Made by a program: the position numbers and the translations under genes. The notes beneath the pieces were generated by a model, which made no database searches, was not told the DNA's origin, and worked only from the letters and a program-made list of their open reading frames with translations. A DNA stretch of 64,000 bases from Streptomyces sp. NBC_00820. GTDB taxonomy: Bacteria; Actinomycetota; Actinomycetes; Streptomycetales; Streptomycetaceae. Where the stretch lies: assembly GCF_036347055.1 (NCBI RefSeq), contig NZ_CP108882.1:3484501-3548500 (forward strand). Direction: 5' to 3'. Below are positions 1 to 64,000 of this stretch, piece after piece. Position 1 is the first letter of the stretch. Each line of letters starts with the position of its first letter.

Positions 1-661
1 CCTCGACGACGCCGAGCGCTCGAAGGTGTCCGCGTACGTCTGGTTCTTCGTGGCCGCCGCCGTCTTCTGGATGATCTACGACCAGGGCGGTTCGACGATG
101 TCGATCTTCGCCGACGAGTCGGCCAAGAACACGATCGCCGGCTGGGGCTTCCCGGTCTCCTGGTACCAGTCGGTCAACCCGGTCATGATCATGGCGCTGG
201 CCCCGGTCTTCGCCTGGCTGTGGCTGTGGCTGAACAAGCGCGGCCAGGAGCCGAGCACGATCGTGAAGTTCGCTTCCGGTCTGGTGCTGGTCGGCGCGTC
301 CTTCTTCCTCTTCCTCGCCCCGCTGTCGATCGCCGAGGGCGGTCACAAGGCCGCGGCGATGTGGCTGGTCGCGATCTACTTCATCCAGACGGTCGGCGAG
401 CTGACGCTGTCGCCGGTGGGTCTGTCCGTGACCACGAAGATGGCGCCGAAGAAGTACGCCTCGCAGATGATGGGCGTCTGGTTCCTCGCGGTCACCGCGG
501 GCGACTCGGTCACCGCGCTGCTGTCGAACCCGGCCGTCGGCGGGGTCAACCTCGACAAGATGGGCTTCGTCGCCCTGGAGGCCGTGCTCGCCGTGATCGC
601 CGGTGTCGCGGTCTGGATGTACCGCAGCAAGGTCAAGGCTCTGATGGGCAGCGTCAACTAG
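1..661 (+). CDS. POT/PTR-family proton-coupled peptide transporter, C-terminal part
   Basis: The gene enters the window from the left; codons are in frame from base 2 and about 219 C-terminal residues remain. The protein is strongly hydrophobic with about five membrane spans, and has the SWYQSVNP and ELTLSPVGLS segments typical of the second half of POT (PTR2) peptide:H+ symporters. The family imports di- and tripeptides across the cytoplasmic membrane. The frame closes at TAG and is followed at once by a strong hairpin, so it ends its transcription unit. The substrate cannot be told from this half alone. Confidence 0.88.
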   Translation, partial: LDDAERSKVSAYVWFFVAAAVFWMIYDQGGSTMSIFADESAKNTIAGWGFPVSWYQSVNPVMIMALAPVFAWLWLWLNKRGQEPSTIVKFASGLVLVGASFFLFLAPLSIAEGGHKAAAMWLVAIYFIQTVGELTLSPVGLSVTTKMAPKKYASQMMGVWFLAVTAGDSVTALLSNPAVGGVNLDKMGFVALEAVLAVIAGVAVWMYRSKVKALMGSVN

Positions 662-681
662 CGGCCCACCGCTGACCACGG

Positions 682-728
682 CCGAAAGGGCCACCGACTC
701 CCTCGGGGGGACACGGTGGCCCTTTCGG
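682..728 (+). terminator. Terminator hairpin after the peptide transporter
   Basis: A perfect 15-bp inverted repeat (682-696 with 714-728) with a 17-nt loop lies 20 bases after the transporter stop. There is no long T run, which is common for Streptomyces terminators. The DNA from 729 to 947 holds only short GC-rich repeats (about 747-776) and no gene that I can support. Confidence 0.8.
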
Positions 729-947
729 CTTTCCGGGCACTGAAGGGGGCTGCCAGGGGCTGCCGGGGGCTGCGGGGTGACCGCTTCGGGGGCCCCGGCA
801 GCTCGGGGCAAGGCGAGGCAGCTCGCGGCAGGAAGGACGCCCGTGTGACCGGCGGCCGGGGTCGCGGCAGGTGTGCCGACAGGCGTCGCCGGTACGCCTT
901 CGCCCCGCGGTGCTACGGATGCCGCGGGGCGCGGCGGAGCGCGCCGC

Positions 948-1508
948 TCAGGCCGGGGCGCCCAGTTCCGCCCAGACCGTCTTGCCGGGGCGGCCCTGGG
1001 TGCGTACGACGCCCCAGTCCAGGCACAGCCGCTGGACGATGAACATGCCATGGCCGCCGGGGCGGCCGGCGCGGTGCGGGGTACGGGGGGCCGGCTGGCC
1101 GCTGCCGCGGTCGGAGACCTCCAGCCGGATCACCTTGCCGTCGCAGGCGAGGAACAGCTCGTCGGGGCCCTCGGCGTGCAGGCAGGCGTTGGTCACCAGC
1201 TCGGAGACGACCAGCAGGACGTCCTCGGCGGCGGCCCGCTGGTCGGCGCCGGCGGCGGGCAGCCAGCCCCAGGCGTACAGCGCCTGGCGGGTGTAGTCGC
1301 GGGCGAGCGGTACGACCCCGCTCTCGCCGTGCAGGCGCAGCCTGCGGACCTGCCGTCCGGGGATCCCCCGCGCGCCCTCGGCCGACGTGGGCGGCGCGGC
1401 TGCCTTCATGGACGTGCCGGTCACCGGCACACTCCCCTCGGACACCCCCGAAGCGCCGCTCGGCTCATGGCCGCGGTCGCCCGGCGAGCAGGGCCGGGTG
1501 GTGCTCAT
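948..1508 (-). CDS. RsbW-like anti-sigma factor (HATPase serine kinase, PrsI-type)
   Basis: 186 aa. After a 50-residue disordered N terminus comes a compact HATPase_c_2 domain of the RsbW/SpoIIAB type: the N-box is seen as SELVTNACLHA, the G1 box as EVSDRGSG and the G2-like turn as GRPGGHGMFIV. Proteins of this class hold a sigma-B-family factor inactive and phosphorylate an anti-anti-sigma partner. Such a partner (1818-2195) is just upstream on the same strand and a matching sigma factor is divergent, so this is the kinase of the switch. From memory S. coelicolor has this trio as prsI-arsI-sigI. The start is fixed by a GAGGTGAGG Shine-Dalgarno sequence. Confidence 0.85.
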   Translation of the reverse strand: MSTTRPCSPGDRGHEPSGASGVSEGSVPVTGTSMKAAAPPTSAEGARGIPGRQVRRLRLHGESGVVPLARDYTRQALYAWGWLPAAGADQRAAAEDVLLVVSELVTNACLHAEGPDELFLACDGKVIRLEVSDRGSGQPAPRTPHRAGRPGGHGMFIVQRLCLDWGVVRTQGRPGKTVWAELGAPA

Positions 1509-1817
1509 CAGCGCCTCACCTCACCGATTCACCAGTTCACGATTCAAAAGTCCGGCTCCGTTCGGTACCGGCCGTACGTCGGTCGTCGCTCGTCCCCTCG
1601 CGCCGCGCACGTGCCGCACACGTACCGCACGTGCGGTACACACGTACCGAACGTATCGAACGTGCCGCACGCGCCGCGTCCAGGCCGGGAGACCGGCTTC
1701 CGGAGTATTCCGGCGACACGTGGCGAAGGGGTTCATCAGGATGACTCCTGCCCGGCCGTTCCGGCGGGACACCCCCCTGTTCACCCCGGCCTGTGGGAGC
1801 GGCGTGGGGAAGCGGGA
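1509..1817. other. Spacer between anti-anti-sigma and anti-sigma genes
   Basis: This 309-bp spacer separates two same-strand genes. It is rich in repeated cgtaccgcac/cgtacc words and contains a perfect palindrome. Short open frames exist here on the minus strand, but they are Arg/Val-rich repeats with no ribosome binding site, so I do not call a gene. It probably carries a promoter for the anti-sigma gene. Confidence 0.5.
1622..1639. promoter_or_regulatory. Perfect 18-bp palindrome upstream of the anti-sigma gene
   Basis: GTACCGCACGTGCGGTAC reads the same on both strands with no spacer. It sits about 115 bp before the anti-sigma start, inside a run of related cgtaccg words (1570-1675). It is a candidate operator; no known binding-site family was recognised. 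Confidence 0.45.
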
Positions 1818-2195
1818 TCAGCCGGTCTCGCCGGACAGTGCCGCCTCGACGGAGGCATGGACGGTGAAGACCGCCTCGGCCCCGGTGATCTCGAACACGC
1901 GCGCGACCACGGGGAGCATTCCCGCGAGATGGACCCCGCCTCCGGCGGCGTCCGCCTTCAAGCGGGCTCCGAGCAGCACGTTCAGGCCCGTGGAGTCACA
2001 GAACTGAAGCCGCGAGCAGTCCACGACAAGTCGCGAGAAGCCTTTCGCCAGGAGGGCGTCGAGTGGCTCGCGCAGCAGATCGGCGGTGTGGTGATCGAGC
2101 TCACCCGCCGGTGTCACTACGGCGCTGGAGCCCTCTTCCCGCACCTCCACCAGAAGCCGGCCCGACTGTGCGCTGCCGACCATCCCGTGGTCCAT
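1818..2195 (-). CDS. STAS-domain anti-anti-sigma factor (ArsI/RsbV type)
   Basis: 125 aa from the ATG at 2195, chosen because GGGAGAGAG lies just upstream; a longer frame to 2444 has no support. It is a single STAS domain: VVTPAGELDHHTADLLREPL, then LVVDCSRLQFCDSTGLNVLL, where the DSTG serine is the site normally phosphorylated by an RsbW-type kinase. When dephosphorylated, such proteins bind the anti-sigma factor and free the sigma factor. It shares a strand with the anti-sigma gene (948-1508) and is divergent from the sigma gene at 2443, so the three form one partner-switching module. Confidence 0.88.
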   Translation of the reverse strand: MDHGMVGSAQSGRLLVEVREEGSSAVVTPAGELDHHTADLLREPLDALLAKGFSRLVVDCSRLQFCDSTGLNVLLGARLKADAAGGGVHLAGMLPVVARVFEITGAEAVFTVHASVEAALSGETG

Positions 2196-2442
2196 GCCGT
2201 CTCTCTCCCGAGGTCGTGGCTGCTGATGCCCTCGAACACTACGCCTTCCATGAGGCATCCGACAGCCGAACAACCTCTCTAAGTCGGTCATATCACCACG
2301 TAAGGCACTTGCGATCGACTCACCGGAGCCGATAGGCCTAGTAGGGACACCTGCCCCTACACGCCGGCTTTGGAGGCGCCGCACTCCGCAGTGCACGCAC
2401 CTGGCTTCGGCAGCCATATGCCGAGAACGATGGAGGACACCC
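2196..2442. promoter_or_regulatory. Divergent promoter region of the sigma and anti-anti-sigma genes
   Basis: This 247-bp region must hold the promoters for both directions. It contains an inverted repeat GTAGGG (2341-2346) / CCCTAC (2355-2360) with an 8-nt spacer about 80 bp before the sigma start. No clear -35/-10 pair was assigned. Confidence 0.4.
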
Positions 2443-3357
2443 ATGTCACCCCGGCTCGACGCAGCGCATACCCGGCTCGGATCACCTACCCGGATCGCGT
2501 CGTCGACACCCCCACCGGAACAGCTGGATCAGCCCATCGCCGCCCTCGACCCGCTCGAGGGACTCCCGGAGATCCCCCCCTTCGACGAGGTGGGCCCGGT
2601 GGACGCGCGGGCCCTGTCCAAGACCCTCTTCGCGCGCCTGGAGTCGCTGGAGGAAGGCACGCACGAGCACGCGTACGTACGCAACACGCTCGTCGAACTG
2701 AACCTCGCGCTCGTCAGGTTCGCCGCCTCCCGCTTCCGCTCCCGCAGCGAGCCGATGGAGGACATCGTCCAGGTCGGCACGATCGGACTGATCAAGGCGA
2801 TCGACCGCTTCGAGCTCTCCCGCGGCGTGGAGTTCCCCACCTTCGCGATGCCGACCATCATCGGCGAGATCAAGCGCTTCTTCCGTGACACCTCGTGGTC
2901 CGTACGCGTACCGCGGCGTCTGCAGGAGCTCCGCCTGGACCTGGCCAGGGCCGGGGACGAGCTGGCCCAGCGGCTGGACCGCGCCCCCACCGTCGCGGAA
3001 CTCGCCGAGCGGCTCGGCATCCCCAGCGAGGAGGTCGTCGAGGGCATGGCCGCCTCGAACGCCTACACCGCCTCCTCCCTGGACGCCCAGCCGGAGGAGG
3101 ACGACTCCGAAAGCGCCCTCGCGGACCGCATCGGGTACGAGGACCACGGACTCGAAGGCATCGAGTACGTCGAGTCGCTGAAGCCGCTGATCGCCGAACT
3201 GCCGCCCCGCGACCGGAAGATCCTGTCCCTGCGCTTCGTCGCGGGCATGACCCAGTCGGAGATCGGCGACGAACTCGGCATCTCCCAGATGCACGTCTCC
3301 CGCCTGCTGTCCCGCACGCTGGTGCGCCTGCGCAGGGGGCTGACCACGGAGGAGTGA
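2443..3357 (+). CDS. sigI: SigB/SigF-family RNA polymerase sigma factor (SigI-like)
   Basis: 304 aa, the full length of the Streptomyces SigB/F/I group. Region 2 is seen as RFRSRSEPMEDIVQVGTIGL and IDRFELSRGVEFPTFAMPTI, region 3 as VRVPRRLQELRLDL and the region 4 helix-turn-helix as MTQSEIGDELGISQMHVSRL. It directs polymerase to stress or development promoters and should be held in check by the anti-sigma factor at 948-1508. The start has GGAGGA 8 bases upstream. The symbol rests on gene order resembling S. coelicolor arsI-prsI-sigI; several paralogues of this family exist, so the exact name is inferred. Confidence 0.85.
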   Translation: MSPRLDAAHTRLGSPTRIASSTPPPEQLDQPIAALDPLEGLPEIPPFDEVGPVDARALSKTLFARLESLEEGTHEHAYVRNTLVELNLALVRFAASRFRSRSEPMEDIVQVGTIGLIKAIDRFELSRGVEFPTFAMPTIIGEIKRFFRDTSWSVRVPRRLQELRLDLARAGDELAQRLDRAPTVAELAERLGIPSEEVVEGMAASNAYTASSLDAQPEEDDSESALADRIGYEDHGLEGIEYVESLKPLIAELPPRDRKILSLRFVAGMTQSEIGDELGISQMHVSRLLSRTLVRLRRGLTTEE

Positions 3358-3436
3358 CGGACGCGGGCGGCCGGGGGCGTCTCCTGCCCTCGGCACAGCC
3401 CCGCCCCGCCCTGCCCTTCAGCGCTGCCACGCGCGC

Positions 3437-3467
3437 GAGGCGGCCCGGTCCCCGGCCGGGCCGCCTC
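3437..3467 (+). terminator. Terminator hairpin after the sigma gene
   Basis: A perfect 12-bp GC-rich stem (3437-3448 with 3456-3467) and a 7-nt loop lie 80 bases after the sigma-factor stop and before the next gene at 3639. Confidence 0.7.
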
Positions 3468-3638
3468 GGCGTATCAGGACACGGCACCGGGCCCTTCCGG
3501 GCAGCCCCCTCCCGCGCAGCCCCCGAAACCCCTTCCCCGAATAGTCCGGGAAACCTCTTCCCCGAACCGCTCTCCTCCACCACGATGGGCCACCAAACTG
3601 GCTGGTACGTCAGAAACCCTGAGGGACGGAGGGTGCGC

Positions 3639-5189
3639 ATGGCTCAGGGCGACCGGGCCGATTCGAGCGAGGGCGAAGGCGGGGGCATCGAAAACACGCC
3701 GGACGCGCGGCTCACCGAGCTGCTGCGCACACCCACCGTGACGGCGTACCCGGCTCTGCAGGAGCTGCGCCGCCGGCACCAGCCGTCCGTGCTCGCCTAT
3801 GCCCGCCTGTGCACCTCCGGCGACGCGACCGCCCGCCGGCTGACCGCGGAGGCGCTCACCACGGCGGCCCGCGACATCGCACGCGGCATCGAGCCGAACG
3901 TCCCCCTGCGGCACCACCTCCTGCTGCTGGCCGCCCGTTCGGCGGCCGGCTGGGCCCGCGACGAGCGCGCGGCGGGCCTGGACCCGGGCCTGCTGCTGGT
4001 GCTGAACTCCGCCGCCCTGCCCGAGGGCCCGACCCCGTCCCTGCTCCCGGCGTTCCAGTCGCTCCCGTCCCGCCTCCAGGGCCTGATCTGGTACGGCGTC
4101 GTCGAACGGGAATCCGCCGAGCGGACCGCCGCGTACCTCGGGATCGGCCCCGCCGACGTGGCCTACGGCACCCCGCAGGCCCTCAAGTCGCTGGCGCAGG
4201 CCTGCGTGAGACTCCGGCTGGCCGCCTCCGACGACCCGCGCTGCGGCGACTTTCGCCGCCTGATCGAGGAGGCGGTGCTGCGGGACGCCCCGCGTCCCAG
4301 CGTCGACCTGGACTCGCATCGGGCACACTGCCCTTACTGCGCGGCCGCGTTCGAGGACCTGACCGCCCTGCGGAACACCCCGGGGCAGGCTCTGGCGGAG
4401 GGCCTGCTGCCGTGGCGGGGGACGTCGTACACCCGGGAAGACGGTGTGCCGACGGCGCTCATGTCCCCCGTCTCCGCGGCGGGTTCGCCGCCGCGGCGCC
4501 GCTACCTTCTGGCCTCGGCGGCCCTGGGCGTCGCCCTCGTCCCGCTGCTGGTGTTCCTGCTGCACTCCCAGGACGACGGCGACCGGCAGCCGGTGGCGGC
4601 GACTCCCTCGCTGCCCGCGACGACGGTCCCGGCGACGGTCTCCCCGTCCCCGTCCCTCTCTCCCTCTCCCACGCCTTCCCCGACCCCGAAGCCCACGCAC
4701 ACGTCCAAGCCGCCTTCCCCCAGCGCGACTTCACACCGTCCGGCGCCGCCCCCGTCCCCCAAGCCCCCGCCCGCCCCCGTGCCCCCGGGCCGTACCTACG
4801 CCCAGGTGGTGAACGTGGCGACGGGCCGCTGCCTGGACGTCCGCGACGGTGACTTCGACGAGGGCAACGACGTCGTCACCGCCCCCTGCTCCTCCTCCGA
4901 CACCCAGCGCTGGAGCTTCGACGCCGGTCTGGAGGTCCTGCGTTCGGCCGCCGACTCCGACTACTGCCTGGACAGCCGGGGCGCGGCCGACCGGGGGGTG
5001 GGCATCTGGGAATGCGACTCGATCTACGGCAGCCACGCCCAGAACCTCCGCTTCACCGTCGACCCCGACGGCACCATCCGCCCGGAGATCGCCATCGAGA
5101 CGGCGGTGACACCGGACGGCGGGGACGGGGTGGAACTGCGTCCGCTGAACGACGGGGCGGCCCAGCGGTGGCGAGCGGGGTCACGCTGA
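3639..5189 (+). CDS. Membrane-anchored sigma-70-like protein with external ricin-type lectin domain
   Basis: 516 aa from the ATG at 3639, with GGAGG 7 bases upstream (an in-frame GTG lies two codons earlier). Order of parts: residues ~20-200, an ECF sigma-like helical region (RRHQPSVLAYAR, LTAEALTTAARD, then a region-4-like stretch SRLQGLIWYGVVERESAERTAAYLGI); ~225-240, a zinc-finger-like HRAHCPYCAAAF; one transmembrane helix ending LVPLLVFLLH near 300; a Pro/Ser/Thr linker; and a C-terminal ricin B beta-trefoil (GRCLDVRDG, QRWSF, CLDSRG, QRWRAG). The topology predicts an outside lectin joined through the membrane to a cytosolic sigma-like part. Whether it truly acts as a sigma factor is unknown. 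Confidence 0.75.
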   Translation: MAQGDRADSSEGEGGGIENTPDARLTELLRTPTVTAYPALQELRRRHQPSVLAYARLCTSGDATARRLTAEALTTAARDIARGIEPNVPLRHHLLLLAARSAAGWARDERAAGLDPGLLLVLNSAALPEGPTPSLLPAFQSLPSRLQGLIWYGVVERESAERTAAYLGIGPADVAYGTPQALKSLAQACVRLRLAASDDPRCGDFRRLIEEAVLRDAPRPSVDLDSHRAHCPYCAAAFEDLTALRNTPGQALAEGLLPWRGTSYTREDGVPTALMSPVSAAGSPPRRRYLLASAALGVALVPLLVFLLHSQDDGDRQPVAATPSLPATTVPATVSPSPSLSPSPTPSPTPKPTHTSKPPSPSATSHRPAPPPSPKPPPAPVPPGRTYAQVVNVATGRCLDVRDGDFDEGNDVVTAPCSSSDTQRWSFDAGLEVLRSAADSDYCLDSRGAADRGVGIWECDSIYGSHAQNLRFTVDPDGTIRPEIAIETAVTPDGGDGVELRPLNDGAAQRWRAGSR

Positions 5190-5249
5190 ACCCGCCGCCC
5201 GCCTCGGCCACTTGGCCCGCGCCGCCCCTCGAACCGGGTTCTGGGCCGG

Positions 5250-6500
5250 TCACGCCACCCGTACGCCCCGGCGCCACACCCCGCTGACCAGGGGGACGCC
5301 CGGGCGGTAGGCCAGGTGGACGTGGCTGGGGGCGTCGAGGAGGGTCAGGTCGGCGTAGGCGCCGGGGGTGAGGCGGCCGATGTCGTCCCGGCGCAGGGCC
5401 GCGGCGCCGCCGGCCGTCGCGGACCAGACCGCCTCGTCGGGGGTCATGCGCATGTCCCGTACGGCCAGGGCGATGCAGAAGGGGACGGAGGACGTGAAGG
5501 ACGACCCCGGGTTGCAGTCCGTGGACAGGGCGACGGTGACGCCCGCGTCGAGGAGGCGGCGGGCGTCCGGCCACTGGGCGCGGGTGGAGAATTCGGCGCC
5601 GGGCAGGAGCGTGGCGACCGTGGCGCTGTTCGCGAGGGCGTCCACGTCCGCGTCGGTGAGGTGGGTGCAGTGGTCGGCGCTGGCCGCGTCCAGTTCCACG
5701 GCCAGCTGGACGCCGGGGCCGTACGAGAGCTGGTTGGCGTGGATACGGGGGTGCAGGCCCTTGGCCTTGCCGGCGGTGAGGATCGCGCGGGCCTGGTCGC
5801 CGTCGAAGGCGCCCTTCTCGCAGAAGACGTCGATCCAGCGGGCGTGCGGCGCGCAGGCGTCCAGCATCTCGCCGGTGACCAGGGCGACATAGGCGGCCGG
5901 GTCGTCCGCGTAGTCGGGGGAGACGATGTGGGCGCCGAGGTACGTCACCTCGTCGGTGTGGCGGGCCGCGATGCGCAGGGCGCGGGACTCGTCCTCGACG
6001 GTGAGGCCGTAGCCCGACTTCGTCTCGAAGGTGGTGGTGCCCTGGCGGAGGGCCTCGGCCAGGTAGCGGGTGAGGTTCTCCTCCAGCTCCGCGTCGGTCG
6101 CGGCGCGGGTGGCCGCGACCGTGGTGCGGATGCCGCCCGCGGTGTAGGAGCGCCCGGACATGCGGGCGTTGAACTCCTGGGTGCGGTCGCCCGCGAAGAC
6201 CAGGTGGGAGTGGGAGTCCACGAAGCCCGGCAGCACCGCCCGGCCGCCCGCGTCGACCCGGTTGTCAGTGGCGGGTGCTTTGCTGGATTCACCGGTCCAC
6301 GCGATGCGGTCGCCTTCGATGACGACGGCCGCGTCCTGGATCAGACCGAGCGGGGATCCTCCCCCACTCTCGAGTTTGCTCGAGCGGGGGGACCCCCATC
6401 CGGAGGAGGGGTCGTTGGTGACCAGGGTGGTGATGTTGGTGATGAGCGTGCTCGCGGTGCTCGCGGAGTGGGCGGGGCTGACGGTCGTCGCGTTGCTCAT
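5250..6500 (-). CDS. hutI: Imidazolonepropionase (HutI)
   Basis: 416 aa. It hydrolyses 4-imidazolone-5-propionate to N-formimino-glutamate, the third step of histidine breakdown. It is an amidohydrolase-fold enzyme: metal ligands in [13 protein letters not shown], then [27 protein letters not shown] and the catalytic Asp in [11 protein letters not shown]. It is the last gene of hutU-M20-hutF-hutI. The chosen ATG at 6500 has AAGGAC ahead of it; an ATG at 6587 would overlap the hutF stop (ATGA) and add 29 unlike residues. Oddly, a Streptomyces intergenic-type palindrome lies in frame at 6351-6403 and adds about 17 Ser/Gly-rich residues after NDPS near the N terminus. Confidence 0.92.
6351..6403. 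repeat. Palindromic repeat element inserted inside the hutI reading frame
   Basis: The arms GGGGATCCTCCCCCACTCTC and the GGGGGGACCCCCATCC half flank a CTCGAG...CTCGAG core. From memory this matches a short palindrome found many times between genes in Streptomyces. Here it falls inside codons 30-48 of hutI and keeps the frame open. It also has the look of a self-complementary hairpin in the mRNA. Confidence 0.7.
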
Positions 6501-6583
6501 GGCGTCCTTGGTGGCCTGCTCGGCGCTGGGGTCGGGTACGAGGTCTGAGGCGGGGGCGGGCCGCGCGGGTGGGCGGCCCGGTG

Positions 6584-7936
6584 TCATCCGCGCAGGGCTT
6601 CGACGGCGTCCGCGAGGGCTTTCGGCACATCCGGTACGAGGGTGTGGACCCCGTCCCGTACGACGTGCCGGCCTCCCACGACCGTATGCGACACGTCTGC
6701 TGCCGACGCGGCGAATACGGCCGTCTCGGCCCCGAGCCGCGGAAGCGGCCCTGCCGTCCTGACCGAGTCGAGCGCGATCGTCGTGAAGTCGGCGAGCGCA
6801 CCGGCCTCCAGGGTGCCCGCCTCGTCCCAGCCGAGGGCCGCGTGGCCGTCGGCCGAGGCCGCCCGCAGGAGCGCCGCGGCCGTCCAGTGACCTCGGGTGC
6901 GGGTGCGCAGCCGCTCGTTCAGCTCCATCGCGCGGGCCTCTTCGAGCAGGTCGATGACGGCGTGGCTGTCGGAGCCGAGAGAGAGCGGGGAGCCCGCGCG
7001 CTGGAGGGCCACGGCCGGTCCGATGCCGTCGGCGAGGTCGCGTTCGGTGGTCGGGCACATGCAGGTGCCGGTGCCGGAGCCGCCGAGCAGCGCGATGTCC
7101 TCGTCGGTGAGATGGGTGTTGTGCACCCCGGTGGTGCGCGGCCCGAGGACGCCGTGGTCGGCGAGCAGCCGGGTGGGCGTGCAGCCGTGCGCGGCGAGGC
7201 AGGCGTCGTTCTCGGCGGTCTGCTCCGACAGGTGCACGTGCAGCGGGGCCCGCCGCTCCTGCGCCCACCGCGCCACGGTCGGCAACTGGTCGGCGGGCAC
7301 GGCCCGTACGGAGTGGATCGCCGCCCCGATCCGCGCGTGATCCCGTTCCTTGAGAACTGAACAGCGTTCGGCCCAGGCCTCCGCGTTGCCGTCGGAGAAG
7401 CGCAGCTGGTGGGCGTTGGGCGGCTCACCGCTGTGCTTGTTCAGGATGGCGGAGGAGAGGTAGGCGGTGTCCAGGAGGGTGATGCGGATACCGGCCTCGG
7501 CGGCGGCCGCGATCAGTGCCTCGCCCATCGCGTTGGGGTCGGCGTAGGGGGTGCCGCCGGGGGCGTGGTGCACGTAGTGGAACTCGCCGACGCAGGTGAT
7601 ACCGGCGAGGGCCATCTCGGCGTACACCGCGCGGGCGAGGGCGTGGTAGGTCTCCGGGGTCAGGCGGTCGGCGACGGAGTACATCACCTCGCGCCAGGTC
7701 CAGAAGGTGCCGCTGCCGACCTGGACGGTGCCGCGCAGGGCGCGGTGGAAGGCGTGGCTGTGGGCGTTGGACAGGCCCGGCAGGGTAAGGCCGCGCAGCA
7801 CCTCGGCCCCCGGCGGCGGAGCGGGCGTCTCCTCGCGGACGGCCGTGATGCGGCCGTCCGCCACCTCGACCACCACGCCCGGTTCGACCCGGTCGCCCAG
7901 CCAGGCGTGCTCCAGCCAGTAGGTTCCTCGGGTCAC
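6584..7936 (-). CDS. hutF: Formimidoylglutamate deiminase (HutF)
   Basis: 450 aa, GTG start overlapping the upstream stop by 4 bp (GTGA). It deaminates N-formimino-L-glutamate to N-formyl-L-glutamate plus ammonia. The amidohydrolase metal site is visible as [14 protein letters not shown], then [16 protein letters not shown] and [15 protein letters not shown]. Its presence shows that this organism uses the deiminase branch, leaving formylglutamate to be hydrolysed; the adjacent M20 gene may do that. It is co-transcribed with hutU, the M20 gene and hutI. Confidence 0.92.
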
Positions 7937-9275
7937 CGGCAGGCCAGTCCTTCCAGTACGGCGGCGAGTGCGCCCACGCCGGCCACGCAGTCGTCCTCGG
8001 CCGCGAACTCGGCCGGGGAGTGCGAGACTCCGGTGGGGTTGCGCACGAACAGCATGGCGGTCGGGACGCTCCCCGACAGGATCCCGGCGTCGTGTCCGGC
8101 GCCGGTGCCGAGGACGGGCACCTCCGGGCGGCCGTTCGCCGTCTCCAGAACGCGGGCGAGTTCGTCACGCAGGGCGTGGTCGAACTCGATGACCGGGGTG
8201 AAGGACTCCCGGACGACGTCGAGGTCGATGCCGTGGGCGTCGGCGTACTCCCGCGCGGCCTTCTCGATGCCGCCGACGACCGTGTCCAGGCTGTCCTGGT
8301 CGGGGCCGCGGGAGTCGAGCCAGCCCCGCACCAGGGAGGGGATGGCGTTGACGCCGTTCGGCTCGACCGAGATCTTGCCGAAGGTCGCGACGGCGCCGGC
8401 GAGTTCGGCCTCGCGGCGGGCGGCGAGGACGGTCTCGGCGTACGGCAGCATCGGGTCGCGGCGGTCCACCAGCCGGGTGGTGCCGGCGTGGTTGGCCTCG
8501 CCGCGGAAGTCGAAGCGCCAGCGGCCGTGCGGCCAGATGGCGGAGGCGACGCCGACCCGGTCGCCGGAGAGGTCCAGCGCGCGGCCCTGTTCGACGTGCA
8601 GTTCCACGAAGGCGCCGATCCGGGCCAGCCGTTCGGGGTCCGCGCCGATGGCCTCGGGGTCGTACCCGGCGGCCTCCATGGCCTGCGGGAGGCTGATCCC
8701 CTCGCTGTCGGTGAGCCGGTGGGCCTGTTCGGCGGTCAGCTGCCCGGCGGTGAGCCGGGAGCCGGCACAGGCCAGCCCGAACCGGGCCCCCTCCTCGTCA
8801 CCGAAGTTGACGATTCCCAGGGGCCTGGTGAACCGCGCTCCCCTCCCGCGCAGTTCGTCGAGGGCGGCGAAGGAGGACACGACCCCGAGGGGCCCGTCGA
8901 AGGCACCGCCGTCCGGCACGGAGTCCAGGTGCGACCCCGTGACGACGGCGTCGCCCGCGCCCGGATCCCCGAGCCACGCCCACTGGTTGCCGTTGCGGTC
9001 GACCTCGTAGGTCAGCCCGCGCGACCGCGCCTGCGCCCTGAACCACTCCCGGCACTCGGCGTCGGCACCGGTCCAGGCGTGGCGCCGGTAGCCGCCGGAG
9101 GCGGGGTGGCGGCCGATGGGGAGCAGCTCGCGCCACATCTCGTGGAAGGAGGCACCGGTGACCGGCCGCGGGCCGTCGTTTCGCGGATCGGAAGACGCGG
9201 GCACGGCCGAACCGGCGGCCGGCGACGAGGCCCCGGCATCCGCCGGAGAGCCGCCGTGCCCGCCCGAGCCCTGGC

Positions 9276-9279
<4 letters not shown>
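7933..9279 (-). CDS. M20-family amidohydrolase (allantoate amidohydrolase / N-carbamoylase-like) in the hut operon
   Basis: 448 aa, GTG start overlapping the hutU stop (GTGA). It is a binuclear zinc M20 hydrolase: [19 protein letters not shown] supplies His and Asp ligands, [11 protein letters not shown] the catalytic Glu pair, and [10 protein letters not shown] and GTGAGHDAG further ligand segments. Close relatives cleave allantoate or N-carbamoyl amino acids. It sits between hutU and hutF, and no HutG is present, so I infer it releases formate from N-formylglutamate or takes over a related ureido/formyl substrate. The first 45 residues are low-complexity Gly/Ala/Ser/Pro. Confidence 0.85.
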
Positions 9280-10940
<1,661 letters not shown>

Positions 10941-10960
10941 CGTCTGCCTCCTGTTGCTAT

Positions 10961-10999
10961 CTCTATTCACATCCTGTCCGTCTGAATAGAGCTAGTCAA
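10961..10999 (-). promoter_or_regulatory. hutU promoter with overlapping inverted-repeat operator
   Basis: On the minus strand TTGACT (10999-10994) and CAGGAT (10976-10971) form a -35/-10 pair with 17-bp spacing. A perfect 9-bp inverted repeat, CTCTATTCA (10961-10969) with TGAATAGAG (10983-10991), puts one arm in the spacer and the other just downstream of the -10. A dimeric repressor bound there would block polymerase. The cognate regulator is not known. Confidence 0.7.
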
Positions 11000-11091
11000 C
11001 ACTTCGGGAGGGCCGCTTCCACGCGCCGCGGGTGTTTGGCTGGAAACACGAGAGAAAGTACGCGGAACCCGACAGGACCCGGGGGAGAACC

Positions 11092-12609
11092 GTGGAACAG
11101 ACGGAGCACGTGGAGCGGGACAGGCGCGTGGAGCACGTGGAGCGGGACAGGGCGGACGAGCAGGACGGGGTGGACAGGGCGGCCCGGGAGCGCGTCGCCC
11201 GGCGGGACGAGGCGGTGCGCGCGGCCGTGGCACAGGGGCTGCTGGGGCCCGGCGCGCCGGTGGTGGGGCTGCTGGACGTCACCGGCATCCGGGAGTCGGC
11301 GGCGGCCCTGCGCGCGGCGTTCGAGGCGGTCGTGCCGCCGGGGACCCCGGTACTGCACGCCTTCGCGGTGAAGGCGACCCCGCTGGTGCCGGTCCTGCGC
11401 CTGCTGCACGCCGAGGGCATCGGCGCCGAGGTGGCCGGCCCGGGCGAGCTGGCGCTGGCGCGGGCGGCCGGACTGCCGCCGGAACTGACGGTCCTCGACT
11501 CGCCCGCCAAGACGACGGCCGAGCTGCGCGAGGCGCTGGAGCTGGGCATCGCCCTCAACGCGGACAACCCGCAGGAGCTGGACCGCCTCGACGACCTGGT
11601 GCGGTCGGCCCCCACCCGGCCCACTCCCCCAGGCGCCGCCTCCACCTGGACCGCCTCCGACTCCGACTCCGCCTCCGCCTCGTCCGCGCTCCCCCGGTCC
11701 CCGCTCGGCATCCGGGTCAACCCTCAGATCGGCGGCGGCAGCATCGGGGCGACCTCGACGGCGACGCGGACCTCCAAGTTCGGGGTGGCGCTGCGCGACG
11801 AGGGGGCGCGGGAGTGGGTGGTGCGGGCGTACCTGGACCGGCCGTGGCTGACCCGGCTGCACGCGCACACCGGCTCGCAGGGCATCCCGCTGCCGCTGAT
11901 GGCACGGGGCGTGGCGGAGACGTACGCGCTCGCCGAGGAGATCAACGCGCGGATCGGACGGCCGCAGATCGACACGATCGACATCGGCGGCGGGCTGCCG
12001 GTCGACTTCACCGGCGAGGCGGAGGCACCGACGTACGCCGAGTACGCGCGACTGCTGGCCCGGGAGGTGCCGGGGCTGTTCGACGGGCGGTACGGGCTGG
12101 TGACCGAGTTCGGGCGGTCGCTGCTGGCCAAACACGGCACGGTGGTGGCCCGGGTGGAGTACGCCAAGAGCGCCGGCGGACGGCGGATCGCGGTGACCCA
12201 CGCGGGCGTGCAGGTGGCCACGCGGACGGTGTACGCGCCGGCGGCGTGGCCGCTGCGGATCGCCGCGTACGACGCCGAGGGACGGCCGAAGGCGGGACCC
12301 GAGGTGGTGCAGGACGTGGCGGGGCCGGCCTGCTTCTCGGGCGACCTGCTCGCCGAGGGGCGGGCACTGCCCCCGCTGGAGCAGGGCGACTTCGCGGCGG
12401 CGCTGGACACCGGGGCGTACTACTTCGCACACCACTACGGCTACAACTCGCTGGCGCGGCCGGGGATCTACGGCTTCGCGCCGGACCCGGCGGGGGGCGT
12501 GGCCTTCGCGACCGTACGGCGGCCGCAGACGGTGCCCGAGATCGTGGCGGAATCCGGCGGGGCGCACGTGGACGCGCTCACCACCCTCAATGCCCCCGGG
12601 AGCCGTTGA
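11092..12609 (+). CDS. Fold-III PLP decarboxylase (diaminopimelate/ornithine decarboxylase-like)
   Basis: 505 aa from the GTG at 11092, with GGGGGAG upstream. It is an alanine-racemase-fold decarboxylase: PLP lysine in HAFAVKATPL (about residue 94), substrate/PLP contacts LHAHTGSQG and DIGGGLPVDF, and the second-barrel GPACFSGDLL and DTGAYYF segments. It is not the housekeeping lysA by sequence feel: the N terminus is a charged repeat (EHVERDR twice, from two copies of a ~21-bp repeat at 11103-11151) and a Ser/Asp-rich insert lies near residue 190. It is divergent from hutU. The substrate is unassigned. Confidence 0.75.
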   Translation: MEQTEHVERDRRVEHVERDRADEQDGVDRAARERVARRDEAVRAAVAQGLLGPGAPVVGLLDVTGIRESAAALRAAFEAVVPPGTPVLHAFAVKATPLVPVLRLLHAEGIGAEVAGPGELALARAAGLPPELTVLDSPAKTTAELREALELGIALNADNPQELDRLDDLVRSAPTRPTPPGAASTWTASDSDSASASSALPRSPLGIRVNPQIGGGSIGATSTATRTSKFGVALRDEGAREWVVRAYLDRPWLTRLHAHTGSQGIPLPLMARGVAETYALAEEINARIGRPQIDTIDIGGGLPVDFTGEAEAPTYAEYARLLAREVPGLFDGRYGLVTEFGRSLLAKHGTVVARVEYAKSAGGRRIAVTHAGVQVATRTVYAPAAWPLRIAAYDAEGRPKAGPEVVQDVAGPACFSGDLLAEGRALPPLEQGDFAAALDTGAYYFAHHYGYNSLARPGIYGFAPDPAGGVAFATVRRPQTVPEIVAESGGAHVDALTTLNAPGSR

Positions 12610-12788
12610 CGAGCTCCGGCCACCTCGCGGACAAATGGATCAACTCCCGCGAAACATGCGGCAGTCGGCCCACACTAGTACGCCGGGCGCACGTTCCACC
12701 GGAAAATGCCAAACCCCTCACCCGCCACGCACACGATGCGTAGTGTCGGCGTCACTCAGCCGGAGTCACAGGCGGGAGGGGAGCCACG

Positions 12789-13174
12789 GTGCCCGGAATC
12801 GACGAGTGCTTACTGGAAGCGATGCGGCTGCCCGGTGCCCGGGGAGCCGCGTTGGTGGACTGGACGAGCGGACTGGCCCTCGGGGCCGTCGGGGAAGCCC
12901 CCGGCGGTGACCACGAGACCACGGCGGCCGAGGCCGCCGAACTGGCCCGGATGGCCGCCGAGCACGGCGCCTTCACCGCGGGCGAGGACGAGGACGGGCG
13001 GCCACCGGTCGAGGACGTGATCATCAGCAACCGCGACAGCTATCACCTGCTGCGGTTCGTGGACACGTCCTTCGACAGCAGCGTCTTCCTGCACCTGTGG
13101 CTCGGCCGGGAGGAAGGCAACCTCGCGCTCGCCCGGATACGGCTCGGCGAGATGGCCGCCCGGCTGGTGCTGGG

Positions 13175-13178
<4 letters not shown>
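12789..13178 (+). CDS. Roadblock/LC7-like protein with a TTA codon (bldA-dependent)
   Basis: 129 aa, GTG start after GGAGGGGA. It has the fold signature of small roadblock/MglB proteins and is a clear paralogue of the protein at 14732: GAALVDWTSGLALGA matches GVALVDYTSGMALGT, and EDVIISNRDSYHLLR matches EDILITLSDQYHMIR. Such proteins pair with small GTPases in conservons. Codon 8 (12810-12812) is TTA, read only by the bldA tRNA, so translation should be limited to development. It is the first gene of a four-gene operon and overlaps the next by ATGA. A TAGTGT at about 12747-12752 is a possible -10. Confidence 0.8.
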
Positions 13179-14170
<992 letters not shown>

Positions 14171-14201
14171 AAGGCACCGCCCCGCCGAAAGGAGAGACCT
14201 G

Positions 14202-14705
14202 ATGGTGCCCGAACAGGACCTGGAGGCCGTCCTGGACGAGCTGCGCCGGCTGCGCACCCGCGTCCCGCAGCTCACCGGGGCCCTCGCGGCGGGCGTCGAC
14301 GGTCTCGTCGTCGCCCACGACACCCCCGGCGTCGACCCGGAGGGCCTGGCGGCCCTGACCGCCGCCTCGCTCGGCGTCGCCGTACGGGTCGCCGACGCGA
14401 CCGGCAACGGCGGCTTCCGGGAGCTGCTGGTGCGCGGCGACCACGGCTACATCGCCACCTACGCGGCCGGCCGGACCGCCGTACTGACCCTGCTCGCGCA
14501 GGACCGGGTCAACGTCGGCCGGCTGCACCTGGAGGGCCGCCGGGCCGGCGCCCGCGTCGGGGAACTGCTCGACGCCGCCGAGTCGACCGCACGCGCGGCC
14601 CGTGCCGAACGGCCCGCGAGGACCGTCCCGGCACGCACCCGGACCACCCGCACGACACGCACCACCACCACGGGCCCCGAAGCCCGTACCGCAACCGACA
14701 GCTGA
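14202..14705 (+). CDS. Roadblock/LC7-domain protein with Thr/Arg-rich tail
   Basis: 167 aa from the ATG at 14202, preceded by AAAGGAGAG; it begins 31 bases after the DUF4388 gene. Residues 1-115 form a roadblock domain (LDELRRLRTRVPQLTGALAA, GVDGLVVAHDTPG, YIATYAAGRTAVLTLLA). The last 40 residues are a basic Thr/Arg-rich disordered tail. It is the third gene of the operon. Conservon CvnB proteins have this fold, but here no CvnA kinase or CvnD GTPase is next to it. Confidence 0.75.
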   Translation: MVPEQDLEAVLDELRRLRTRVPQLTGALAAGVDGLVVAHDTPGVDPEGLAALTAASLGVAVRVADATGNGGFRELLVRGDHGYIATYAAGRTAVLTLLAQDRVNVGRLHLEGRRAGARVGELLDAAESTARAARAERPARTVPARTRTTRTTRTTTTGPEARTATDS

Positions 14706-14731
14706 CACCGGCGAAAGGAACCAGGCACACC

Positions 14732-15106
14732 ATGGCCAACACCGAAACGGCACTGAAAGAGGCGCTGACCTCCATCGAGGGCGCGACCGGCGTCGCGCTC
14801 GTCGACTACACCAGCGGCATGGCGCTGGGCACGATGGGCGGCAGCAAGACCTTCGACCTGAACGTGGCCGCCGCCGGCAACACGGACGTGATCCGGGCCA
14901 AGATGCGCACGATGGAACTCCTCGGCCTCAAGGGCGGTATCGAGGACATCCTGATCACGCTGTCGGACCAGTACCACATGATCCGCCTGCTCAAGAGCCG
15001 CGGCGGCAACGGCCTGTTCCTCTACCTGGTCCTGGACGCTGGCCGGGCCAACCTCGCGATGGCCCGGCACCAGCTGAAGAGGATCGAGGAGGAGCTGGAG
15101 GTCTGA
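14732..15106 (+). CDS. Small roadblock/LC7-like protein, operon end
   Basis: 124 aa, ATG after GAAAGGAACC. It is a single roadblock-type domain: ALTSIEGATGVALVDYTSG, then GIEDILITLSDQYHMIRLL, then GLFLYLVLDAGRANLAMAR. It is paralogous to the TTA-containing protein at 12789, so the operon carries two of this subtype plus a longer one. It ends 3 bp from the convergent membrane-protein gene. Confidence 0.8.
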   Translation: MANTETALKEALTSIEGATGVALVDYTSGMALGTMGGSKTFDLNVAAAGNTDVIRAKMRTMELLGLKGGIEDILITLSDQYHMIRLLKSRGGNGLFLYLVLDAGRANLAMARHQLKRIEEELEV

Positions 15107-15109
15107 GGG

Positions 15110-15694
15110 TCACACGAGTGCGCCGGTACGGCGGCGGGCCCCGCCCGGGGCCGCGTCGCCGGCCGCGACACCCGTACCGCGCAGCCCCCGCACGGCGTTG
15201 CCCGCCGGACGCCCGCCGCGCCGGTCCAGCCAGTCGGTACGGACCCACAGCAGGGTGTCCTCGGCCCGCTCCCGCCGCCCGATCCAGGCGGCCTTCAGGG
15301 CGAGTCCGGCGCCCGCCCCGGCGAGCAGCAGGCCGCCGGCCGCGGGGACCGCGAAGGAGCTGCCGAGCGCGGCGGCGAAGGCCGCCAGCAGCCACCAGCG
15401 GTGCCCCCGGCGCCAGACGCGCAGGGTCACCGCCCGGTCCTGCAGGATGTCGTACCTGCCCGCGCGGGCGGCCCCGCCGGCGAGGGCGGCGTACCGTCCC
15501 CGGCGGGCCAGTGCCACCCCGGCGGCGGCCACGAGGAAGAGCGCGGCCCCGGCCGTCACCCCGATCCGGCGCCCGGTGAGCCCGGACGGCAGGGCGCCGA
15601 TCCCCGCGGCCGACGCCCCGAGCCACCACAACGGGGCGGCACCCGCCCGTACGACGACGGCCACCCGGGCCAGTACCTGTCCGCCACGCGTCAC
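15110..15694 (-). CDS. Small integral membrane protein, unknown function
   Basis: 194 aa from the GTG at 15694, preferred over GTG 15712 because GGGAGG lies 5 bases before it. Four hydrophobic segments are visible (GAAPLWWLGASAAGIGAL, GVTAGAALFLVAAAGVAL, WWLLAAFAAALGSSF, GGLLLAGAGAGLAL), and a basic Gly/Arg-rich C terminus is probably cytoplasmic. The family is not recognised. It converges with the roadblock operon. Confidence 0.6.
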   Translation of the reverse strand: MTRGGQVLARVAVVVRAGAAPLWWLGASAAGIGALPSGLTGRRIGVTAGAALFLVAAAGVALARRGRYAALAGGAARAGRYDILQDRAVTLRVWRRGHRWWLLAAFAAALGSSFAVPAAGGLLLAGAGAGLALKAAWIGRRERAEDTLLWVRTDWLDRRGGRPAGNAVRGLRGTGVAAGDAAPGGARRRTGALV

Positions 15695-15816
15695 GTCCGC
15701 CTCCCGTGTCACGGTCCCGAAGTTCCCGAAACCCCTGTGTTCCGCGGCAGGTTAGTGGCGGAAGGTGAGACGCGTCTGAGAGCGCGCCAGGAGCACTCCG
15801 CGCCGCCCGCCGCCCC

Positions 15817-15880
15817 ACGCACCGGTCCACGGACCGGTTCACGCACCGGTTCACGCACCGGTTCACGCACCGGTCCGCGC
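15817..15880. repeat. 12-bp tandem repeat (gcaccggttcac)
   Basis: Four to five copies of a 12-bp unit, the outer ones diverged (cggtcc for cggttc), lie downstream of the RpiR gene in non-coding DNA between two leftward genes. Confidence 0.75.
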
Positions 15881-15930
15881 AGCACGCCGTGCGTACAGGA
15901 GCGCGCCGCACATTCGGGAGCGCGCCGGGC

Positions 15931-16878
15931 TCACTCCACGAACAGCCCCCGCGTCGCCGCCTTCGCGTCGAACTCCTCCAACCGGGCCTGGGCGTCCGGC
16001 AGATCGTCGCAGAGCGCCTCCAGCAGGACGCGGCCGAGCAGCATCGGGCCGCAGGCGGTGTCGAAGGCGAGTCCGGTGCCGACGGCGGCCGGAAGCAGCA
16101 GGTCGGAGTGCTTGGCGACCGGGGCGAAGGCGGAGTCGGCGACCGTGACGACGGTCAGGCCCGCCTCCTTGGCGTAGCCGAGGGCGTCGAGGACCTCGCG
16201 CGGGTGCCGGGGCAGGGCGAAGCACAGCAGCGCCGAGGCACCGGCGCGCACGGCGGCGTCGATGCGGTCGTGGAGCATCGTGCCGCCCTCGTTGAGCAGC
16301 CGGACGTCGGGGTGGACCTTGGCGGCGAAGTAGGTGAACCCGAACGCCTGCGGGGCGGCCGCGCGCAGGCCGAGCACCGGAAGCGGCCGGGAGGCGGCGA
16401 GGATCCGCCCCGCCCTCTGCACCGGGCGCGGGTCGGCGAGCAGCTCCGCGAGGTTCCTGAGGTTCTCGATCTCGGCCTCGACGGCCTGCTGGTACTCGTT
16501 GTACGAGCCCGGCTCGGCGGCCGGTTCGGCGGGGACGACCTCGCGCAGGTGCCTGCGCAGCGCCGGGTAGCCGTCGAAGCCGAGGGCGACCGCGAACCGG
16601 GTCACCGACGGCTGGCTGACCCCGGCCAGCTCGGCCAGTTCCACGCTGGACAGGAAGGGCACGTCGGCGGCCCGGCGCACCATGCTGTGCGCGATGCGGC
16701 GCTGGGTAGGCGTGAGCCGGTGCCCCTCGAAGAGCGCCTGCAGCCGCCCCGCAGGACTGTCGTTCGTACCCGTACCCGTACCCGCACTCCTGCCGGTCGC
16801 GCCCGCGTCCGTCGCGCCCGCGTCCGTCGCGCTGGCGTCGGCCGCACTCGCGCTGGCCGCACTCCTGTCGGCGCTCAT
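15931..16878 (-). CDS. MurR/RpiR-family transcriptional regulator
   Basis: 315 aa, ATG overlapping the upstream stop (ATGA). After an Ala/Thr/Asp-rich tail of about 40 residues comes an RpiR-type helix-turn-helix (VELAELAGVSQPSVTRFAVALG) and a C-terminal SIS sugar-phosphate-binding domain (PVLGLRAAAPQAFGF, ALLCFALPRHPREV, LTVVTVADSAFAP). It is translationally coupled to the ammonia-lyase homologue, so it probably controls that gene and the divergent importer. Likely targets are the 29-bp repeats at 18478-18542. Confidence 0.85.
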   Translation of the reverse strand: MSADRSAASASAADASATDAGATDAGATGRSAGTGTGTNDSPAGRLQALFEGHRLTPTQRRIAHSMVRRAADVPFLSSVELAELAGVSQPSVTRFAVALGFDGYPALRRHLREVVPAEPAAEPGSYNEYQQAVEAEIENLRNLAELLADPRPVQRAGRILAASRPLPVLGLRAAAPQAFGFTYFAAKVHPDVRLLNEGGTMLHDRIDAAVRAGASALLCFALPRHPREVLDALGYAKEAGLTVVTVADSAFAPVAKHSDLLLPAAVGTGLAFDTACGPMLLGRVLLEALCDDLPDAQARLEEFDAKAATRGLFVE

Positions 16879-18383
16879 GACGTGCTCCCCCTCCAGATGT
16901 CCGTGAACCGGTCGAGCAGTGCGGCCGCCGCCGTCACGTCGTGTGTGAGCGGGCGGTCGGCCGGGTCGGCGTCGAGGACCGACTCGGCGAGCGCCAGCGC
17001 CCGGCCCGCCGGGAGCCCGGGGTCGGGCCTCAGGTCGCGCTGGCGCAGCGCCCGGACGGCGGCGACGAGCTCGCAGCCGACCACCAGACGGTACGCACCG
17101 CACGCGCGCAGGGTCTGGCGCGCGGCGAGCGAGGCGAAACTCGCCTGTTCCTCGACGCCCCGGGAGAGTACAGCGTGGCCGAGCGAGGCGGGGGCCGAGA
17201 AGGCCCGCAGGTCGCCGAGGGCCGCTCCGGCCGCGTACTCCAGGATCATCACGCCGGAGGAGGCCGCCTCGTGGTCGGCGAGGAAGGGGCGCAGGCGGGT
17301 GTAGGCGGGCTCGTTGAGGGTGGACAGGCGGGACGTCGACAGGCGGGCCACCTGGGTCACCGCCAGCCTGAAGTGGTCCAGGGCGAGGGCGAGCTGGGCC
17401 TGGTAGAAGCCGCCGTGGTGGTAGGCGGCCTGATCGCCGGGGGCGATGAGCGGGTTCTCGGCGGCCGCGTTGATCTCCACGGCCAGCACCTGCTCCAGGG
17501 CGTCGGCCGCGTCGTGCGCGGGGCCGTGGATCTGGGGCAGGCAGCGCAGGCCGTAGGGGTCCTGGATCCGGCCCAGCGGCGGCAGGGGCCGGTCCGCGGC
17601 TCCGATCAGCTGCCGCATCCGCCGGGCCACCTCGACGCTCCCGCGGTGCGGGCGCGCGGCGTGCACGGGCGCGGCGTAGGGCTCGTGCGAGCCGTCGACG
17701 GCGAGCAGGGACAGCGCCGCGACGACCTGGGTGGCGCCGATCAGTCCGCGCAGTTCGTGCAGGGCGAGCGCGGCCTGGCCGAGGGTGAGCGCGTTGCTGC
17801 TGATCAGGGCGAGGGCGTCGTTGTTGTCGAGGGGCTGCGGCTCGGGGGCGCCGGTGCCCCGCCACGGGTGCTCGCCGGCGAGCGCCAGTCCCATCTGGGC
17901 GAGTGCCGCGATGTCGCCGGTGCCGACCGACCCGAACTCGTTGACCACCGGGTACGCGCCGCTCTCCAGCGCCTCGCACAGGGCGGTGACCACGCTGGGC
18001 CGCAGTCCGGCGCCGCCGGCCAGGATCTGGTTGGCGCGGACGGCGAGCATCGCGCGCACCTGCCGGGCGGGGAGTTCCTCGCCGATGGCGCCGGCGTGGC
18101 TGCGCAGCAGGCGCAGGCCGTGTCCGGCGGCGGCCTCGGTGGGCACGTCCTCGGTCCGGTTCGCGCCCACGCCGGTGGAGCGGCCGTAGACGCGTCCGGT
18201 GGCCGCGATCTGCCGGGCGGCGTTCCAGGACTCCTCCGCGCACCGCAGCGCGTCGGCCCCGGGAATCGGACGCGCGGCCCCGTCGGCAAGGCGTATGACA
18301 CCCTCGACACCGAGCCCGGCTCCATCCAGGACGATCGTCGCGAAGCGTACGGAATCAGGCGCGTCCACGATGCGAGACGGCAT
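16875..18383 (-). CDS. Histidine/aromatic ammonia-lyase-family enzyme lacking the MIO Ala-Ser-Gly triad
   Basis: 502 aa from the ATG at 18383 with GGGGAG upstream (a TTG at 18416 would add 11 residues). The lyase fold is clear: YGRSTGVGANR near residue 66, ALALISSNALTLGQ, QDPYGLRCLPQIHGP, AAENPLIAPG and SSGVMILEYAAGAAL. At the cofactor site, where HAL and PAL have GSVG-ASG-D, this protein has FGSVGTGDIAAL: the triad is replaced by Thr-Gly with one residue missing, so the methylidene-imidazolone group should not form. It may be a cofactor-free lyase, for example ergothionase-like. It is divergent from a quaternary-amine importer and overlaps an RpiR regulator. Confidence 0.8.
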   Translation of the reverse strand: MPSRIVDAPDSVRFATIVLDGAGLGVEGVIRLADGAARPIPGADALRCAEESWNAARQIAATGRVYGRSTGVGANRTEDVPTEAAAGHGLRLLRSHAGAIGEELPARQVRAMLAVRANQILAGGAGLRPSVVTALCEALESGAYPVVNEFGSVGTGDIAALAQMGLALAGEHPWRGTGAPEPQPLDNNDALALISSNALTLGQAALALHELRGLIGATQVVAALSLLAVDGSHEPYAAPVHAARPHRGSVEVARRMRQLIGAADRPLPPLGRIQDPYGLRCLPQIHGPAHDAADALEQVLAVEINAAAENPLIAPGDQAAYHHGGFYQAQLALALDHFRLAVTQVARLSTSRLSTLNEPAYTRLRPFLADHEAASSGVMILEYAAGAALGDLRAFSAPASLGHAVLSRGVEEQASFASLAARQTLRACGAYRLVVGCELVAAVRALRQRDLRPDPGLPAGRALALAESVLDADPADRPLTHDVTAAAALLDRFTDIWRGSTS

Positions 18384-18460
18384 CAAGCCCAAACTCCCCT
18401 CAACCCGGACATTCAATCTTGCTCTGCGGTCATCGGGTACCTCGGATTAACACCGGAGCA

Positions 18461-18542
18461 TTGACAACCTATTCAAGCACCAAGAACTCTGCATGGCGTC
18501 ATTCAGAATCACGCACCACGAACTCTGCATGACGCCATTCAG
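18461..18542 (+). promoter_or_regulatory. Promoter and 29-bp direct-repeat operator of the betaine-type importer
   Basis: A consensus -35 TTGACA lies at 18461-18466; the -10 is unclear. Two 29-bp direct repeats, 18478-18506 and 18514-18542, match at 26 of 29 positions and have a 36-bp period. The second ends 18 bp before the ABC ATPase start. A third attcaa word lies at 18471. Spacing and position suggest binding sites for the RpiR regulator. Confidence 0.6.
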
Positions 18543-18560
18543 CCGGGCAAGGGACATCTC

Positions 18561-19595
18561 ATGATCCAGTTCGACGCGGTCCACAAGCGCTTCCCCAACG
18601 GCACGACAGCAGTCCACGACCTCTCCCTGGAGATGCCGGAGGGCGGCATCACAGTCCTGGTCGGATCCTCCGGCTGCGGCAAGACGACCACCCTGCGGAT
18701 GATCAACCGGATGACCGAGCCGACGTCCGGCACGATCAGAGTCGGCGGCAAGGACGTCACCCGGCAGGACGCCGCCGAGCTGCGGCGGTCCATCGGCTAC
18801 GTCATCCAGCAGGCCGGCCTCTTCCCGCACCGCACGGTGCTGGACAACATCGCCACCGTCCCGCTGCTGCTCGGCTGGACCCGCAGAAGGGCCCGGGCCC
18901 GCGCCGCCGAACTCCTGGAGACCGTCGGCCTCGCCGCCGACGCCGGCAAGCGCTACCCGCACCAGCTCTCCGGCGGCCAGCAGCAGCGCGTCGGCGTCGC
19001 CCGCGCGCTCGCGGCCGACCCGCCGGTCCTGCTCATGGACGAGCCCTTCGGCGCGGTCGACCCGGTGGTGCGCACCCAGCTCCAGGACGAGCTGCTGCGA
19101 CTTCAGCAGGAGCTGAGCAAGACCATCGTCTTCGTCACACACGACATCGACGAGGCCGTCCGGCTCGGCGACCGGATCGCGGTCTTCCGCACCGGCGGCC
19201 ACCTGGTCCAGTGCGCTGAGCCCGCCGAGCTGCTGGCCCGCCCCGCGGACGACTTCGTGGCCGGCTTCCTGGGCGCCGAGCGCGGGCTGAAGCTGCTGTC
19301 GCTGAAGACCCTCGCCGGCCTGCCGCAGGGCCCGGCGCCCGAGGGCGGCGCCTGGACCCTCGTCCTGGACGAGGCGAACAGACCCCTGCGCTGGGCCTCC
19401 GAGGACACCGAGCTGCCCGTACGGGCGCTGAAGGACGACGACTCCCTGCTGTCGGCCCTCAACGAGTCGCTCGCCTCTCCCACCGGCCTGATAGCCCGGG
19501 TCGACGCGGACGGCGTCCTCACCGGCGTCTCGTCCCGCGACGACGTCCACGAGCACGCCGGCCGCGCCCATACCGAAGTGGGTGTGGCCGCGTGA
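18561..19595 (+). CDS. ABC importer ATPase, glycine betaine/choline type (OpuCA/ProV-like)
   Basis: 344 aa. Walker [11 protein letters not shown], signature [10 protein letters not shown], Walker B VLLMDEP and the switch His in VTHD are intact. The long C-terminal extension (about 100 residues) is in the place of the CBS regulatory module of OpuCA. It energises uptake of a quaternary amine or related zwitterion together with the three genes that follow. ATG start with AAGGGAC upstream. It overlaps the next gene by GTGA. Confidence 0.9.
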
Positions 19596-20233
19596 CGATC
19601 GACTGGTCCTGGATCTCCGCCCACACCGACGACCTCACCACCCTCACCCTCTCCCACCTCCAGGCCGCGCTGACGGCCGTCCTCCTCGGCCTGCTGATCT
19701 CGCTCCCGCTGGCCGTGGTCGCCCACCGGGTCCGCCCCCTGCGCGGCTTCCTGCTCGGCGCCTCGAACATCCTTTTCACGATCCCGTCCATCGCGGTCTT
19801 CGTGCTCCTGCTCCCGGTCAGCGGCCTGACCCGCACCACCACCGTGACCGGCCTGACCGTCTACACCCTGGTCGTCCTGCTGCGGAACACCGTCGAGGGC
19901 CTCGACTCGGTCCCCGTGAAGGTGAAGGAGGCGGCGAAGGCGATGGGCACGCGCCCCCTGCGCACCCTGCTCACCGTCGAGCTCCCGCTCGCCCTGCCGG
20001 TGATCATGGCGGGCGTCCGCATCGCCACGGTCATGTCGATCTCCCTCGTCTCCGTCGCGACCTACATCGGCGACGGCGGCCTCGGCCAGCTGTTCACCGA
20101 CGGCTTCCAGCGCGACTTCCCGACCCCGGTGATCGCCGGAGTGGCCCTCACCCTCCTCCTCGCCGTCGTCGCGGACACGGCCCTGGTCGCCCTGCAGTAC
20201 GTCCTCACCCCGTGGAAGAGGCGGCGAGCCTGA
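19592..20233 (+). CDS. ABC importer permease 1 (OpuCB/ProW-like)
   Basis: 213 aa, GTG start in the GTGA overlap with the ATPase. About six membrane spans, with the EAA loop seen as VKEAAKAMGTRPLRTLLTVELPLALPVIMAG. It is one of two non-identical permease subunits, as in OpuC-type systems. The substrate-binding protein is separate (20914-21846), not fused. Confidence 0.9.
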   Translation: MTIDWSWISAHTDDLTTLTLSHLQAALTAVLLGLLISLPLAVVAHRVRPLRGFLLGASNILFTIPSIAVFVLLLPVSGLTRTTTVTGLTVYTLVVLLRNTVEGLDSVPVKVKEAAKAMGTRPLRTLLTVELPLALPVIMAGVRIATVMSISLVSVATYIGDGGLGQLFTDGFQRDFPTPVIAGVALTLLLAVVADTALVALQYVLTPWKRRRA

Positions 20234-20234
20234 G

Positions 20235-20903
20235 ATGTACGAACTCTTCAAGAACCTCGGTGTCTGGCTGGTCAGCGGCGCCCAGTGGGCCGGTCCGGAC
20301 GGGATCGCCCACCGCCTCGCCGAACACCTCCAGTACTCCCTGCTGGCCACGCTCGTCGCCGCCGCCATCGGCCTCCCGATCGGCCTCCTCATCGGGCACA
20401 CCGGCAAGGGCGCGTTCCTGGCGATCAACCTCGCCTCCTTCGGCCGGGCCCTGCCGACCGTCGGCCTGGTCGTGCTGGTCTTCCTGGCCGGCGGTCTGTC
20501 GATGCTGCCGGTGTACGTCGCGCTGGTCGCCCTCGCGGTCCCGGCGATCGTCACCAACACCTACGCCGGCATGAACGCCGTCGACCCGGACGTCAGGGAC
20601 GCGGCGCGCGGCCAGGGCATGCGTGGCCACCAGGTCCTGTTCCAGGTGGAGCTGCCGCTCGCGCTCCCGCTGATCATGACCGGCCTGCGCCTGGCCCTGA
20701 TCCAGGTCGTGGCCACGGCGACCGTCGCCGCGTACGTCTCCTTCGGCGGCCTGGGCCGCTACGTCTTCGACGGCCTCGCCCAGCGCGACCTGGTCCAGGT
20801 GCTCGGCGGCGCGGTGCTGGTCGCCGTGGTCGCCATCGTCCTGGACACGGGCCTCGCCGCCCTCCAGCGCCTCCTCTTCCGCAACCGCACCCGCACTGCC
20901 TAG
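20235..20903 (+). CDS. ABC importer permease 2 (OpuCD/ProW-like)
   Basis: 222 aa, starting one base after the previous stop. Several membrane spans and the EAA-type loop VRDAARGQGMRGHQVLFQVE. It pairs with the 19592 permease to form the channel. It ends in a basic RNRTRTA tail, 10 bases before the binding-protein gene. Confidence 0.9.
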   Translation: MYELFKNLGVWLVSGAQWAGPDGIAHRLAEHLQYSLLATLVAAAIGLPIGLLIGHTGKGAFLAINLASFGRALPTVGLVVLVFLAGGLSMLPVYVALVALAVPAIVTNTYAGMNAVDPDVRDAARGQGMRGHQVLFQVELPLALPLIMTGLRLALIQVVATATVAAYVSFGGLGRYVFDGLAQRDLVQVLGGAVLVAVVAIVLDTGLAALQRLLFRNRTRTA

Positions 20904-20913
20904 GAACCCCCCG

Positions 20914-21846
20914 ATGAATCGTCGTACTGTCCTCGGCGGCCTGTTCGCGGTCGCTTCCGTTCCCGCCCTCTCCGCCTGCGCGGGCGGAGTCACCTCCCTC
21001 AAGGGCGGGGGCGCCGCCGGCGGGGGTGCCGGCTCCAGCAAGGGCGGAGTCACCATCGGCACGGCCAACTTCACCGAGAACCAGGTACTCGGCTACCTCT
21101 ACGCCGCCGCCCTGCGAGGAGCGGGTGTCAAGGTGACCGTCCGCCCCAACCTCGGCACGCGCGAGATCGTCATCCCGGCCCTCCAGGGCGGTGACATCGA
21201 CCTGCTGCCCGAGTACCAGGGCGCCCTGCTCGACTACCTCGACCCGAAGGCCACGCCCACCGAGTCGGGCGCGATGCAGAACGCCCTCACCGTCGCCCTC
21301 CCGGCCGGCCTCCAGGTGCTGCCGTACGGCATGGCGGAGGACTCGGACGCCTTCGTCGTCACCCGCGAGACCGCCCGGCGCCACGGCCTGGCCTCGCTCG
21401 CCGACCTGAGCAAGCACAACGGCAAGCTCGTCCTCGGTGCCGCCCCCGAGCTGAAGAAGCGCCCGGTGGGCGTGGTGGGCCTGAAGAAGGTGTACGGCGT
21501 GGAGTTCAAGGAGTTCAAGTCGCTGGACTCCGACGGCCCGCTGGTCAAGGGCGCCCTGAAGAAGGGCGACGTGGACGTGGCGAACCTCTTCACCACCGAC
21601 ACCGACATCAAGGCCGAGGACTGGGTGGTGCTGGCCGACCCCGAGCACCTGATACCCAGCCAGCACATCGTCCCCCTCATCGCCGACCGCAAGGCCGACG
21701 ACACCGTCCGCAAGGCCCTCGCCCGGCTCGGCAACGTCCTGACCACCGCTCAGCTCACCGAGCTGAACCGGCAGGTGGACAAGGACAAGAAGGATCCGGA
21801 GGACGTGGCGAACACGTACGCGCGCCGGCACGGGCTGGTGAAGTAG
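20914..21846 (+). CDS. Quaternary-amine ABC transporter substrate-binding lipoprotein (OpuAC type)
   Basis: 310 aa. It has an Arg-Arg N terminus (MNRRTVLGG) and a lipobox LSAC at about residues 19-22, so it is an exported lipoprotein, possibly by Tat. The mature part has the family signatures TIGTANFTENQVLGYLYAAAL, DLLPEYQGALLDYL and DPEHLIPSQHIVPLIA. It fixes the importer as the OpuC class, whose ligands include glycine betaine, choline, carnitine and, in EgtU relatives, ergothioneine. The ligand here is not set by the sequence. Confidence 0.88.
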   Translation: MNRRTVLGGLFAVASVPALSACAGGVTSLKGGGAAGGGAGSSKGGVTIGTANFTENQVLGYLYAAALRGAGVKVTVRPNLGTREIVIPALQGGDIDLLPEYQGALLDYLDPKATPTESGAMQNALTVALPAGLQVLPYGMAEDSDAFVVTRETARRHGLASLADLSKHNGKLVLGAAPELKKRPVGVVGLKKVYGVEFKEFKSLDSDGPLVKGALKKGDVDVANLFTTDTDIKAEDWVVLADPEHLIPSQHIVPLIADRKADDTVRKALARLGNVLTTAQLTELNRQVDKDKKDPEDVANTYARRHGLVK

Positions 21847-21952
21847 CCGAGCGGCCTGGGCGCCCTCGCGGTGGTTGTCGCGCGACGGACCGTGCGGAAC
21901 ACGGGGGTTGTCCCCAGTGCGGAGCGTGTGACGGCTCCCTAGGGTGAGCGCC

Positions 21953-22402
21953 ATGAACACCACGGACCCGCAGCACGCGGAGCTGAAGAAGGACCTCGAC
22001 GCCACCGTGCGGGCACGCAGGGAACTGGGCGACGACTACGACTCCGCACTGGTCGACTCCTTCCTGGAGAAGGTCGAGCAGCGGATCGACGACGCGGTGG
22101 ACCGCCGGGTGCGCCGGCATCTGGCGGAGCAGCGGGTGACGACCGCGCGCGGGGTCCGCGCCCCGAACGCGGCCGACACCTGGTTCGAGCGCCACGGCTT
22201 CGCCCTGGTCTCGCTGATCGTGGCGATCCCCCTGTCCGCGATCGGCGGCGCCTTCGGGGGCATGTCCGGGGTCCTCGCCGCGTGGATCGGCGTCGTCGGC
22301 GTCAACGTGGCCCAGACCGCGCGCGTCAACCCGGAGATCTTCGCCGGGCGCCGGGAACGGGGACAGGAACGGGAACGGCGGACGGATGCCGCCGGGCGGT
22401 AA
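21953..22402 (+). CDS. Conserved small membrane protein, unknown function
   Basis: 149 aa from the ATG at 21953. Residues 1-75 are charged and helical (LKKDLDATVRARRELGDDYDSALVDSFLEKVEQRIDDAV split here only for description), then two hydrophobic segments (FALVSLIVAIPLSAIGGAF and MSGVLAAWIGVVGVNVA) and a basic tail. TAGGGT at 21940-21945 lies 7 bases before the ATG, the spacing of a leaderless-transcript -10 box, and it also doubles as a poor Shine-Dalgarno. No assigned function. Confidence 0.7.
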   Translation: MNTTDPQHAELKKDLDATVRARRELGDDYDSALVDSFLEKVEQRIDDAVDRRVRRHLAEQRVTTARGVRAPNAADTWFERHGFALVSLIVAIPLSAIGGAFGGMSGVLAAWIGVVGVNVAQTARVNPEIFAGRRERGQERERRTDAAGR

Positions 22403-22749
22403 AGCTTTCGCGGGAACCGCCGCACCCCCGTTTCCGGGGGGCGGGACGACGGCGGTCCCCGCGAGGGACGCGAGCCGGGTCAGGCCGGGCCTGCGCGTCC
22501 TGGGCGTCCATGGAGTCCGGGAGCCGCTCCGGAGGTCCTTGGCGCCGTTCGGTGCCGGCCGGGGCGGGGAGCCTTCCCAGGGCTTGACGCCCGGGTGGTA
22601 CTCCCACCGCCTCCCGCCGACACCTTCACTGTGCCGGACCCGTGTTAAGCGGGTGCTGCGTGCACGTGACACGCTCGTGCCACTTCCGGGCCGGCCGGAT
22701 CGGCCGCGGTCACCGCGCGTTCGCCGCCGGCCGGGTCACCGCCCGCCTG
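22403..22749. terminator. Convergent spacer with bidirectional hairpin
   Basis: This 347-bp spacer lies between converging genes. Near its left end an imperfect inverted repeat (gggaaccgccg ... cggcggtccc, about 22411-22459) can fold on either strand and may end transcription from both sides. The rest is GC-rich with no supported gene. Confidence 0.5.
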
Positions 22750-24141
<1,392 letters not shown>

Positions 24142-24300
24142 CGTTGTCTCCGGTTGCTTGCAAAAAACAGGTCGTAGTGGTGCAGCCAGCGTAAGGCCCC
24201 CGGGTGACCTCCGAGGGGCGATCACGGCCCGTTGAGATTGGCGGACGGGCGGTACGGGGCAAGGAGTGGTTGTACGGCTACGAGGAGGTGGCGGCGACGC

Positions 24301-25323
24301 ATGAGCAGCATGTCGAGGGCGAGGGTGGCCCGGCGCATCGCGGCCGGAGCGGCGTACGGCGGCGGCGGGGCCGGGCTGGTCGGCGCGGCCGCGATCGGAC
24401 TGCTGGTGGCGGAGATGCAGATGGCGCGGCGCGCCGTGAACAACGGCAACAGCGGCGGCCGGGTGCCCGTGGCCGACGGTGTGTACGGCGACTCCTACGG
24501 CGTCCCCGGCGAACCGCCCCTCCGGCTGACCGTGCTCGGGGACTCCACGGCCGCGGGGCAGGGGGTGCACCGGGCGGGCCAGACACCGGGCGCGCTGCTG
24601 GCGTCGGGGCTGGCGGCGGTGGCGGAGCGCCCGGTCGCGCTGCGGAACGTCGCGCAGCCGGGGGCGCAGTCGGACGACCTGGACCGACAGGTGTCCCTGG
24701 TGCTGTCCGCTCCCTTTCCGGTCCCCGACGTCTGCGTGATCATGATCGGCGCGAACGACGTCACCCACCGGATGCCCGCGACGCGCTCGGTACGCCACCT
24801 GTCGTCGGCGGTACGCCGGCTGCGGACGGCCGGCGCGGAGGTCGTGGTCGGCACGTGCCCCGACCTCGGCACCATCGAGCCCGTGCAGCAGCCGCTGCGG
24901 TGGCTGGCCCGGCGGGCCTCACGGCAGCTGGCGGCGGCGCAGACGATCGGGGCGGTGGAGCAGGGGGGCCGCACGGTGTCGCTCGGCGATCTGCTGGGGC
25001 CCGAGTTCGAGGCGAATCCGCGGGAACTGTTCGGGCCGGACAACTACCACCCCTCGGCGGAGGGGTACGCCACCGCGGCGATGGCGGTGCTGCCGACGGT
25101 GTGCGCGGTGCTGGGGCTGTGGCCCGCGGAGGAGGAACGGCCGGACGCGTCCCGCCGCGAGGGCTTCCTGCCGGTCGCGCGCGCGGCGGCCGAGGCGGCG
25201 TCGGAAGCGGGCACAGAGGTCACCGCGGCCATGCCGACCGGACCTCGCGGTCCATGGGCCCTGCTCAAGCGCAGGCGCCGCCGCCGAGTCCCGGAAGCCG
25301 AACCGGCAACCCCGTCGGTATGA
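24301..25323 (+). CDS. SGNH/GDSL hydrolase with N-terminal membrane anchor
   Basis: 340 aa from the ATG at 24301; AGGAGG lies 12 bases upstream, a wide but usable spacing. One hydrophobic segment (residues ~15-40) anchors or exports it. Catalytic blocks: I, VLGDSTAAGQG with the nucleophile Ser; III, MIGANDVT; V, DNYHPSAEGY with the Asp-His pair. Substrate may be a lipid or carbohydrate ester. A basic Arg-rich stretch (KRRRRRRVPE) sits near the C terminus. It is divergent from cystathionine beta-synthase. Confidence 0.85.
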   Translation: MSSMSRARVARRIAAGAAYGGGGAGLVGAAAIGLLVAEMQMARRAVNNGNSGGRVPVADGVYGDSYGVPGEPPLRLTVLGDSTAAGQGVHRAGQTPGALLASGLAAVAERPVALRNVAQPGAQSDDLDRQVSLVLSAPFPVPDVCVIMIGANDVTHRMPATRSVRHLSSAVRRLRTAGAEVVVGTCPDLGTIEPVQQPLRWLARRASRQLAAAQTIGAVEQGGRTVSLGDLLGPEFEANPRELFGPDNYHPSAEGYATAAMAVLPTVCAVLGLWPAEEERPDASRREGFLPVARAAAEAASEAGTEVTAAMPTGPRGPWALLKRRRRRRVPEAEPATPSV

Positions 25324-25337
25324 CCCACCCCGACGGG

Positions 25338-25496
25338 CAACCCCCTCAGGGGCGCGGGGAACTGCGCGACCAGCCCCCACGAACCCGCAGCCGCCCACCG
25401 GCCACCCCCGGAAACAGCACCCCCACAACCCCAGCCCCACCAACCCCTCAGGGGCGCGAGGAACCGCGCGACCAGCCCCCACGAACCCGCAGCCGC
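25338..25496. repeat. Two copies of a Streptomyces intergenic repeat
   Basis: Copy one is 25338-25394 and copy two 25441-25496: about 56 bp each, nearly identical, starting caac-ccctcaggggcgcg and ending acgaacccgcagccgc. From memory this word (aggggcgcggggaactgcgc) is scattered between genes in many Streptomyces. The copies share a direction and fill most of the 334-bp gap between the SGNH and thiolase genes. The rest of the gap shows nothing clear. Confidence 0.8.
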
Positions 25497-25657
25497 ACGC
25501 CTCCCCCCGCCACAACGGCGAACCGCGCCCCCGAAGAGAAAAGCAAGCGCTTAGACAATTGCGGCCAGGGTCACATCGCCACACCGGTGACCTGGGCCAT
25601 ACAGGCGGGTAACTTCCGAGGCGGACCTGCCGAATTCCTCATGTCACTGGAGCCGTG

Positions 25658-26878
25658 ATGCCCGAAGCCGTCATCGTGTCGACCGCCCGCTCCCCCATCG
25701 GCCGCGCCTTCAAGGGCTCCCTGAAGGACCTGCGCCCGGACGACCTCACCGCCACGATCATCCAGGCGGCGCTCGCCAAGGTTCCCGAGCTGGACCCGAG
25801 GGACATCGACGACCTGATGCTCGGCTGCGGCCTGCCCGGCGGCGAGCAGGGCAACAACCTCGGCCGGATCGTCGCCGTACAGATGGGCATGGACCACCTG
25901 CCGGGCTGCACGATCACCCGCTACTGCTCCTCCTCGCTGCAGACCTCCCGCATGGCCCTGCACGCCATCAAGGCCGGCGAGGGCGACGTCTTCATCTCGG
26001 CCGGTGTCGAGATGGTCTCCCGGTTCGCCAAGGGCAACTCCGACAGCCTCCCGGACACGCGCAACCCGTTCTTCGCCGAGGCCGAGGCCCGCACCGCCGA
26101 GGTCGCCCAGCAGGAGGGCACCACCTGGCACGACCCGCGCGAGGACGGCCTCGTCCCCGACGCCTACATCGCGATGGGCCAGACCGCGGAGAACCTGGCG
26201 CGCGTCAAGGGCATCAGCCGCCGGGAGATGGACGAGTTCGGCGTCCGCTCGCAGAACCTCGCCGAAGAGGCCATCAAGAACGGCTTCTGGGAGCGCGAGA
26301 TCACCCCGGTGACCCTCCCCGACGGCACGGTGGTCAGCAAGGACGACGGCCCGCGCGCCGGCGTCTCCCTGGAGGGCGTCGAGGGCCTGAAGCCGGTCTT
26401 CCGCCCGGACGGCCTGGTCACCGCCGCCAACTGCTGCCCCCTCAACGACGGCGCCGCCGCGCTCGTCATCATGAGCGACACCAAGGCCCGCGAGCTGGGC
26501 CTGACCCCGCTCGCCCGCATCGTGTCCACCGGCGTCTCCGGCCTCTCCCCCGAGATCATGGGCCTCGGCCCGGTCGAGGCCAGCAAGCAGGCCCTGCGCC
26601 GCGCCGGCCTGAGCGTCGGCGACATCGACCTGGTCGAGATCAACGAGGCCTTCGCCGCCCAGGTGATCCCCTCCTACCAGGACCTCGGCATCGACCTGGA
26701 CAAGCTGAACGTCAACGGCGGCGCCATCGCCGTCGGCCACCCCTTCGGCATGACCGGCGCCCGCATCACCGGCACGCTGATCAACTCGCTCCAGTTCCAC
26801 GACAAGCAGTTCGGCCTGGAGACCATGTGCGTCGGCGGCGGCCAGGGCATGGCGATGGTCATCGAGCGCCTGAGCTGA
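25658..26878 (+). CDS. Acetyl-CoA C-acetyltransferase (thiolase)
   Basis: 406 aa from the ATG at 25658, with GGAG 7 bases before it. It makes or cleaves acetoacetyl-CoA or longer 3-ketoacyl-CoA. The catalytic Cys is in TRYCSSSLQT (about residue 90), the substrate-binding block in VEINEAFAAQ, the His in GHPFGMTGAR and the second Cys in CVGGGQGMAMV. Length is normal. It stands alone, followed by a strong terminator. Confidence 0.93.
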   Translation: MPEAVIVSTARSPIGRAFKGSLKDLRPDDLTATIIQAALAKVPELDPRDIDDLMLGCGLPGGEQGNNLGRIVAVQMGMDHLPGCTITRYCSSSLQTSRMALHAIKAGEGDVFISAGVEMVSRFAKGNSDSLPDTRNPFFAEAEARTAEVAQQEGTTWHDPREDGLVPDAYIAMGQTAENLARVKGISRREMDEFGVRSQNLAEEAIKNGFWEREITPVTLPDGTVVSKDDGPRAGVSLEGVEGLKPVFRPDGLVTAANCCPLNDGAAALVIMSDTKARELGLTPLARIVSTGVSGLSPEIMGLGPVEASKQALRRAGLSVGDIDLVEINEAFAAQVIPSYQDLGIDLDKLNVNGGAIAVGHPFGMTGARITGTLINSLQFHDKQFGLETMCVGGGQGMAMVIERLS

Positions 26879-26919
26879 CCCACCCTCGGTGACCGGCGGA
26901 GCACAGACCGTCGGCCCAG

Positions 26920-26959
26920 GGCCCGGAACCCGGAAAACTCCCGGGTTCCGGGCCTTTTT
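26920..26959 (+). terminator. Rho-independent terminator after the thiolase gene
   Basis: A perfect 14-bp stem (26920-26933 with 26941-26954), a 7-nt loop and five T residues (26955-26959) form a textbook intrinsic terminator 41 bases after the stop codon. Confidence 0.95.
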
Positions 26960-27152
26960 GTGATCCAATCTCCCTCAGGATGTGACCTATCTCCCTCATG
27001 GGAGGCATCTGTGCAGGTCAGTACCGTGATCCGGAAATCCCCCCGACCACATTCCTGTCTGTTTCGTGACGTTACGCACTGACAGATGGTCAGTCCGCCC
27101 TTCAAGCTGATGTAGGAAGTCGGGGGTCGACTTTGAACCTGGGAGTACGTCC

Positions 27153-27974
27153 GTGAGCGCCATGCCCTTCGCCCTGCTGCTCACCACGGCCGCCACGGGC
27201 GCCGTGGGCATCGCCGTCCTGCGCACCTGCCTGAAGCTGCGCCGCCAGATCGCCGAGCTGCACACCCAGCTCGCCGAGAACCAGGCGGCCGCCATACGCG
27301 CGCTGCTTCCGGCCGCCCGCACCGCCGCCGACGCGGAGGAGATACGCGCGGCCGTGGCCGAGGCGCTCGCGGAGGAGCGGGAGCGGGAGCTGGCCGAGGC
27401 CCGCGCGTTCTGGGCCGCGCAGGAAGTCCGGGACGCCTCGGACGCCCCCTCGCTGCTCGGCCTGACCGACACCGACCCGTTCCTGCCCCGGCAGGCCGAC
27501 TTCGCGGGCCTGGACTCGCTGGAGCCGGTGGCCGAGCCGGCCGCGGAGTCCGACGAGTTCTCCGCCAAGGACTTCGCCCAGGGCGGTACGTCTTCGGAGT
27601 CCCCCGAGCTGACCGCGGCCCGCCGCCGCCACCCCTCGCACCCCGACTTCGTCCCGGTGCAGTCGCCGACCGCGAACGATCACGAGCGCACGGTGAGCAC
27701 CCTGGAGCAGCTGGCCGCCGAGCACGTCGTACTCGCCGACGTCCGCCCCGGCCCGCTCGGCACCCTCGACGTCTACGTCTTCGCCGACGGCACCACCCTG
27801 TGCATGACCCCGGGCCACCGCGAGACGGCCGAGCGCCTGGCCCAGGCCGTCCGCGCCGGCGAGGCCCCGTACCTGCTCGGCGGGTCCGGCCTCTCCGGCT
27901 CCTACTCCCTGACCTTCGCCTGCGGCGAGGAGACGGTCTACATCCTGGCCGACAGGGTCATCGCCTCGCTGTGA
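27153..27974 (+). CDS. Conserved hypothetical protein with N-terminal helix and coiled coil
   Basis: 273 aa, GTG start with GGGAG 8 bases upstream (ATG three codons later is possible). The N terminus is one hydrophobic helix, then a charged helical stretch (AAVAEALAEERERELAEARA) likely to form a coiled coil, a disordered Glu/Ser-rich middle, and a C-terminal globular part (VLADVRPGPLGTLDVYVFAD, CGEETVYILADRVIASL). No family is recognised. The 190-bp upstream gap holds a direct repeat atctccctca at about 26968 and 26985. Confidence 0.65.
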   Translation: MSAMPFALLLTTAATGAVGIAVLRTCLKLRRQIAELHTQLAENQAAAIRALLPAARTAADAEEIRAAVAEALAEERERELAEARAFWAAQEVRDASDAPSLLGLTDTDPFLPRQADFAGLDSLEPVAEPAAESDEFSAKDFAQGGTSSESPELTAARRRHPSHPDFVPVQSPTANDHERTVSTLEQLAAEHVVLADVRPGPLGTLDVYVFADGTTLCMTPGHRETAERLAQAVRAGEAPYLLGGSGLSGSYSLTFACGEETVYILADRVIASL

Positions 27975-28020
27975 GACGGCGGGCCCGGCGGCCGGCCCTC
28001 GCCGTCGCCTGCGAACGCCG

Positions 28021-28332
28021 CTAAAGCCCCGCCCGCTTCCGCGCCTCCTCCACCAGCCGTACCGCTTCGGCGACCTGCTCCTCGCTCACCAGCACCACCG
28101 CCAAGTCGTTCCCGGCCACGGTGATTTGGTCGGCCACCGCGAACATCCCCGCGTCCGGCATCTCCCGGGCCTCTGCACCCGACTCCTCGGCGGACTGCGC
28201 CCACAGAGCCAACTGCCTGGCCAGGGCCAGCGCCTCGGCGGCACCGCTGCGTTGGAGCCGGCTCTGCGGTGCCGCGCGCAGCCGGTCGGCGAAATGTTCC
28301 ACGGCTCGGGTGAGGGGTGTCGTATCAACCAC
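28021..28332 (-). CDS. Small conserved hypothetical protein
   Basis: 103 aa from the GTG at 28332. It is helical with no signal or membrane segment (AVEHFADRLRAAPQSRLQRS; EEQVAEAVRLVEEARKRAGL). No Shine-Dalgarno is seen, but TACGCT lies 6 bases before the GTG, the arrangement of a leaderless -10. It converges on the 27153 gene with a 46-bp gap. Unknown function. Confidence 0.6.
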   Translation of the reverse strand: MVDTTPLTRAVEHFADRLRAAPQSRLQRSGAAEALALARQLALWAQSAEESGAEAREMPDAGMFAVADQITVAGNDLAVVLVSEEQVAEAVRLVEEARKRAGL

Positions 28333-28431
28333 GCGCCGAGCGTAACGCCCCGCACTGTTGCCAAGCGGCGAACGCTCAGGCACGGTGACGTGAAGGACCG
28401 GCCTACATCCCCTTTGCGTTCGGAGGCGCCG

Positions 28432-28662
28432 ATGTCCCATGTCTTCTCCGAAGAGACCCACCGCAACCTGCTCGCCCGCATCCCCCACTGCACCGGTCGT
28501 GAAGTCTCCGACTGGCTGCGCACCGTCGAGGAAGGCCCCGCCCTCTTCCGCTTCGAGGAGAAGGTCAGCTGGCTCCGGCACGAGTACGACCTCGCGTACG
28601 GCCACGCCAAGGCGATCGTCCATGAGTACGACCTGAGGCGGGCCGCGCGGAAGCTGCTCTGA
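28432..28662 (+). CDS. DUF4287-type small protein
   Basis: 76 aa from the ATG at 28432 with GGAGG 6 bases before it. It resembles the DUF4287 helical fold: HRNLLARIPHCTGREVSDWL followed by KVSWLRHEYDLAYGHAKAIV. It is cytosolic. It is divergent from the 28332 gene and closed by a hairpin shared with the next gene. Confidence 0.75.
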   Translation: MSHVFSEETHRNLLARIPHCTGREVSDWLRTVEEGPALFRFEEKVSWLRHEYDLAYGHAKAIVHEYDLRRAARKLL

Positions 28663-28734
28663 CGCCGCGAACCGTCCCGCGAACTGTCCCTCGGACGTCC
28701 CTCGGACGTCGCACGGACCGTCACGCGGACGACG

Positions 28735-28767
28735 AAGGGCCCCCGGGAGCGCGTCCCGGGGGCCCTT
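28735..28767. terminator. Bidirectional terminator hairpin
   Basis: A perfect 14-bp stem (28735-28748 with 28754-28767) and a 5-nt loop lie between two converging genes. The stem starts AAGGG and ends CCCTT, so it can end transcription both ways. Confidence 0.85.
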
Positions 28768-28787
28768 CGCGCGTCGGGCGGCGTGCG

Positions 28788-29651
28788 TCAGTCGTTGTTG
28801 TTGAAGATGGCGACCAGACGCAGCATCTCCGTGTAGATCCACACCAGGGCCACCGTGAGGCCGAACGCGGCGAACCAGGACTCGTCGCGCGGGGCGCCGT
28901 AGGCGATGCCGTCCTCGATCTGCTTGAAGTCGAGGGTCAGGAAGAACGCGCCGAGCACGATGGCGATGACGCCGACGATCGCGCCGAGCGGCCCGAAGCC
29001 GCGCAGGCCGCCGTTCTCGGCGACGCCGAACACGACCAGCAGCAGGTTGACCGCCATGGCCAGCATGAAGGCGAGGGCGATGGCCATGCCGATGCGGGCG
29101 TAGCGCGCCGTGACACGGATCCAGCCGGCCTTGTAGACGACCAGGGTCGCGGCGGAGACCGCCATGGTGCCGAGCACCGCCTGGAAGGGGGCCCCGCTCC
29201 AGCGGGCGTTGTACATCTCGCTGATGACGCCGAGCAGGATGCCCTCGAAGGCGGCGTAGCCGAGGATCAGCGCGGGCGACGGGGTGCGCTTGAAGTTCTG
29301 CACGAGCCCCAGCACCATCGCGATGAGCCCGGAGCCGATCGCCAGACCGTAGCTGGTCGCCGAGACCGGCAGCAGCACCCAGGCGAGGACCGCGCCGACG
29401 ACGACGGTGCCGAGCGTGAGCGCCGAGCGCGTGATGACGTCGTCCATCGTCATGCGGTCGGTGACGGCCGGGGCCTGCTGGGCGTACGGGTTCTGGGCGT
29501 ACGGGTTTTGTGCGTACTGGTTCTGGGCGTACGGGTTCTGCGTGTGCGGGTCACCCTGCGCGCACCCGGCCTGCGGCGCGGTGTTGAAGCCGGCGTAGCC
29601 GCTGTCGCGGCCGAACCCCCGTCGCGAGAGGACCGGGTTGCTGCTCCTCAT
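28788..29651 (-). CDS. Bax inhibitor-1/YccA-family membrane protein
   Basis: 287 aa, ATG after GGAGGAG. The first 65 residues are hydrophilic with Asn-Pro-Tyr-Ala-Gln repeats (29480-29545 in the DNA). Seven hydrophobic spans follow, with the family features YAAFEGILLGVISEMYN and DFKQIEDGI. Bacterial members are pH-sensitive calcium-leak-type channels, as in BsYetJ. It has no operon partner. Confidence 0.85.
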   Translation of the reverse strand: MRSSNPVLSRRGFGRDSGYAGFNTAPQAGCAQGDPHTQNPYAQNQYAQNPYAQNPYAQQAPAVTDRMTMDDVITRSALTLGTVVVGAVLAWVLLPVSATSYGLAIGSGLIAMVLGLVQNFKRTPSPALILGYAAFEGILLGVISEMYNARWSGAPFQAVLGTMAVSAATLVVYKAGWIRVTARYARIGMAIALAFMLAMAVNLLLVVFGVAENGGLRGFGPLGAIVGVIAIVLGAFFLTLDFKQIEDGIAYGAPRDESWFAAFGLTVALVWIYTEMLRLVAIFNNND

Positions 29652-29819
29652 TTCACTCCTCCATGGCCGCCCTGCGCAGCCTTGGGCTCAAGGGTAATGG
29701 ATTGGCAAAGGACAGATCGTGATGCTTGAGGAGGATCTTTCCCCGGCTGTCCGGCGCAACACGCCGCGCAGAACACTTGTTCCCGCTCGTGGACGACTTA
29801 CGCGGAGCTCACGCAGGCC

Positions 29820-30992
29820 TTACGCCCACAGGCCCGTGTAGGCCTCGGCAAGGTCGGTCTCGGCCGCGCGGGAGGAGGCGATGCGTTCCAGCCGGGCCAA
29901 CTGGAGCCGGGCGTCGAACGCGGTGGCGCCCGGGGCGCGGTGCAGCAGGGTCGTCAGGTCGTAGGAGAACCGCTCGGCCTGCCAGACGCGGCGCAGGCAG
30001 GTGGCGGAGTACGCGTCGAGGAGTGCCGCGGAGTCCGTCTCCTTCTCGTACGCCAGCGCCCGCGCGAGGGTGATCGCGTCGCCCACGGCGAGGTTCAGGC
30101 CCTTCGCCCCGGTCGGCGGCACGATGTGGGCGGCGTCGCCCGCGAGGAAGAGCCGGCCGTGGCGCATGGGCTCGTGGACGAAGGAACGCATGGGCGTGAC
30201 CGACTTCTGGGTGACCGGACCACGCCGCAGCGTCCAGCCGTCGCGGGTCTCGAAGCGGCTTTCCAGTTCCGTCCATGTCCTGTCGTCGGTCCACTCCTCG
30301 GCCCTGGTTGCGGCGGGCACCTGGAGGTAGAGCCGTGAGACGGAAGGGGAGCGCAGGGACAACAGGGCGAAGCCGCGGTCGTGGCGGGCGTAGACCAGCT
30401 CGTCGTGCGAGGGGGCGACATCGGCGAGGATGCCGAGCCAGGCATAGGGGTACGACCGCTCGAACACCCGGGTGACGGAGGCCGGGAAGGCCTTCCTGGC
30501 CACGCCCCAGAAGCCGTCGCACCCGACGACGTACCGGCACTCCAGCTCGTCCTCCGTGCCCTGGCGCCGAAAGCGCACGCGCGGCCGGTCGCTCTCCGCT
30601 CCCTCGACGCCCAGGGCCTCCGCCTCGAACAGCAACGGACCGCCCTCGGCCAGCTGGAGGGCGATGAGGTCCTTGCACACCTCGGTCTGGGCGTACACCG
30701 TCACGGAGCGTCCGCCGGTGCGGCCGGGGAAGTCGACGCGGTGGCGGCGCCCGTCGAAACGGAGTTCGATCCCGTCGTGCCGCAGCCCCTCGCGGTCCAT
30801 CCGCTCTCCGGCACCGGCCGCCCGCAGCGCGTCCACCGTGCCCTGCTCCAGGACCCCCGCGCGCTGGCGCTGTTCGACGTGGGCGCGGTCGCGGCTCTCC
30901 AGGACGACCGAGTCGATGCCGGCGCGGTGCAGCAGCCGGGCGAGGAGCAGTCCGGCGGGGCCGGCGCCGATGATTCCGACAGTGGTGCGCAT
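29820..30992 (-). CDS. pobA: 4-hydroxybenzoate 3-monooxygenase (PobA)
   Basis: 390 aa from the ATG at 30992, with GGAGGG upstream. It is an FAD monooxygenase that makes protocatechuate from 4-hydroxybenzoate and NAD(P)H. The FAD fingerprint GIIGAGPAGLLLARLL, the DG motif VVGCDGFWGVAR and the GDAAHIVPPTGAKGLNLAV motif match PobA; length is right for the family. The coding strand is monocistronic here, and no pobR or pca genes lie nearby. The stop is TAA at 29820-29822. Confidence 0.9.
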   Translation of the reverse strand: MRTTVGIIGAGPAGLLLARLLHRAGIDSVVLESRDRAHVEQRQRAGVLEQGTVDALRAAGAGERMDREGLRHDGIELRFDGRRHRVDFPGRTGGRSVTVYAQTEVCKDLIALQLAEGGPLLFEAEALGVEGAESDRPRVRFRRQGTEDELECRYVVGCDGFWGVARKAFPASVTRVFERSYPYAWLGILADVAPSHDELVYARHDRGFALLSLRSPSVSRLYLQVPAATRAEEWTDDRTWTELESRFETRDGWTLRRGPVTQKSVTPMRSFVHEPMRHGRLFLAGDAAHIVPPTGAKGLNLAVGDAITLARALAYEKETDSAALLDAYSATCLRRVWQAERFSYDLTTLLHRAPGATAFDARLQLARLERIASSRAAETDLAEAYTGLWA

Positions 30993-31230
30993 CAAGCTGT
31001 CCCTCCTGTCTTGGAGGGCGTGAGTCTGTGCCGGGTGCCATCCGGTGTCAATGGGACTGCCGACGGGCCTGTCGGAGAGGCCGGCAGAGGGGCTGTCAGC
31101 CGGCCCGGCGGAGGGGCTGCCGGAGGAACTTCCAGTGGGATTCCGGCGGAAAGGGGTTGGCCGGCCGCCGGGTCCGCGGGAGGCGCTCGCGGAGCCGACG
31201 GCCGGCCGGGGAGGGACGGTCAGCGCGGGG

Positions 31231-31908
31231 TCAGTGGCCCGGCCAGCCGTCCAGGTGGCGGTGCAGGGTGACGTCCGGCTTCACGTGCCCCTTAGGGGCG
31301 TGCGCCACGGCGTCGTCCAGGACCTTGGTGACCTCACCGGCCAGGGCGTCGACGCGTGTCTTCAGCTCGGCGGCGGGCAGCGTGGAGCGGCTGAGCGTGT
31401 CCAGCCTGCGGTGGATGTCGTTCAGTCGGCGCTTGTGCGCGGCGTCGAAGGTGAACGGCGTCGGGGTGGAGACGACGAACTGGTAGGCACCGGCGAGCGT
31501 CTGGCAGCCGGTGCACGACTTGTTGGCGGCGTCGCTGAGGTTCACGGCGTTCAGGTGCGTGCGCTGGCCGGCGAACGTGACGATCTGGAAGGACAGCGCG
31601 ACCGACCGGCAGTGGTCGTCCGCCGAGCAGCCCGCGGAGACCGCGTTGGCCTGGTTGCGGGCGGAGGCGGCGTTCACGGTGCCGAACTGGCGGATGGTGA
31701 AGGAGTCGCGGGCCTGCGTGTGGTGGGCCCGGTCGGCGTGGCTGAAGACGTGGTCCGAGGCGAACGCGGCATGCCCCGAACCGGTGGCGGCCTGCGCCGG
31801 GACGGCCGTGGCCACTCCGGCGGCACCGGCCGCGAGGAGCACGGTGCGCAGGGCGCGCCCGCTGAAGGGACGGCCGGTGCTGGAGCGTGCCTTTCGGTGA
31901 CTGCTCAT
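31231..31908 (-). CDS. Secreted Cys-containing protein linked to the peptide/M50 locus
   Basis: 225 aa. The N terminus is a signal peptide: basic (HRKAR...GRALR), hydrophobic core [13 protein letters not shown], likely cleaved after PAQA at residue ~40. The mature part has four cysteines (AGCSADDHCRSV and SCTGCQTL), the latter pair in a CxxC, and a helical C-terminal region (LNDIHRRLDTLSR). The family is not recognised. It follows the M50 gene on the same strand after 344 bp, so it may belong to the same system as a partner or substrate. Confidence 0.65.
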   Translation of the reverse strand: MSSHRKARSSTGRPFSGRALRTVLLAAGAAGVATAVPAQAATGSGHAAFASDHVFSHADRAHHTQARDSFTIRQFGTVNAASARNQANAVSAGCSADDHCRSVALSFQIVTFAGQRTHLNAVNLSDAANKSCTGCQTLAGAYQFVVSTPTPFTFDAAHKRRLNDIHRRLDTLSRSTLPAAELKTRVDALAGEVTKVLDDAVAHAPKGHVKPDVTLHRHLDGWPGH

Positions 31909-32252
31909 GGGGTCTCCTGAAAGAGGAACGACGTGGTTGTGGTGGAGTGCGCGGCCGCACCGGGGGGGCGGTCGGGGCGACGGCGGTGCCGGGACGCGGT
32001 GAACGGCCCGGCGGGGGTCGGGACGGCGCGGGTGGGAGCGGCACGGGCTCCGGGAGCGCCGGGGCGGGTCCGGAGCCCTTCCGGGACCCGGGGCCTGGGG
32101 TCCGGGGTCCGGAGTGCTTCCCGGGCAGCGGTCCGGACGCCGAATCAGGGAAGCCCCCCCAGAGGCCGCAGAGGCCGCAGAGGCTCCGGAAGCTCCCGGA
32201 TAGCGGGTCCAGGAATCCCCTTACGGGTTGCCGTCGGCGGCGGTCCGGGAGG
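31909..32252. other. Spacer between the M50 gene and the secreted-protein gene
   Basis: 344 bp. It holds G-rich direct repeats (32090-32115) and three copies of cagaggccg (about 32160-32185). No hairpin with a T run and no supportable gene. It probably carries a promoter for the secreted-protein gene. Confidence 0.4.
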
Positions 32253-34178
32253 TCAGGACGACACCGGCGCCGCGGTCTCGGTGGGCGGTGATTCCGTGTG
32301 GGTCTCCGTGGGCGACGTCGTCGCGCTCTCCGACGGGGTCGGCGAGGGTTCCGACGGCGGGCCGGACGTGGCCGGTCCGGGACCCGCCCCCGGTTCGCCG
32401 CCGCTGGTGGTGGCGGGCGGAGGGGTGGTGCTCGCGGTCGGCTTCCCGGGCTCGGGCGACCCGGCCGTGGACGCCGGGGCGGAGGCGGACGCGCTGTCCG
32501 ACGCCTCGGCCGAGGCACTGCCGGACGCCCCGGTGACCGGTGCTCCCGGGACCGCCGAGGGTGACGCGGACGCCGCGCCGGCACCGCCCGGGGAGCCCCC
32601 CGGGACCCCGCCGGGCGTCGACGCGTCCAGCGCCGGAGGTGCCGTGATGGGCACTCCGGGTTGCAGGATCGGGGCGATCGGCGGCTTCTTCGGCAAGGGC
32701 TTCGGCGTCACCCCGGACATCCAGGCGTAGCTGAGGCCCGTCAGTCCGGCCAGGGCGAGCGCGCACACCGCGACACGCAGCCGGGGTCGGCCCGCGGTGG
32801 AGCGTTTCGCGGCCCGGAAGAGCCGGCCGCCGATCTTCACCGAGAGGTAGACGACTCCCGCCATCGGGCACAGCAGCATCACGGTGCCGATCACCCCGAC
32901 GAGCCCGGGCACGATCTCCCCGTGCACGAACGCCGAACCGGTGCCGGTGAGTTGCTCGGTCAGCGAGCGGACCATCGTGGTGAGGATCCGCGGCAGGTTC
33001 CACAGCGCGTAGCCCAGCTCGCCGATGATCAGCGGCACCATGGTCAGCGTCCAGGTGGCGACGATGGTGCGCGCCGACCTCTTCAGCCCCGCGACCTCCA
33101 CGCGGGCGGCCTGCCCCTTGGCGCCCGGGACCAGGGAGAGCAGGATCGGCTTGATCTTGCCGTACAGGTCCGGCACGCCGGCGAGGTCGCCCAGGATGTA
33201 GTAGCCGTCCAGCCGGACGGCCGGCATCAGCTGTTCGAGGATCTCGAAGTGGCCGAGGTAGACCGCCGCGAGGAAGAACGGCTGCCCGGTGGCGAAGTAG
33301 GCCCCGGCCATGGCCAGCATGAAAACGACGTTGAAGTAGATCCCGCCGAGGTCGGTGCGGATGCGTCCGGCGCGGTTGATCCGGTAGACGTCGGTGACGT
33401 CTGTGTACATCGACGGCCAGATGAGGAACAGGCCGCAGCCGATGCACCCGGGCCGGGCGCCGCCGTATCTGCAGGCGGAGGCGTGGCCGAACTCGTGGAA
33501 GACGAGCGAGGCCACGGTGAGGACGAAGACGATCAGGATCAGCACCGGCTGGTCCAGGACCTCCAGGACCGGTTCGATCGCCCCGAAGAAGCCGAACAGC
33601 CAGACGTCCATGGCGACGGCCGTCAGCAGCACGGCGGCGACCACGGGCGGCCGGTGCAGCCAGGCCAGGGCCCGGGCGATCCTCGCCGTACGACGTTCGT
33701 CGAAGATCACCCGGTGGCCCTTGAGGGCGAGGAGGAGGTCGGAGCGCGGGGCGTCGACCTCGTCGTCCTCCTGGCCCTCGGGCACCGTCACGCCCAGCGG
33801 TTCGAGCTTGTTCTCGACCAGGTAGCGGATGTTCTCCCCGCTGACCTCGCGGCCGAAGCGCGCGCTCACCCGGTGGGCGATCGTGTCGATGTCGCGGACG
33901 CCGTCGACGGACGACGCCACGAGGTACAGCAGCCGTGACAGCTGCACGACCTGCCCGTCCCCCCGACGGGCGATGTACTTGGGCTCGGTGAACCCCGACC
34001 CCTGGTACTCGCCGTGCAGCCGCAGCCCCGCGCTGAGCCGCGGGACCGGCTGGGCCGGCACCCCGGCGACCGGCAGTTTGCCGGTCGCCGCCTGCTCGTA
34101 CGTCACCGGCCAGCCACCGGGCCCGGGCAGCGGGCCGGTGCCGTACAGCGCGGTGGTGCCGTCTCCCAGCACCGTCAT
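32253..34178 (-). CDS. M50-type membrane metalloprotease with N-terminal PqqD-like (RRE) domain
   Basis: 641 aa, ATG after GGGGGGAGAG. Residues ~66-131 look like a PqqD/RiPP-recognition element: VVQLSRLLYLVASSVDG, then DIDTIAHRVSARFGR and a helix ENIRYLVENKLEPLGV. Residues ~175-500 contain about eight membrane spans, the zinc motif HEFGH (228-232) and the second ligand segment LDGYY (323-327), as in site-2 proteases and peptide zinc metalloproteases. A Cys cluster (CRYGG...CIGCG) follows HEFGH. The last ~130 residues are a Pro/Ser/Thr-rich tail. It lies just after two small peptide genes on the same strand, so I infer that it binds and cuts or exports them. Confidence 0.78.
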   Translation of the reverse strand: MTVLGDGTTALYGTGPLPGPGGWPVTYEQAATGKLPVAGVPAQPVPRLSAGLRLHGEYQGSGFTEPKYIARRGDGQVVQLSRLLYLVASSVDGVRDIDTIAHRVSARFGREVSGENIRYLVENKLEPLGVTVPEGQEDDEVDAPRSDLLLALKGHRVIFDERRTARIARALAWLHRPPVVAAVLLTAVAMDVWLFGFFGAIEPVLEVLDQPVLILIVFVLTVASLVFHEFGHASACRYGGARPGCIGCGLFLIWPSMYTDVTDVYRINRAGRIRTDLGGIYFNVVFMLAMAGAYFATGQPFFLAAVYLGHFEILEQLMPAVRLDGYYILGDLAGVPDLYGKIKPILLSLVPGAKGQAARVEVAGLKRSARTIVATWTLTMVPLIIGELGYALWNLPRILTTMVRSLTEQLTGTGSAFVHGEIVPGLVGVIGTVMLLCPMAGVVYLSVKIGGRLFRAAKRSTAGRPRLRVAVCALALAGLTGLSYAWMSGVTPKPLPKKPPIAPILQPGVPITAPPALDASTPGGVPGGSPGGAGAASASPSAVPGAPVTGASGSASAEASDSASASAPASTAGSPEPGKPTASTTPPPATTSGGEPGAGPGPATSGPPSEPSPTPSESATTSPTETHTESPPTETAAPVSS

Positions 34179-34288
34179 GTGTGCTCTCCCCCCATGTCCT
34201 CACCGCGTAGCGCCGGCACGGACGCGGGGACGGACCGCCGCGCACTTGGGTGCGGCCCGTCCCCGCGGCCGGTGCGGCGGCGAGGCCG

Positions 34289-34507
34289 CTACTGCTTGAC
34301 GGTGATCGACTGCGTGGCCTGCGACTGGGCGTCCGACCACAGCGAGTGGTCGTTCAGCGCGGCCGACTGGTTCGCGGCGGAGATGTTGGCCACGTGCTTG
34401 GTGACGTTGACGGTCTTGCCGAAGCTGAACTTCAGCTTGCCGAGGGCCTCACGGCCCGGGAGCAGCTCCGCCGACTCGCCGTCCAGCTCGCGCATGTCCA
34501 TGCTCAT
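34289..34507 (-). CDS. Small peptide 1, putative precursor with conserved leader
   Basis: 72 aa, ATG after AAGGAAAGGACC. Residues 7-45 are almost identical to peptide 2: ESAELLPGREALGKLKFSFG then KTVNVTKHVANISA. The tail keeps SAALNDHS but otherwise differs (LWSDAQSQATQSITVKQ). There is no cysteine, no signal peptide and no Gly-Gly site. A near-constant N-terminal part with a variable tail, next to a protease with a peptide-binding domain, fits a ribosomal-peptide precursor. Confidence 0.75.
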   Translation of the reverse strand: MSMDMRELDGESAELLPGREALGKLKFSFGKTVNVTKHVANISAANQSAALNDHSLWSDAQSQATQSITVKQ

Positions 34508-34559
34508 GATGAAGGTCCTTTCCTTGGATGTGCGGGTGGGTCGAGGTGGTGCGCGGGCG

Positions 34560-34775
34560 TTACTGGGAGACGCTGATGGTCTGGGCGGCGCCGGAGTCGG
34601 CCACGGAGAACGCGGAGTGGTCGTTGAGGGCGGCGGACTCGTTGTGCGCGGAGATGTTCGCGACGTGCTTGGTGACGTTGACCGTCTTGCCGAAGCTGAA
34701 CTTCAGCTTGCCGAGGGCCTCGCGGCCCGGCAGCAGCTCCGCGGACTCGGCGTCGAGCTCGTGGGCGTTCATCAT
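34560..34775 (-). CDS. Small peptide 2, paralogous putative precursor
   Basis: 71 aa from the first of two ATG codons (34775), since GAGGGGGAA lies 6 bases ahead. It shares the ESAELLPGREALGKLKFSFG and TVNVTKHVANISA blocks with peptide 1; the tail is HNESAALNDHSAFSVADSG then AAQTISVSQ. The DNA of the shared part is also highly alike, so the pair is a recent tandem duplication under leader constraint. It is the first gene of the leftward operon and lies behind a TTGGAC-type palindrome. Confidence 0.78.
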   Translation of the reverse strand: MMNAHELDAESAELLPGREALGKLKFSFGKTVNVTKHVANISAHNESAALNDHSAFSVADSGAAQTISVSQ

Positions 34776-34836
34776 GATCAATTCCCCCTCGGGAATAGGC
34801 ATTTCCGGTCGAACGGAGTCAGGTTCCCCCCGGACT

Positions 34837-34877
34837 CTGTCCAACTTGGTCGGACGCACTGTCCAACGAGATTGGAC
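34837..34877. promoter_or_regulatory. Candidate operator of the XRE regulator at the peptide promoter
   Basis: Two copies of ctgtccaac occur at 34837 and 34859. The right one forms a perfect inverted repeat GTCCAA (34861-34866) / TTGGAC (34872-34877); the left contains CCAACTTGG. They lie between the peptide operon and the divergent XRE gene, 60-100 bp from the peptide start. Confidence 0.55.
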
Positions 34878-35013
34878 ACTAGGGCCTCGCGACCCGCCTC
34901 CGCAACCCATTCGGGGAATCACTCTTCCGGCGGTGCGCCTACTCGCCCGTAGAATCCCCTGCGACAGGAGGTACGGCCGAGCGGCGAGCAGGACGAGCAG
35001 GAAGTGACCCACG

Positions 35014-35421
35014 GTGTCCAACGCACTGCAGCAGTTGATCCGCGAGCGTCTCGACCGCAAGGGCTGGTCGTACGGCGATGTGGCACGACGCGGCGGCGTA
35101 CCCCGCTCCACCGTCCATCACCTGGCGACCACCGAACGGGTCGTCCGGATGCCTCAGGCGGCCACCCTGGAGGGTCTGGCCAAGGGACTTGAGCTGCCGC
35201 TCGACGCCATCCGGCGCGCCGCGGCCGAGGCCTGCGGCATCCACGTCTACGGCGCCCCGTCCACCGAGGGCGCCGACAAGACGGCCCCCCTCTCCGGCGA
35301 CCCCGAGGTGGACCTGCTCATCGCCAGCGTGCAGCAGCTGTCGGCCGACGACCGCCGGCATGTCGCCGCCCTGGTGGAGTCGCTGCTGGGCCGCCCCGCG
35401 AAGGACACCCCGGAGAACTGA
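35014..35421 (+). CDS. XRE-family helix-turn-helix regulator
   Basis: 135 aa, GTG start after AGGAAG. The helix-turn-helix is near the N terminus: LDRKGWSYGDVARRGGVPRSTVHHL, read as two helices around GVPRS. A helical C-terminal part follows (VDLLIASVQQLSADDRRHV). It is divergent from the peptide/M50 operon, and the palindromes between them suggest it controls that operon and perhaps itself. Confidence 0.8.
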   Translation: MSNALQQLIRERLDRKGWSYGDVARRGGVPRSTVHHLATTERVVRMPQAATLEGLAKGLELPLDAIRRAAAEACGIHVYGAPSTEGADKTAPLSGDPEVDLLIASVQQLSADDRRHVAALVESLLGRPAKDTPEN

Positions 35422-35596
35422 CCGCCGACGGCGGCGGCGGAACGATCCTTCGGGGTGAGCCGCGCCCGCACCCGACCGGTTTTCGCCAAGTCGGAACAAG
35501 AACGTAAATACGTCCGAAAGAGCGAAGATCCCCGGCTAACGTCTCGTCCTGCCCGAGGAGCGAAGACCGAAAGACCCCGGGCTCCTTGGGGGAAAC

Positions 35597-35857
35597 GTGC
35601 TGTTCGTGCATGGCGGGCCGGCCACCGCGGTGGTCAGGGGGCCCGCCGGTGAATCGGTCGTCCTGCTCTCCGGCGACCTGCCCGAGGTACTCACCGACGA
35701 GGCGGTCGCCGAACTCCTGGACCTGGCCGCGGTGATCCTGGACGCGGACGAGCTGATCCTGTTCCGCGCCTGCCTGCGCGACCTGCGCCGGGGCGGCATG
35801 CGCGCGGGCCGCAGCATCGAGGTGGACGGGGCCGTGCTGACGGTGTACGAGGGCTGA
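35597..35857 (+). CDS. Small conserved hypothetical protein
   Basis: 86 aa, GTG start with GGGGGA 4 bases before it. It has beta-strand-rich ends and a helical centre (TDEAVAELLDLAAVILDADE; LRDLRRGGMRAGRSIEVDG). No signal or membrane span and no family recognised. The upstream DNA (35490-35596) includes acgtaaatacgt. Confidence 0.6.
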   Translation: MLFVHGGPATAVVRGPAGESVVLLSGDLPEVLTDEAVAELLDLAAVILDADELILFRACLRDLRRGGMRAGRSIEVDGAVLTVYEG

Positions 35858-35986
35858 GGACTGGAGGCTGAGCGCTGGGGGCGCACCAGAGGCGACGGCT
35901 CGAACGCCATCACCCCGGAACCTGCCCGCCTTCGCGCCCCGGCGGCGCCCTCCGGGCTTCCATGACGTCGGGTGCCGCACTGGAGG

Positions 35987-36073
35987 TGGTGCCCGGAGCC
36001 GGACTTGAACCGGCACGCCCGCGAAGGGGCAGCGAGGTTTAAGCTCGCCGTGTCTGCATTCCACCATCCGGGC
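35987..36073 (-). tRNA. bldA: tRNA-Leu(UAA), bldA
   Basis: 87 nt with encoded CCA. On the minus strand the acceptor stem GCCCGGA (36073-36067) pairs with TCCGGGC. The anticodon arm GCGAG-CTTAAAC-CTCGC gives anticodon UAA. The T arm reads GCCGG-TTCAAGT-CCGGC, and a long class II variable arm is present. It is the only tRNA for the rare UUA codon in Streptomyces and, as bldA, gates development and antibiotic production. This identity follows from the anticodon and from close likeness to the S. coelicolor bldA sequence as I recall it. Confidence 0.96.
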
Positions 36074-36481
36074 AGGCCATGGGCACCGCTACGAGGGGCC
36101 GAGCCTATCGGGACCCCCTCCCACCACCGCGGAGACGACGATCCGATGTTGTCTTATTTTATTGATGTCTGAGGGTGCATCAGACCACGGTACGAGCCAT
36201 CCGCACTTGCCAACAGCCTGACGCGGCACCGTCGCGGACGTACGCGGAATGACGGAATTTCACCTACCGAACGAGGGCGGTCCACCGGTTCTCACCGGCG
36301 GCGGTGTCCGGGTGGCCCGTCCTCCCCAGGTATGACACGGACCCGCTCCGTCCGACCGGAGTCGCCCCCAGGAACGGGAGCAGCGACTGACATCGCGGGC
36401 CAGGACGGCCGGGACGATGGAGGGGTCCCCGCACCGACACACCGTCCCCGCGACACACCGTCCCGACAGGAGCACCCTCCC
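36074..36481. promoter_or_regulatory. bldA promoter region and spacer to the ABC exporter
   Basis: On the minus strand TAGGCT (36107-36102) is a likely -10 about 29 bp before the tRNA. An AT-rich block (36148-36168, cttattttattgatg) lies farther upstream and stands out in this GC-rich DNA. The rightward half leads to the exporter ATPase at 36482, with CAGGAG before its GTG. Open frames crossing this spacer lack codon support. Confidence 0.5.
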
Positions 36482-37252
36482 GTGACCACCACACCCACCG
36501 CCGGCCGGACCACGGCCGTGGCCGCACGCGCCACCGAGCTGTCGAAGATCTACGGGCAGGGCGAGACCCGGGTGGTCGCCCTGGACCAGGTCTCCGTCGA
36601 CTTCCGGCAGGCGGAGTTCACCGCGATCATGGGGCCGTCCGGTTCCGGCAAGTCCACGCTGATGCACTGCGTGGCCGGACTGGACACCTTCTCCTCGGGG
36701 TCCGTGCGGATCGGCGAGACCGAGCTGGGCTCGCTGAAGGACAAGCAGCTCACCAAGTTGCGCCGCGACAAGATCGGCTTCATCTTCCAGGCGTTCAACC
36801 TGCTGCCCACGCTGACCGCTCTGGAGAACATCACCCTCCCCATGGACATCGCGGGCCGCAAGCCCGACAAGGCGTGGCTGGACCAGGTCATCGAGATGGT
36901 CGGCCTGTCCGGGCGCCTGACCCACCGGCCCTCGCAGCTCTCCGGCGGCCAGCAGCAGCGCGTCGCCGTCGCCCGCGCCCTCGCCTCCAAGCCCGAGATC
37001 ATCTTCGGCGACGAGCCGACCGGAAACCTCGACTCCCGCTCCGGCGCCGAGGTGCTGGGCTTCCTGCGCAACTCCGTGCGCGAGCTGGGCCAGACCGTGG
37101 TCATGGTGACCCACGACCCGGTCGCGGCGGCGTACGCGGACCGCGTGGTCTTCCTCGCCGACGGACGGATCGTGGACGAGATCCACGCCCCCACGGCCGA
37201 CTCCGTACTCGACCTCATGAAGCAGTTCGACGCGAAGGGCCGTACCAGCTGA
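36482..37252 (+). CDS. ABC exporter ATPase (MacB/LolD type)
   Basis: 256 aa from the GTG at 36482; a longer frame to 36332 has a Pro/Arg-rich stretch unlike the family. Walker A GPSGSGKSTL, signature [10 protein letters not shown], Walker B IIFGDEPTGNLD and the switch His in VTHD are intact. GNLDSRSG is typical of the LolD/MacB subgroup. It drives the permease that starts one base inside its stop. Substrate unknown; the group exports peptides, lipoproteins or antibiotics. Confidence 0.9.
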   Translation: MTTTPTAGRTTAVAARATELSKIYGQGETRVVALDQVSVDFRQAEFTAIMGPSGSGKSTLMHCVAGLDTFSSGSVRIGETELGSLKDKQLTKLRRDKIGFIFQAFNLLPTLTALENITLPMDIAGRKPDKAWLDQVIEMVGLSGRLTHRPSQLSGGQQQRVAVARALASKPEIIFGDEPTGNLDSRSGAEVLGFLRNSVRELGQTVVMVTHDPVAAAYADRVVFLADGRIVDEIHAPTADSVLDLMKQFDAKGRTS

Positions 37253-39780
37253 TGTTCCGCACAGCCCTGCGCAACGTCCTCGCGCACAAGGCCCGGCTCC
37301 TGATGACCGTGCTCGCCGTCATGCTCGGCGTGGCGTTCGTGTCCGGGACGCTGGTCTTCACCAACACCATCTCCGACGCCTTCCAGAAGAGCTCCGCCAA
37401 GGGCTACGGCCAGGTCGACGTCGCCGTACAGCCCCGGTACCAGGGCTCCAAGGGCAACCAGGTCGGCCAGAGCGCCGAGCTGACGCAGGCGATGCTCGAC
37501 AAGGCCGCCAAGGTCCCCGGTGCCGCCTCCGCCACAGGTGTCGTCACCGGTTTCACCGCGCTCGCGGACAAGGACGGCAAGCTGCTCGGCAGCGGCTGGC
37601 AGTCCGCCGGCGGCAACTACTGGGGCACCGACGACGCCCGCTACCCGCTCGCCGCCGGCCACGCGCCGCACGGCAGGGGCGAGGTGCTGATCGACTCGAA
37701 GACCGCCGAGCGCGCCGGCTACAAGGTCGGCGACACCCTGCGCCTGTCGGTCGACGGCCCGGTCCTCACCCCGCGTATCAGCGGCATCTTCACCACCGAC
37801 GACGGCAACGTGACCGCCGGCGGCAGCCTCGCCCTGTTCGACACCCCGACCGCGCAGGCGCTGTTCGGCAAGAAGGGCACGTACGACGAGATCGACGTCA
37901 AGGCCGCGGCCGGAACCGGCCAGAGCGCCCTGAAGGCCGGTCTGGACAAGGCCCTGCCGTCCCGCCTGGTGGAGACCACCACCGCCGAGAAGCTCGCCGC
38001 CGACCAGGCCAAGGACATCGCCGACGGCATGAGCGGTCTGAAGCGGGTCCTGCTGGTGTTCGCCGGCATCGCCCTGTTCGTGGGCACGTTCATCATCGCC
38101 AACACCTTCACCATGCTGGTCGCCCAGCGCACCAAGGAACTGGCCCTGCTGCGGGCGGTCGGCGCCTCCCGCCGGCAGGTCACCCGCTCGGTGCTGATCG
38201 AGGCCTTCGTGGTGGGCGCCGTCGCCGGTGTCACCGGTCTGGTCGCCGGCATCGGCATCGGCGCGGGCCTGCGCTCCCTGCTGGGCTCCTTCGGCGCGAG
38301 CCTGCCCGACGGGCCGCTGGTGGTCACGCCCGGCACCGTGGTGGCCGCCCTCGCGGTCGGCGTCGTCATCACCGTGATCGCCGCCTGGCTGCCGGGCCGC
38401 CGCGCCGCGAAGATCCCGCCGGTCGCCGCGATGAGCAGCGTCCACGCCACGGCCACCACCAAGTCGCTGGTCCTGCGCAACACGCTCGGCGCGCTGTTCT
38501 CGGCGGCCGGCGTCACCACGGTCCTCGCGGCCACGACGATGGACACCGACTCCGCGCAGCTCCCGATGGGTCTCGGCGCCGTCCTGCTGATCATCGGCGT
38601 GTTCATCCTGACCCCGCTGCTGTCCCGCCCGCTGATCGCGGCCGCCGCTCCCGTGCTGCGCCTCTTCGGTGTCTCGGGCCGGCTGGCCCGCCAGAACTCG
38701 GTGCGCAACCCGCGCCGCACGGCGGCCACGGCGTCCGCGCTGATGATCGGCCTGACCCTGATCACCGGCATGACCGTGATGGCGGGCAGCCTGCAGACGG
38801 CGATCGACAAGATGGCGAGCTCGGCGCTGCGCGCCGACTACGTCGTGGCGATGGCCAACCGCGGCCCGCTCTCCCCCGACGTGGCCCACAGGATCGCCGC
38901 CGCGGACGGCGTCAGCGCCAGCAGCCCGCTGCGCAACGGCGCCTCCCGCATCGACGGCAGGACCGAGTACCTGACCGGCGTCGACGGCGCGGCCATCGGC
39001 AAGCTGACGGACCTGAAGGTGGACGACGGTTCCTTCACGATCGGCGGCGACCGGGTCGTCGTCGACAAGGACCGGGCCGAGAAGAACGGCTGGAAGGCCG
39101 GTTCGGACTTCACCGCCCACTTCGAGGACGGCAAGGCGCGGAAGCTGACGGTCGCCGGGGTCTACGAGGGCAACGACATGATCAACGGGATCATGCTCGA
39201 CAACAGGACCCTCACCCCGCACCTGGCCCACCCCGCCGACATGCAGGTCATGGTCAAGATGTCCGGCGGTGCCTCCGGCGCGGCCAAGGACCGGCTGGAG
39301 AAGGCCCTCGGCTCCAACCCGGCGGTCAAGGTCGAGGACAAGCAGGACATCTCCAACGACATAGCGCAGATGTTCACGCTGATCCTGAACATGGTCTACG
39401 GCCTGCTCGGCATGGCGGTGATCGTCGCGGTCCTCGGTGTCATCAACACCCTGGCCATGTCGGTCTTCGAGCGCTCCCAGGAGATCGGCATGCTCCGCGC
39501 GATCGGCCTGGACCGCAGGGCGATCAAGCGGATGGTCCGCCTGGAGTCCCTGGTGATCTCCCTGTTCGGCGGTGTGCTCGGCATCGGTCTGGGCGTGTTC
39601 TTCGGCTGGGCGGCCGGTGAGCTGCTGGGCACGAAGCTGCCGACGTACCAACTGGTGCTGCCCTGGGGCCGGATGACGGTCTTCCTGCTGCTGGCGGCTG
39701 TCGTCGGCATCCTGGCCGCTCTGTGGCCGGCCCGGCGCGCGTCCCGCCTGAACATGCTGGCGGCGATCAAGGCCGAGTAG
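37252..39780 (+). CDS. ABC exporter permease with two FtsX domains (MacB-like)
   Basis: 842 aa; ATG overlaps the ATPase stop by one base (TGATG). An N-terminal span (AVMLGVAFVSGTLVFTN), a large outside domain, then three spans with the FtsX loop (LVAQRTKELALLRAVGASRR); after a further span the pattern repeats, ending with SVFERSQEIGMLRAIGLDRR. This duplicated FtsX layout is usual in actinobacterial MacB-type exporters. The pair is followed by a 19-bp terminator stem. Confidence 0.9.
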   Translation: MFRTALRNVLAHKARLLMTVLAVMLGVAFVSGTLVFTNTISDAFQKSSAKGYGQVDVAVQPRYQGSKGNQVGQSAELTQAMLDKAAKVPGAASATGVVTGFTALADKDGKLLGSGWQSAGGNYWGTDDARYPLAAGHAPHGRGEVLIDSKTAERAGYKVGDTLRLSVDGPVLTPRISGIFTTDDGNVTAGGSLALFDTPTAQALFGKKGTYDEIDVKAAAGTGQSALKAGLDKALPSRLVETTTAEKLAADQAKDIADGMSGLKRVLLVFAGIALFVGTFIIANTFTMLVAQRTKELALLRAVGASRRQVTRSVLIEAFVVGAVAGVTGLVAGIGIGAGLRSLLGSFGASLPDGPLVVTPGTVVAALAVGVVITVIAAWLPGRRAAKIPPVAAMSSVHATATTKSLVLRNTLGALFSAAGVTTVLAATTMDTDSAQLPMGLGAVLLIIGVFILTPLLSRPLIAAAAPVLRLFGVSGRLARQNSVRNPRRTAATASALMIGLTLITGMTVMAGSLQTAIDKMASSALRADYVVAMANRGPLSPDVAHRIAAADGVSASSPLRNGASRIDGRTEYLTGVDGAAIGKLTDLKVDDGSFTIGGDRVVVDKDRAEKNGWKAGSDFTAHFEDGKARKLTVAGVYEGNDMINGIMLDNRTLTPHLAHPADMQVMVKMSGGASGAAKDRLEKALGSNPAVKVEDKQDISNDIAQMFTLILNMVYGLLGMAVIVAVLGVINTLAMSVFERSQEIGMLRAIGLDRRAIKRMVRLESLVISLFGGVLGIGLGVFFGWAAGELLGTKLPTYQLVLPWGRMTVFLLLAAVVGILAALWPARRASRLNMLAAIKAE

Positions 39781-39801
39781 CCGTACGGCGGTCGTACGAC
39801 C

Positions 39802-39843
39802 CCTGGGCCCCGTTCCGCGCGCGTGCGCGGAGCGGGGCCCAGG
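39802..39843 (+). terminator. Terminator hairpin after the ABC exporter
   Basis: A 19-bp stem (39802-39820 with 39825-39843) with one G-T wobble and a 4-nt loop. It lies between converging genes and just before the end of the leftward methyltransferase gene, so it may act both ways. Confidence 0.85.
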
Positions 39844-39848
39844 TGCTG

Positions 39849-41138
39849 TCAGGAGTTCCAGGTGCGGGTGCGCAGCGGCAGGCCGGAGGCGCCCGTTTCC
39901 GGGGTGCGGATCGCCAGGACCTGGTTGACGCCGATGCGGTTGCGCTCGAAGGCGAGCGCGCAGGCGGCCATGTACAGCCGCCAGACGCGGGCGCGACCGG
40001 GGCTGGTGAGGCGGACCGCGTGCTCCCAGTCCGCCTCCAGGCCGGCCACCCACTCGCGCAGGGTGCGGGCGTAGTGCTCCCGGATCGACTCCACGTCCCG
40101 CACCTCGAACCCGGCGCGCTCCAGCTGGGTGACGGTGGTGCCGATGGGGGCGAGCTCCCCGTCGGGGAAGACGTAGGCGTCGATGAACGCGTCGACGTTG
40201 TACGCCGATTCGTCGTGCTGCGGGCGCCGGGCGATCTGGTGGTTGAGCAGCCGCCCGCCGGGCCTCAGCAGGGCGTACAGGTCGCGCGCGTAGTCCAGGT
40301 AGCGTTCGGCGCCGACGTGCTCGGCCATGCCGATGGAGGAGATCGCGTCGTAGGGGCCGTCGGGGACGTCCCGGTAGTCCTGGACGCGGATCTCCACCCG
40401 GTCGGTCAGTCCCTCGTCGGCGACGCGCTTGCGGGCGTACGCGGCCTGCTCCTGCGAGAGCGTGACCCCGACGACGCCGACGCCGTGCTCGCGGGCCGCG
40501 TGGATCGCCATGGACCCCCAGCCGCAGCCCACGTCCAGCAGCCGCTGCCCCGGCTTCAGGCCGAGCTTGACGCAGACGAGTTCGAGCTTGTCGCGCTGGG
40601 CGGTCTCCAGCGTGCCGCCGTCCTCCCAGTACGCGCACGAATAGACCATCGACGGGCCGAGGACGATCTCGTAGAAGTCGTTGCCGACGTCGTAGTGATG
40701 GCTGATGGCCCGCCTGTCGCTGCGCCGCGTGTGCAGGTGGCGGGCGCGGCGCACCTCCTCGCGCGGCGGGGTGGGCGGCAGGGGCGGCCCGGCGAGCCTG
40801 AGCAGCTCGCGGGCGCCGACGCGCACGTCCGGGTCGCGCAGCGCCTGGACGAGGGTGCGGCCCCCTTCCCCGCGCTCCCAGAGCATCCCGGCCACGGCGC
40901 CCAGGGCGGTGTACAGATCGCCCTCGACGTCCAGGTCACCGGCCACCCAGGCGCGGGCCAGGCCGAGCTCGCCCGGTTTGAACAGCATGTGGCGCAGGGC
41001 GCGCCGGTTGCGTACGACGAGCACGGGCGCGCCCGGCGGGCCGGCCCGGGAGCCGTCCCAGGCGCGGATTCCCACCGGGAGCGGCGCTCCCAGCAGCTGC
41101 TCGGCAACACTCACCAGCCGCGACGCGGCGTCGGACAT
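39849..41138 (-). CDS. Cyclopropane-fatty-acyl-phospholipid synthase-like methyltransferase
   Basis: 429 aa from the ATG at 41138 with GGAGGTG before it. An N-terminal SCP2-like lipid part (~1-130) is followed by SHHYDVGNDFYEIVLGPSM, the SAM motif LLDVGCGWGSMAIHAA and the CFA signatures ISSIGMAEHVG and QLERAGFEVRDVESI. Such enzymes methylate double bonds in membrane phospholipids from SAM. A cfa role is likely; a mycolic-type or other lipid substrate cannot be excluded. Confidence 0.85.
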   Translation of the reverse strand: MSDAASRLVSVAEQLLGAPLPVGIRAWDGSRAGPPGAPVLVVRNRRALRHMLFKPGELGLARAWVAGDLDVEGDLYTALGAVAGMLWERGEGGRTLVQALRDPDVRVGARELLRLAGPPLPPTPPREEVRRARHLHTRRSDRRAISHHYDVGNDFYEIVLGPSMVYSCAYWEDGGTLETAQRDKLELVCVKLGLKPGQRLLDVGCGWGSMAIHAAREHGVGVVGVTLSQEQAAYARKRVADEGLTDRVEIRVQDYRDVPDGPYDAISSIGMAEHVGAERYLDYARDLYALLRPGGRLLNHQIARRPQHDESAYNVDAFIDAYVFPDGELAPIGTTVTQLERAGFEVRDVESIREHYARTLREWVAGLEADWEHAVRLTSPGRARVWRLYMAACALAFERNRIGVNQVLAIRTPETGASGLPLRTRTWNS

Positions 41139-41275
41139 GGCGCACACCTCCAAGACGGCGATCCCGGATGTCCGTTCACCACGTAAACACCTGCGAGGCC
41201 GCACCGCACTCCCCCGTTGGCGTTACAGCCGAGGAAATTTTCCGGCCGCCGCCGAGCCGAAGGGCCGCCACAACG

Positions 41276-41317
41276 CCGAAGGACCTCCCACACCACGGAT
41301 GGCAGGAGGTCCTTCGG
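41276..41317 (-). terminator. Terminator hairpin after NDH-2
   Basis: A perfect 13-bp stem (41276-41288 with 41305-41317) and 16-nt loop lie 20 bases after the ndh stop. Confidence 0.8.
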
Positions 41318-41336
41318 AGGGGTCGGTGACCGCGGG

Positions 41337-42716
41337 TCAGGAGGCCTTGGCCTTCTCCTCGGCCTTCGGAGCGGCTACCGGGGCCGGCTTGGCGGCCTCG
41401 TAGAACTCCACGCGCGGGTTCTCCATGGCGCCCAGGGACACGACCTCACGCTTGAGGAACATGCCGAGGGTCCAGTCGGCGAAGATGCGGATCTTGCGGT
41501 TCCAGGTCGGCATCGCCAGACCGTGGTAGCCACGGTGCATGTACCAGGCGAGGCGGCCCTTGAGCTTGATCTTCATCTTGCCCATGACGATCATCGCCAC
41601 GCCCTTGTGCAGGCCGAGACCGGCGACCGCACCCTTGTTGGCGTGCTCGTACTCCTTCTGCGGGAAGCCCCGCATGCCGGAGACCACGTTGTCGCCGAGC
41701 ACCTTGGCCTGGCGCAGCGCGTGCTGGGCGTTCGGCGGGCACCAGGCGTTCTCGTTGCCCGCCTTGCGGCCGACGAGGTCCGGAACCTGCGCGTTGTCGC
41801 CGGCGGCCCAGATGTAGTCCGTGCCCTGCACCTGGAGGGTCGGGGCGCAGTCGACGTGACCGCGCGGGCCGAGGGGCAGACCGAAGCGGGACAGGGCCGG
41901 GTTGGGCTTGACGCCCGCGGTCCACACGATGGTGTTGGAGTCGACCTCGAGGCCGTTCTTCAGCACGACGTGGCCGTCGACGCAGGAGTCCATCGAGGTG
42001 GAGAGGTAGATCTCCACACCGCGGCTCTCCAGGTGCTCCTTGCCGTACTGGCCGAGCTTGGGGCCGACCTCGGGAAGGATCTTGTCGGCGGCGTCGACCA
42101 GGATGAAGCGCATGTCCTCGCGGGACACGTTCTTGTAGTACTTGGCCGCGTCACGGGCCATGTCCTCGACCTCACCGATGGTCTCCGCGCCCGCGAAGCC
42201 ACCGCCGACGAAGACGAAGGTGAGCGCCTTGCGGCGGATCTCCTCGTCGGTCGTGGAGTCGGCCTTGTCCAGCTGCTCCAGGACGTGGTTACGCAGGCCG
42301 ATGGACTCCTCGATGCCCTTCATGCCGATGCCCTGCTCGGCGAGGCCGGGGATCGGGAAGGTGCGGGAGACCGCGCCCATCGCGATGACCAGGTAGTCGA
42401 ACGGCAGCTCGTACGCCTCGCCCACGATGGGGGCGATCGTGGCGACCTTGCGCTCCTGGTCGATGGTGGTGACCCGACCGGTGAGGACCTCCGCCTTCGG
42501 CAGCACGCGTCGCAGTGGGACGACGACGTGCCGAGGGGAGATGCTGCCGGCGGCGGCTTCGGGGAGGAAGGGCTGGTAGGTCATGTACGACCGCGGGTCG
42601 ACGACCGTGACGGTCGCCTCGCCGAAGCGCATCTTCTTGAGGATGCGCCGGGCCGCGTAAAGGCCTACGTACCCACCGCCTACTACGAGGATCCTGGGAC
42701 GCTCCGTGGTGCTCAT
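41337..42716 (-). CDS. ndh: Type II NADH dehydrogenase (NDH-2)
   Basis: 459 aa. It passes electrons from NADH to menaquinone without pumping protons, on the inner face of the membrane. The FAD fingerprint ILVVGGGYVGLYAARRI, the NADH fingerprint FVFVGGGFAGAETIGE, IWTAGVKPNP and the FAD motif IWAAGDNAQVPD are present, and the C-terminal amphipathic segment (KIRIFADWTLGMFLKRE) fits membrane binding. AGGTGGA lies about 10 bases before the ATG. An imperfect palindrome at 42761-42778 may be a control site. Confidence 0.93.
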   Translation of the reverse strand: MSTTERPRILVVGGGYVGLYAARRILKKMRFGEATVTVVDPRSYMTYQPFLPEAAAGSISPRHVVVPLRRVLPKAEVLTGRVTTIDQERKVATIAPIVGEAYELPFDYLVIAMGAVSRTFPIPGLAEQGIGMKGIEESIGLRNHVLEQLDKADSTTDEEIRRKALTFVFVGGGFAGAETIGEVEDMARDAAKYYKNVSREDMRFILVDAADKILPEVGPKLGQYGKEHLESRGVEIYLSTSMDSCVDGHVVLKNGLEVDSNTIVWTAGVKPNPALSRFGLPLGPRGHVDCAPTLQVQGTDYIWAAGDNAQVPDLVGRKAGNENAWCPPNAQHALRQAKVLGDNVVSGMRGFPQKEYEHANKGAVAGLGLHKGVAMIVMGKMKIKLKGRLAWYMHRGYHGLAMPTWNRKIRIFADWTLGMFLKREVVSLGAMENPRVEFYEAAKPAPVAAPKAEEKAKAS

Positions 42717-43151
42717 GGCATCGAGTATCCACCTGCCCCTGAGGGGTCGCTCGTGCGCCCCTTCACAAGCTTCTGAAGCACCTGTGTTAGACTCCGCGGC
42801 CCGCGTGACGCAGATCATGTTCCCGAATGGGAACCGCGGGTCCCTCTGACCCGTTGTCAAGGCCACGTGAGCTGGACATCCGGTTTTCGCGACCCTTCGC
42901 GACGCATCCGGAGACTCCCTCGGGACACCCTCCCGAAACACCCGTGAAACGCTCTCCTGAGCAGCTCCCAGGGCGTGTTGAGCCCCCGAATGGGCCAATT
43001 GGGGTCAACCGATCCCCCACCCGGACCGAAATCCTTGTGAAGATGTTCACGAAGGTTTCCGCCGGGGTGCCGCGGAGCGGCGTGTCGGCCGCTCCGCGAC
43101 GGGGGCCAGGGCCTTTCTTCCGCGACCCCGGCAAGATCCGGAAGAGAGGCC
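42717..43151. promoter_or_regulatory. Upstream region of ndh, with two palindromes and a hairpin
   Basis: 435 bp, no supported gene. Seen: an imperfect palindrome cttcacaagcttctgaag (42761-42778), 16 of 18 positions symmetric; GTTCCC-gaat-GGGAAC (42819-42834), perfect; and a 10-bp terminator-like stem (43071-43080 with 43089-43098) beyond the ppx stop. The first resembles half sites of redox-type operators, but it does not match the Rex consensus well. Confidence 0.5.
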
Positions 43152-44093
43152 CTAAGCCACCGACCAGGCGATGCCGTCGAGGATGTCGTGCTCGCTGACG
43201 ACGACCTCCTCGGCGCCGATCCGCTCCATGATCGCGAGCAGCACGAGGGCGCCCGCGCCGATGACGTCGACGCGCCCCTCGTGCATGGAGGGGACCGCCG
43301 CGCGCTCGGCGTGCGTGGAGCGCAGCAGCCACTCGGTGATCTCGCGGACGCGGTCGTGGGAGACGCGGGAGTGGTGGATGCGCCCGGAGTCGTACTCGGG
43401 CAGTTCCTGGGCGATCGCGGACACCGTGGTGACCGAGCCGGCCAGGCCGACCAGGGTGCGTGCCTCGCGCAGCGGGACGGTCTGCTCGGCGAGGTCCAGG
43501 GCGGCCTCGATGTCGGCCCGCATGGCGGCGATCTGCTCCTCGGTGGGCGGGTCGCTCACCGCGCCCTCGTGGACCAGGTGCCGTTCCGTCATGCGCACGC
43601 AGCCGACGTCCACGGACCGCGCGGCCCGCACGTGGTCGTCGCCGACGACGAACTCGGTGGAGCCCCCGCCGATGTCCACCACCAGGTACGGCTTGGCGAG
43701 ATGGTCCCGGCCGGCCAGTTCCCCGGTCGCACCGGTGAACGAGAACTCGGCCTCCTGGTCGCCGGTGATGACCTCGGGCTCGACGCCGAGGATGTCGACG
43801 ACACCGCGCACGAAGTCGTCGCGGTTCTCGGCGTCGCGCGAGGCGGAGGTGGCGACGAAACGGAGCTTCTCCGCGCCGTACGCCTTGATGACCTCGGCGT
43901 ACTCGCGGCACGCGGCGAAGGTGCGCTCCAGCGCCTCGGGGGCGAGCCGGCCGGTGCGGTCGACGCCCTGGCCGAGCCGCACGATCGTCATCCGGCGTTC
44001 CAGGTCGGTCAGTTCACCCGTTTCCGGGTTCGCGTCCGCGACGAGCAGGCGGATGGAGTTCGTACCGCAGTCGATGGCGGCGACGCGGGTCAT
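43152..44093 (-). CDS. Exopolyphosphatase/guanosine pentaphosphatase (Ppx/GppA family)
   Basis: 313 aa from the ATG at 44093 with GAAGGAT upstream. Actin-like ATPase-fold phosphatase: phosphate-1 loop VAAIDCGTNSIRLLVAD, then FVATSASRDAEN, phosphate-2 loop VVDIGGGSTEFVVG and VGLAGSVTTVSAIAQ. It hydrolyses polyphosphate or pppGpp, linking to phosphate and stringent responses. Short type without the C-terminal HD part. It sits with DUF501, DivIC and enolase in the order usual for actinomycetes. Confidence 0.92.
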   Translation of the reverse strand: MTRVAAIDCGTNSIRLLVADANPETGELTDLERRMTIVRLGQGVDRTGRLAPEALERTFAACREYAEVIKAYGAEKLRFVATSASRDAENRDDFVRGVVDILGVEPEVITGDQEAEFSFTGATGELAGRDHLAKPYLVVDIGGGSTEFVVGDDHVRAARSVDVGCVRMTERHLVHEGAVSDPPTEEQIAAMRADIEAALDLAEQTVPLREARTLVGLAGSVTTVSAIAQELPEYDSGRIHHSRVSHDRVREITEWLLRSTHAERAAVPSMHEGRVDVIGAGALVLLAIMERIGAEEVVVSEHDILDGIAWSVA

Positions 44094-44212
44094 GGGCGGA
44101 TCCTTCTCTTCGACGTTCAAGGTTCAACGTGTCCGGCCGACAGCGTCGGCGGAGGGTGGGCGAGGCCGGGGGCCAGGGGGCGAAGCCCCCTGGGACGGAA
44201 CCGGCCCGGCGG

Positions 44213-44752
44213 TCACTCCTCGGCGGCGCCCGGTGCGGCGCACGGCGACACGCAAGCACCCTTCGCCCACCACTGCGGCAGCATCGCGATCGCCTCGTCG
44301 CCGAGCGGGTTCACACCCGGACCCGCGGCCAGCGAGTGGGCCACCAGGACGTGCAGGCACTTCACGCGGTCCGGCATGCCGCCCGCGCTCGGGAAGCCCG
44401 TCAGGACCTCGATCTCGTCCCGGCGGCGGATGTAGTCCTCGTGCGCTGCCCGGTAGGCGGCGGCCAGCTCGGGGTCGGTCTGGAGCCGGTCGGTCATCTC
44501 CTTCATGACGCCGTTCGCCTCCAGCGTGCCGATCGCCGAGTTGGCGCGGGGGCACGTCAGGTAGTACGTCGTCGGGAAGGGCGTGCCGTCGGGCAGCCGG
44601 GGCGCCGTCTCGACGACGTCCGGCTGGCCGCAGGGGCAGCGGTGCGCGATGGCACGAAGGCCCCGCGGCGGACGGCCGAGCTGCTGCTTGAAGGCCTCTA
44701 CGTCCGCTTCGGTGGGCTCGGTGCGCGGGGTGGTCGGCGGGGGCGTTTCCAT
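44213..44752 (-). CDS. DUF501 domain protein
   Basis: 179 aa. Signatures: FKQQLGRPPRGLRAIAHRCPCGQPDVV with a CxC, TYYLTCPRANSAIGTLEANG and GGMPDRVKCLHVLVAHSLA. The paired cysteines suggest a metal site. Function unknown; it is conserved beside enolase, DivIC and Ppx in actinobacteria. The spacer 44094-44212 has a hairpin made of ggggcgaagcccc. Confidence 0.88.
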   Translation of the reverse strand: METPPPTTPRTEPTEADVEAFKQQLGRPPRGLRAIAHRCPCGQPDVVETAPRLPDGTPFPTTYYLTCPRANSAIGTLEANGVMKEMTDRLQTDPELAAAYRAAHEDYIRRRDEIEVLTGFPSAGGMPDRVKCLHVLVAHSLAAGPGVNPLGDEAIAMLPQWWAKGACVSPCAAPGAAEE

Positions 44753-44799
44753 GGGACTGCTTTCAGGGTGGCTTTGTGTCGGTTACCGGCCGGGGCCGG

Positions 44800-45282
44800 T
44801 CACTGGTCGGAGGCGTCGGACTTGTCGACCCCGTCCCAGACGTTCGCGTACCAGGGCCGGTGGGCGCCCTGGAGGTCGGCGCGGGCCTGCTTGGCCGCGC
44901 CGGTGTCGATGACGACGTACCCGGTCTCGCCGGGCATCACATAGTGCAGCCGGCGCCGGATCTGCTGCTCGGCGTAGGCGTCGTCCTGCCAGCGCGCCTT
45001 GGTGTCGCGCAGCTGCTCGACGCGCTCGCGTGCCTGCTCCTGCTGCCGCTGGAGGTCGGCGATCTCGGCGCGCTGGGAGACGTACTGCCGCATCGGGTAG
45101 GCGAGGGCGACGATCAGCGAGCACAGCACCAGGGCGAGCAGGGCGGCGCGGCCGGTGAGCCGGGAACGGCGGGCCTGCCGCTTGGTCTGGGACCGGTAGA
45201 CGCGGGCCGCCGTCTGTTCGCCGAACAGCCGCAGCCTGGTCGCGGTGGAGAAACGGTCCCGGTCCCGGTCCTTCACGGCCAT
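44800..45282 (-). CDS. divIC: Septum formation initiator protein (FtsB/DivIC family)
   Basis: 160 aa from the ATG at 45282 with GGAGG upstream; a start at 45390 is possible but unlike relatives. One transmembrane helix (ALLALVLCSLIVALAYPM, about residues 46-63) is followed by a coiled coil (AEIADLQRQQEQARERVEQL) and the DivIC-end motif RRRLHYVMPGETGYVVID. It works outside the membrane with FtsL/FtsQ at sporulation septa. It lies between enolase and DUF501, the classical order. Confidence 0.9.
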   Translation of the reverse strand: MAVKDRDRDRFSTATRLRLFGEQTAARVYRSQTKRQARRSRLTGRAALLALVLCSLIVALAYPMRQYVSQRAEIADLQRQQEQARERVEQLRDTKARWQDDAYAEQQIRRRLHYVMPGETGYVVIDTGAAKQARADLQGAHRPWYANVWDGVDKSDASDQ

Positions 45283-45432
45283 CTGGCTCGCCGCCTCCCC
45301 TTGCCTGTGCCTCACACGTGCGTACGTCCCCGGACACGGTACGGGACCGGGTACGGGGACGTACGGACGACTGGCCAAGCCGCGACTCATCGCGGCCCGG
45401 CCGATGGCGGTGTCGCTCAGCCCTTGCTGCGT

Positions 45433-47832
<2,400 letters not shown>

Positions 47833-47836
47833 TCAC

Positions 47837-48079
47837 CGACGCCTGCGAGGTGAGCTGTCGGGTTCGGGCCGGTTGAGTTGCCCGGCCACCCCTTCCCCGA
47901 ACGGGAAGGCGTGGCTTCACCCCCAGCCGGACGCGGCTTCAACCGCCGGGTCCGGCACTTACCTTGGGTCCCCCGCTCCTGCCTGCGGCGCGTGACGCGT
48001 CGACTGTTCCCGGGTGGCCACTGGCAGGATTCGGCGTTGCGGCGGCCGGGGCTCGTGGTGACGAGCGGTCCTGACCGTA
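47837..48079 (-). promoter_or_regulatory. ydaO/yuaA (cyclic di-AMP) riboswitch and promoter of rpfA
   Basis: Read on the minus strand, the 200-nt leader has the conserved words in order: CCGAATCCTGCC (near 48034), GGGGGACCCAAGGTA (near 47970), GGGGTGAAGCC, GGCCGGGCAACTC and CCGAACCCGACAGCTCACC, then GCAGGC near 47840. A TTGGTT...TACGGT pair (-10 at 48079-48074) starts a leader of about 245 nt. The ydaO class binds c-di-AMP and usually turns the gene off. Confidence 0.88.
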
Positions 48080-48185
48080 GACAGGCGGCCGACGGAAAAC
48101 CAAAGACGATCAGGGCTTCTGAGACTCATCCCACACTTTCACCAAAACGGACATTAGCGGTGAAGTGGGGCGTCAACTGCCGCTG

Positions 48186-49208
48186 TTACGCGCCCTTTTC
48201 GTCCCCTACTTTCAGGGTCTGACCGGGGGCGATGTTGTTCGCGTCGGTGCCGATGTCCTTCTTGTTCAGGGAGTAGAGGGCGCGCCATCCGCCGTCGAGG
48301 TCGAGGGAGTCGGCGATGGAGCCGAGCGTGTCGCCCTCGTGGACCGTGTAGGTGCCCGCGTCGCGCAAGGCATGCCGGCCGGAAGAGTCCGCCTTCTGGC
48401 CGCCCTTCGCGTCCTCGGCCGCACTTCCGCCGCGGTGGCGGCCGCCGCTGTCGAGGCTGCCGGTGTCGACCAGGGCCCAAGAGCCGCCGGTCTGCGCCGA
48501 ATTGTCCGTCTCCTTGACCGCGGGGGCCCTGGTGACCGGGCCGTCGCTCACCCGGCCGCCGGCGTAGTTGGGCATCGCGGATTCCTCGGACCCGGAGGTG
48601 TCCGCCCCCTTGCCAGTGTCACTGGAGTCGCCGCTCGCACTCGCGGGCTGGTCGTCCTTCTTGTCCGCGCCCTTCGAGGAGGAGTCGGGCGAGGGCGACG
48701 AATCCGGCAGGGCGGGCGATTCGGATGCCTTGTCCGAACCGGACTTGCCGGCGGACCCGGAGTTGTCCCCGCTGTCCGCGGTGCCGGGGGTGGCCGAGCC
48801 ACCGACGCCGGTGTCGACGTTCACGGAGCCGGAGTTGGAGGTCAGTCCGGACAGCAGGGCGCACGTGGCCCAGGGGGTGGTCCCCTTGTCGGCGAGGATC
48901 TTCTCGGCGACCGAGATCTGCTGCGAACGGCTGGCCTGGTCGGCGGTCTCGGCGTACTGGGTACCGCCGTACGCACTCCAGTCCGCCTGGGAGATCTGCA
49001 GGCCGCCGTAGAAGCCGTTGCCGGGATCGGCGCTCCAGGAGCCACCGCTCTCGCACTCGGCCACCTTGTCCCACGTGGTGCCGTCGGCCGCGTGGGCACT
49101 CGCGGCACCGAGGAGCGGGATGGCGATGGCCGAGCCGGTGACACCGGCCGCGACGAGGAGAGCGGGAGCCTGGCGAGGGCGACGGTGACGACCGTTCCCG
49201 GAGAGCAT
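48186..49208 (-). CDS. Second Rpf-like protein with long linker and LysM
   Basis: 340 aa from the ATG at 49208; upstream in-frame residues to 49316 do not look like a leader. Signal peptide to about residue 37 (ends ASAHA), then an Rpf domain (DGTTWDKVAECESGGSWSAD, GFYGGLQISQADW, GTQYAETADQA), a ~150-residue Ser/Asp/Gly/Lys-rich disordered linker, and a LysM ([27 protein letters not shown]). The catalytic Glu in ECESGG is kept. It acts on cell-wall glycan together with RpfA; the linker is longer. Confidence 0.88.
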   Translation of the reverse strand: MLSGNGRHRRPRQAPALLVAAGVTGSAIAIPLLGAASAHAADGTTWDKVAECESGGSWSADPGNGFYGGLQISQADWSAYGGTQYAETADQASRSQQISVAEKILADKGTTPWATCALLSGLTSNSGSVNVDTGVGGSATPGTADSGDNSGSAGKSGSDKASESPALPDSSPSPDSSSKGADKKDDQPASASGDSSDTGKGADTSGSEESAMPNYAGGRVSDGPVTRAPAVKETDNSAQTGGSWALVDTGSLDSGGRHRGGSAAEDAKGGQKADSSGRHALRDAGTYTVHEGDTLGSIADSLDLDGGWRALYSLNKKDIGTDANNIAPGQTLKVGDEKGA

Positions 49209-49372
49209 GCGGAGGCCTTTCGAGCGACAGCAGGATCGGCGCGGCGGATGGTGCGTCGCCACACTGATGGGTGAACGTATAGGCATACGATCGTCCGTCA
49301 CAAGTTCATGCCGCACAGATCACGTGAAGATCACAATGCTGACGCTCCGTCAGATGCCCTCCGGCGCACGGC

Positions 49373-50698
49373 TCATCGGACCGGCGTGAACTCCACGGGG
49401 AGCGTGCGCAGGCCCCGCATGATGAGCCCGCCGCGCCAGCGCAGGTCCGCCGGATCGGCCGCGAGCCGCAGGTCGGGCAGGCGGGTCAACAGGGTGGCCA
49501 GCGCGGTCTGTCCCTCCAGCCGGGCGAGCGGGGCGCCGACGCAGTAGTGGATGCCGTGGCCGTAGCCGAGATGCTGGTTGTCGCGACGGGACAGGTCCAG
49601 GACGTCCGGGTCGGCGAACCGCTCCGGGTCCCGGTCGGCCGCGGCGAGTACGACGAGCACCGGGTCGCCGGCGGCGATGTCCTGCCCGCCGATGGTGAGC
49701 GGCTGGGTGGCGAAGCGCCAGGTGGCCAGCTCCACGGGGCCGTCGAAGCGCAGGAGTTCCTCCACCCCGGTCGCCAGGAGGTCCCGCTCCCCCTCGGCGA
49801 GGGACCGCTGGAGGCGGTCGCGCTGCCCGGGGTGGGTGAGCAGGGCGTAGGTGCCGTTGCCGATGAGGTTGACGGTCGTCTCGAATCCGGCGAACAGCAG
49901 GATGAAGGCCATGGCCGCCGCCTCGTTCTCGGTGAGGTGCTCGCCATGGTCGGAGGCGCGGATGAGGGCGGAGATCAGGTCCTCGCCCACAGCGGGCTCG
50001 GCGGGCAGCGCCTGCCGCTTCTTGTGGATGAGTTCGGCCAGGTAGCCGCGCATCTTCTTGACGGACCGCGCGACCCCGCCCCGCGGCCCTCCGCCGTGGC
50101 GGATCATCATGCCCGCCCAGTCCCGGAAGTCGTCCTGGTCCTCGCGCGGGACGCCGAGCATGTCGCAGATGGCGTAGATGGGAAGCGGGAAGGCGAACTC
50201 GTGGATGAGGTCGGCGGATCCGCGGGCGGCGAACTCGTCGATGAGGTGGTCGGTCAGCTCCTGCACCCGGGACGCGAACTCGGCGACACGGCGGGGCGTG
50301 AACGCCTTGCTGACCAGCCGGCGCAGCCGGGTGTGGTCCGGCGGGTCGATGTTCAGCAGGTGCGTCATCAGCTCGGCCTTGCGCTCGCCGGGGATGCCGG
50401 TCTTGCCCTTGGCGTGCGCGGGCTCGTCATGGTGCGCCGGGTTCTTGCTCAGCCGCTGGTCGGCCAGGGCCTGCTTGGCGTCGGCGTACCGGGTGACCAG
50501 CCAGGCCTCCACCCCGCTGGGCAGCTTGGTCCGGTGCACGGGCGCGTGCTCGCGGAGCCAGGCGTAGGCGGGGTAGGGGTCGGCGGCGAACTCCCAGGTG
50601 AAGAGCTCCGGGGCGGTTCCGTCACTGCCGTCAGTGCCGGCAGTGACGGCAGTGCCCTCGGGGGCATCAGGGGCGTCGGGGTTGAGCTGGTTGGTCAC
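49373..50698 (-). CDS. Cytochrome P450 (CYP107-like)
   Basis: 441 aa. I-helix LFAGFETTVN with Glu in place of the usual Asp, K-helix ExxR as EELLRFD, and the heme loop HLGYGHGIHYCVGAPLARLE in which Tyr takes the place of the usual first Phe. It is of the soluble actinobacterial type needing ferredoxin and reductase; no such genes are adjacent. From memory the S. coelicolor gene at this site is CYP107U1, reported as linked to sporulation. The substrate is unknown. Confidence 0.87.
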   Translation of the reverse strand: MTNQLNPDAPDAPEGTAVTAGTDGSDGTAPELFTWEFAADPYPAYAWLREHAPVHRTKLPSGVEAWLVTRYADAKQALADQRLSKNPAHHDEPAHAKGKTGIPGERKAELMTHLLNIDPPDHTRLRRLVSKAFTPRRVAEFASRVQELTDHLIDEFAARGSADLIHEFAFPLPIYAICDMLGVPREDQDDFRDWAGMMIRHGGGPRGGVARSVKKMRGYLAELIHKKRQALPAEPAVGEDLISALIRASDHGEHLTENEAAAMAFILLFAGFETTVNLIGNGTYALLTHPGQRDRLQRSLAEGERDLLATGVEELLRFDGPVELATWRFATQPLTIGGQDIAAGDPVLVVLAAADRDPERFADPDVLDLSRRDNQHLGYGHGIHYCVGAPLARLEGQTALATLLTRLPDLRLAADPADLRWRGGLIMRGLRTLPVEFTPVR

Positions 50699-50780
50699 CC
50701 CTCGACGGTATCCGCACTCGTGACCGGACCTCGACCGTCAGAACCCGCCCAGGGCCCTCCTGCCGGACCGGACCGGCCCG

Positions 50781-50835
50781 GCGCACCGCGCACCGCACAC
50801 CGCACACCGCACACCGCACACCGCACACCGCACAC
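50781..50835. repeat. 7-bp tandem repeat (caccgca)n
   Basis: Seven to eight head-to-tail copies of a 7-bp unit lie between the P450 start and the mazG stop. The unit is not a multiple of three, so it has no coding role. The 155-bp spacer holds nothing else clear. Confidence 0.85.
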
Positions 50836-50852
50836 GATCCCGGCGGCGCGTC

Positions 50853-51893
50853 CTAGTTCCACTCCGATTCCGGGTCCGGCTCGGCCGCCGACTCGGCCTC
50901 GGACTCGGGCTCCCTCTTCGGCTCCACGCCCTCGCTCGCCCGTATCGCGTCCCGGTAGGCCCGTGACGCCGCGCGCAGGGCCGCCTCCGGGTCGACCCCG
51001 TCGGCCTCGGCGCGGACGGCCAGCGCCAGCAGTTCGTAGCCGATGCCCTCGCCCCGGGGCAGGGGTACGTCCAGGCCGCCCGTGCGGGTGCGGGAGGCGA
51101 GCTTGGCGGCGAGGGCGAGTCCGGGCTGGCCGAGCGGGACGCCGTCCGTCACCGAGGTGCGCCGCTTCTCCTCGGCCTTGGTGCGCAGCCAGTGCGCCTT
51201 GACGTCCTCGGGGGTCTCGGCCTTCTCCTCGCCGAAGACGTGCGGGTGGCGGTGGATGAGCTTGGCGACGATGCCGCCGGCCACGTCGTCGACGGAGAAC
51301 GGCGCGTCCGGGTCCTCCTCGGCGATACGGGAGTGGAAGACGACCTGGAGCAGGACATCGCCCAGTTCCTCCCGGAGTTCCTCGCGGTCGCCGGCCTCGA
51401 TGGCCTCGACGAGTTCGTACGCCTCCTCGATGCCGTACTTGGCCAGGCCCTGGTGGGTCTGGCGGGAGGACCAGGGGCACTCCTCGCGGATGCGGTCCAT
51501 GACCTGCACGAGGTCGAGGAGGCGGGCGCCGGGCAGGTCGTAGGAGGCCGGGAGCAGCTCCAGGTCCGGCATCCGCACCCGGCCCGAGCCGGCCAGCCGG
51601 GCGAGTCCGTCGGTGAGGGCCGGCTCGCCCTCGCCCGTGGCCACGACCACCACCGTCCGCCCGCCGGCACAGGCGTCGACCACCTCCTGCGCGGTGGGGG
51701 ACGTCCGCTCCACGACTATCCCGGCTTCCCGCAGGTAGGGCAGCTGCGGATGGGCGCCGTCCGCGCACAGCACGGCGTCGGCGGTGCGCAGGGCCTGCCA
51801 GGCGGGCCAGGACAGCAGACCGGGGGCGACGCGGTGGCTCGTGGTCAGCAGGACGATGCGGCCGGTGGCGGCTTCGGCAGTGGTTGCGTTCAC
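50853..51893 (-). CDS. mazG: MazG-type nucleotide pyrophosphohydrolase with N-terminal methylase-like domain
   Basis: 346 aa from the GTG at 51893. Residues 1-115 resemble a degenerate tetrapyrrole-methylase fold (GRIVLLTTSHRVAPG, VVVVATGEGEPAL). The MazG domain follows: ECPWSSRQTHQGLAKYGIEE, then ELVEAIEAGDREELREELGD with the Mg-binding ExxE...ExxD, and HPHVFGEE. It removes non-canonical dNTPs or acts on NTP pools. No Shine-Dalgarno; TACGTT sits 6 bases before the GTG, so the mRNA may be leaderless. The C terminus is an acidic Glu/Ser tail. Confidence 0.88.
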   Translation of the reverse strand: MNATTAEAATGRIVLLTTSHRVAPGLLSWPAWQALRTADAVLCADGAHPQLPYLREAGIVVERTSPTAQEVVDACAGGRTVVVVATGEGEPALTDGLARLAGSGRVRMPDLELLPASYDLPGARLLDLVQVMDRIREECPWSSRQTHQGLAKYGIEEAYELVEAIEAGDREELREELGDVLLQVVFHSRIAEEDPDAPFSVDDVAGGIVAKLIHRHPHVFGEEKAETPEDVKAHWLRTKAEEKRRTSVTDGVPLGQPGLALAAKLASRTRTGGLDVPLPRGEGIGYELLALAVRAEADGVDPEAALRAASRAYRDAIRASEGVEPKREPESEAESAAEPDPESEWN

Positions 51894-52033
51894 GATCCGA
51901 ACGTAACCCACGGCGCGGACGGACGGGATCCGTTGTCCACAGGGACAGGGGAGTCCTGTGATCGTATGACCGGGTCCCGTCGCCGTACCGTTGCGGCACC
52001 GCGAAACGCCTGGTGAGCGCCTGGTGAGCGCCG

Positions 52034-52681
52034 TCAGGCCGGCTGCTGTACCGCCGCCGCCGTGACCTCCCGCACCCACGGCGTCCGCGCGTCCACGCGG
52101 CTGCTCTTCTGGACGTCCCAGGCGCCGTAGCGCGGGTTGAGGTCGACGTGGAGCTCCCCGGACGCCTTGGACAGCGCCTTCCAGAAGGCGGGCTGGGAGG
52201 TGTCGGTGCCGAGCTTGGCGGCGAGCTTCTGCGCCTCGATCTGGAGGCGCAGGTTGTCGTCCAGGCGCTCGGGCGCGATGCCGTACTTCTGCAGCCAGGC
52301 CGTCTGGAGCCCCTGGGCGCCGCCGGCCTGCTGCTCCAGGCCGGCGCGCATCTGCTGGACCTCCTTGCGGGTGACCGTGACGCCCGCGTCCTGCGCGGCG
52401 CGGTGCAGCACCCGGTCCAGGACCATGTTGTGCAGGGTGTCGCGGGTCAGACCGCCGGTCGCGGCGATGACCTGCTGGTACTGGGTGTCGTCCGGTACCG
52501 CGGCCCGCTGTGCGGCGCGTACCTCGTTGACACGGTTCTCCAGCTGGGCGACGGTGATCCGCTGCCCTCCGACGAGCGCCGCCGCGCCCGGGTGCGCTTG
52601 GCTTCCGCAGGCGGTGAGGAGGGGGGCCGCGGCGGCGATCGCGGCGGTGAGGAGGAGCGCGGTGCGACGGCGGCGGTGCAA
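52034..52681 (-). CDS. SurA N-terminal-domain-like lipoprotein
   Basis: 215 aa from a TTG at 52681; GGGAGG lies 5 bases before it and no ATG/GTG is nearby. The N terminus is basic (HRRRRT), then a hydrophobic core and a lipobox LTAC near residue 25, so it is a surface lipoprotein. The mature part has the SurA/trigger-type helical segment (ITVAQLENRVNEVRAAQRA; LHNMVLDRVLHRAAQDAGVT) but no PPIase domain. It probably chaperones secreted proteins. Confidence 0.82.
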   Translation of the reverse strand: MHRRRRTALLLTAAIAAAAPLLTACGSQAHPGAAALVGGQRITVAQLENRVNEVRAAQRAAVPDDTQYQQVIAATGGLTRDTLHNMVLDRVLHRAAQDAGVTVTRKEVQQMRAGLEQQAGGAQGLQTAWLQKYGIAPERLDDNLRLQIEAQKLAAKLGTDTSQPAFWKALSKASGELHVDLNPRYGAWDVQKSSRVDARTPWVREVTAAAVQQPA

Positions 52682-52840
52682 GGAAACCTCCCGAGGAGTT
52701 TGTGCGGCGATGCACAAAGTCTTGCGATGATCGATGTTAGGCAGTGGGTCGCCTGAGGCCAACCCATTCGACCAACGATTCACGCGCGCTTCGGGCACCG
52801 CCGCGCGTCCCCGCGACGGTGTTCGGCCGTGGACCGCGCT

Positions 52841-52930
52841 CAACCGGTTCAACCGGTTCAGCCGGTTCAGCCGGTTCAGCCGGTTCAGCCGGTTCAGCCG
52901 GTTCAGCCGGTTCAGCCGGTTCAGCCGGTG
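52841..52930. repeat. Ten 9-bp tandem repeats running into the stop codon of the DUF1906 gene
   Basis: Ten consecutive units of cagccggtt (the first two with caaccggtt) run from 52841 to 52930. On the minus strand each unit is ACC-GGC-TGA in the frame of the DUF1906 gene, so the gene ends within the last unit and every further unit adds another in-frame stop. Confidence 0.95.
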
Positions 52931-53748
52931 ACGGCCACCGGCGCGTCCCAGGCGTCGCGGTCGACGGTGAGCGTGACGCCGCCGTGCGTCTCCTTGCTGT
53001 TCACCATGTACTGGTGGGCGCGGCTGTGCCCGGTGAACTGTGTGGCTCCCCACGGCCAGTCGGCGGTGGTGGTGTTCTGCTTGTCGTACAGCGCGTACCA
53101 GAGGTTGCCCGGCAGGTCGGTCTTGTCGGACGCGGTGGCTACGGCCTTGGCGCTGGAGCTGGTGAAGCCGTAGTAGCCGGCGCGGTACGTCTTGGCGTGC
53201 AGGGCCTTGTCGAAGGCGCGCACGTAGGTCAGCACGGCGTCGTTGCACGCCTTGTTCGTGCTGTCGTACGCCTCCATGTCGAGGTAGACGGGGCTGCCCG
53301 CCTTCATGCCGAGGGCGGAGGCCTTGGCCACGGCGTCGGCGGCGTCCGCGGCGCCGAGGGAGGCCGCGGTGGCGGCGGTCAGCTTCTCCGGGTTGGCTCC
53401 GGACTGGCAGGGCGGCTGCGCGCCGACGTAGATCGGGATGAGCTTCCAGCCGAGCGAGCTGACCGACTTCACCCAGGAGGCGGTGAGGTTGGGCTGGCCG
53501 CAGCCGCGGTTCTTGCCGCCCACGTAGACGGCGGCGGCACCGTAGAAGCCGGTGTGCCAGGCCTTCATCGCGGACAGGGACGGCGCCGTGCAGGTGTCGA
53601 ACGCGCGCCCGGTGAAGGTCTTCTGCGCGGGCCATGTGGTGGCGGCCATGGATGCCGTGGCCGCCACACCGGCTCCCGCCACGACGGCCGCGCCTGCCGC
53701 CGTCCACGCGATGTATCTGAACTTCTTCGACTGCCGGTGACCGGCCAT
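52921..53748 (-). CDS. Secreted DUF1906 (Rv2525c-like) glycoside-hydrolase-like protein
   Basis: 275 aa. Signal sequence: SKKFRY then a hydrophobic core, cut near ASMAA at ~35. The mature barrel has [29 protein letters not shown], the acidic [13 protein letters not shown] and a C-terminal [24 protein letters not shown]. This fits DUF1906, a GH25-like TIM barrel presumed to act on cell-wall glycan. GGGG just before the ATG serves as the ribosome site. The 3' end is formed by a 9-bp tandem repeat. Confidence 0.85.
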
Positions 53749-53932
53749 CCCCACCCCTGTGCAGAAAAGGGGCGGACGCGTCGGCGTCCGCCCGGAACAT
53801 CCCCGAGGCCTGTGCGGGCGGCCCGGTCCGGCGCGGCGGCACGCTTCGTGAAACGTGCGCGTGCGCGCGGGACTTGGGCCGCCCGAGGCTTGTGCACCGT
53901 AACCGATGACACCCCTGGACGGGGACCGGGAC

Positions 53933-53986
53933 GGGTACGGGGACCAGGACGGGTACGGGGACGGGGACGGGTACGGGGACGGGGAC
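53933..53986. repeat. 18-bp tandem repeat between the M16 and DUF1906 genes
   Basis: Three copies of gggtacggggacggggac (the first with ccagg) lie immediately before the stop of the M16 gene; related gacggggac words extend left to 53916. This 248-bp spacer holds no gene. Confidence 0.85.
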
Positions 53987-53996
53987 GGGAGAACCG

Positions 53997-55718
53997 TCAC
54001 CTCCGCCGTGTGGTGCGGCTGATGCGCACGGCGGGCCACACCAGCAGCCCGGTGACGCCCCACAGGAAGAGCGAGAGGACGGCCCACCCGGCCACGCCGA
54101 GCTCCGGGTCCTTGGCCTCGAACACCGTGACGGCGAGTGCCGGGAGGCCGAAGAGGACGGCGAGGACGCTCAGCACGACCAGCCCGATGGACTGCATGAC
54201 CGTCCGCCGCGCGGGAGTGCGGGCGCCGGCGGCCTCCGGGGCCGCCGAGGACACCGGCTTCTTCGGCGGCTGCTGCCGGGGCGGCAGCCACACCAGGGCG
54301 TGCGGCGGCACGGCGGCGTCGATGGTGGCCAGCGTGTGCGCGTCGATGTCGTACAGGCCCGGCTCGACCTCGACGATCAGGCCGTCGGTCCCGATGAGCC
54401 GCCGCCCGCCGTCGGGCCAGCACAGCATGGCGGCACAGGCGCGGTAGGCAACGGTCGCCGCGTGCTCGGTGCCGTCCGGCTCCTGCGCCGTCACGCTGAC
54501 GCCGTCGGCGCCGACCACCAGCGCCGCGCCGCGCTCGCGCGCCGAGCGGAACTTGCGCCCGGTCACCACGTACGACGACTCCGTGGGGGCCGCGGCGTAT
54601 CCGGCCCAGTCGGCGCTGTGCCCGGCCGGCACCTGCATCAGGGCCGTCGCGGCGGCCTCCCGCGCCACCGCGTGCACCTGCTCCGGGGTCACCGTCCGCA
54701 GCTCGGCCCGCAGCTCGTCCGGGCTGCTGACCGGGCGTCCGGCGAGGAGGTCCTCCGCGCTCCCGGGCAGCCGCTTCGCGGCCGCGTCGGGCGCGGCCAG
54801 GGCGGAGTCGAGGCGGCTGCGCACCGCCTCCAGGTCCGGCTGCCCGATCCGGCCGGCCTGGAGCCCGGCGAGGACGTCGACGAAGCCGCCGAGCACCGCG
54901 TCCTGCTTGTCGGGGAGGGCGTCGGCGAACGCCGTCACGACGGCCATGCCGTCGCGGCGGGCGGTGTGGTCGGTGGCCGCCGTGTAGGAGTAGCCGCCCT
55001 CCTGGCGCAGGGAGCGGGACAGTTCGCGCTCCAGGACGCCCGCGTACAGCCGGGCGGCCGCGGTGTCGGCGACGACGGCGTCGAGCAGGACACCGCCCTT
55101 GCCGTCGGAGAAGCAGGCCGGGGTCTCCGGGAGCGCGGAGGTGACGGCCGGCATGGGGTGGCGTCCGCCGGCGGGCAGTTTCAGCGACAGTCCGGCCGGC
55201 ATCCGCTCGCCCGCGACCCACAGCACGGCGTTGCCCTGCGTGAACCAGGTCTGCGCCCAGTGCCGCACGTCCTCGGGGCGCAGGTTCCGCACACCCCACT
55301 CCGGGTAGCTGACCAGGCCGTACCCCTGGGCGCCGTAGCGCCACAGCGGGAGCTGGGCCGAGCCGCGCCGGGCCTCCTCGGTGCGCAGGATCTCCTTCTC
55401 GGTCTCCAGGCGCTCCATGGGCAGGTCGCACAGGGAGGCGCAGACACCCTGGAGGTAGGCGACGACCTCGTGTTCCGCGCCTTCCATGTAGAAGTGCGTG
55501 AACGCGGCCTTGGTCTCGCCGTTGAAGTGGTAGTCGGCCAGGCCCTGGCGGTGCAGGGCGAGGTGCTCGACGAGGTGGGTGATCCCGGCCCGGGACAGCG
55601 TCTCGTCGGCGACTCCGACGCGGAAGACGAGCCCGGCGCGCATCGGTCCGGGGGCGTACGCGAAGAGGGTGGGTATGCCGTCGACCTGGGTCGAGTGGAT
55701 GGCAGCCTGGGGGTTCAT
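53997..55718 (-). CDS. M16-family (pitrilysin-type) metallopeptidase with C-terminal membrane spans
   Basis: 573 aa from the ATG at 55718. The inverted zinc motif HxxEH is seen as THLVEHLAL near residue 49, with the distal Glu in METEKEIL-like MERLETEKEILRTEE about 75 residues on. A second M16-like half (~200-400) lacks the motif, as usual. After residue 500 two transmembrane helices (SIGLVVLSVLAVLFGLPAL and GWAVLSLFLWGVTGLLVW) would anchor it. GGAG directly abuts the ATG, so initiation may be weak. It is next to a TPR-like gene on the same strand. Confidence 0.78.
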   Translation of the reverse strand: MNPQAAIHSTQVDGIPTLFAYAPGPMRAGLVFRVGVADETLSRAGITHLVEHLALHRQGLADYHFNGETKAAFTHFYMEGAEHEVVAYLQGVCASLCDLPMERLETEKEILRTEEARRGSAQLPLWRYGAQGYGLVSYPEWGVRNLRPEDVRHWAQTWFTQGNAVLWVAGERMPAGLSLKLPAGGRHPMPAVTSALPETPACFSDGKGGVLLDAVVADTAAARLYAGVLERELSRSLRQEGGYSYTAATDHTARRDGMAVVTAFADALPDKQDAVLGGFVDVLAGLQAGRIGQPDLEAVRSRLDSALAAPDAAAKRLPGSAEDLLAGRPVSSPDELRAELRTVTPEQVHAVAREAAATALMQVPAGHSADWAGYAAAPTESSYVVTGRKFRSARERGAALVVGADGVSVTAQEPDGTEHAATVAYRACAAMLCWPDGGRRLIGTDGLIVEVEPGLYDIDAHTLATIDAAVPPHALVWLPPRQQPPKKPVSSAAPEAAGARTPARRTVMQSIGLVVLSVLAVLFGLPALAVTVFEAKDPELGVAGWAVLSLFLWGVTGLLVWPAVRISRTTRRR

Positions 55719-55858
55719 CTCCGGCCTCTGTTCGGCGGGTTCGACGTTCTGCGGGTGCGGTTCGGGTGGGCGGCCCGGCTCGTAGCGTGCGGGCGCGCGG
55801 ACGGACTTGTACGGTGCGGGCGCGCGGCCGGGCTCGTGCCGGCCGGGTGCGTCGGCGC

Positions 55859-56812
55859 TCACCCCTTCGCGAGGGCGGCGTCGCGGTGCTTGACGAACGC
55901 CGCGGCGGGGTCGCCCAGGTAGCTCCACGGGTACTTGGAGGCGAAGGGGCCGAGCGCGCGGAAGCAGGCGGCGGCCCGGGCCAGGTCGCCCACGAGGGAG
56001 AACATCGCCGCGAAGGCGCTCTGCGCGATGACCCAGCCGTAGTCGCGCCGGAAGTGCGGGTGGAGCACGGACCTCTCGGCGGCCTCGGCGAGTTCGGCGT
56101 GCACGTGCGCCTGACGCAGGTAGGCGTCGCGTTCCTGTCCGCGCAGGGCGAGCCGGTGTTCCATGTGGACCTCGGCCACCATCGCGCCGTTCACCGCCCC
56201 CTCGGGGGAGTTGAGCAGGCATTCCCGGGCGAACCCGTGGGCCGCTTCCCAGCTCCCGCCCCACTTGGGGCACAGCTGCTGCAACAGCCGTCCCTGTCCG
56301 TTGAAGTGGTGCGGGTGATGCGCGGCCAGCCGGTCGTAGCGCCGCCGCGCCTCGTTCTGCCCGAGCTCCAGCCCCTTCGCCGTGGTGAGCCGCTCGGCCC
56401 AGGCCGCGTCGGACGACGGGTCGAGCGCGGTGGCCCGGATGAGCCGCTGCTCGGCCTGGCGCAGGTGCGCGTGGAGCCCGGCGAACTGCTCGCGGCTGAC
56501 GTCCTTCGCGGACGCCGAGGTCCGGATCTCCCAGCCGATGACCACTTCGCGGGCGCCGAGGACGGTGAGCGCGAGCACGTCGTCGGGTGTGGCGGCGAGG
56601 ATCTCGCGCATCCACCCCTCGATGCCGGGCACCGCGTCCAGCACCCCGACGGCGAAGCTGCGACTGACCTCGCGCGGCAGGCCGTCGACGTACTGACGGA
56701 TCGACGCCCAGTCACGTGCGGCGGCGGCCTGCCGAAGCCACGCGGCCTCGGGGAAGACGGAGGCGACCTCGAAGTCGGGTGGCGGCAGCGCGGAACCGGA
56801 AGCGAACGACAT
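55859..56812 (-). CDS. Helical-repeat (TPR-like) protein of unknown function
   Basis: 317 aa. Helices with TPR-like spacing run through the whole protein (LRQAEQRLIRATALDPSSDA, AWAERLTTAKGLELGQNEARRR, AAACFRALGPFASKYPWSYL). No signal peptide or membrane span. Trp, His and Pro motifs such as HHPHHFNGQGRLLQQLCPKW are distinctive. It precedes the M16 gene by 140 bp on the same strand, suggesting that they work together. Not a named family. Confidence 0.65.
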   Translation of the reverse strand: MSFASGSALPPPDFEVASVFPEAAWLRQAAAARDWASIRQYVDGLPREVSRSFAVGVLDAVPGIEGWMREILAATPDDVLALTVLGAREVVIGWEIRTSASAKDVSREQFAGLHAHLRQAEQRLIRATALDPSSDAAWAERLTTAKGLELGQNEARRRYDRLAAHHPHHFNGQGRLLQQLCPKWGGSWEAAHGFARECLLNSPEGAVNGAMVAEVHMEHRLALRGQERDAYLRQAHVHAELAEAAERSVLHPHFRRDYGWVIAQSAFAAMFSLVGDLARAAACFRALGPFASKYPWSYLGDPAAAFVKHRDAALAKG

Positions 56813-56943
56813 GCGGCGGATACTAGGCCAGACCAGTGACAGCGCCGTTCATCGGGATCTTCCGGAACGATCCCGTACAACCATCGCCGTCCTCCGGGAG
56901 TCTTGTGTGCGCCGGAGGTCTGCCCGCAGGGGCGGCGGGTGTG

Positions 56944-58479
56944 TCAGCCCCGCACCTGTCCCAGCCACTGCAGGGTCCGGCGGATCTCCACCGCCAGCGG
57001 GTCACCGGGGCCCTGGACGCGTTCCACGTCCATCAGCAACCGGACGAGCGTGTCGTGGGCGGCCGGGCGGTCGCCGAGGGCGAGCAGCAGGTGGCCGATG
57101 CGGCGGCGCAGGTCGAGGGCGAGCTGGGGGTCGCCGGAGACGTACTGGTTCTCGTAGTACGGCAGCAGCGCGCGGTACTCGGCGAGCGCCGCGGTCGGTT
57201 CGCCGAGCTGCTCCAGGCACTGGGCGGCCTCGTAGCGGAAGCGCAGGGACTGGGGGTCGGACTGGCCGCCCTCGGTGGCGCGTTCGTCGGCGAGGCGGCG
57301 CAGTTCGGGCAGGGCGCGCCGGTACTGGCCGTCGTCCATGAGGGTGGCCGCGTACTGCTTGCGCAGGGTGCGGACGACCGGGGAGTGCTCGCCGTGCTGT
57401 TCGGCGGCGGCGGGCAGGATCGCGCCGAGGATGTCCACGGCCTGGGTGATGCGGCCCTCCCCGAGCAGGCGCTTGACCTCGTCGACGGCGGCGGCGACGT
57501 CCGGCTTCCCGGCCGCCGGAGGGGTGGGGGCGGCCGGGGCGGGCTGGGGCGCGGGCGTGCGCGCGCGGTCCGGCCACGGGGCGTGCGGGCGCAGGAAGGG
57601 GCGAGTGGGGTCCAGCGGCGCTCCGGTGGGCGTGCCGCGCGGGGGCAGGAGCAGCGCCAGGTGCTCGTACACCTCCTGCGCGGAGGCGGGGCGGGCTTGC
57701 GGGTCCTTGGCGAGCAGGCGCAGGACCAGCGTCTCCAGCGCCTCGGGCACCTCGGGGCGGATCCGGCGCACCGGCAGCGGGGGTTCGTACAGGTGCCGGT
57801 GCAGCACGCCGAGGGCGGTGGAGCCGACGAACGGCACGTCACCGCTGAGCAGTTCGTGTATCAGCACGCCGAGCGCGTACAGGTCGGTGTACGGGCCGAC
57901 CGCGCCGCCCATCGCCTGCTCGGGCGCCATGTAGGCGGGCGAGCCGATGGGGGAGCCGGTGTGGGTGAGGCGGGTGGTGTCGGTGTCCATGACCGAGGCG
58001 ACACCCAGGTCGAGGACGGTGACCGTGCCGTCCTGCTTCACCATCACGTTGCGCGGCTTGAGGTCGCGGTGCACGATCGGCACGGCGTGCACCGCGCTCA
58101 GCACGGCGCACAGCTGCGCGGCCACCGCGACCGCCCACTGCCACGGGTACGGGTCGTGCTCGGCGAGGTGGTCGGAGAGGTCGGCGCCGTCGACGTACTG
58201 CATGACGAGGAACAGCTCCTCGCCCTCACTGCCGGCGTCGTGCACGGTGACCAGGCCGGGGTGGTCGACCTGCGCGGTCACCCGGCACTCACGCACGAAG
58301 CGGCGGCGCAGCTCGTCCGCCTCCTGCCCGGCCACCTTGTCCGGGCGCAGCAGCTTCACGGCCACACGCCGGTCGAGCCGCTGGTCGTAGGCCGTCCACA
58401 CCTGACCCATGCCGCCCTGTCCGATGAGCGTGGACAGTTCGTACCGGCCGGCGACGACACGTCCCTGCGTCACGGTCAC
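56944..58479 (-). CDS. Soluble PknB-type serine/threonine kinase with TPR tail
   Basis: 511 aa, GTG start overlapping the upstream stop (GTGA). Kinase domain 13-275: glycine loop LIGQGGMGQVW, Lys in VAVKLL, catalytic loop IVHRDLKPRNVM, DLGVAS in place of DFG, then APEQAMGG. A Pro/Ala linker leads to C-terminal TPR repeats (VDEVKRLLGEGRITQAVDIL, ALAEYRALLPYYENQY). No transmembrane helix, but it is coupled to a membrane protein (58476-59147). Confidence 0.9.
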   Translation of the reverse strand: MTVTQGRVVAGRYELSTLIGQGGMGQVWTAYDQRLDRRVAVKLLRPDKVAGQEADELRRRFVRECRVTAQVDHPGLVTVHDAGSEGEELFLVMQYVDGADLSDHLAEHDPYPWQWAVAVAAQLCAVLSAVHAVPIVHRDLKPRNVMVKQDGTVTVLDLGVASVMDTDTTRLTHTGSPIGSPAYMAPEQAMGGAVGPYTDLYALGVLIHELLSGDVPFVGSTALGVLHRHLYEPPLPVRRIRPEVPEALETLVLRLLAKDPQARPASAQEVYEHLALLLPPRGTPTGAPLDPTRPFLRPHAPWPDRARTPAPQPAPAAPTPPAAGKPDVAAAVDEVKRLLGEGRITQAVDILGAILPAAAEQHGEHSPVVRTLRKQYAATLMDDGQYRRALPELRRLADERATEGGQSDPQSLRFRYEAAQCLEQLGEPTAALAEYRALLPYYENQYVSGDPQLALDLRRRIGHLLLALGDRPAAHDTLVRLLMDVERVQGPGDPLAVEIRRTLQWLGQVRG

Positions 58480-59147
58480 CTACCGCCCTCGTGGTCGTCG
58501 TGCTTGCGCAGGTAGTCGCTGAGTTCGTCGAGTTCGGCGCGTACCTGGTCGATCCGGGCGGGGGCGGGGCGCTGCGGCGGTGGCGTGTGCGGCATGGGCG
58601 GCGGTGTGTGGGGCGTGCTCAGCGGTGTGTGGGGCGTGCTCGGTACCGCCGGCGGCGGAGGCGACGGAAGGAGCGGGGCGACCGGAGCGGCGAAGCCCGC
58701 GGGCCCGGCCGGCGCGCTCTGCACGGTCGTCGCGGTGAACGGGGTCACGGGGCCCGGGTAGCCGTACGCCCCGGCACCGTGCTGCGCCCGGTAGGCCCGG
58801 CGCCGCATGTGGAAGTGGCTGATCTCCGCCACCAGGTAGTAGACGGACGCGCAGGCCAGGTTGCCCAGCAGCAGAGAGCCGCCCAGGTAACCGCCCGGGG
58901 TGTGGAGCTCGTCCTCACCGGGTTCGGAGCCCACCAGCACGAAGCCTGCGATGCCGGCCACCAGCGATATGGCGAACAGGCACCAGTCGAGCGGCTTGCG
59001 CGTGACGGCCGCCAGCCGCAGGAGCGTCACCGCGGCCAGGGTCCCGATGGTGCCGACGCTCACCGCCACGAGCAGCACACGCAGGATGACCAGCCACGCG
59101 GTGTGCGGCGGCTGCTTCACCGGCTGTGCGTAGCCGTGGCCTTGCAT
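58476..59147 (-). CDS. Membrane protein coupled to the serine/threonine kinase
   Basis: 223 aa. Three or four hydrophobic spans in the first 115 residues (AWLVILRVLLVAVSVGTIG, WCLFAISLVAGIAGFVLV, GSLLLGNLACASVYYLVAE), then a Pro/Thr-rich repeat (TPHTPLSTPHTPPPMPHTPP) and a C-terminal helix (IDQVRAELDELSDYLRKH). The 4-bp overlap with the kinase start suggests that the two are made together. A perfect hairpin gggcgta-ctcg-tacgccc (59170-59187) lies in its leader. Confidence 0.75.
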   Translation of the reverse strand: MQGHGYAQPVKQPPHTAWLVILRVLLVAVSVGTIGTLAAVTLLRLAAVTRKPLDWCLFAISLVAGIAGFVLVGSEPGEDELHTPGGYLGGSLLLGNLACASVYYLVAEISHFHMRRRAYRAQHGAGAYGYPGPVTPFTATTVQSAPAGPAGFAAPVAPLLPSPPPPAVPSTPHTPLSTPHTPPPMPHTPPPQRPAPARIDQVRAELDELSDYLRKHDDHEGGR

Positions 59148-59249
59148 GGCTGCTCCTGATCCCTGAAATGGGCGTACTCGTACGCCCGGTGGTGTCCGGA
59201 CCGGGCACCACCGGTCGCACGATGGTCGCTCCGAGCATATGGCCCGGCG

Positions 59250-59286
59250 CGGACAACGGGTCCGGGTTGTACCGAACCGTTGTCCG
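59250..59286. terminator. 10-bp inverted repeat after the methylase gene
   Basis: CGGACAACGG (59250-59259) pairs perfectly with CCGTTGTCCG (59277-59286) across 17 nt, 11 bases beyond the stop of the leftward methylase gene. It may end that transcript or be an operator for the next gene. Confidence 0.6.
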
Positions 59287-59296
59287 AGCGTCGTGG

Positions 59297-61435
59297 TCAG
59301 TCCGGCGCGACGGTCCCGTCCGTCAGCCCGTCGTACATCCCGCGCACGAGCTGCTCCCCGAGCCGGCTCGCGTGGCGCAGCGCCCGCTCGAACTCGTCCA
59401 GGGCGCGGAACCGGGCGCCGTAGCGCCGCTGTTCGTCCAGCGGCAGCCGGGGCAGTTGCAGGCGGCGCACGTCCAGCCGGGTGGCGGTGGACGCGTAGCT
59501 GCTGGCCTGCCGGTTGTTGGCGGTGCCACGCAGGAACCCGGTGAGGAACCAGGGGTCGAGCGCGGCGGGATCGGGGCGCAGGAGCACGAGGTTGCGCCCG
59601 AGGGCGGCACCCGCCGTCTCCGCGTCGATCACCCGCGCCACCGAACCGCCGCCGAGCACCGGTACGACGATGTCGCCCGGCTCGGTCAGCACCGCCTCCT
59701 CGTCGCTCTCCGGGAGCGTCCCCGAGGGCGCTGTTCCGGCGAGGACGTCGTGGTCGGTCAGGACGGGCACGCGCGCGGGGCCGCCGTTTCCGCCGGTGCG
59801 CATCACCAGCGCGCCGCCGCGCGCGAGTTCACCGACGGTGGTGAGCGGCCAGCGCGCGGGCAGCGCCGGGGCGGCGGGGGGCGGGGTGAGGTCGGCGGTC
59901 AGACGCAGGGTCGTGCCCAGGCGCTCGCGCACCGCCGTGAGCTGTTCGGCGCCGTCGGCCTCGGCGGCGGGTGGCAGATGGCGGGCGGGGGCCAGGTCCA
60001 CGTCGTCGTCGAGGAGTTCGATGACCGGCACGGAACGCGCCACCCCCGGCCGCTCGGTCAGCCGGCCGTCCCGGGCGAAGGCGCGCCAGGCGTCCAGGAC
60101 GGCGTCCCGTACCGCCTGCCAGTCCGGGCCGCCGCGTGCCTCGCCGGCGAACCGCCCGGTGTCCAGGAGCAGCACCTCGGGCGCAACAGGCGTCCGGTCC
60201 GGGCGGCGCAGCACCCACAGGTGGAGCGGGATGTTGTACGGCGGTGCCGCCCCGACCGGCAGCGCGACCACCGCGCGCAGTGCGCCGCGGCGCAGCAGGT
60301 CGGCGCGGATGCGGCGGCCGGAGCGGCGTGAGGCGGCGGCCGGCGGCATGAGCAGCACGGCGGTGCCGCCGTCGGCCAGCCGGGCGAGCGCGTGCTGCAC
60401 CCAGGCCAGCTCGGACTCGGTGCGGGCAGGGAAGCCGTACTCCCAGCGGGGGTCGTAGGCGAGTTCGTCGTGGCCCCAGTTGCGTTCGTTGAACGGCGGG
60501 TGGCACAGGACGGCGTCGGCGCGCAGCTCCGGGAAGGCGTCGGCGCGCAGGGTGTCGCCGGCGGCGGCGCGCACGGCCGCGCGGGCGTGCAGGGCGAGCC
60601 TGAGCGCGGTGAGCGCGGCGAGTTCGGGGGCGCCGTCCTGGGCGTACAGCTCCTGGCCTGGGCGGCTTTCCACGGCGCGCAGCAGGGCGCCGGTGCCGCA
60701 GGCCGGGTCCAGGACGCTGCGGGCGGGTCCGGCGAGGTCGGCCATGAGGCGGGCGAGTTCCGCCGGGGTGAGCGTGTACTGGCGGGGGTTGGCGTCCAGG
60801 TGCCGGCCCAGCAGGAACTCGAAGGCCTGCCGTGCCCCGGTTTCGGCGGCCAGCTCGGCGGCGCCGCGCAGGAGCGGTGCGGAGGGCAGGAGTTGGGAGC
60901 CGGTGGGGGTGTGCACCACGGAACCGGTGCGCGCGGACGGCGGGGCGTTCACGGCGTCGGGCGTCTGGGCGTCGGGTGTACGGGTGCCGGGCGTACGAGC
61001 GTCAGGCGCACGGGAGCCAGGCGTCCGGGCGTCGGACACCGTGCCGAAGCGCGGGCCGAGCACCTGCTCCAGCGCGCCGGGGAGCGCCGCGGTCAGGCGC
61101 TCGTCGGAGCCCGCGCTGATGTCCAGCCAGACGGTGGGGCGTTCGTGGATGAGCAGCAGGACGCAGCCGACGTGCACCAGGGCGGTGACGGGACCGTCGG
61201 GATGGCCGGCGAGCTGCTGCCAGACGCGTTCGCGCAGCGGCACCTCGGCGAGCTTGCCCTGCTTGCGCAGCCAGCCCTCGACCTCGCCGAGGGCGAAGGA
61301 CGGGCTGGTCTCCGTCCCTCCGACGGGCTTGGGGAAATCGGCGTGCCTGCGGCGCCAGTTGCTCACGGCGGCCCGGCCCACTCCGGCGAGCCGCGCGATA
61401 CCGGCGGCGGTCACCTCTGTCGCGTTGTCCTGCAC
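59297..61435 (-). CDS. Orphan N6-adenine methylase-like protein fused to a specificity-type domain
   Basis: 712 aa from the GTG at 61435, with AGGGGAGCGG before it. Residues 5-65: helix-turn-helix (VTAAGIARLAGVGRAAVSNWRR). ~120-160: RTPG/RTPD repeats. ~225-430: HsdM-like methylase with SAM motif I VLDPACGTGALLRAV, but motif IV reads CHPPFN where NPPF/Y is expected. ~530-700: a type I specificity-like part (WPLTTVGELARGG, GDIVVPVLGG, RLDVRRLQLPRLPLDEQRR). No hsdR is near. It may be a regulatory or impaired methylase. Confidence 0.8.
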   Translation of the reverse strand: MQDNATEVTAAGIARLAGVGRAAVSNWRRRHADFPKPVGGTETSPSFALGEVEGWLRKQGKLAEVPLRERVWQQLAGHPDGPVTALVHVGCVLLLIHERPTVWLDISAGSDERLTAALPGALEQVLGPRFGTVSDARTPGSRAPDARTPGTRTPDAQTPDAVNAPPSARTGSVVHTPTGSQLLPSAPLLRGAAELAAETGARQAFEFLLGRHLDANPRQYTLTPAELARLMADLAGPARSVLDPACGTGALLRAVESRPGQELYAQDGAPELAALTALRLALHARAAVRAAAGDTLRADAFPELRADAVLCHPPFNERNWGHDELAYDPRWEYGFPARTESELAWVQHALARLADGGTAVLLMPPAAASRRSGRRIRADLLRRGALRAVVALPVGAAPPYNIPLHLWVLRRPDRTPVAPEVLLLDTGRFAGEARGGPDWQAVRDAVLDAWRAFARDGRLTERPGVARSVPVIELLDDDVDLAPARHLPPAAEADGAEQLTAVRERLGTTLRLTADLTPPPAAPALPARWPLTTVGELARGGALVMRTGGNGGPARVPVLTDHDVLAGTAPSGTLPESDEEAVLTEPGDIVVPVLGGGSVARVIDAETAGAALGRNLVLLRPDPAALDPWFLTGFLRGTANNRQASSYASTATRLDVRRLQLPRLPLDEQRRYGARFRALDEFERALRHASRLGEQLVRGMYDGLTDGTVAPD

Positions 61436-61524
61436 CGGCCCCGCTCCCCTCGTCCCGTGTGTGCATCGAGCATACCGACGTACACAGCATCCATGCATTC
61501 ACGTGCGTGTACAGACCGAGTTAC

Positions 61525-61563
61525 GTGAACCGTGTTGACTCGGTTCACAAGCTCTGCTGTTAT
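61525..61563 (+). promoter_or_regulatory. Promoter with overlapping inverted repeat
   Basis: TTGACT (61535-61540) and TGTTAT (61558-61563), 17 bp apart, point right to the gene at 61624. GTGAACCG (61525-61532) and CGGTTCAC (61541-61548) form a perfect inverted repeat around the -35 box; a regulator bound here could block it. Confidence 0.7.
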
Positions 61564-61623
61564 TGACCCAGCGAACGAGCGGCCAGCCGAGGGGGCGGTC
61601 GCCGCATCGGGAGGGAGCCCGTC

Positions 61624-62304
61624 ATGGGCATGAAGGGCAAGATCGCGCTGGGCGCTGTCGCGGGCTTCGTGGTCATCGGTGTCGTGTCGGCGAACGCCGG
61701 CAGCGACGGCAAGGACGGTGGCGGCAAGGACACTTCGGCCACCGCCGACCGCAAGTCCGGCGGCGGCAAGTCCGCGGGGGGCGCCAAGGCCGCCGAGAAG
61801 AAGAAGGCCGCCTTCGACGGGGACGGTGAATTCACCGTCGGCTCCGACGTCAAGCCCGGTACCTATCGCACCACCGGCAACACCGACGACATGTGTTACT
61901 GGGAGCGCGACAAGGACGCCTCGGGCGAGATGGACTCCACGCTCGCCAACGACAATGTCAGCGGCGCCAGTTACGTGACCATCAAGGCCACCGACAAGCT
62001 CTTCAAGTCCACCGGCTGCAAGGACTGGGAAACCGTCGACCCGAAGGCGAAGGGCACGCCCGCCTCGTCCATGGCCGGCAACGGGGGCATGTTCAAGGTC
62101 GGCACGGACATCGCGCCGGGCACCTACAAGTCGACCGGGAACGCCGACGACTCCTGCTACTGGGAGCGCACCAAGGACGCCGAGCACGGACTCGACTCGA
62201 TCATCGCGAACAACAACGTGACCGGGAACGCCGTCGTCACCATCCGCTCCACGGACGCCTACTTCAAGACGACCGGCTGCGGGAACTGGAAGAAGACCGC
62301 CTGA
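61624..62304 (+). CDS. Exported protein made of two duplicated domains
   Basis: 226 aa, ATG after GGGAGG. N-terminal hydrophobic segment (IALGAVAGFVVIGVVSANA) as signal or anchor, a Lys/Gly-rich linker to residue ~62, then two copies of a ~70-residue domain. The first reads FTVGSDVKPGTYRTTG...CYWERDKDA...STGC; the second FKVGTDIAPGTYKSTG...CYWERTKDA...TTGC. Each has two cysteines at like places, so one disulfide each is likely. No assigned function. Confidence 0.8.
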   Translation: MGMKGKIALGAVAGFVVIGVVSANAGSDGKDGGGKDTSATADRKSGGGKSAGGAKAAEKKKAAFDGDGEFTVGSDVKPGTYRTTGNTDDMCYWERDKDASGEMDSTLANDNVSGASYVTIKATDKLFKSTGCKDWETVDPKAKGTPASSMAGNGGMFKVGTDIAPGTYKSTGNADDSCYWERTKDAEHGLDSIIANNNVTGNAVVTIRSTDAYFKTTGCGNWKKTA

Positions 62305-62531
62305 CCAGGCCTCCGTCCCGCACCACCCGCACGAACCGCACCGCCCCGCACCACCCCGCGTGACCCGCTCCACCCGCACGCGCCGCACCGTCGGCGCGGG
62401 ACTCCTGGAAACGTCCCGCGCCGCGCCGCTCCCGCCGGCCCCGCCCACCGCCCGAGGCCCCCTCGGACCCGGACGAACCGGCTCTCGCAGCACCACAGTT
62501 CATCTTTGATCAACTCCACCGAGGAATTCCC

Positions 62532-63245
62532 ATGCGTCTTTCGTCCCGCCTCGTCCAGGTGTTCGCCGTCGCGGCGCTCCCCCTGGCCCTCGCCGCCTGC
62601 TCCACCGGCACGGACGCCACGGCCACGACCACGAAGGCCAAGGCCAAGGACCCCAACGCCGGCCTGCTGACGGGCACCCAGCTGAAGAAGGCCCTGGCGC
62701 CGGCGTCGGTCGTCCCGTCCTACCTCGCCCCCGTCGCGGGCGGTTCCCCCGACAGCGGCAGCCAGTTCATGGACCCGTCCGCCCGGAGCACGGGGAAGCC
62801 GAAGTGCTCCGACTTCGAGAGCAACGCCTGGCTGAGCGTGAGCGGCTTCAAGGGCGGCGTTTCGTTCGCGCAGGGCGACTACGTGAACAAGGCCCAGACC
62901 GAGGAGATCGCCGAGGAGATCGACGCGTTCCAGGGAACGACCGCGAAGTCGGTGATGAAGTACGTACGGGAAGCCGCCGCCGCGTGCCCCACGTTCACGG
63001 ACACCGACGCCCACGCCGAGGTCAAGCTCGTCGGCCACGCCGCGCCCGGACTCGGTGACGAGGCCTACACCATTCGGCTCACCAGCCCCCGCTTCGAGAA
63101 CGGTTCCACCCTGGTGGCCGCCCGCGTGGGCAACTCGGTCGTCACGGTGCTGTCCTCGGCCGGCAACGACGACGGTGCCGCCACCGCCGGCACGGTGGTC
63201 ACCCACATCGTGGACGCGCTGAAGGCCAAGGCCGCCAAGTCCTGA
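62532..63245 (+). CDS. Surface lipoprotein, unknown function
   Basis: 237 aa, ATG after GAGGAA. Lipobox LALAAC with the lipid Cys at residue ~23. The mature part has LLTGTQLKKALAPASVVPSY, CSDFESNAWLSVSG and ACPTFTDTD, features of small actinobacterial lipoproteins in the PknH-sensor-like group. It follows the duplicated exported protein by 227 bp; that spacer is GC-rich with no gene. Confidence 0.75.
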   Translation: MRLSSRLVQVFAVAALPLALAACSTGTDATATTTKAKAKDPNAGLLTGTQLKKALAPASVVPSYLAPVAGGSPDSGSQFMDPSARSTGKPKCSDFESNAWLSVSGFKGGVSFAQGDYVNKAQTEEIAEEIDAFQGTTAKSVMKYVREAAAACPTFTDTDAHAEVKLVGHAAPGLGDEAYTIRLTSPRFENGSTLVAARVGNSVVTVLSSAGNDDGAATAGTVVTHIVDALKAKAAKS

Positions 63246-63250
63246 TCACC

Positions 63251-63281
63251 GGGGCCGACGGGTGGACCACCTGTCGGCCCC
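63251..63281 (+). terminator. Terminator hairpin after the lipoprotein gene
   Basis: GGGGCCGAC (63251-63259) pairs with GTCGGCCCC (63273-63281), followed by TTCTT. Beyond it, 63285-63395 holds repeats of ggcctcctcc and ccggccttcc. Confidence 0.85.
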
Positions 63282-63395
63282 TTCTTCAGGCCTCCTCCTG
63301 GCTTCCTCCCGGCCTTCCCCGGCCTTCCCCGGCCTTCGCCCGGCCTCCTCCTGGCCTCCTCCTGGCCTCCCGCCGGCCTTCTCCTCGCCCGCGGC

Positions 63396-64000
63396 TCAGC
63401 GCGCGTGGAAACGCGCCGGCGCCTCGGTCGGGTTGCCCCCGGACGGCAGCTTCTGGCCCGGGCAGGCGGCGAGGACCTTCTTCATCGCGGCCTTCTCCCC
63501 CGAGGTGACCCACAGGCCGTACTTCTTCTTCACGGCGACCTGCGCGGCGACGTAGTCGCAGCGATAGGTCTTGTTCGGCGGCACCCAGGTGGCCGTGTCG
63601 CCGTCCCCCTTGCCGCGGTTGGTGCTCGCGTCGACCGCGAGCAGGTTGAGGGGATCGTTGGCCAGCGCTATGCGCTTGCTGGGGTCCCAGTACTTGGCGC
63701 CCTTCTGCCAGGCGTCGGACAGGGCCACGACGTGGTCGATGTCGACCAGGCTGCGGCCACGCCGGTAGGTGACGTCCTTGCCGGAGTAGGGGTCCGGATC
63801 CAGCAGCCCGTAGGTGACCTTGCAGGTGCCGCCGGTGAACTTCACCGACTTCAGGTCGCGCTTGAGGATGTCGTCGCGGGTGTCGCAGGAGTTGGAGTCG
63901 GTGTCGGCCCAGGCGGTGCCGAACCTCGTCCGGGAGTAACCCGTCTTCGGGGCGCGCCCCTTGACGGGCAGCGAGTCGGCGGCGGTCAGAGCGGCTCCCC
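63396..64000 (-). CDS. HNH endonuclease-like protein (DUF1524), C-terminal part
   Basis: The frame is open from the stop at 63396 to the window edge; about 201 residues are seen and the 5' end lies outside. The beta-beta-alpha metal site of the DUF1524 (GmrSD_C) family is visible as DIDHVVALSDAWQKGA and the later NDPLNLLAVDASTNRGKGD; TYRCDYVAAQVAVKKKYGL closes it. Most Streptomyces relatives are exported, and the start of this one may carry a signal. A GTG at 63845 is within the frame but is not the true start. Confidence 0.87.
   Translation of the reverse strand, partial: GAALTAADSLPVKGRAPKTGYSRTRFGTAWADTDSNSCDTRDDILKRDLKSVKFTGGTCKVTYGLLDPDPYSGKDVTYRRGRSLVDIDHVVALSDAWQKGAKYWDPSKRIALANDPLNLLAVDASTNRGKGDGDTATWVPPNKTYRCDYVAAQVAVKKKYGLWVTSGEKAAMKKVLAACPGQKLPSGGNPTEAPARFHAR

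Follow-up and report, generated by a model that had tools for sequence, protein, structure and literature searches.

What is made by a pair of tandem peptide genes that share a leader and are followed by a membrane protease gene? The question is raised by pepA and pepB, which lie in the 64,000-nucleotide stretch of Streptomyces sp. NBC_00820 DNA analysed here (the window). The initial annotation saw in them a fixed leader with a varied core, the pattern of ribosomally made peptides that are modified or processed, and it proposed scoring how often the leader co-occurs with the M50 gene. We explored the locus, its relatives and the predicted structures of its products.

A conserved cassette around the peptide pair

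The cassette has the order divergent regulator, pepA, pepB, M50 protease and sec225. The first peptide ORF, pepA (34560..34775, minus strand), encodes 71 aa and its tandem paralogue pepB (34289..34507, minus strand) 72 aa, with 79% identity between the two and, in each, a leader followed by a tail with a beta-arch pattern. Downstream on the same strand lie the M50 membrane protease (32253..34178), a protein of 641 aa with a Pro/Ser/Thr-rich C-terminal tail, and sec225 (31231..31908), a putatively secreted protein of 225 aa. The protease has HEFGH at residue 228, which is the HExxH metal-binding motif (33483..33497, minus strand), and LDG at residue 323. The XRE-type regulator (35014..35421, plus strand) comprises 135 aa and matches Pfam HTH_3 and a PHROG transcriptional repressor.

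Both ORFs of 71–72 aa were already described as a tandem pair, and their homologues are near-constant in length. We found them in 36 of 295 Streptomyces genomes; 279 of 281 scored candidates were homologous proteins at E≤0.01, and precursor proteins related to one peptide type made up at least 7960 of 8000 scored candidates. A second collection of 51 peptide loci covers Streptomyces, Streptacidiphilus, Actinacidiphila and Actinospica, among others. Pooled dN/dS in residues 10–28 is 0.10 for PepA and 0.11 for PepB. The homologues of near-constant length and the low dN/dS in this segment mark pepA and pepB as real genes, not ORFs that arose by chance. The earlier observation that cysteine and a visible signal peptide are absent is true of the pair, and some relatives have a tail Cys. 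Neither peptide gave a Pfam or NCBIfam match at E≤0.1 or a PHROG match at E≤0.01. In the open-licence literature, which misses most subscription papers, we found no description of the system; leader and tail strings returned nothing or one unrelated paper, and for locus tags close to SAVERM_1108 every paper returned was an unrelated one on S. aureus.

The layout recurs across the second collection. The M50 gene is directly downstream of the peptides in 45 of 48 testable loci and sec225 is downstream in 40 of 42, while the regulator is in its divergent place at 38 of 51 loci and missing from that position at 13. Two peptide copies are found in 38 of the 51 loci, one copy in 10 and three copies in 3. 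Three loci lack M50 next to the peptide (L075, L079 and L082), and those genomes have M50 elsewhere. One Streptomyces chromosome record (DHE7-1) has near-identical cassettes close to both of its ends (L071 and L072) and a third peptide copy without an adjacent M50 (L075). A pepA relative of 66% identity sits on a mobilizable Streptomyces plasmid (NZ_CP107797.1:199629-199838), and the cassette may therefore move. Adjoining the regulator in the window is a MacB-type ABC transporter pair (36332-39780), and 15 of 47 loci have a MacB-type ABC permease in the neighbourhood of the cassette.

The leader is linked to the M50 protease

The leader part of pepA, residues 1–28 (34692..34775, minus strand), contains the motif ELxxExAELLPGREALG. 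The proposed pairing of leader and protease could have failed through leader homologues occurring widely without M50. Instead, all 36 peptide-bearing Streptomyces genomes have the M50, which is present in 42 of the 295 (Fisher 2.2e-40). The M50s of the 6 extra genomes are 40–45% identical, and one of these genomes, on inspection, has three leader peptides with Gly-rich tails. At this locus (L157:6484-7752) the three are in tandem and adjoin M50, and their tails are Gly/His- or Gly-rich with two Cys near the end. Beyond the genus, M50 was found in 46 of 296 class genomes sampled (20 of 114 genera) and in 23 of 296 phylum genomes sampled (18 of 198 genera). Near the distant M50s, between one and four ORFs match the leader pattern ELxxxxxxxLPx(R/K) but differ in their tails, which comprise Asn/Ala-rich (peptides of 66–82 aa), Pro/Asn/Ser-rich, Gly/His-rich, HDRGGD-repeat and hydrophobic kinds, together with two-repeat proteins of ~200–360 aa.

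We built a leader HMM from 16 seeds and ran it on 6321 six-frame ORFs of 35 M50 loci at E<0.05. It gave 60 matches in 34 of the 35 loci, all on the M50 strand and at most 3.5 kb upstream, in windows that make up 11% of the bases searched; some seeds were drawn from those same loci, and one locus (L137) is cut by a contig end. In a held-out set of 20 further loci there were 30 matches in 16 loci, all beside M50. Among these, 23 were upstream on the M50 strand in 14 loci and 7 were on the opposite strand, 0.2–3.1 kb from M50, in L176 and L177; L179, L185, L190 and L191 had no leader match at E<0.05. Overall, the co-occurrence check suggested at the outset gave 90 matches in 50 of 55 M50 loci, every one adjoining M50, on tails of several unrelated kinds. 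The leader–protease pairing is well supported, and the peptides appear to be sent to a membrane-embedded protease by an N-terminal tag.

Several further cassettes were observed in the course of these searches. A second Streptacidiphilus cassette (L067:3621-6202) has a pepA-type leader followed by HDRGGD repeats and adjoins a diverged M50. In L187, L188 and L189, leader peptides have two-Cys, Val/Pro/Asn-rich tails that look chaplin-like, of which only L189 reaches PF03777, weakly.

The N-terminal domain of the M50 protein (residues 64–136; 33771..33989, minus strand) gave weak family-profile scores. Among 18 members, 9 match ApyI (best E 4e-4) and 7 match PqqD (best E 8e-4) in NCBIfam, and in Pfam 5 match PF05402 and 4 a winged-helix model; for the window's own M50 the PqqD match is E 0.057 at best. 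These weak scores point to a PqqD/RRE-like domain in part of the family, with leader binding as a putative role. In two loci (L138:6683-8902 and L145:6816-9194) the M50 frame seems, by eye and with home-made gene calls, to continue into a region resembling a MinD-like ATPase.

The peptide tails alternate between conserved and diverging residues

Next, we examined the tails, which span residues 38–71 in PepA (34563..34664, minus strand) and 39–72 in PepB (34292..34393, minus strand). They had been described as differing except for SAALNDHS. We find that the alternate residues S57, A59, S61, A63, Q65, I67, V69 and Q71 are also common to both, and most of the shared tail residues up to the C-terminus are nearly invariant in 95 relatives (95 peptides kept in the alignment, 4 of 99 rows dropped). 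The C-terminal residue is Gln in 95 of 95. The odd residues of 39–51 and 57–71 have a mean entropy of 0.25 bits and the even residues between them 2.12 bits, for 15 and 14 positions that were picked after the pattern had been seen. The autocorrelation of conservation along residues 31–71, which is free of such choice, is -0.60 between neighbours (lag 1) and +0.56 between every second residue (lag 2), values reached by none of 5000 permutations.

Selection follows the same pattern. In 16 PepA and 18 PepB sequences, pooled dN/dS on the conserved face is 0.039 (A) and 0.040 (B), whereas the other face gives 1.35 and 1.23; the values are 0.55 and 1.01 in residues 29–37, and 0.13 and 1.53 in residues 1–9. 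What had been called a varied core is thus, in the pepA/pepB clade, a rigid alternation with opposite selection on its two faces. The alternation together with the dN/dS contrast fits a pair of strands that bury one face and expose the other. AlphaFold2 (AF2) predicts residues 31–71 of the PepA monomer as extended, with block means of 80–91, no paired strands and a pTM of 0.32. We read this extended tail as a beta-arch that may await its neighbours.

Homology extends to the Asn/Ala-rich peptides of other families (E 1.8e-8 including the leader; E 3.9e-5 and probability 71 for the tails alone), and all 83 sequences of the two sets have E13, L15, P16, R18, E19, N45, N51, S54, A59, Q65 and Q71 in common. 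Comparison of PepA with PepB, for which 38 pairs were reduced to 34 loci, reveals greater likeness within a genome than in random pairings, at 0.93 vs 0.74 for residues 23–43 and 0.71 vs 0.57 for residues 44–71 (0 of 5000 in each case). Co-assembly or gene conversion could be the cause.

A partner protein with a tail-like motif

The start of sec225 looks, by eye, like a signal peptide. The best AF2 model has a pLDDT of 84 and a pTM of 0.76, the five models spanning pLDDT 84 to 60, and is predicted to fold into six strands of 12–14 residues and two helices, with a strand last. Cys94/100 and Cys132/135, which form two CxnC turns, lie between strands in the prediction; all 48 sequences compared have C100 and C135. 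One segment with a CxxC motif is in register with the peptide tail, placing a turn Cys where the peptides have Ser. Profile alignment of sec225 with the tails of two peptide families scored 20.9 and 18.6, above all 300 column permutations in each case (maxima 17.4 and 17.1), at an hhalign probability of only 6–15%.

The distribution of sec225 follows the kind of tail. Using a tail motif of our own making, we counted among 50 leader-match loci 27 with both motif and sec225, 4 with the motif alone, 3 with sec225 alone and 16 with neither (p 6.6e-7). Three of the motif-alone loci (L172, L174 and L178) end within ~0.3 kb of the aligned M50, and the fourth (L173) has 1.6 kb without a sec225 match; at the three sec225-alone loci, the tails resemble variants of the motif. 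These counts indicate that sec225 tracks the tail type, not the leader or the protease as such. Of the 18 distant cases listed, 11 carry the sec225 domain as a C-terminal fusion to M50 and 7 encode it in a gene of its own.

Candidate regulatory elements

A probable operator (34838..34878, no strand assigned) lies between pepA and the regulator. It consists of a perfect palindrome of the form TGTCCAA-N5-TTGGACA (34860-34878) and, 22 bp away, a copy with two mismatches, and the palindrome is the sole site with at most one mismatch in the 8.1-Mb genome. Sites of the form TGTCC-N7-12-GGACA were found in 40 of 51 upstream regions. A second operator-like site in the window (58418-58436) has two mismatches and is probably due to chance.

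The gap between pepB and M50 (34179..34288, minus strand) is predicted to form a strong RNA hairpin of -69.5 kcal/mol. Against mononucleotide shuffles, the folding of this gap has a median z of -2.8 over 50 loci, with z < -2 in 29 of them, vs -0.3 inside M50 (48 loci). It is possible that the hairpin sets a high ratio of peptide to protease, as a control of stoichiometry.

Comparison with known systems and alternative explanations

We compared the cassette to leader-dependent systems with related proteases. In daptide systems (MpaP/DapP), according to PMC10036551, the leader is taken off by an intramembrane site-2 protease that bears an RRE domain at its N-terminus, and next to this protease lie several short precursors whose N-termini share a conserved motif. 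The short peptides here likewise lie beside an M50 protease, one with a weakly scoring RRE-like N-terminal domain. However, daptides have an invariant C-terminal Thr and the leader ELExMEAP, whereas our peptides end in Gln and have a different leader, and no decarboxylase, aminotransferase or methyltransferase is conserved beside the cassette. A Pfam scan of 18 window genes within ~12 kb, several of them frames without a match that may not be genes, found none of the daptide enzyme set, and the M50 scores 81 bits against NF041824 (daptide), with a cut-off of 300. We rejected the daptide assignment because of the C-terminal Gln in 95/95 and the missing enzyme set. Epipeptides (YydH/LiaK/EpeP) likewise use a membrane M50 protease for a ribosomal peptide, and EpeP is thought, according to PMC10885120, to cut and export. 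Here the peptides are tandem with a beta-arch pattern; no radical SAM epimerase is conserved in the cassette, and none was found among the window genes scanned. The model cut-off excluded an epipeptide assignment (NF058609, 40 bits vs 225).

The rodlins and chaplins of Streptomyces, too, are surface proteins of small size. According to PMC5314377, both of the homologous rodlins RdlA and RdlB are needed, and RdlB forms amyloid; the same source gives rodlins a 28-residue signal sequence, unlike PepA and PepB. A chaplin identity was rejected since neither peptide matches PF03777 (ChpA-C) in Pfam at E≤0.1. One of six distant leader peptides matches the chaplin domain weakly (E 0.012). By analogy, the cassette may work like leader–M50 maturation, while the likeness to curli (CsgA/CsgB) or rodlins would lie in the proposed fibre product.

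The peptides could instead be conventional RiPPs, with tail Ser, Asn and Gln modified by enzymes encoded elsewhere and the modified product deleadered by M50. A leader, an RRE-like domain and an M50 are RiPP hallmarks (PMC10036551), and the initial annotation took the peptides to be of this general pattern. No modifying gene is conserved beside them, however, and beyond the peptides and M50/sec225 no gene cluster, by home-made gene calls, recurs in more than 6 of the 35 distant loci. Conserved positions alternating with diverging ones also suit a strand face better than modification sites, and we consider this explanation unlikely. An antimicrobial pair of two peptides, with sec225 as immunity or decoy protein, would account for the tandem paralogues, the divergence on one face and a secreted partner with a similar motif. 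We judge it improbable, as the other tail face is nearly invariant, no dedicated transporter is conserved (the MacB-type ABC reaches 15/47 loci) and in distant cases the sec225 domain forms one protein with the protease.

Two further readings were weighed. In one, the peptides are a signal that is processed by M50 and read by the divergent XRE regulator, as the regulator's presence in 38/51 loci and the single operator in the genome might suggest. A conserved structural tail of 30–40 residues in 1–4 copies would be unusual for a signal, though, and the regulator, at 135 aa with HTH as the only domain recognised, is missing from its divergent position in 13/51 loci; we regard this reading as very improbable. 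We give least credence to the peptides being intracellular proteins that M50 merely degrades, or regulates, as substrates. The lack of a signal peptide and the conservation along the whole length agree with it, but it fits poorly with a leader common to unrelated tails and a secreted partner with a tail-like motif.

A proposed route to a surface fibre

We propose that the locus encodes a peptide secretion cassette that is guided by the leader and does without modifying enzymes. The PqqD/RRE-like domain of M50 would bind the leader motif on the cytoplasmic side of the membrane and, given the presumed topology, the protease would remove the leader within the membrane at a putative cleavage site and release the tail outwards. 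Each tail would form one two-strand beta-arch rung, with its small, Asn, Ser and Gln residues pointing inwards and its freely diverging residues outwards, and PepA and PepB rungs would stack into a surface fibre. sec225 would be exported by Sec, probably stabilised by disulfides and made of similar rungs, and would seed or anchor this fibre; in other actinobacteria, the domain is found fused to M50. A local repressor would control the cassette. The evidence for linkage and selection is strong, and we infer the fibre step; for the proposal that unmodified beta-arch subunits, once bound, cut and released by M50, stack into a surface fibre seeded by sec225, we see an even chance.

More tentatively, with the balance somewhat against it, the cassette may represent a new kind of fibre biogenesis that is widespread in Actinomycetota. 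An RRE-guided membrane protease would at once sort, process and export unmodified subunits, each a one-rung beta-arch, and carry a template for extracellular polymerisation, either fused or as the neighbour sec225. Building fibres from leader-tagged peptides would be a new way to build the bacterial surface. Since the leader–protease module is re-used with quite different tails, it would also offer small proteins a general way of secretion that does not depend on Sec.

The logic of leader, RRE and M50 is known for modified peptides; in the present cassettes no modifying enzyme is conserved with it. Genome miners should not take the fusion of an RRE with a protease as proof of a modified natural product. 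If our proposal is right, antibiotic producers would possess a new surface-fibre system and a way to export structural peptides independently of Sec, and the question of product export by an intramembrane protease would become directly testable.
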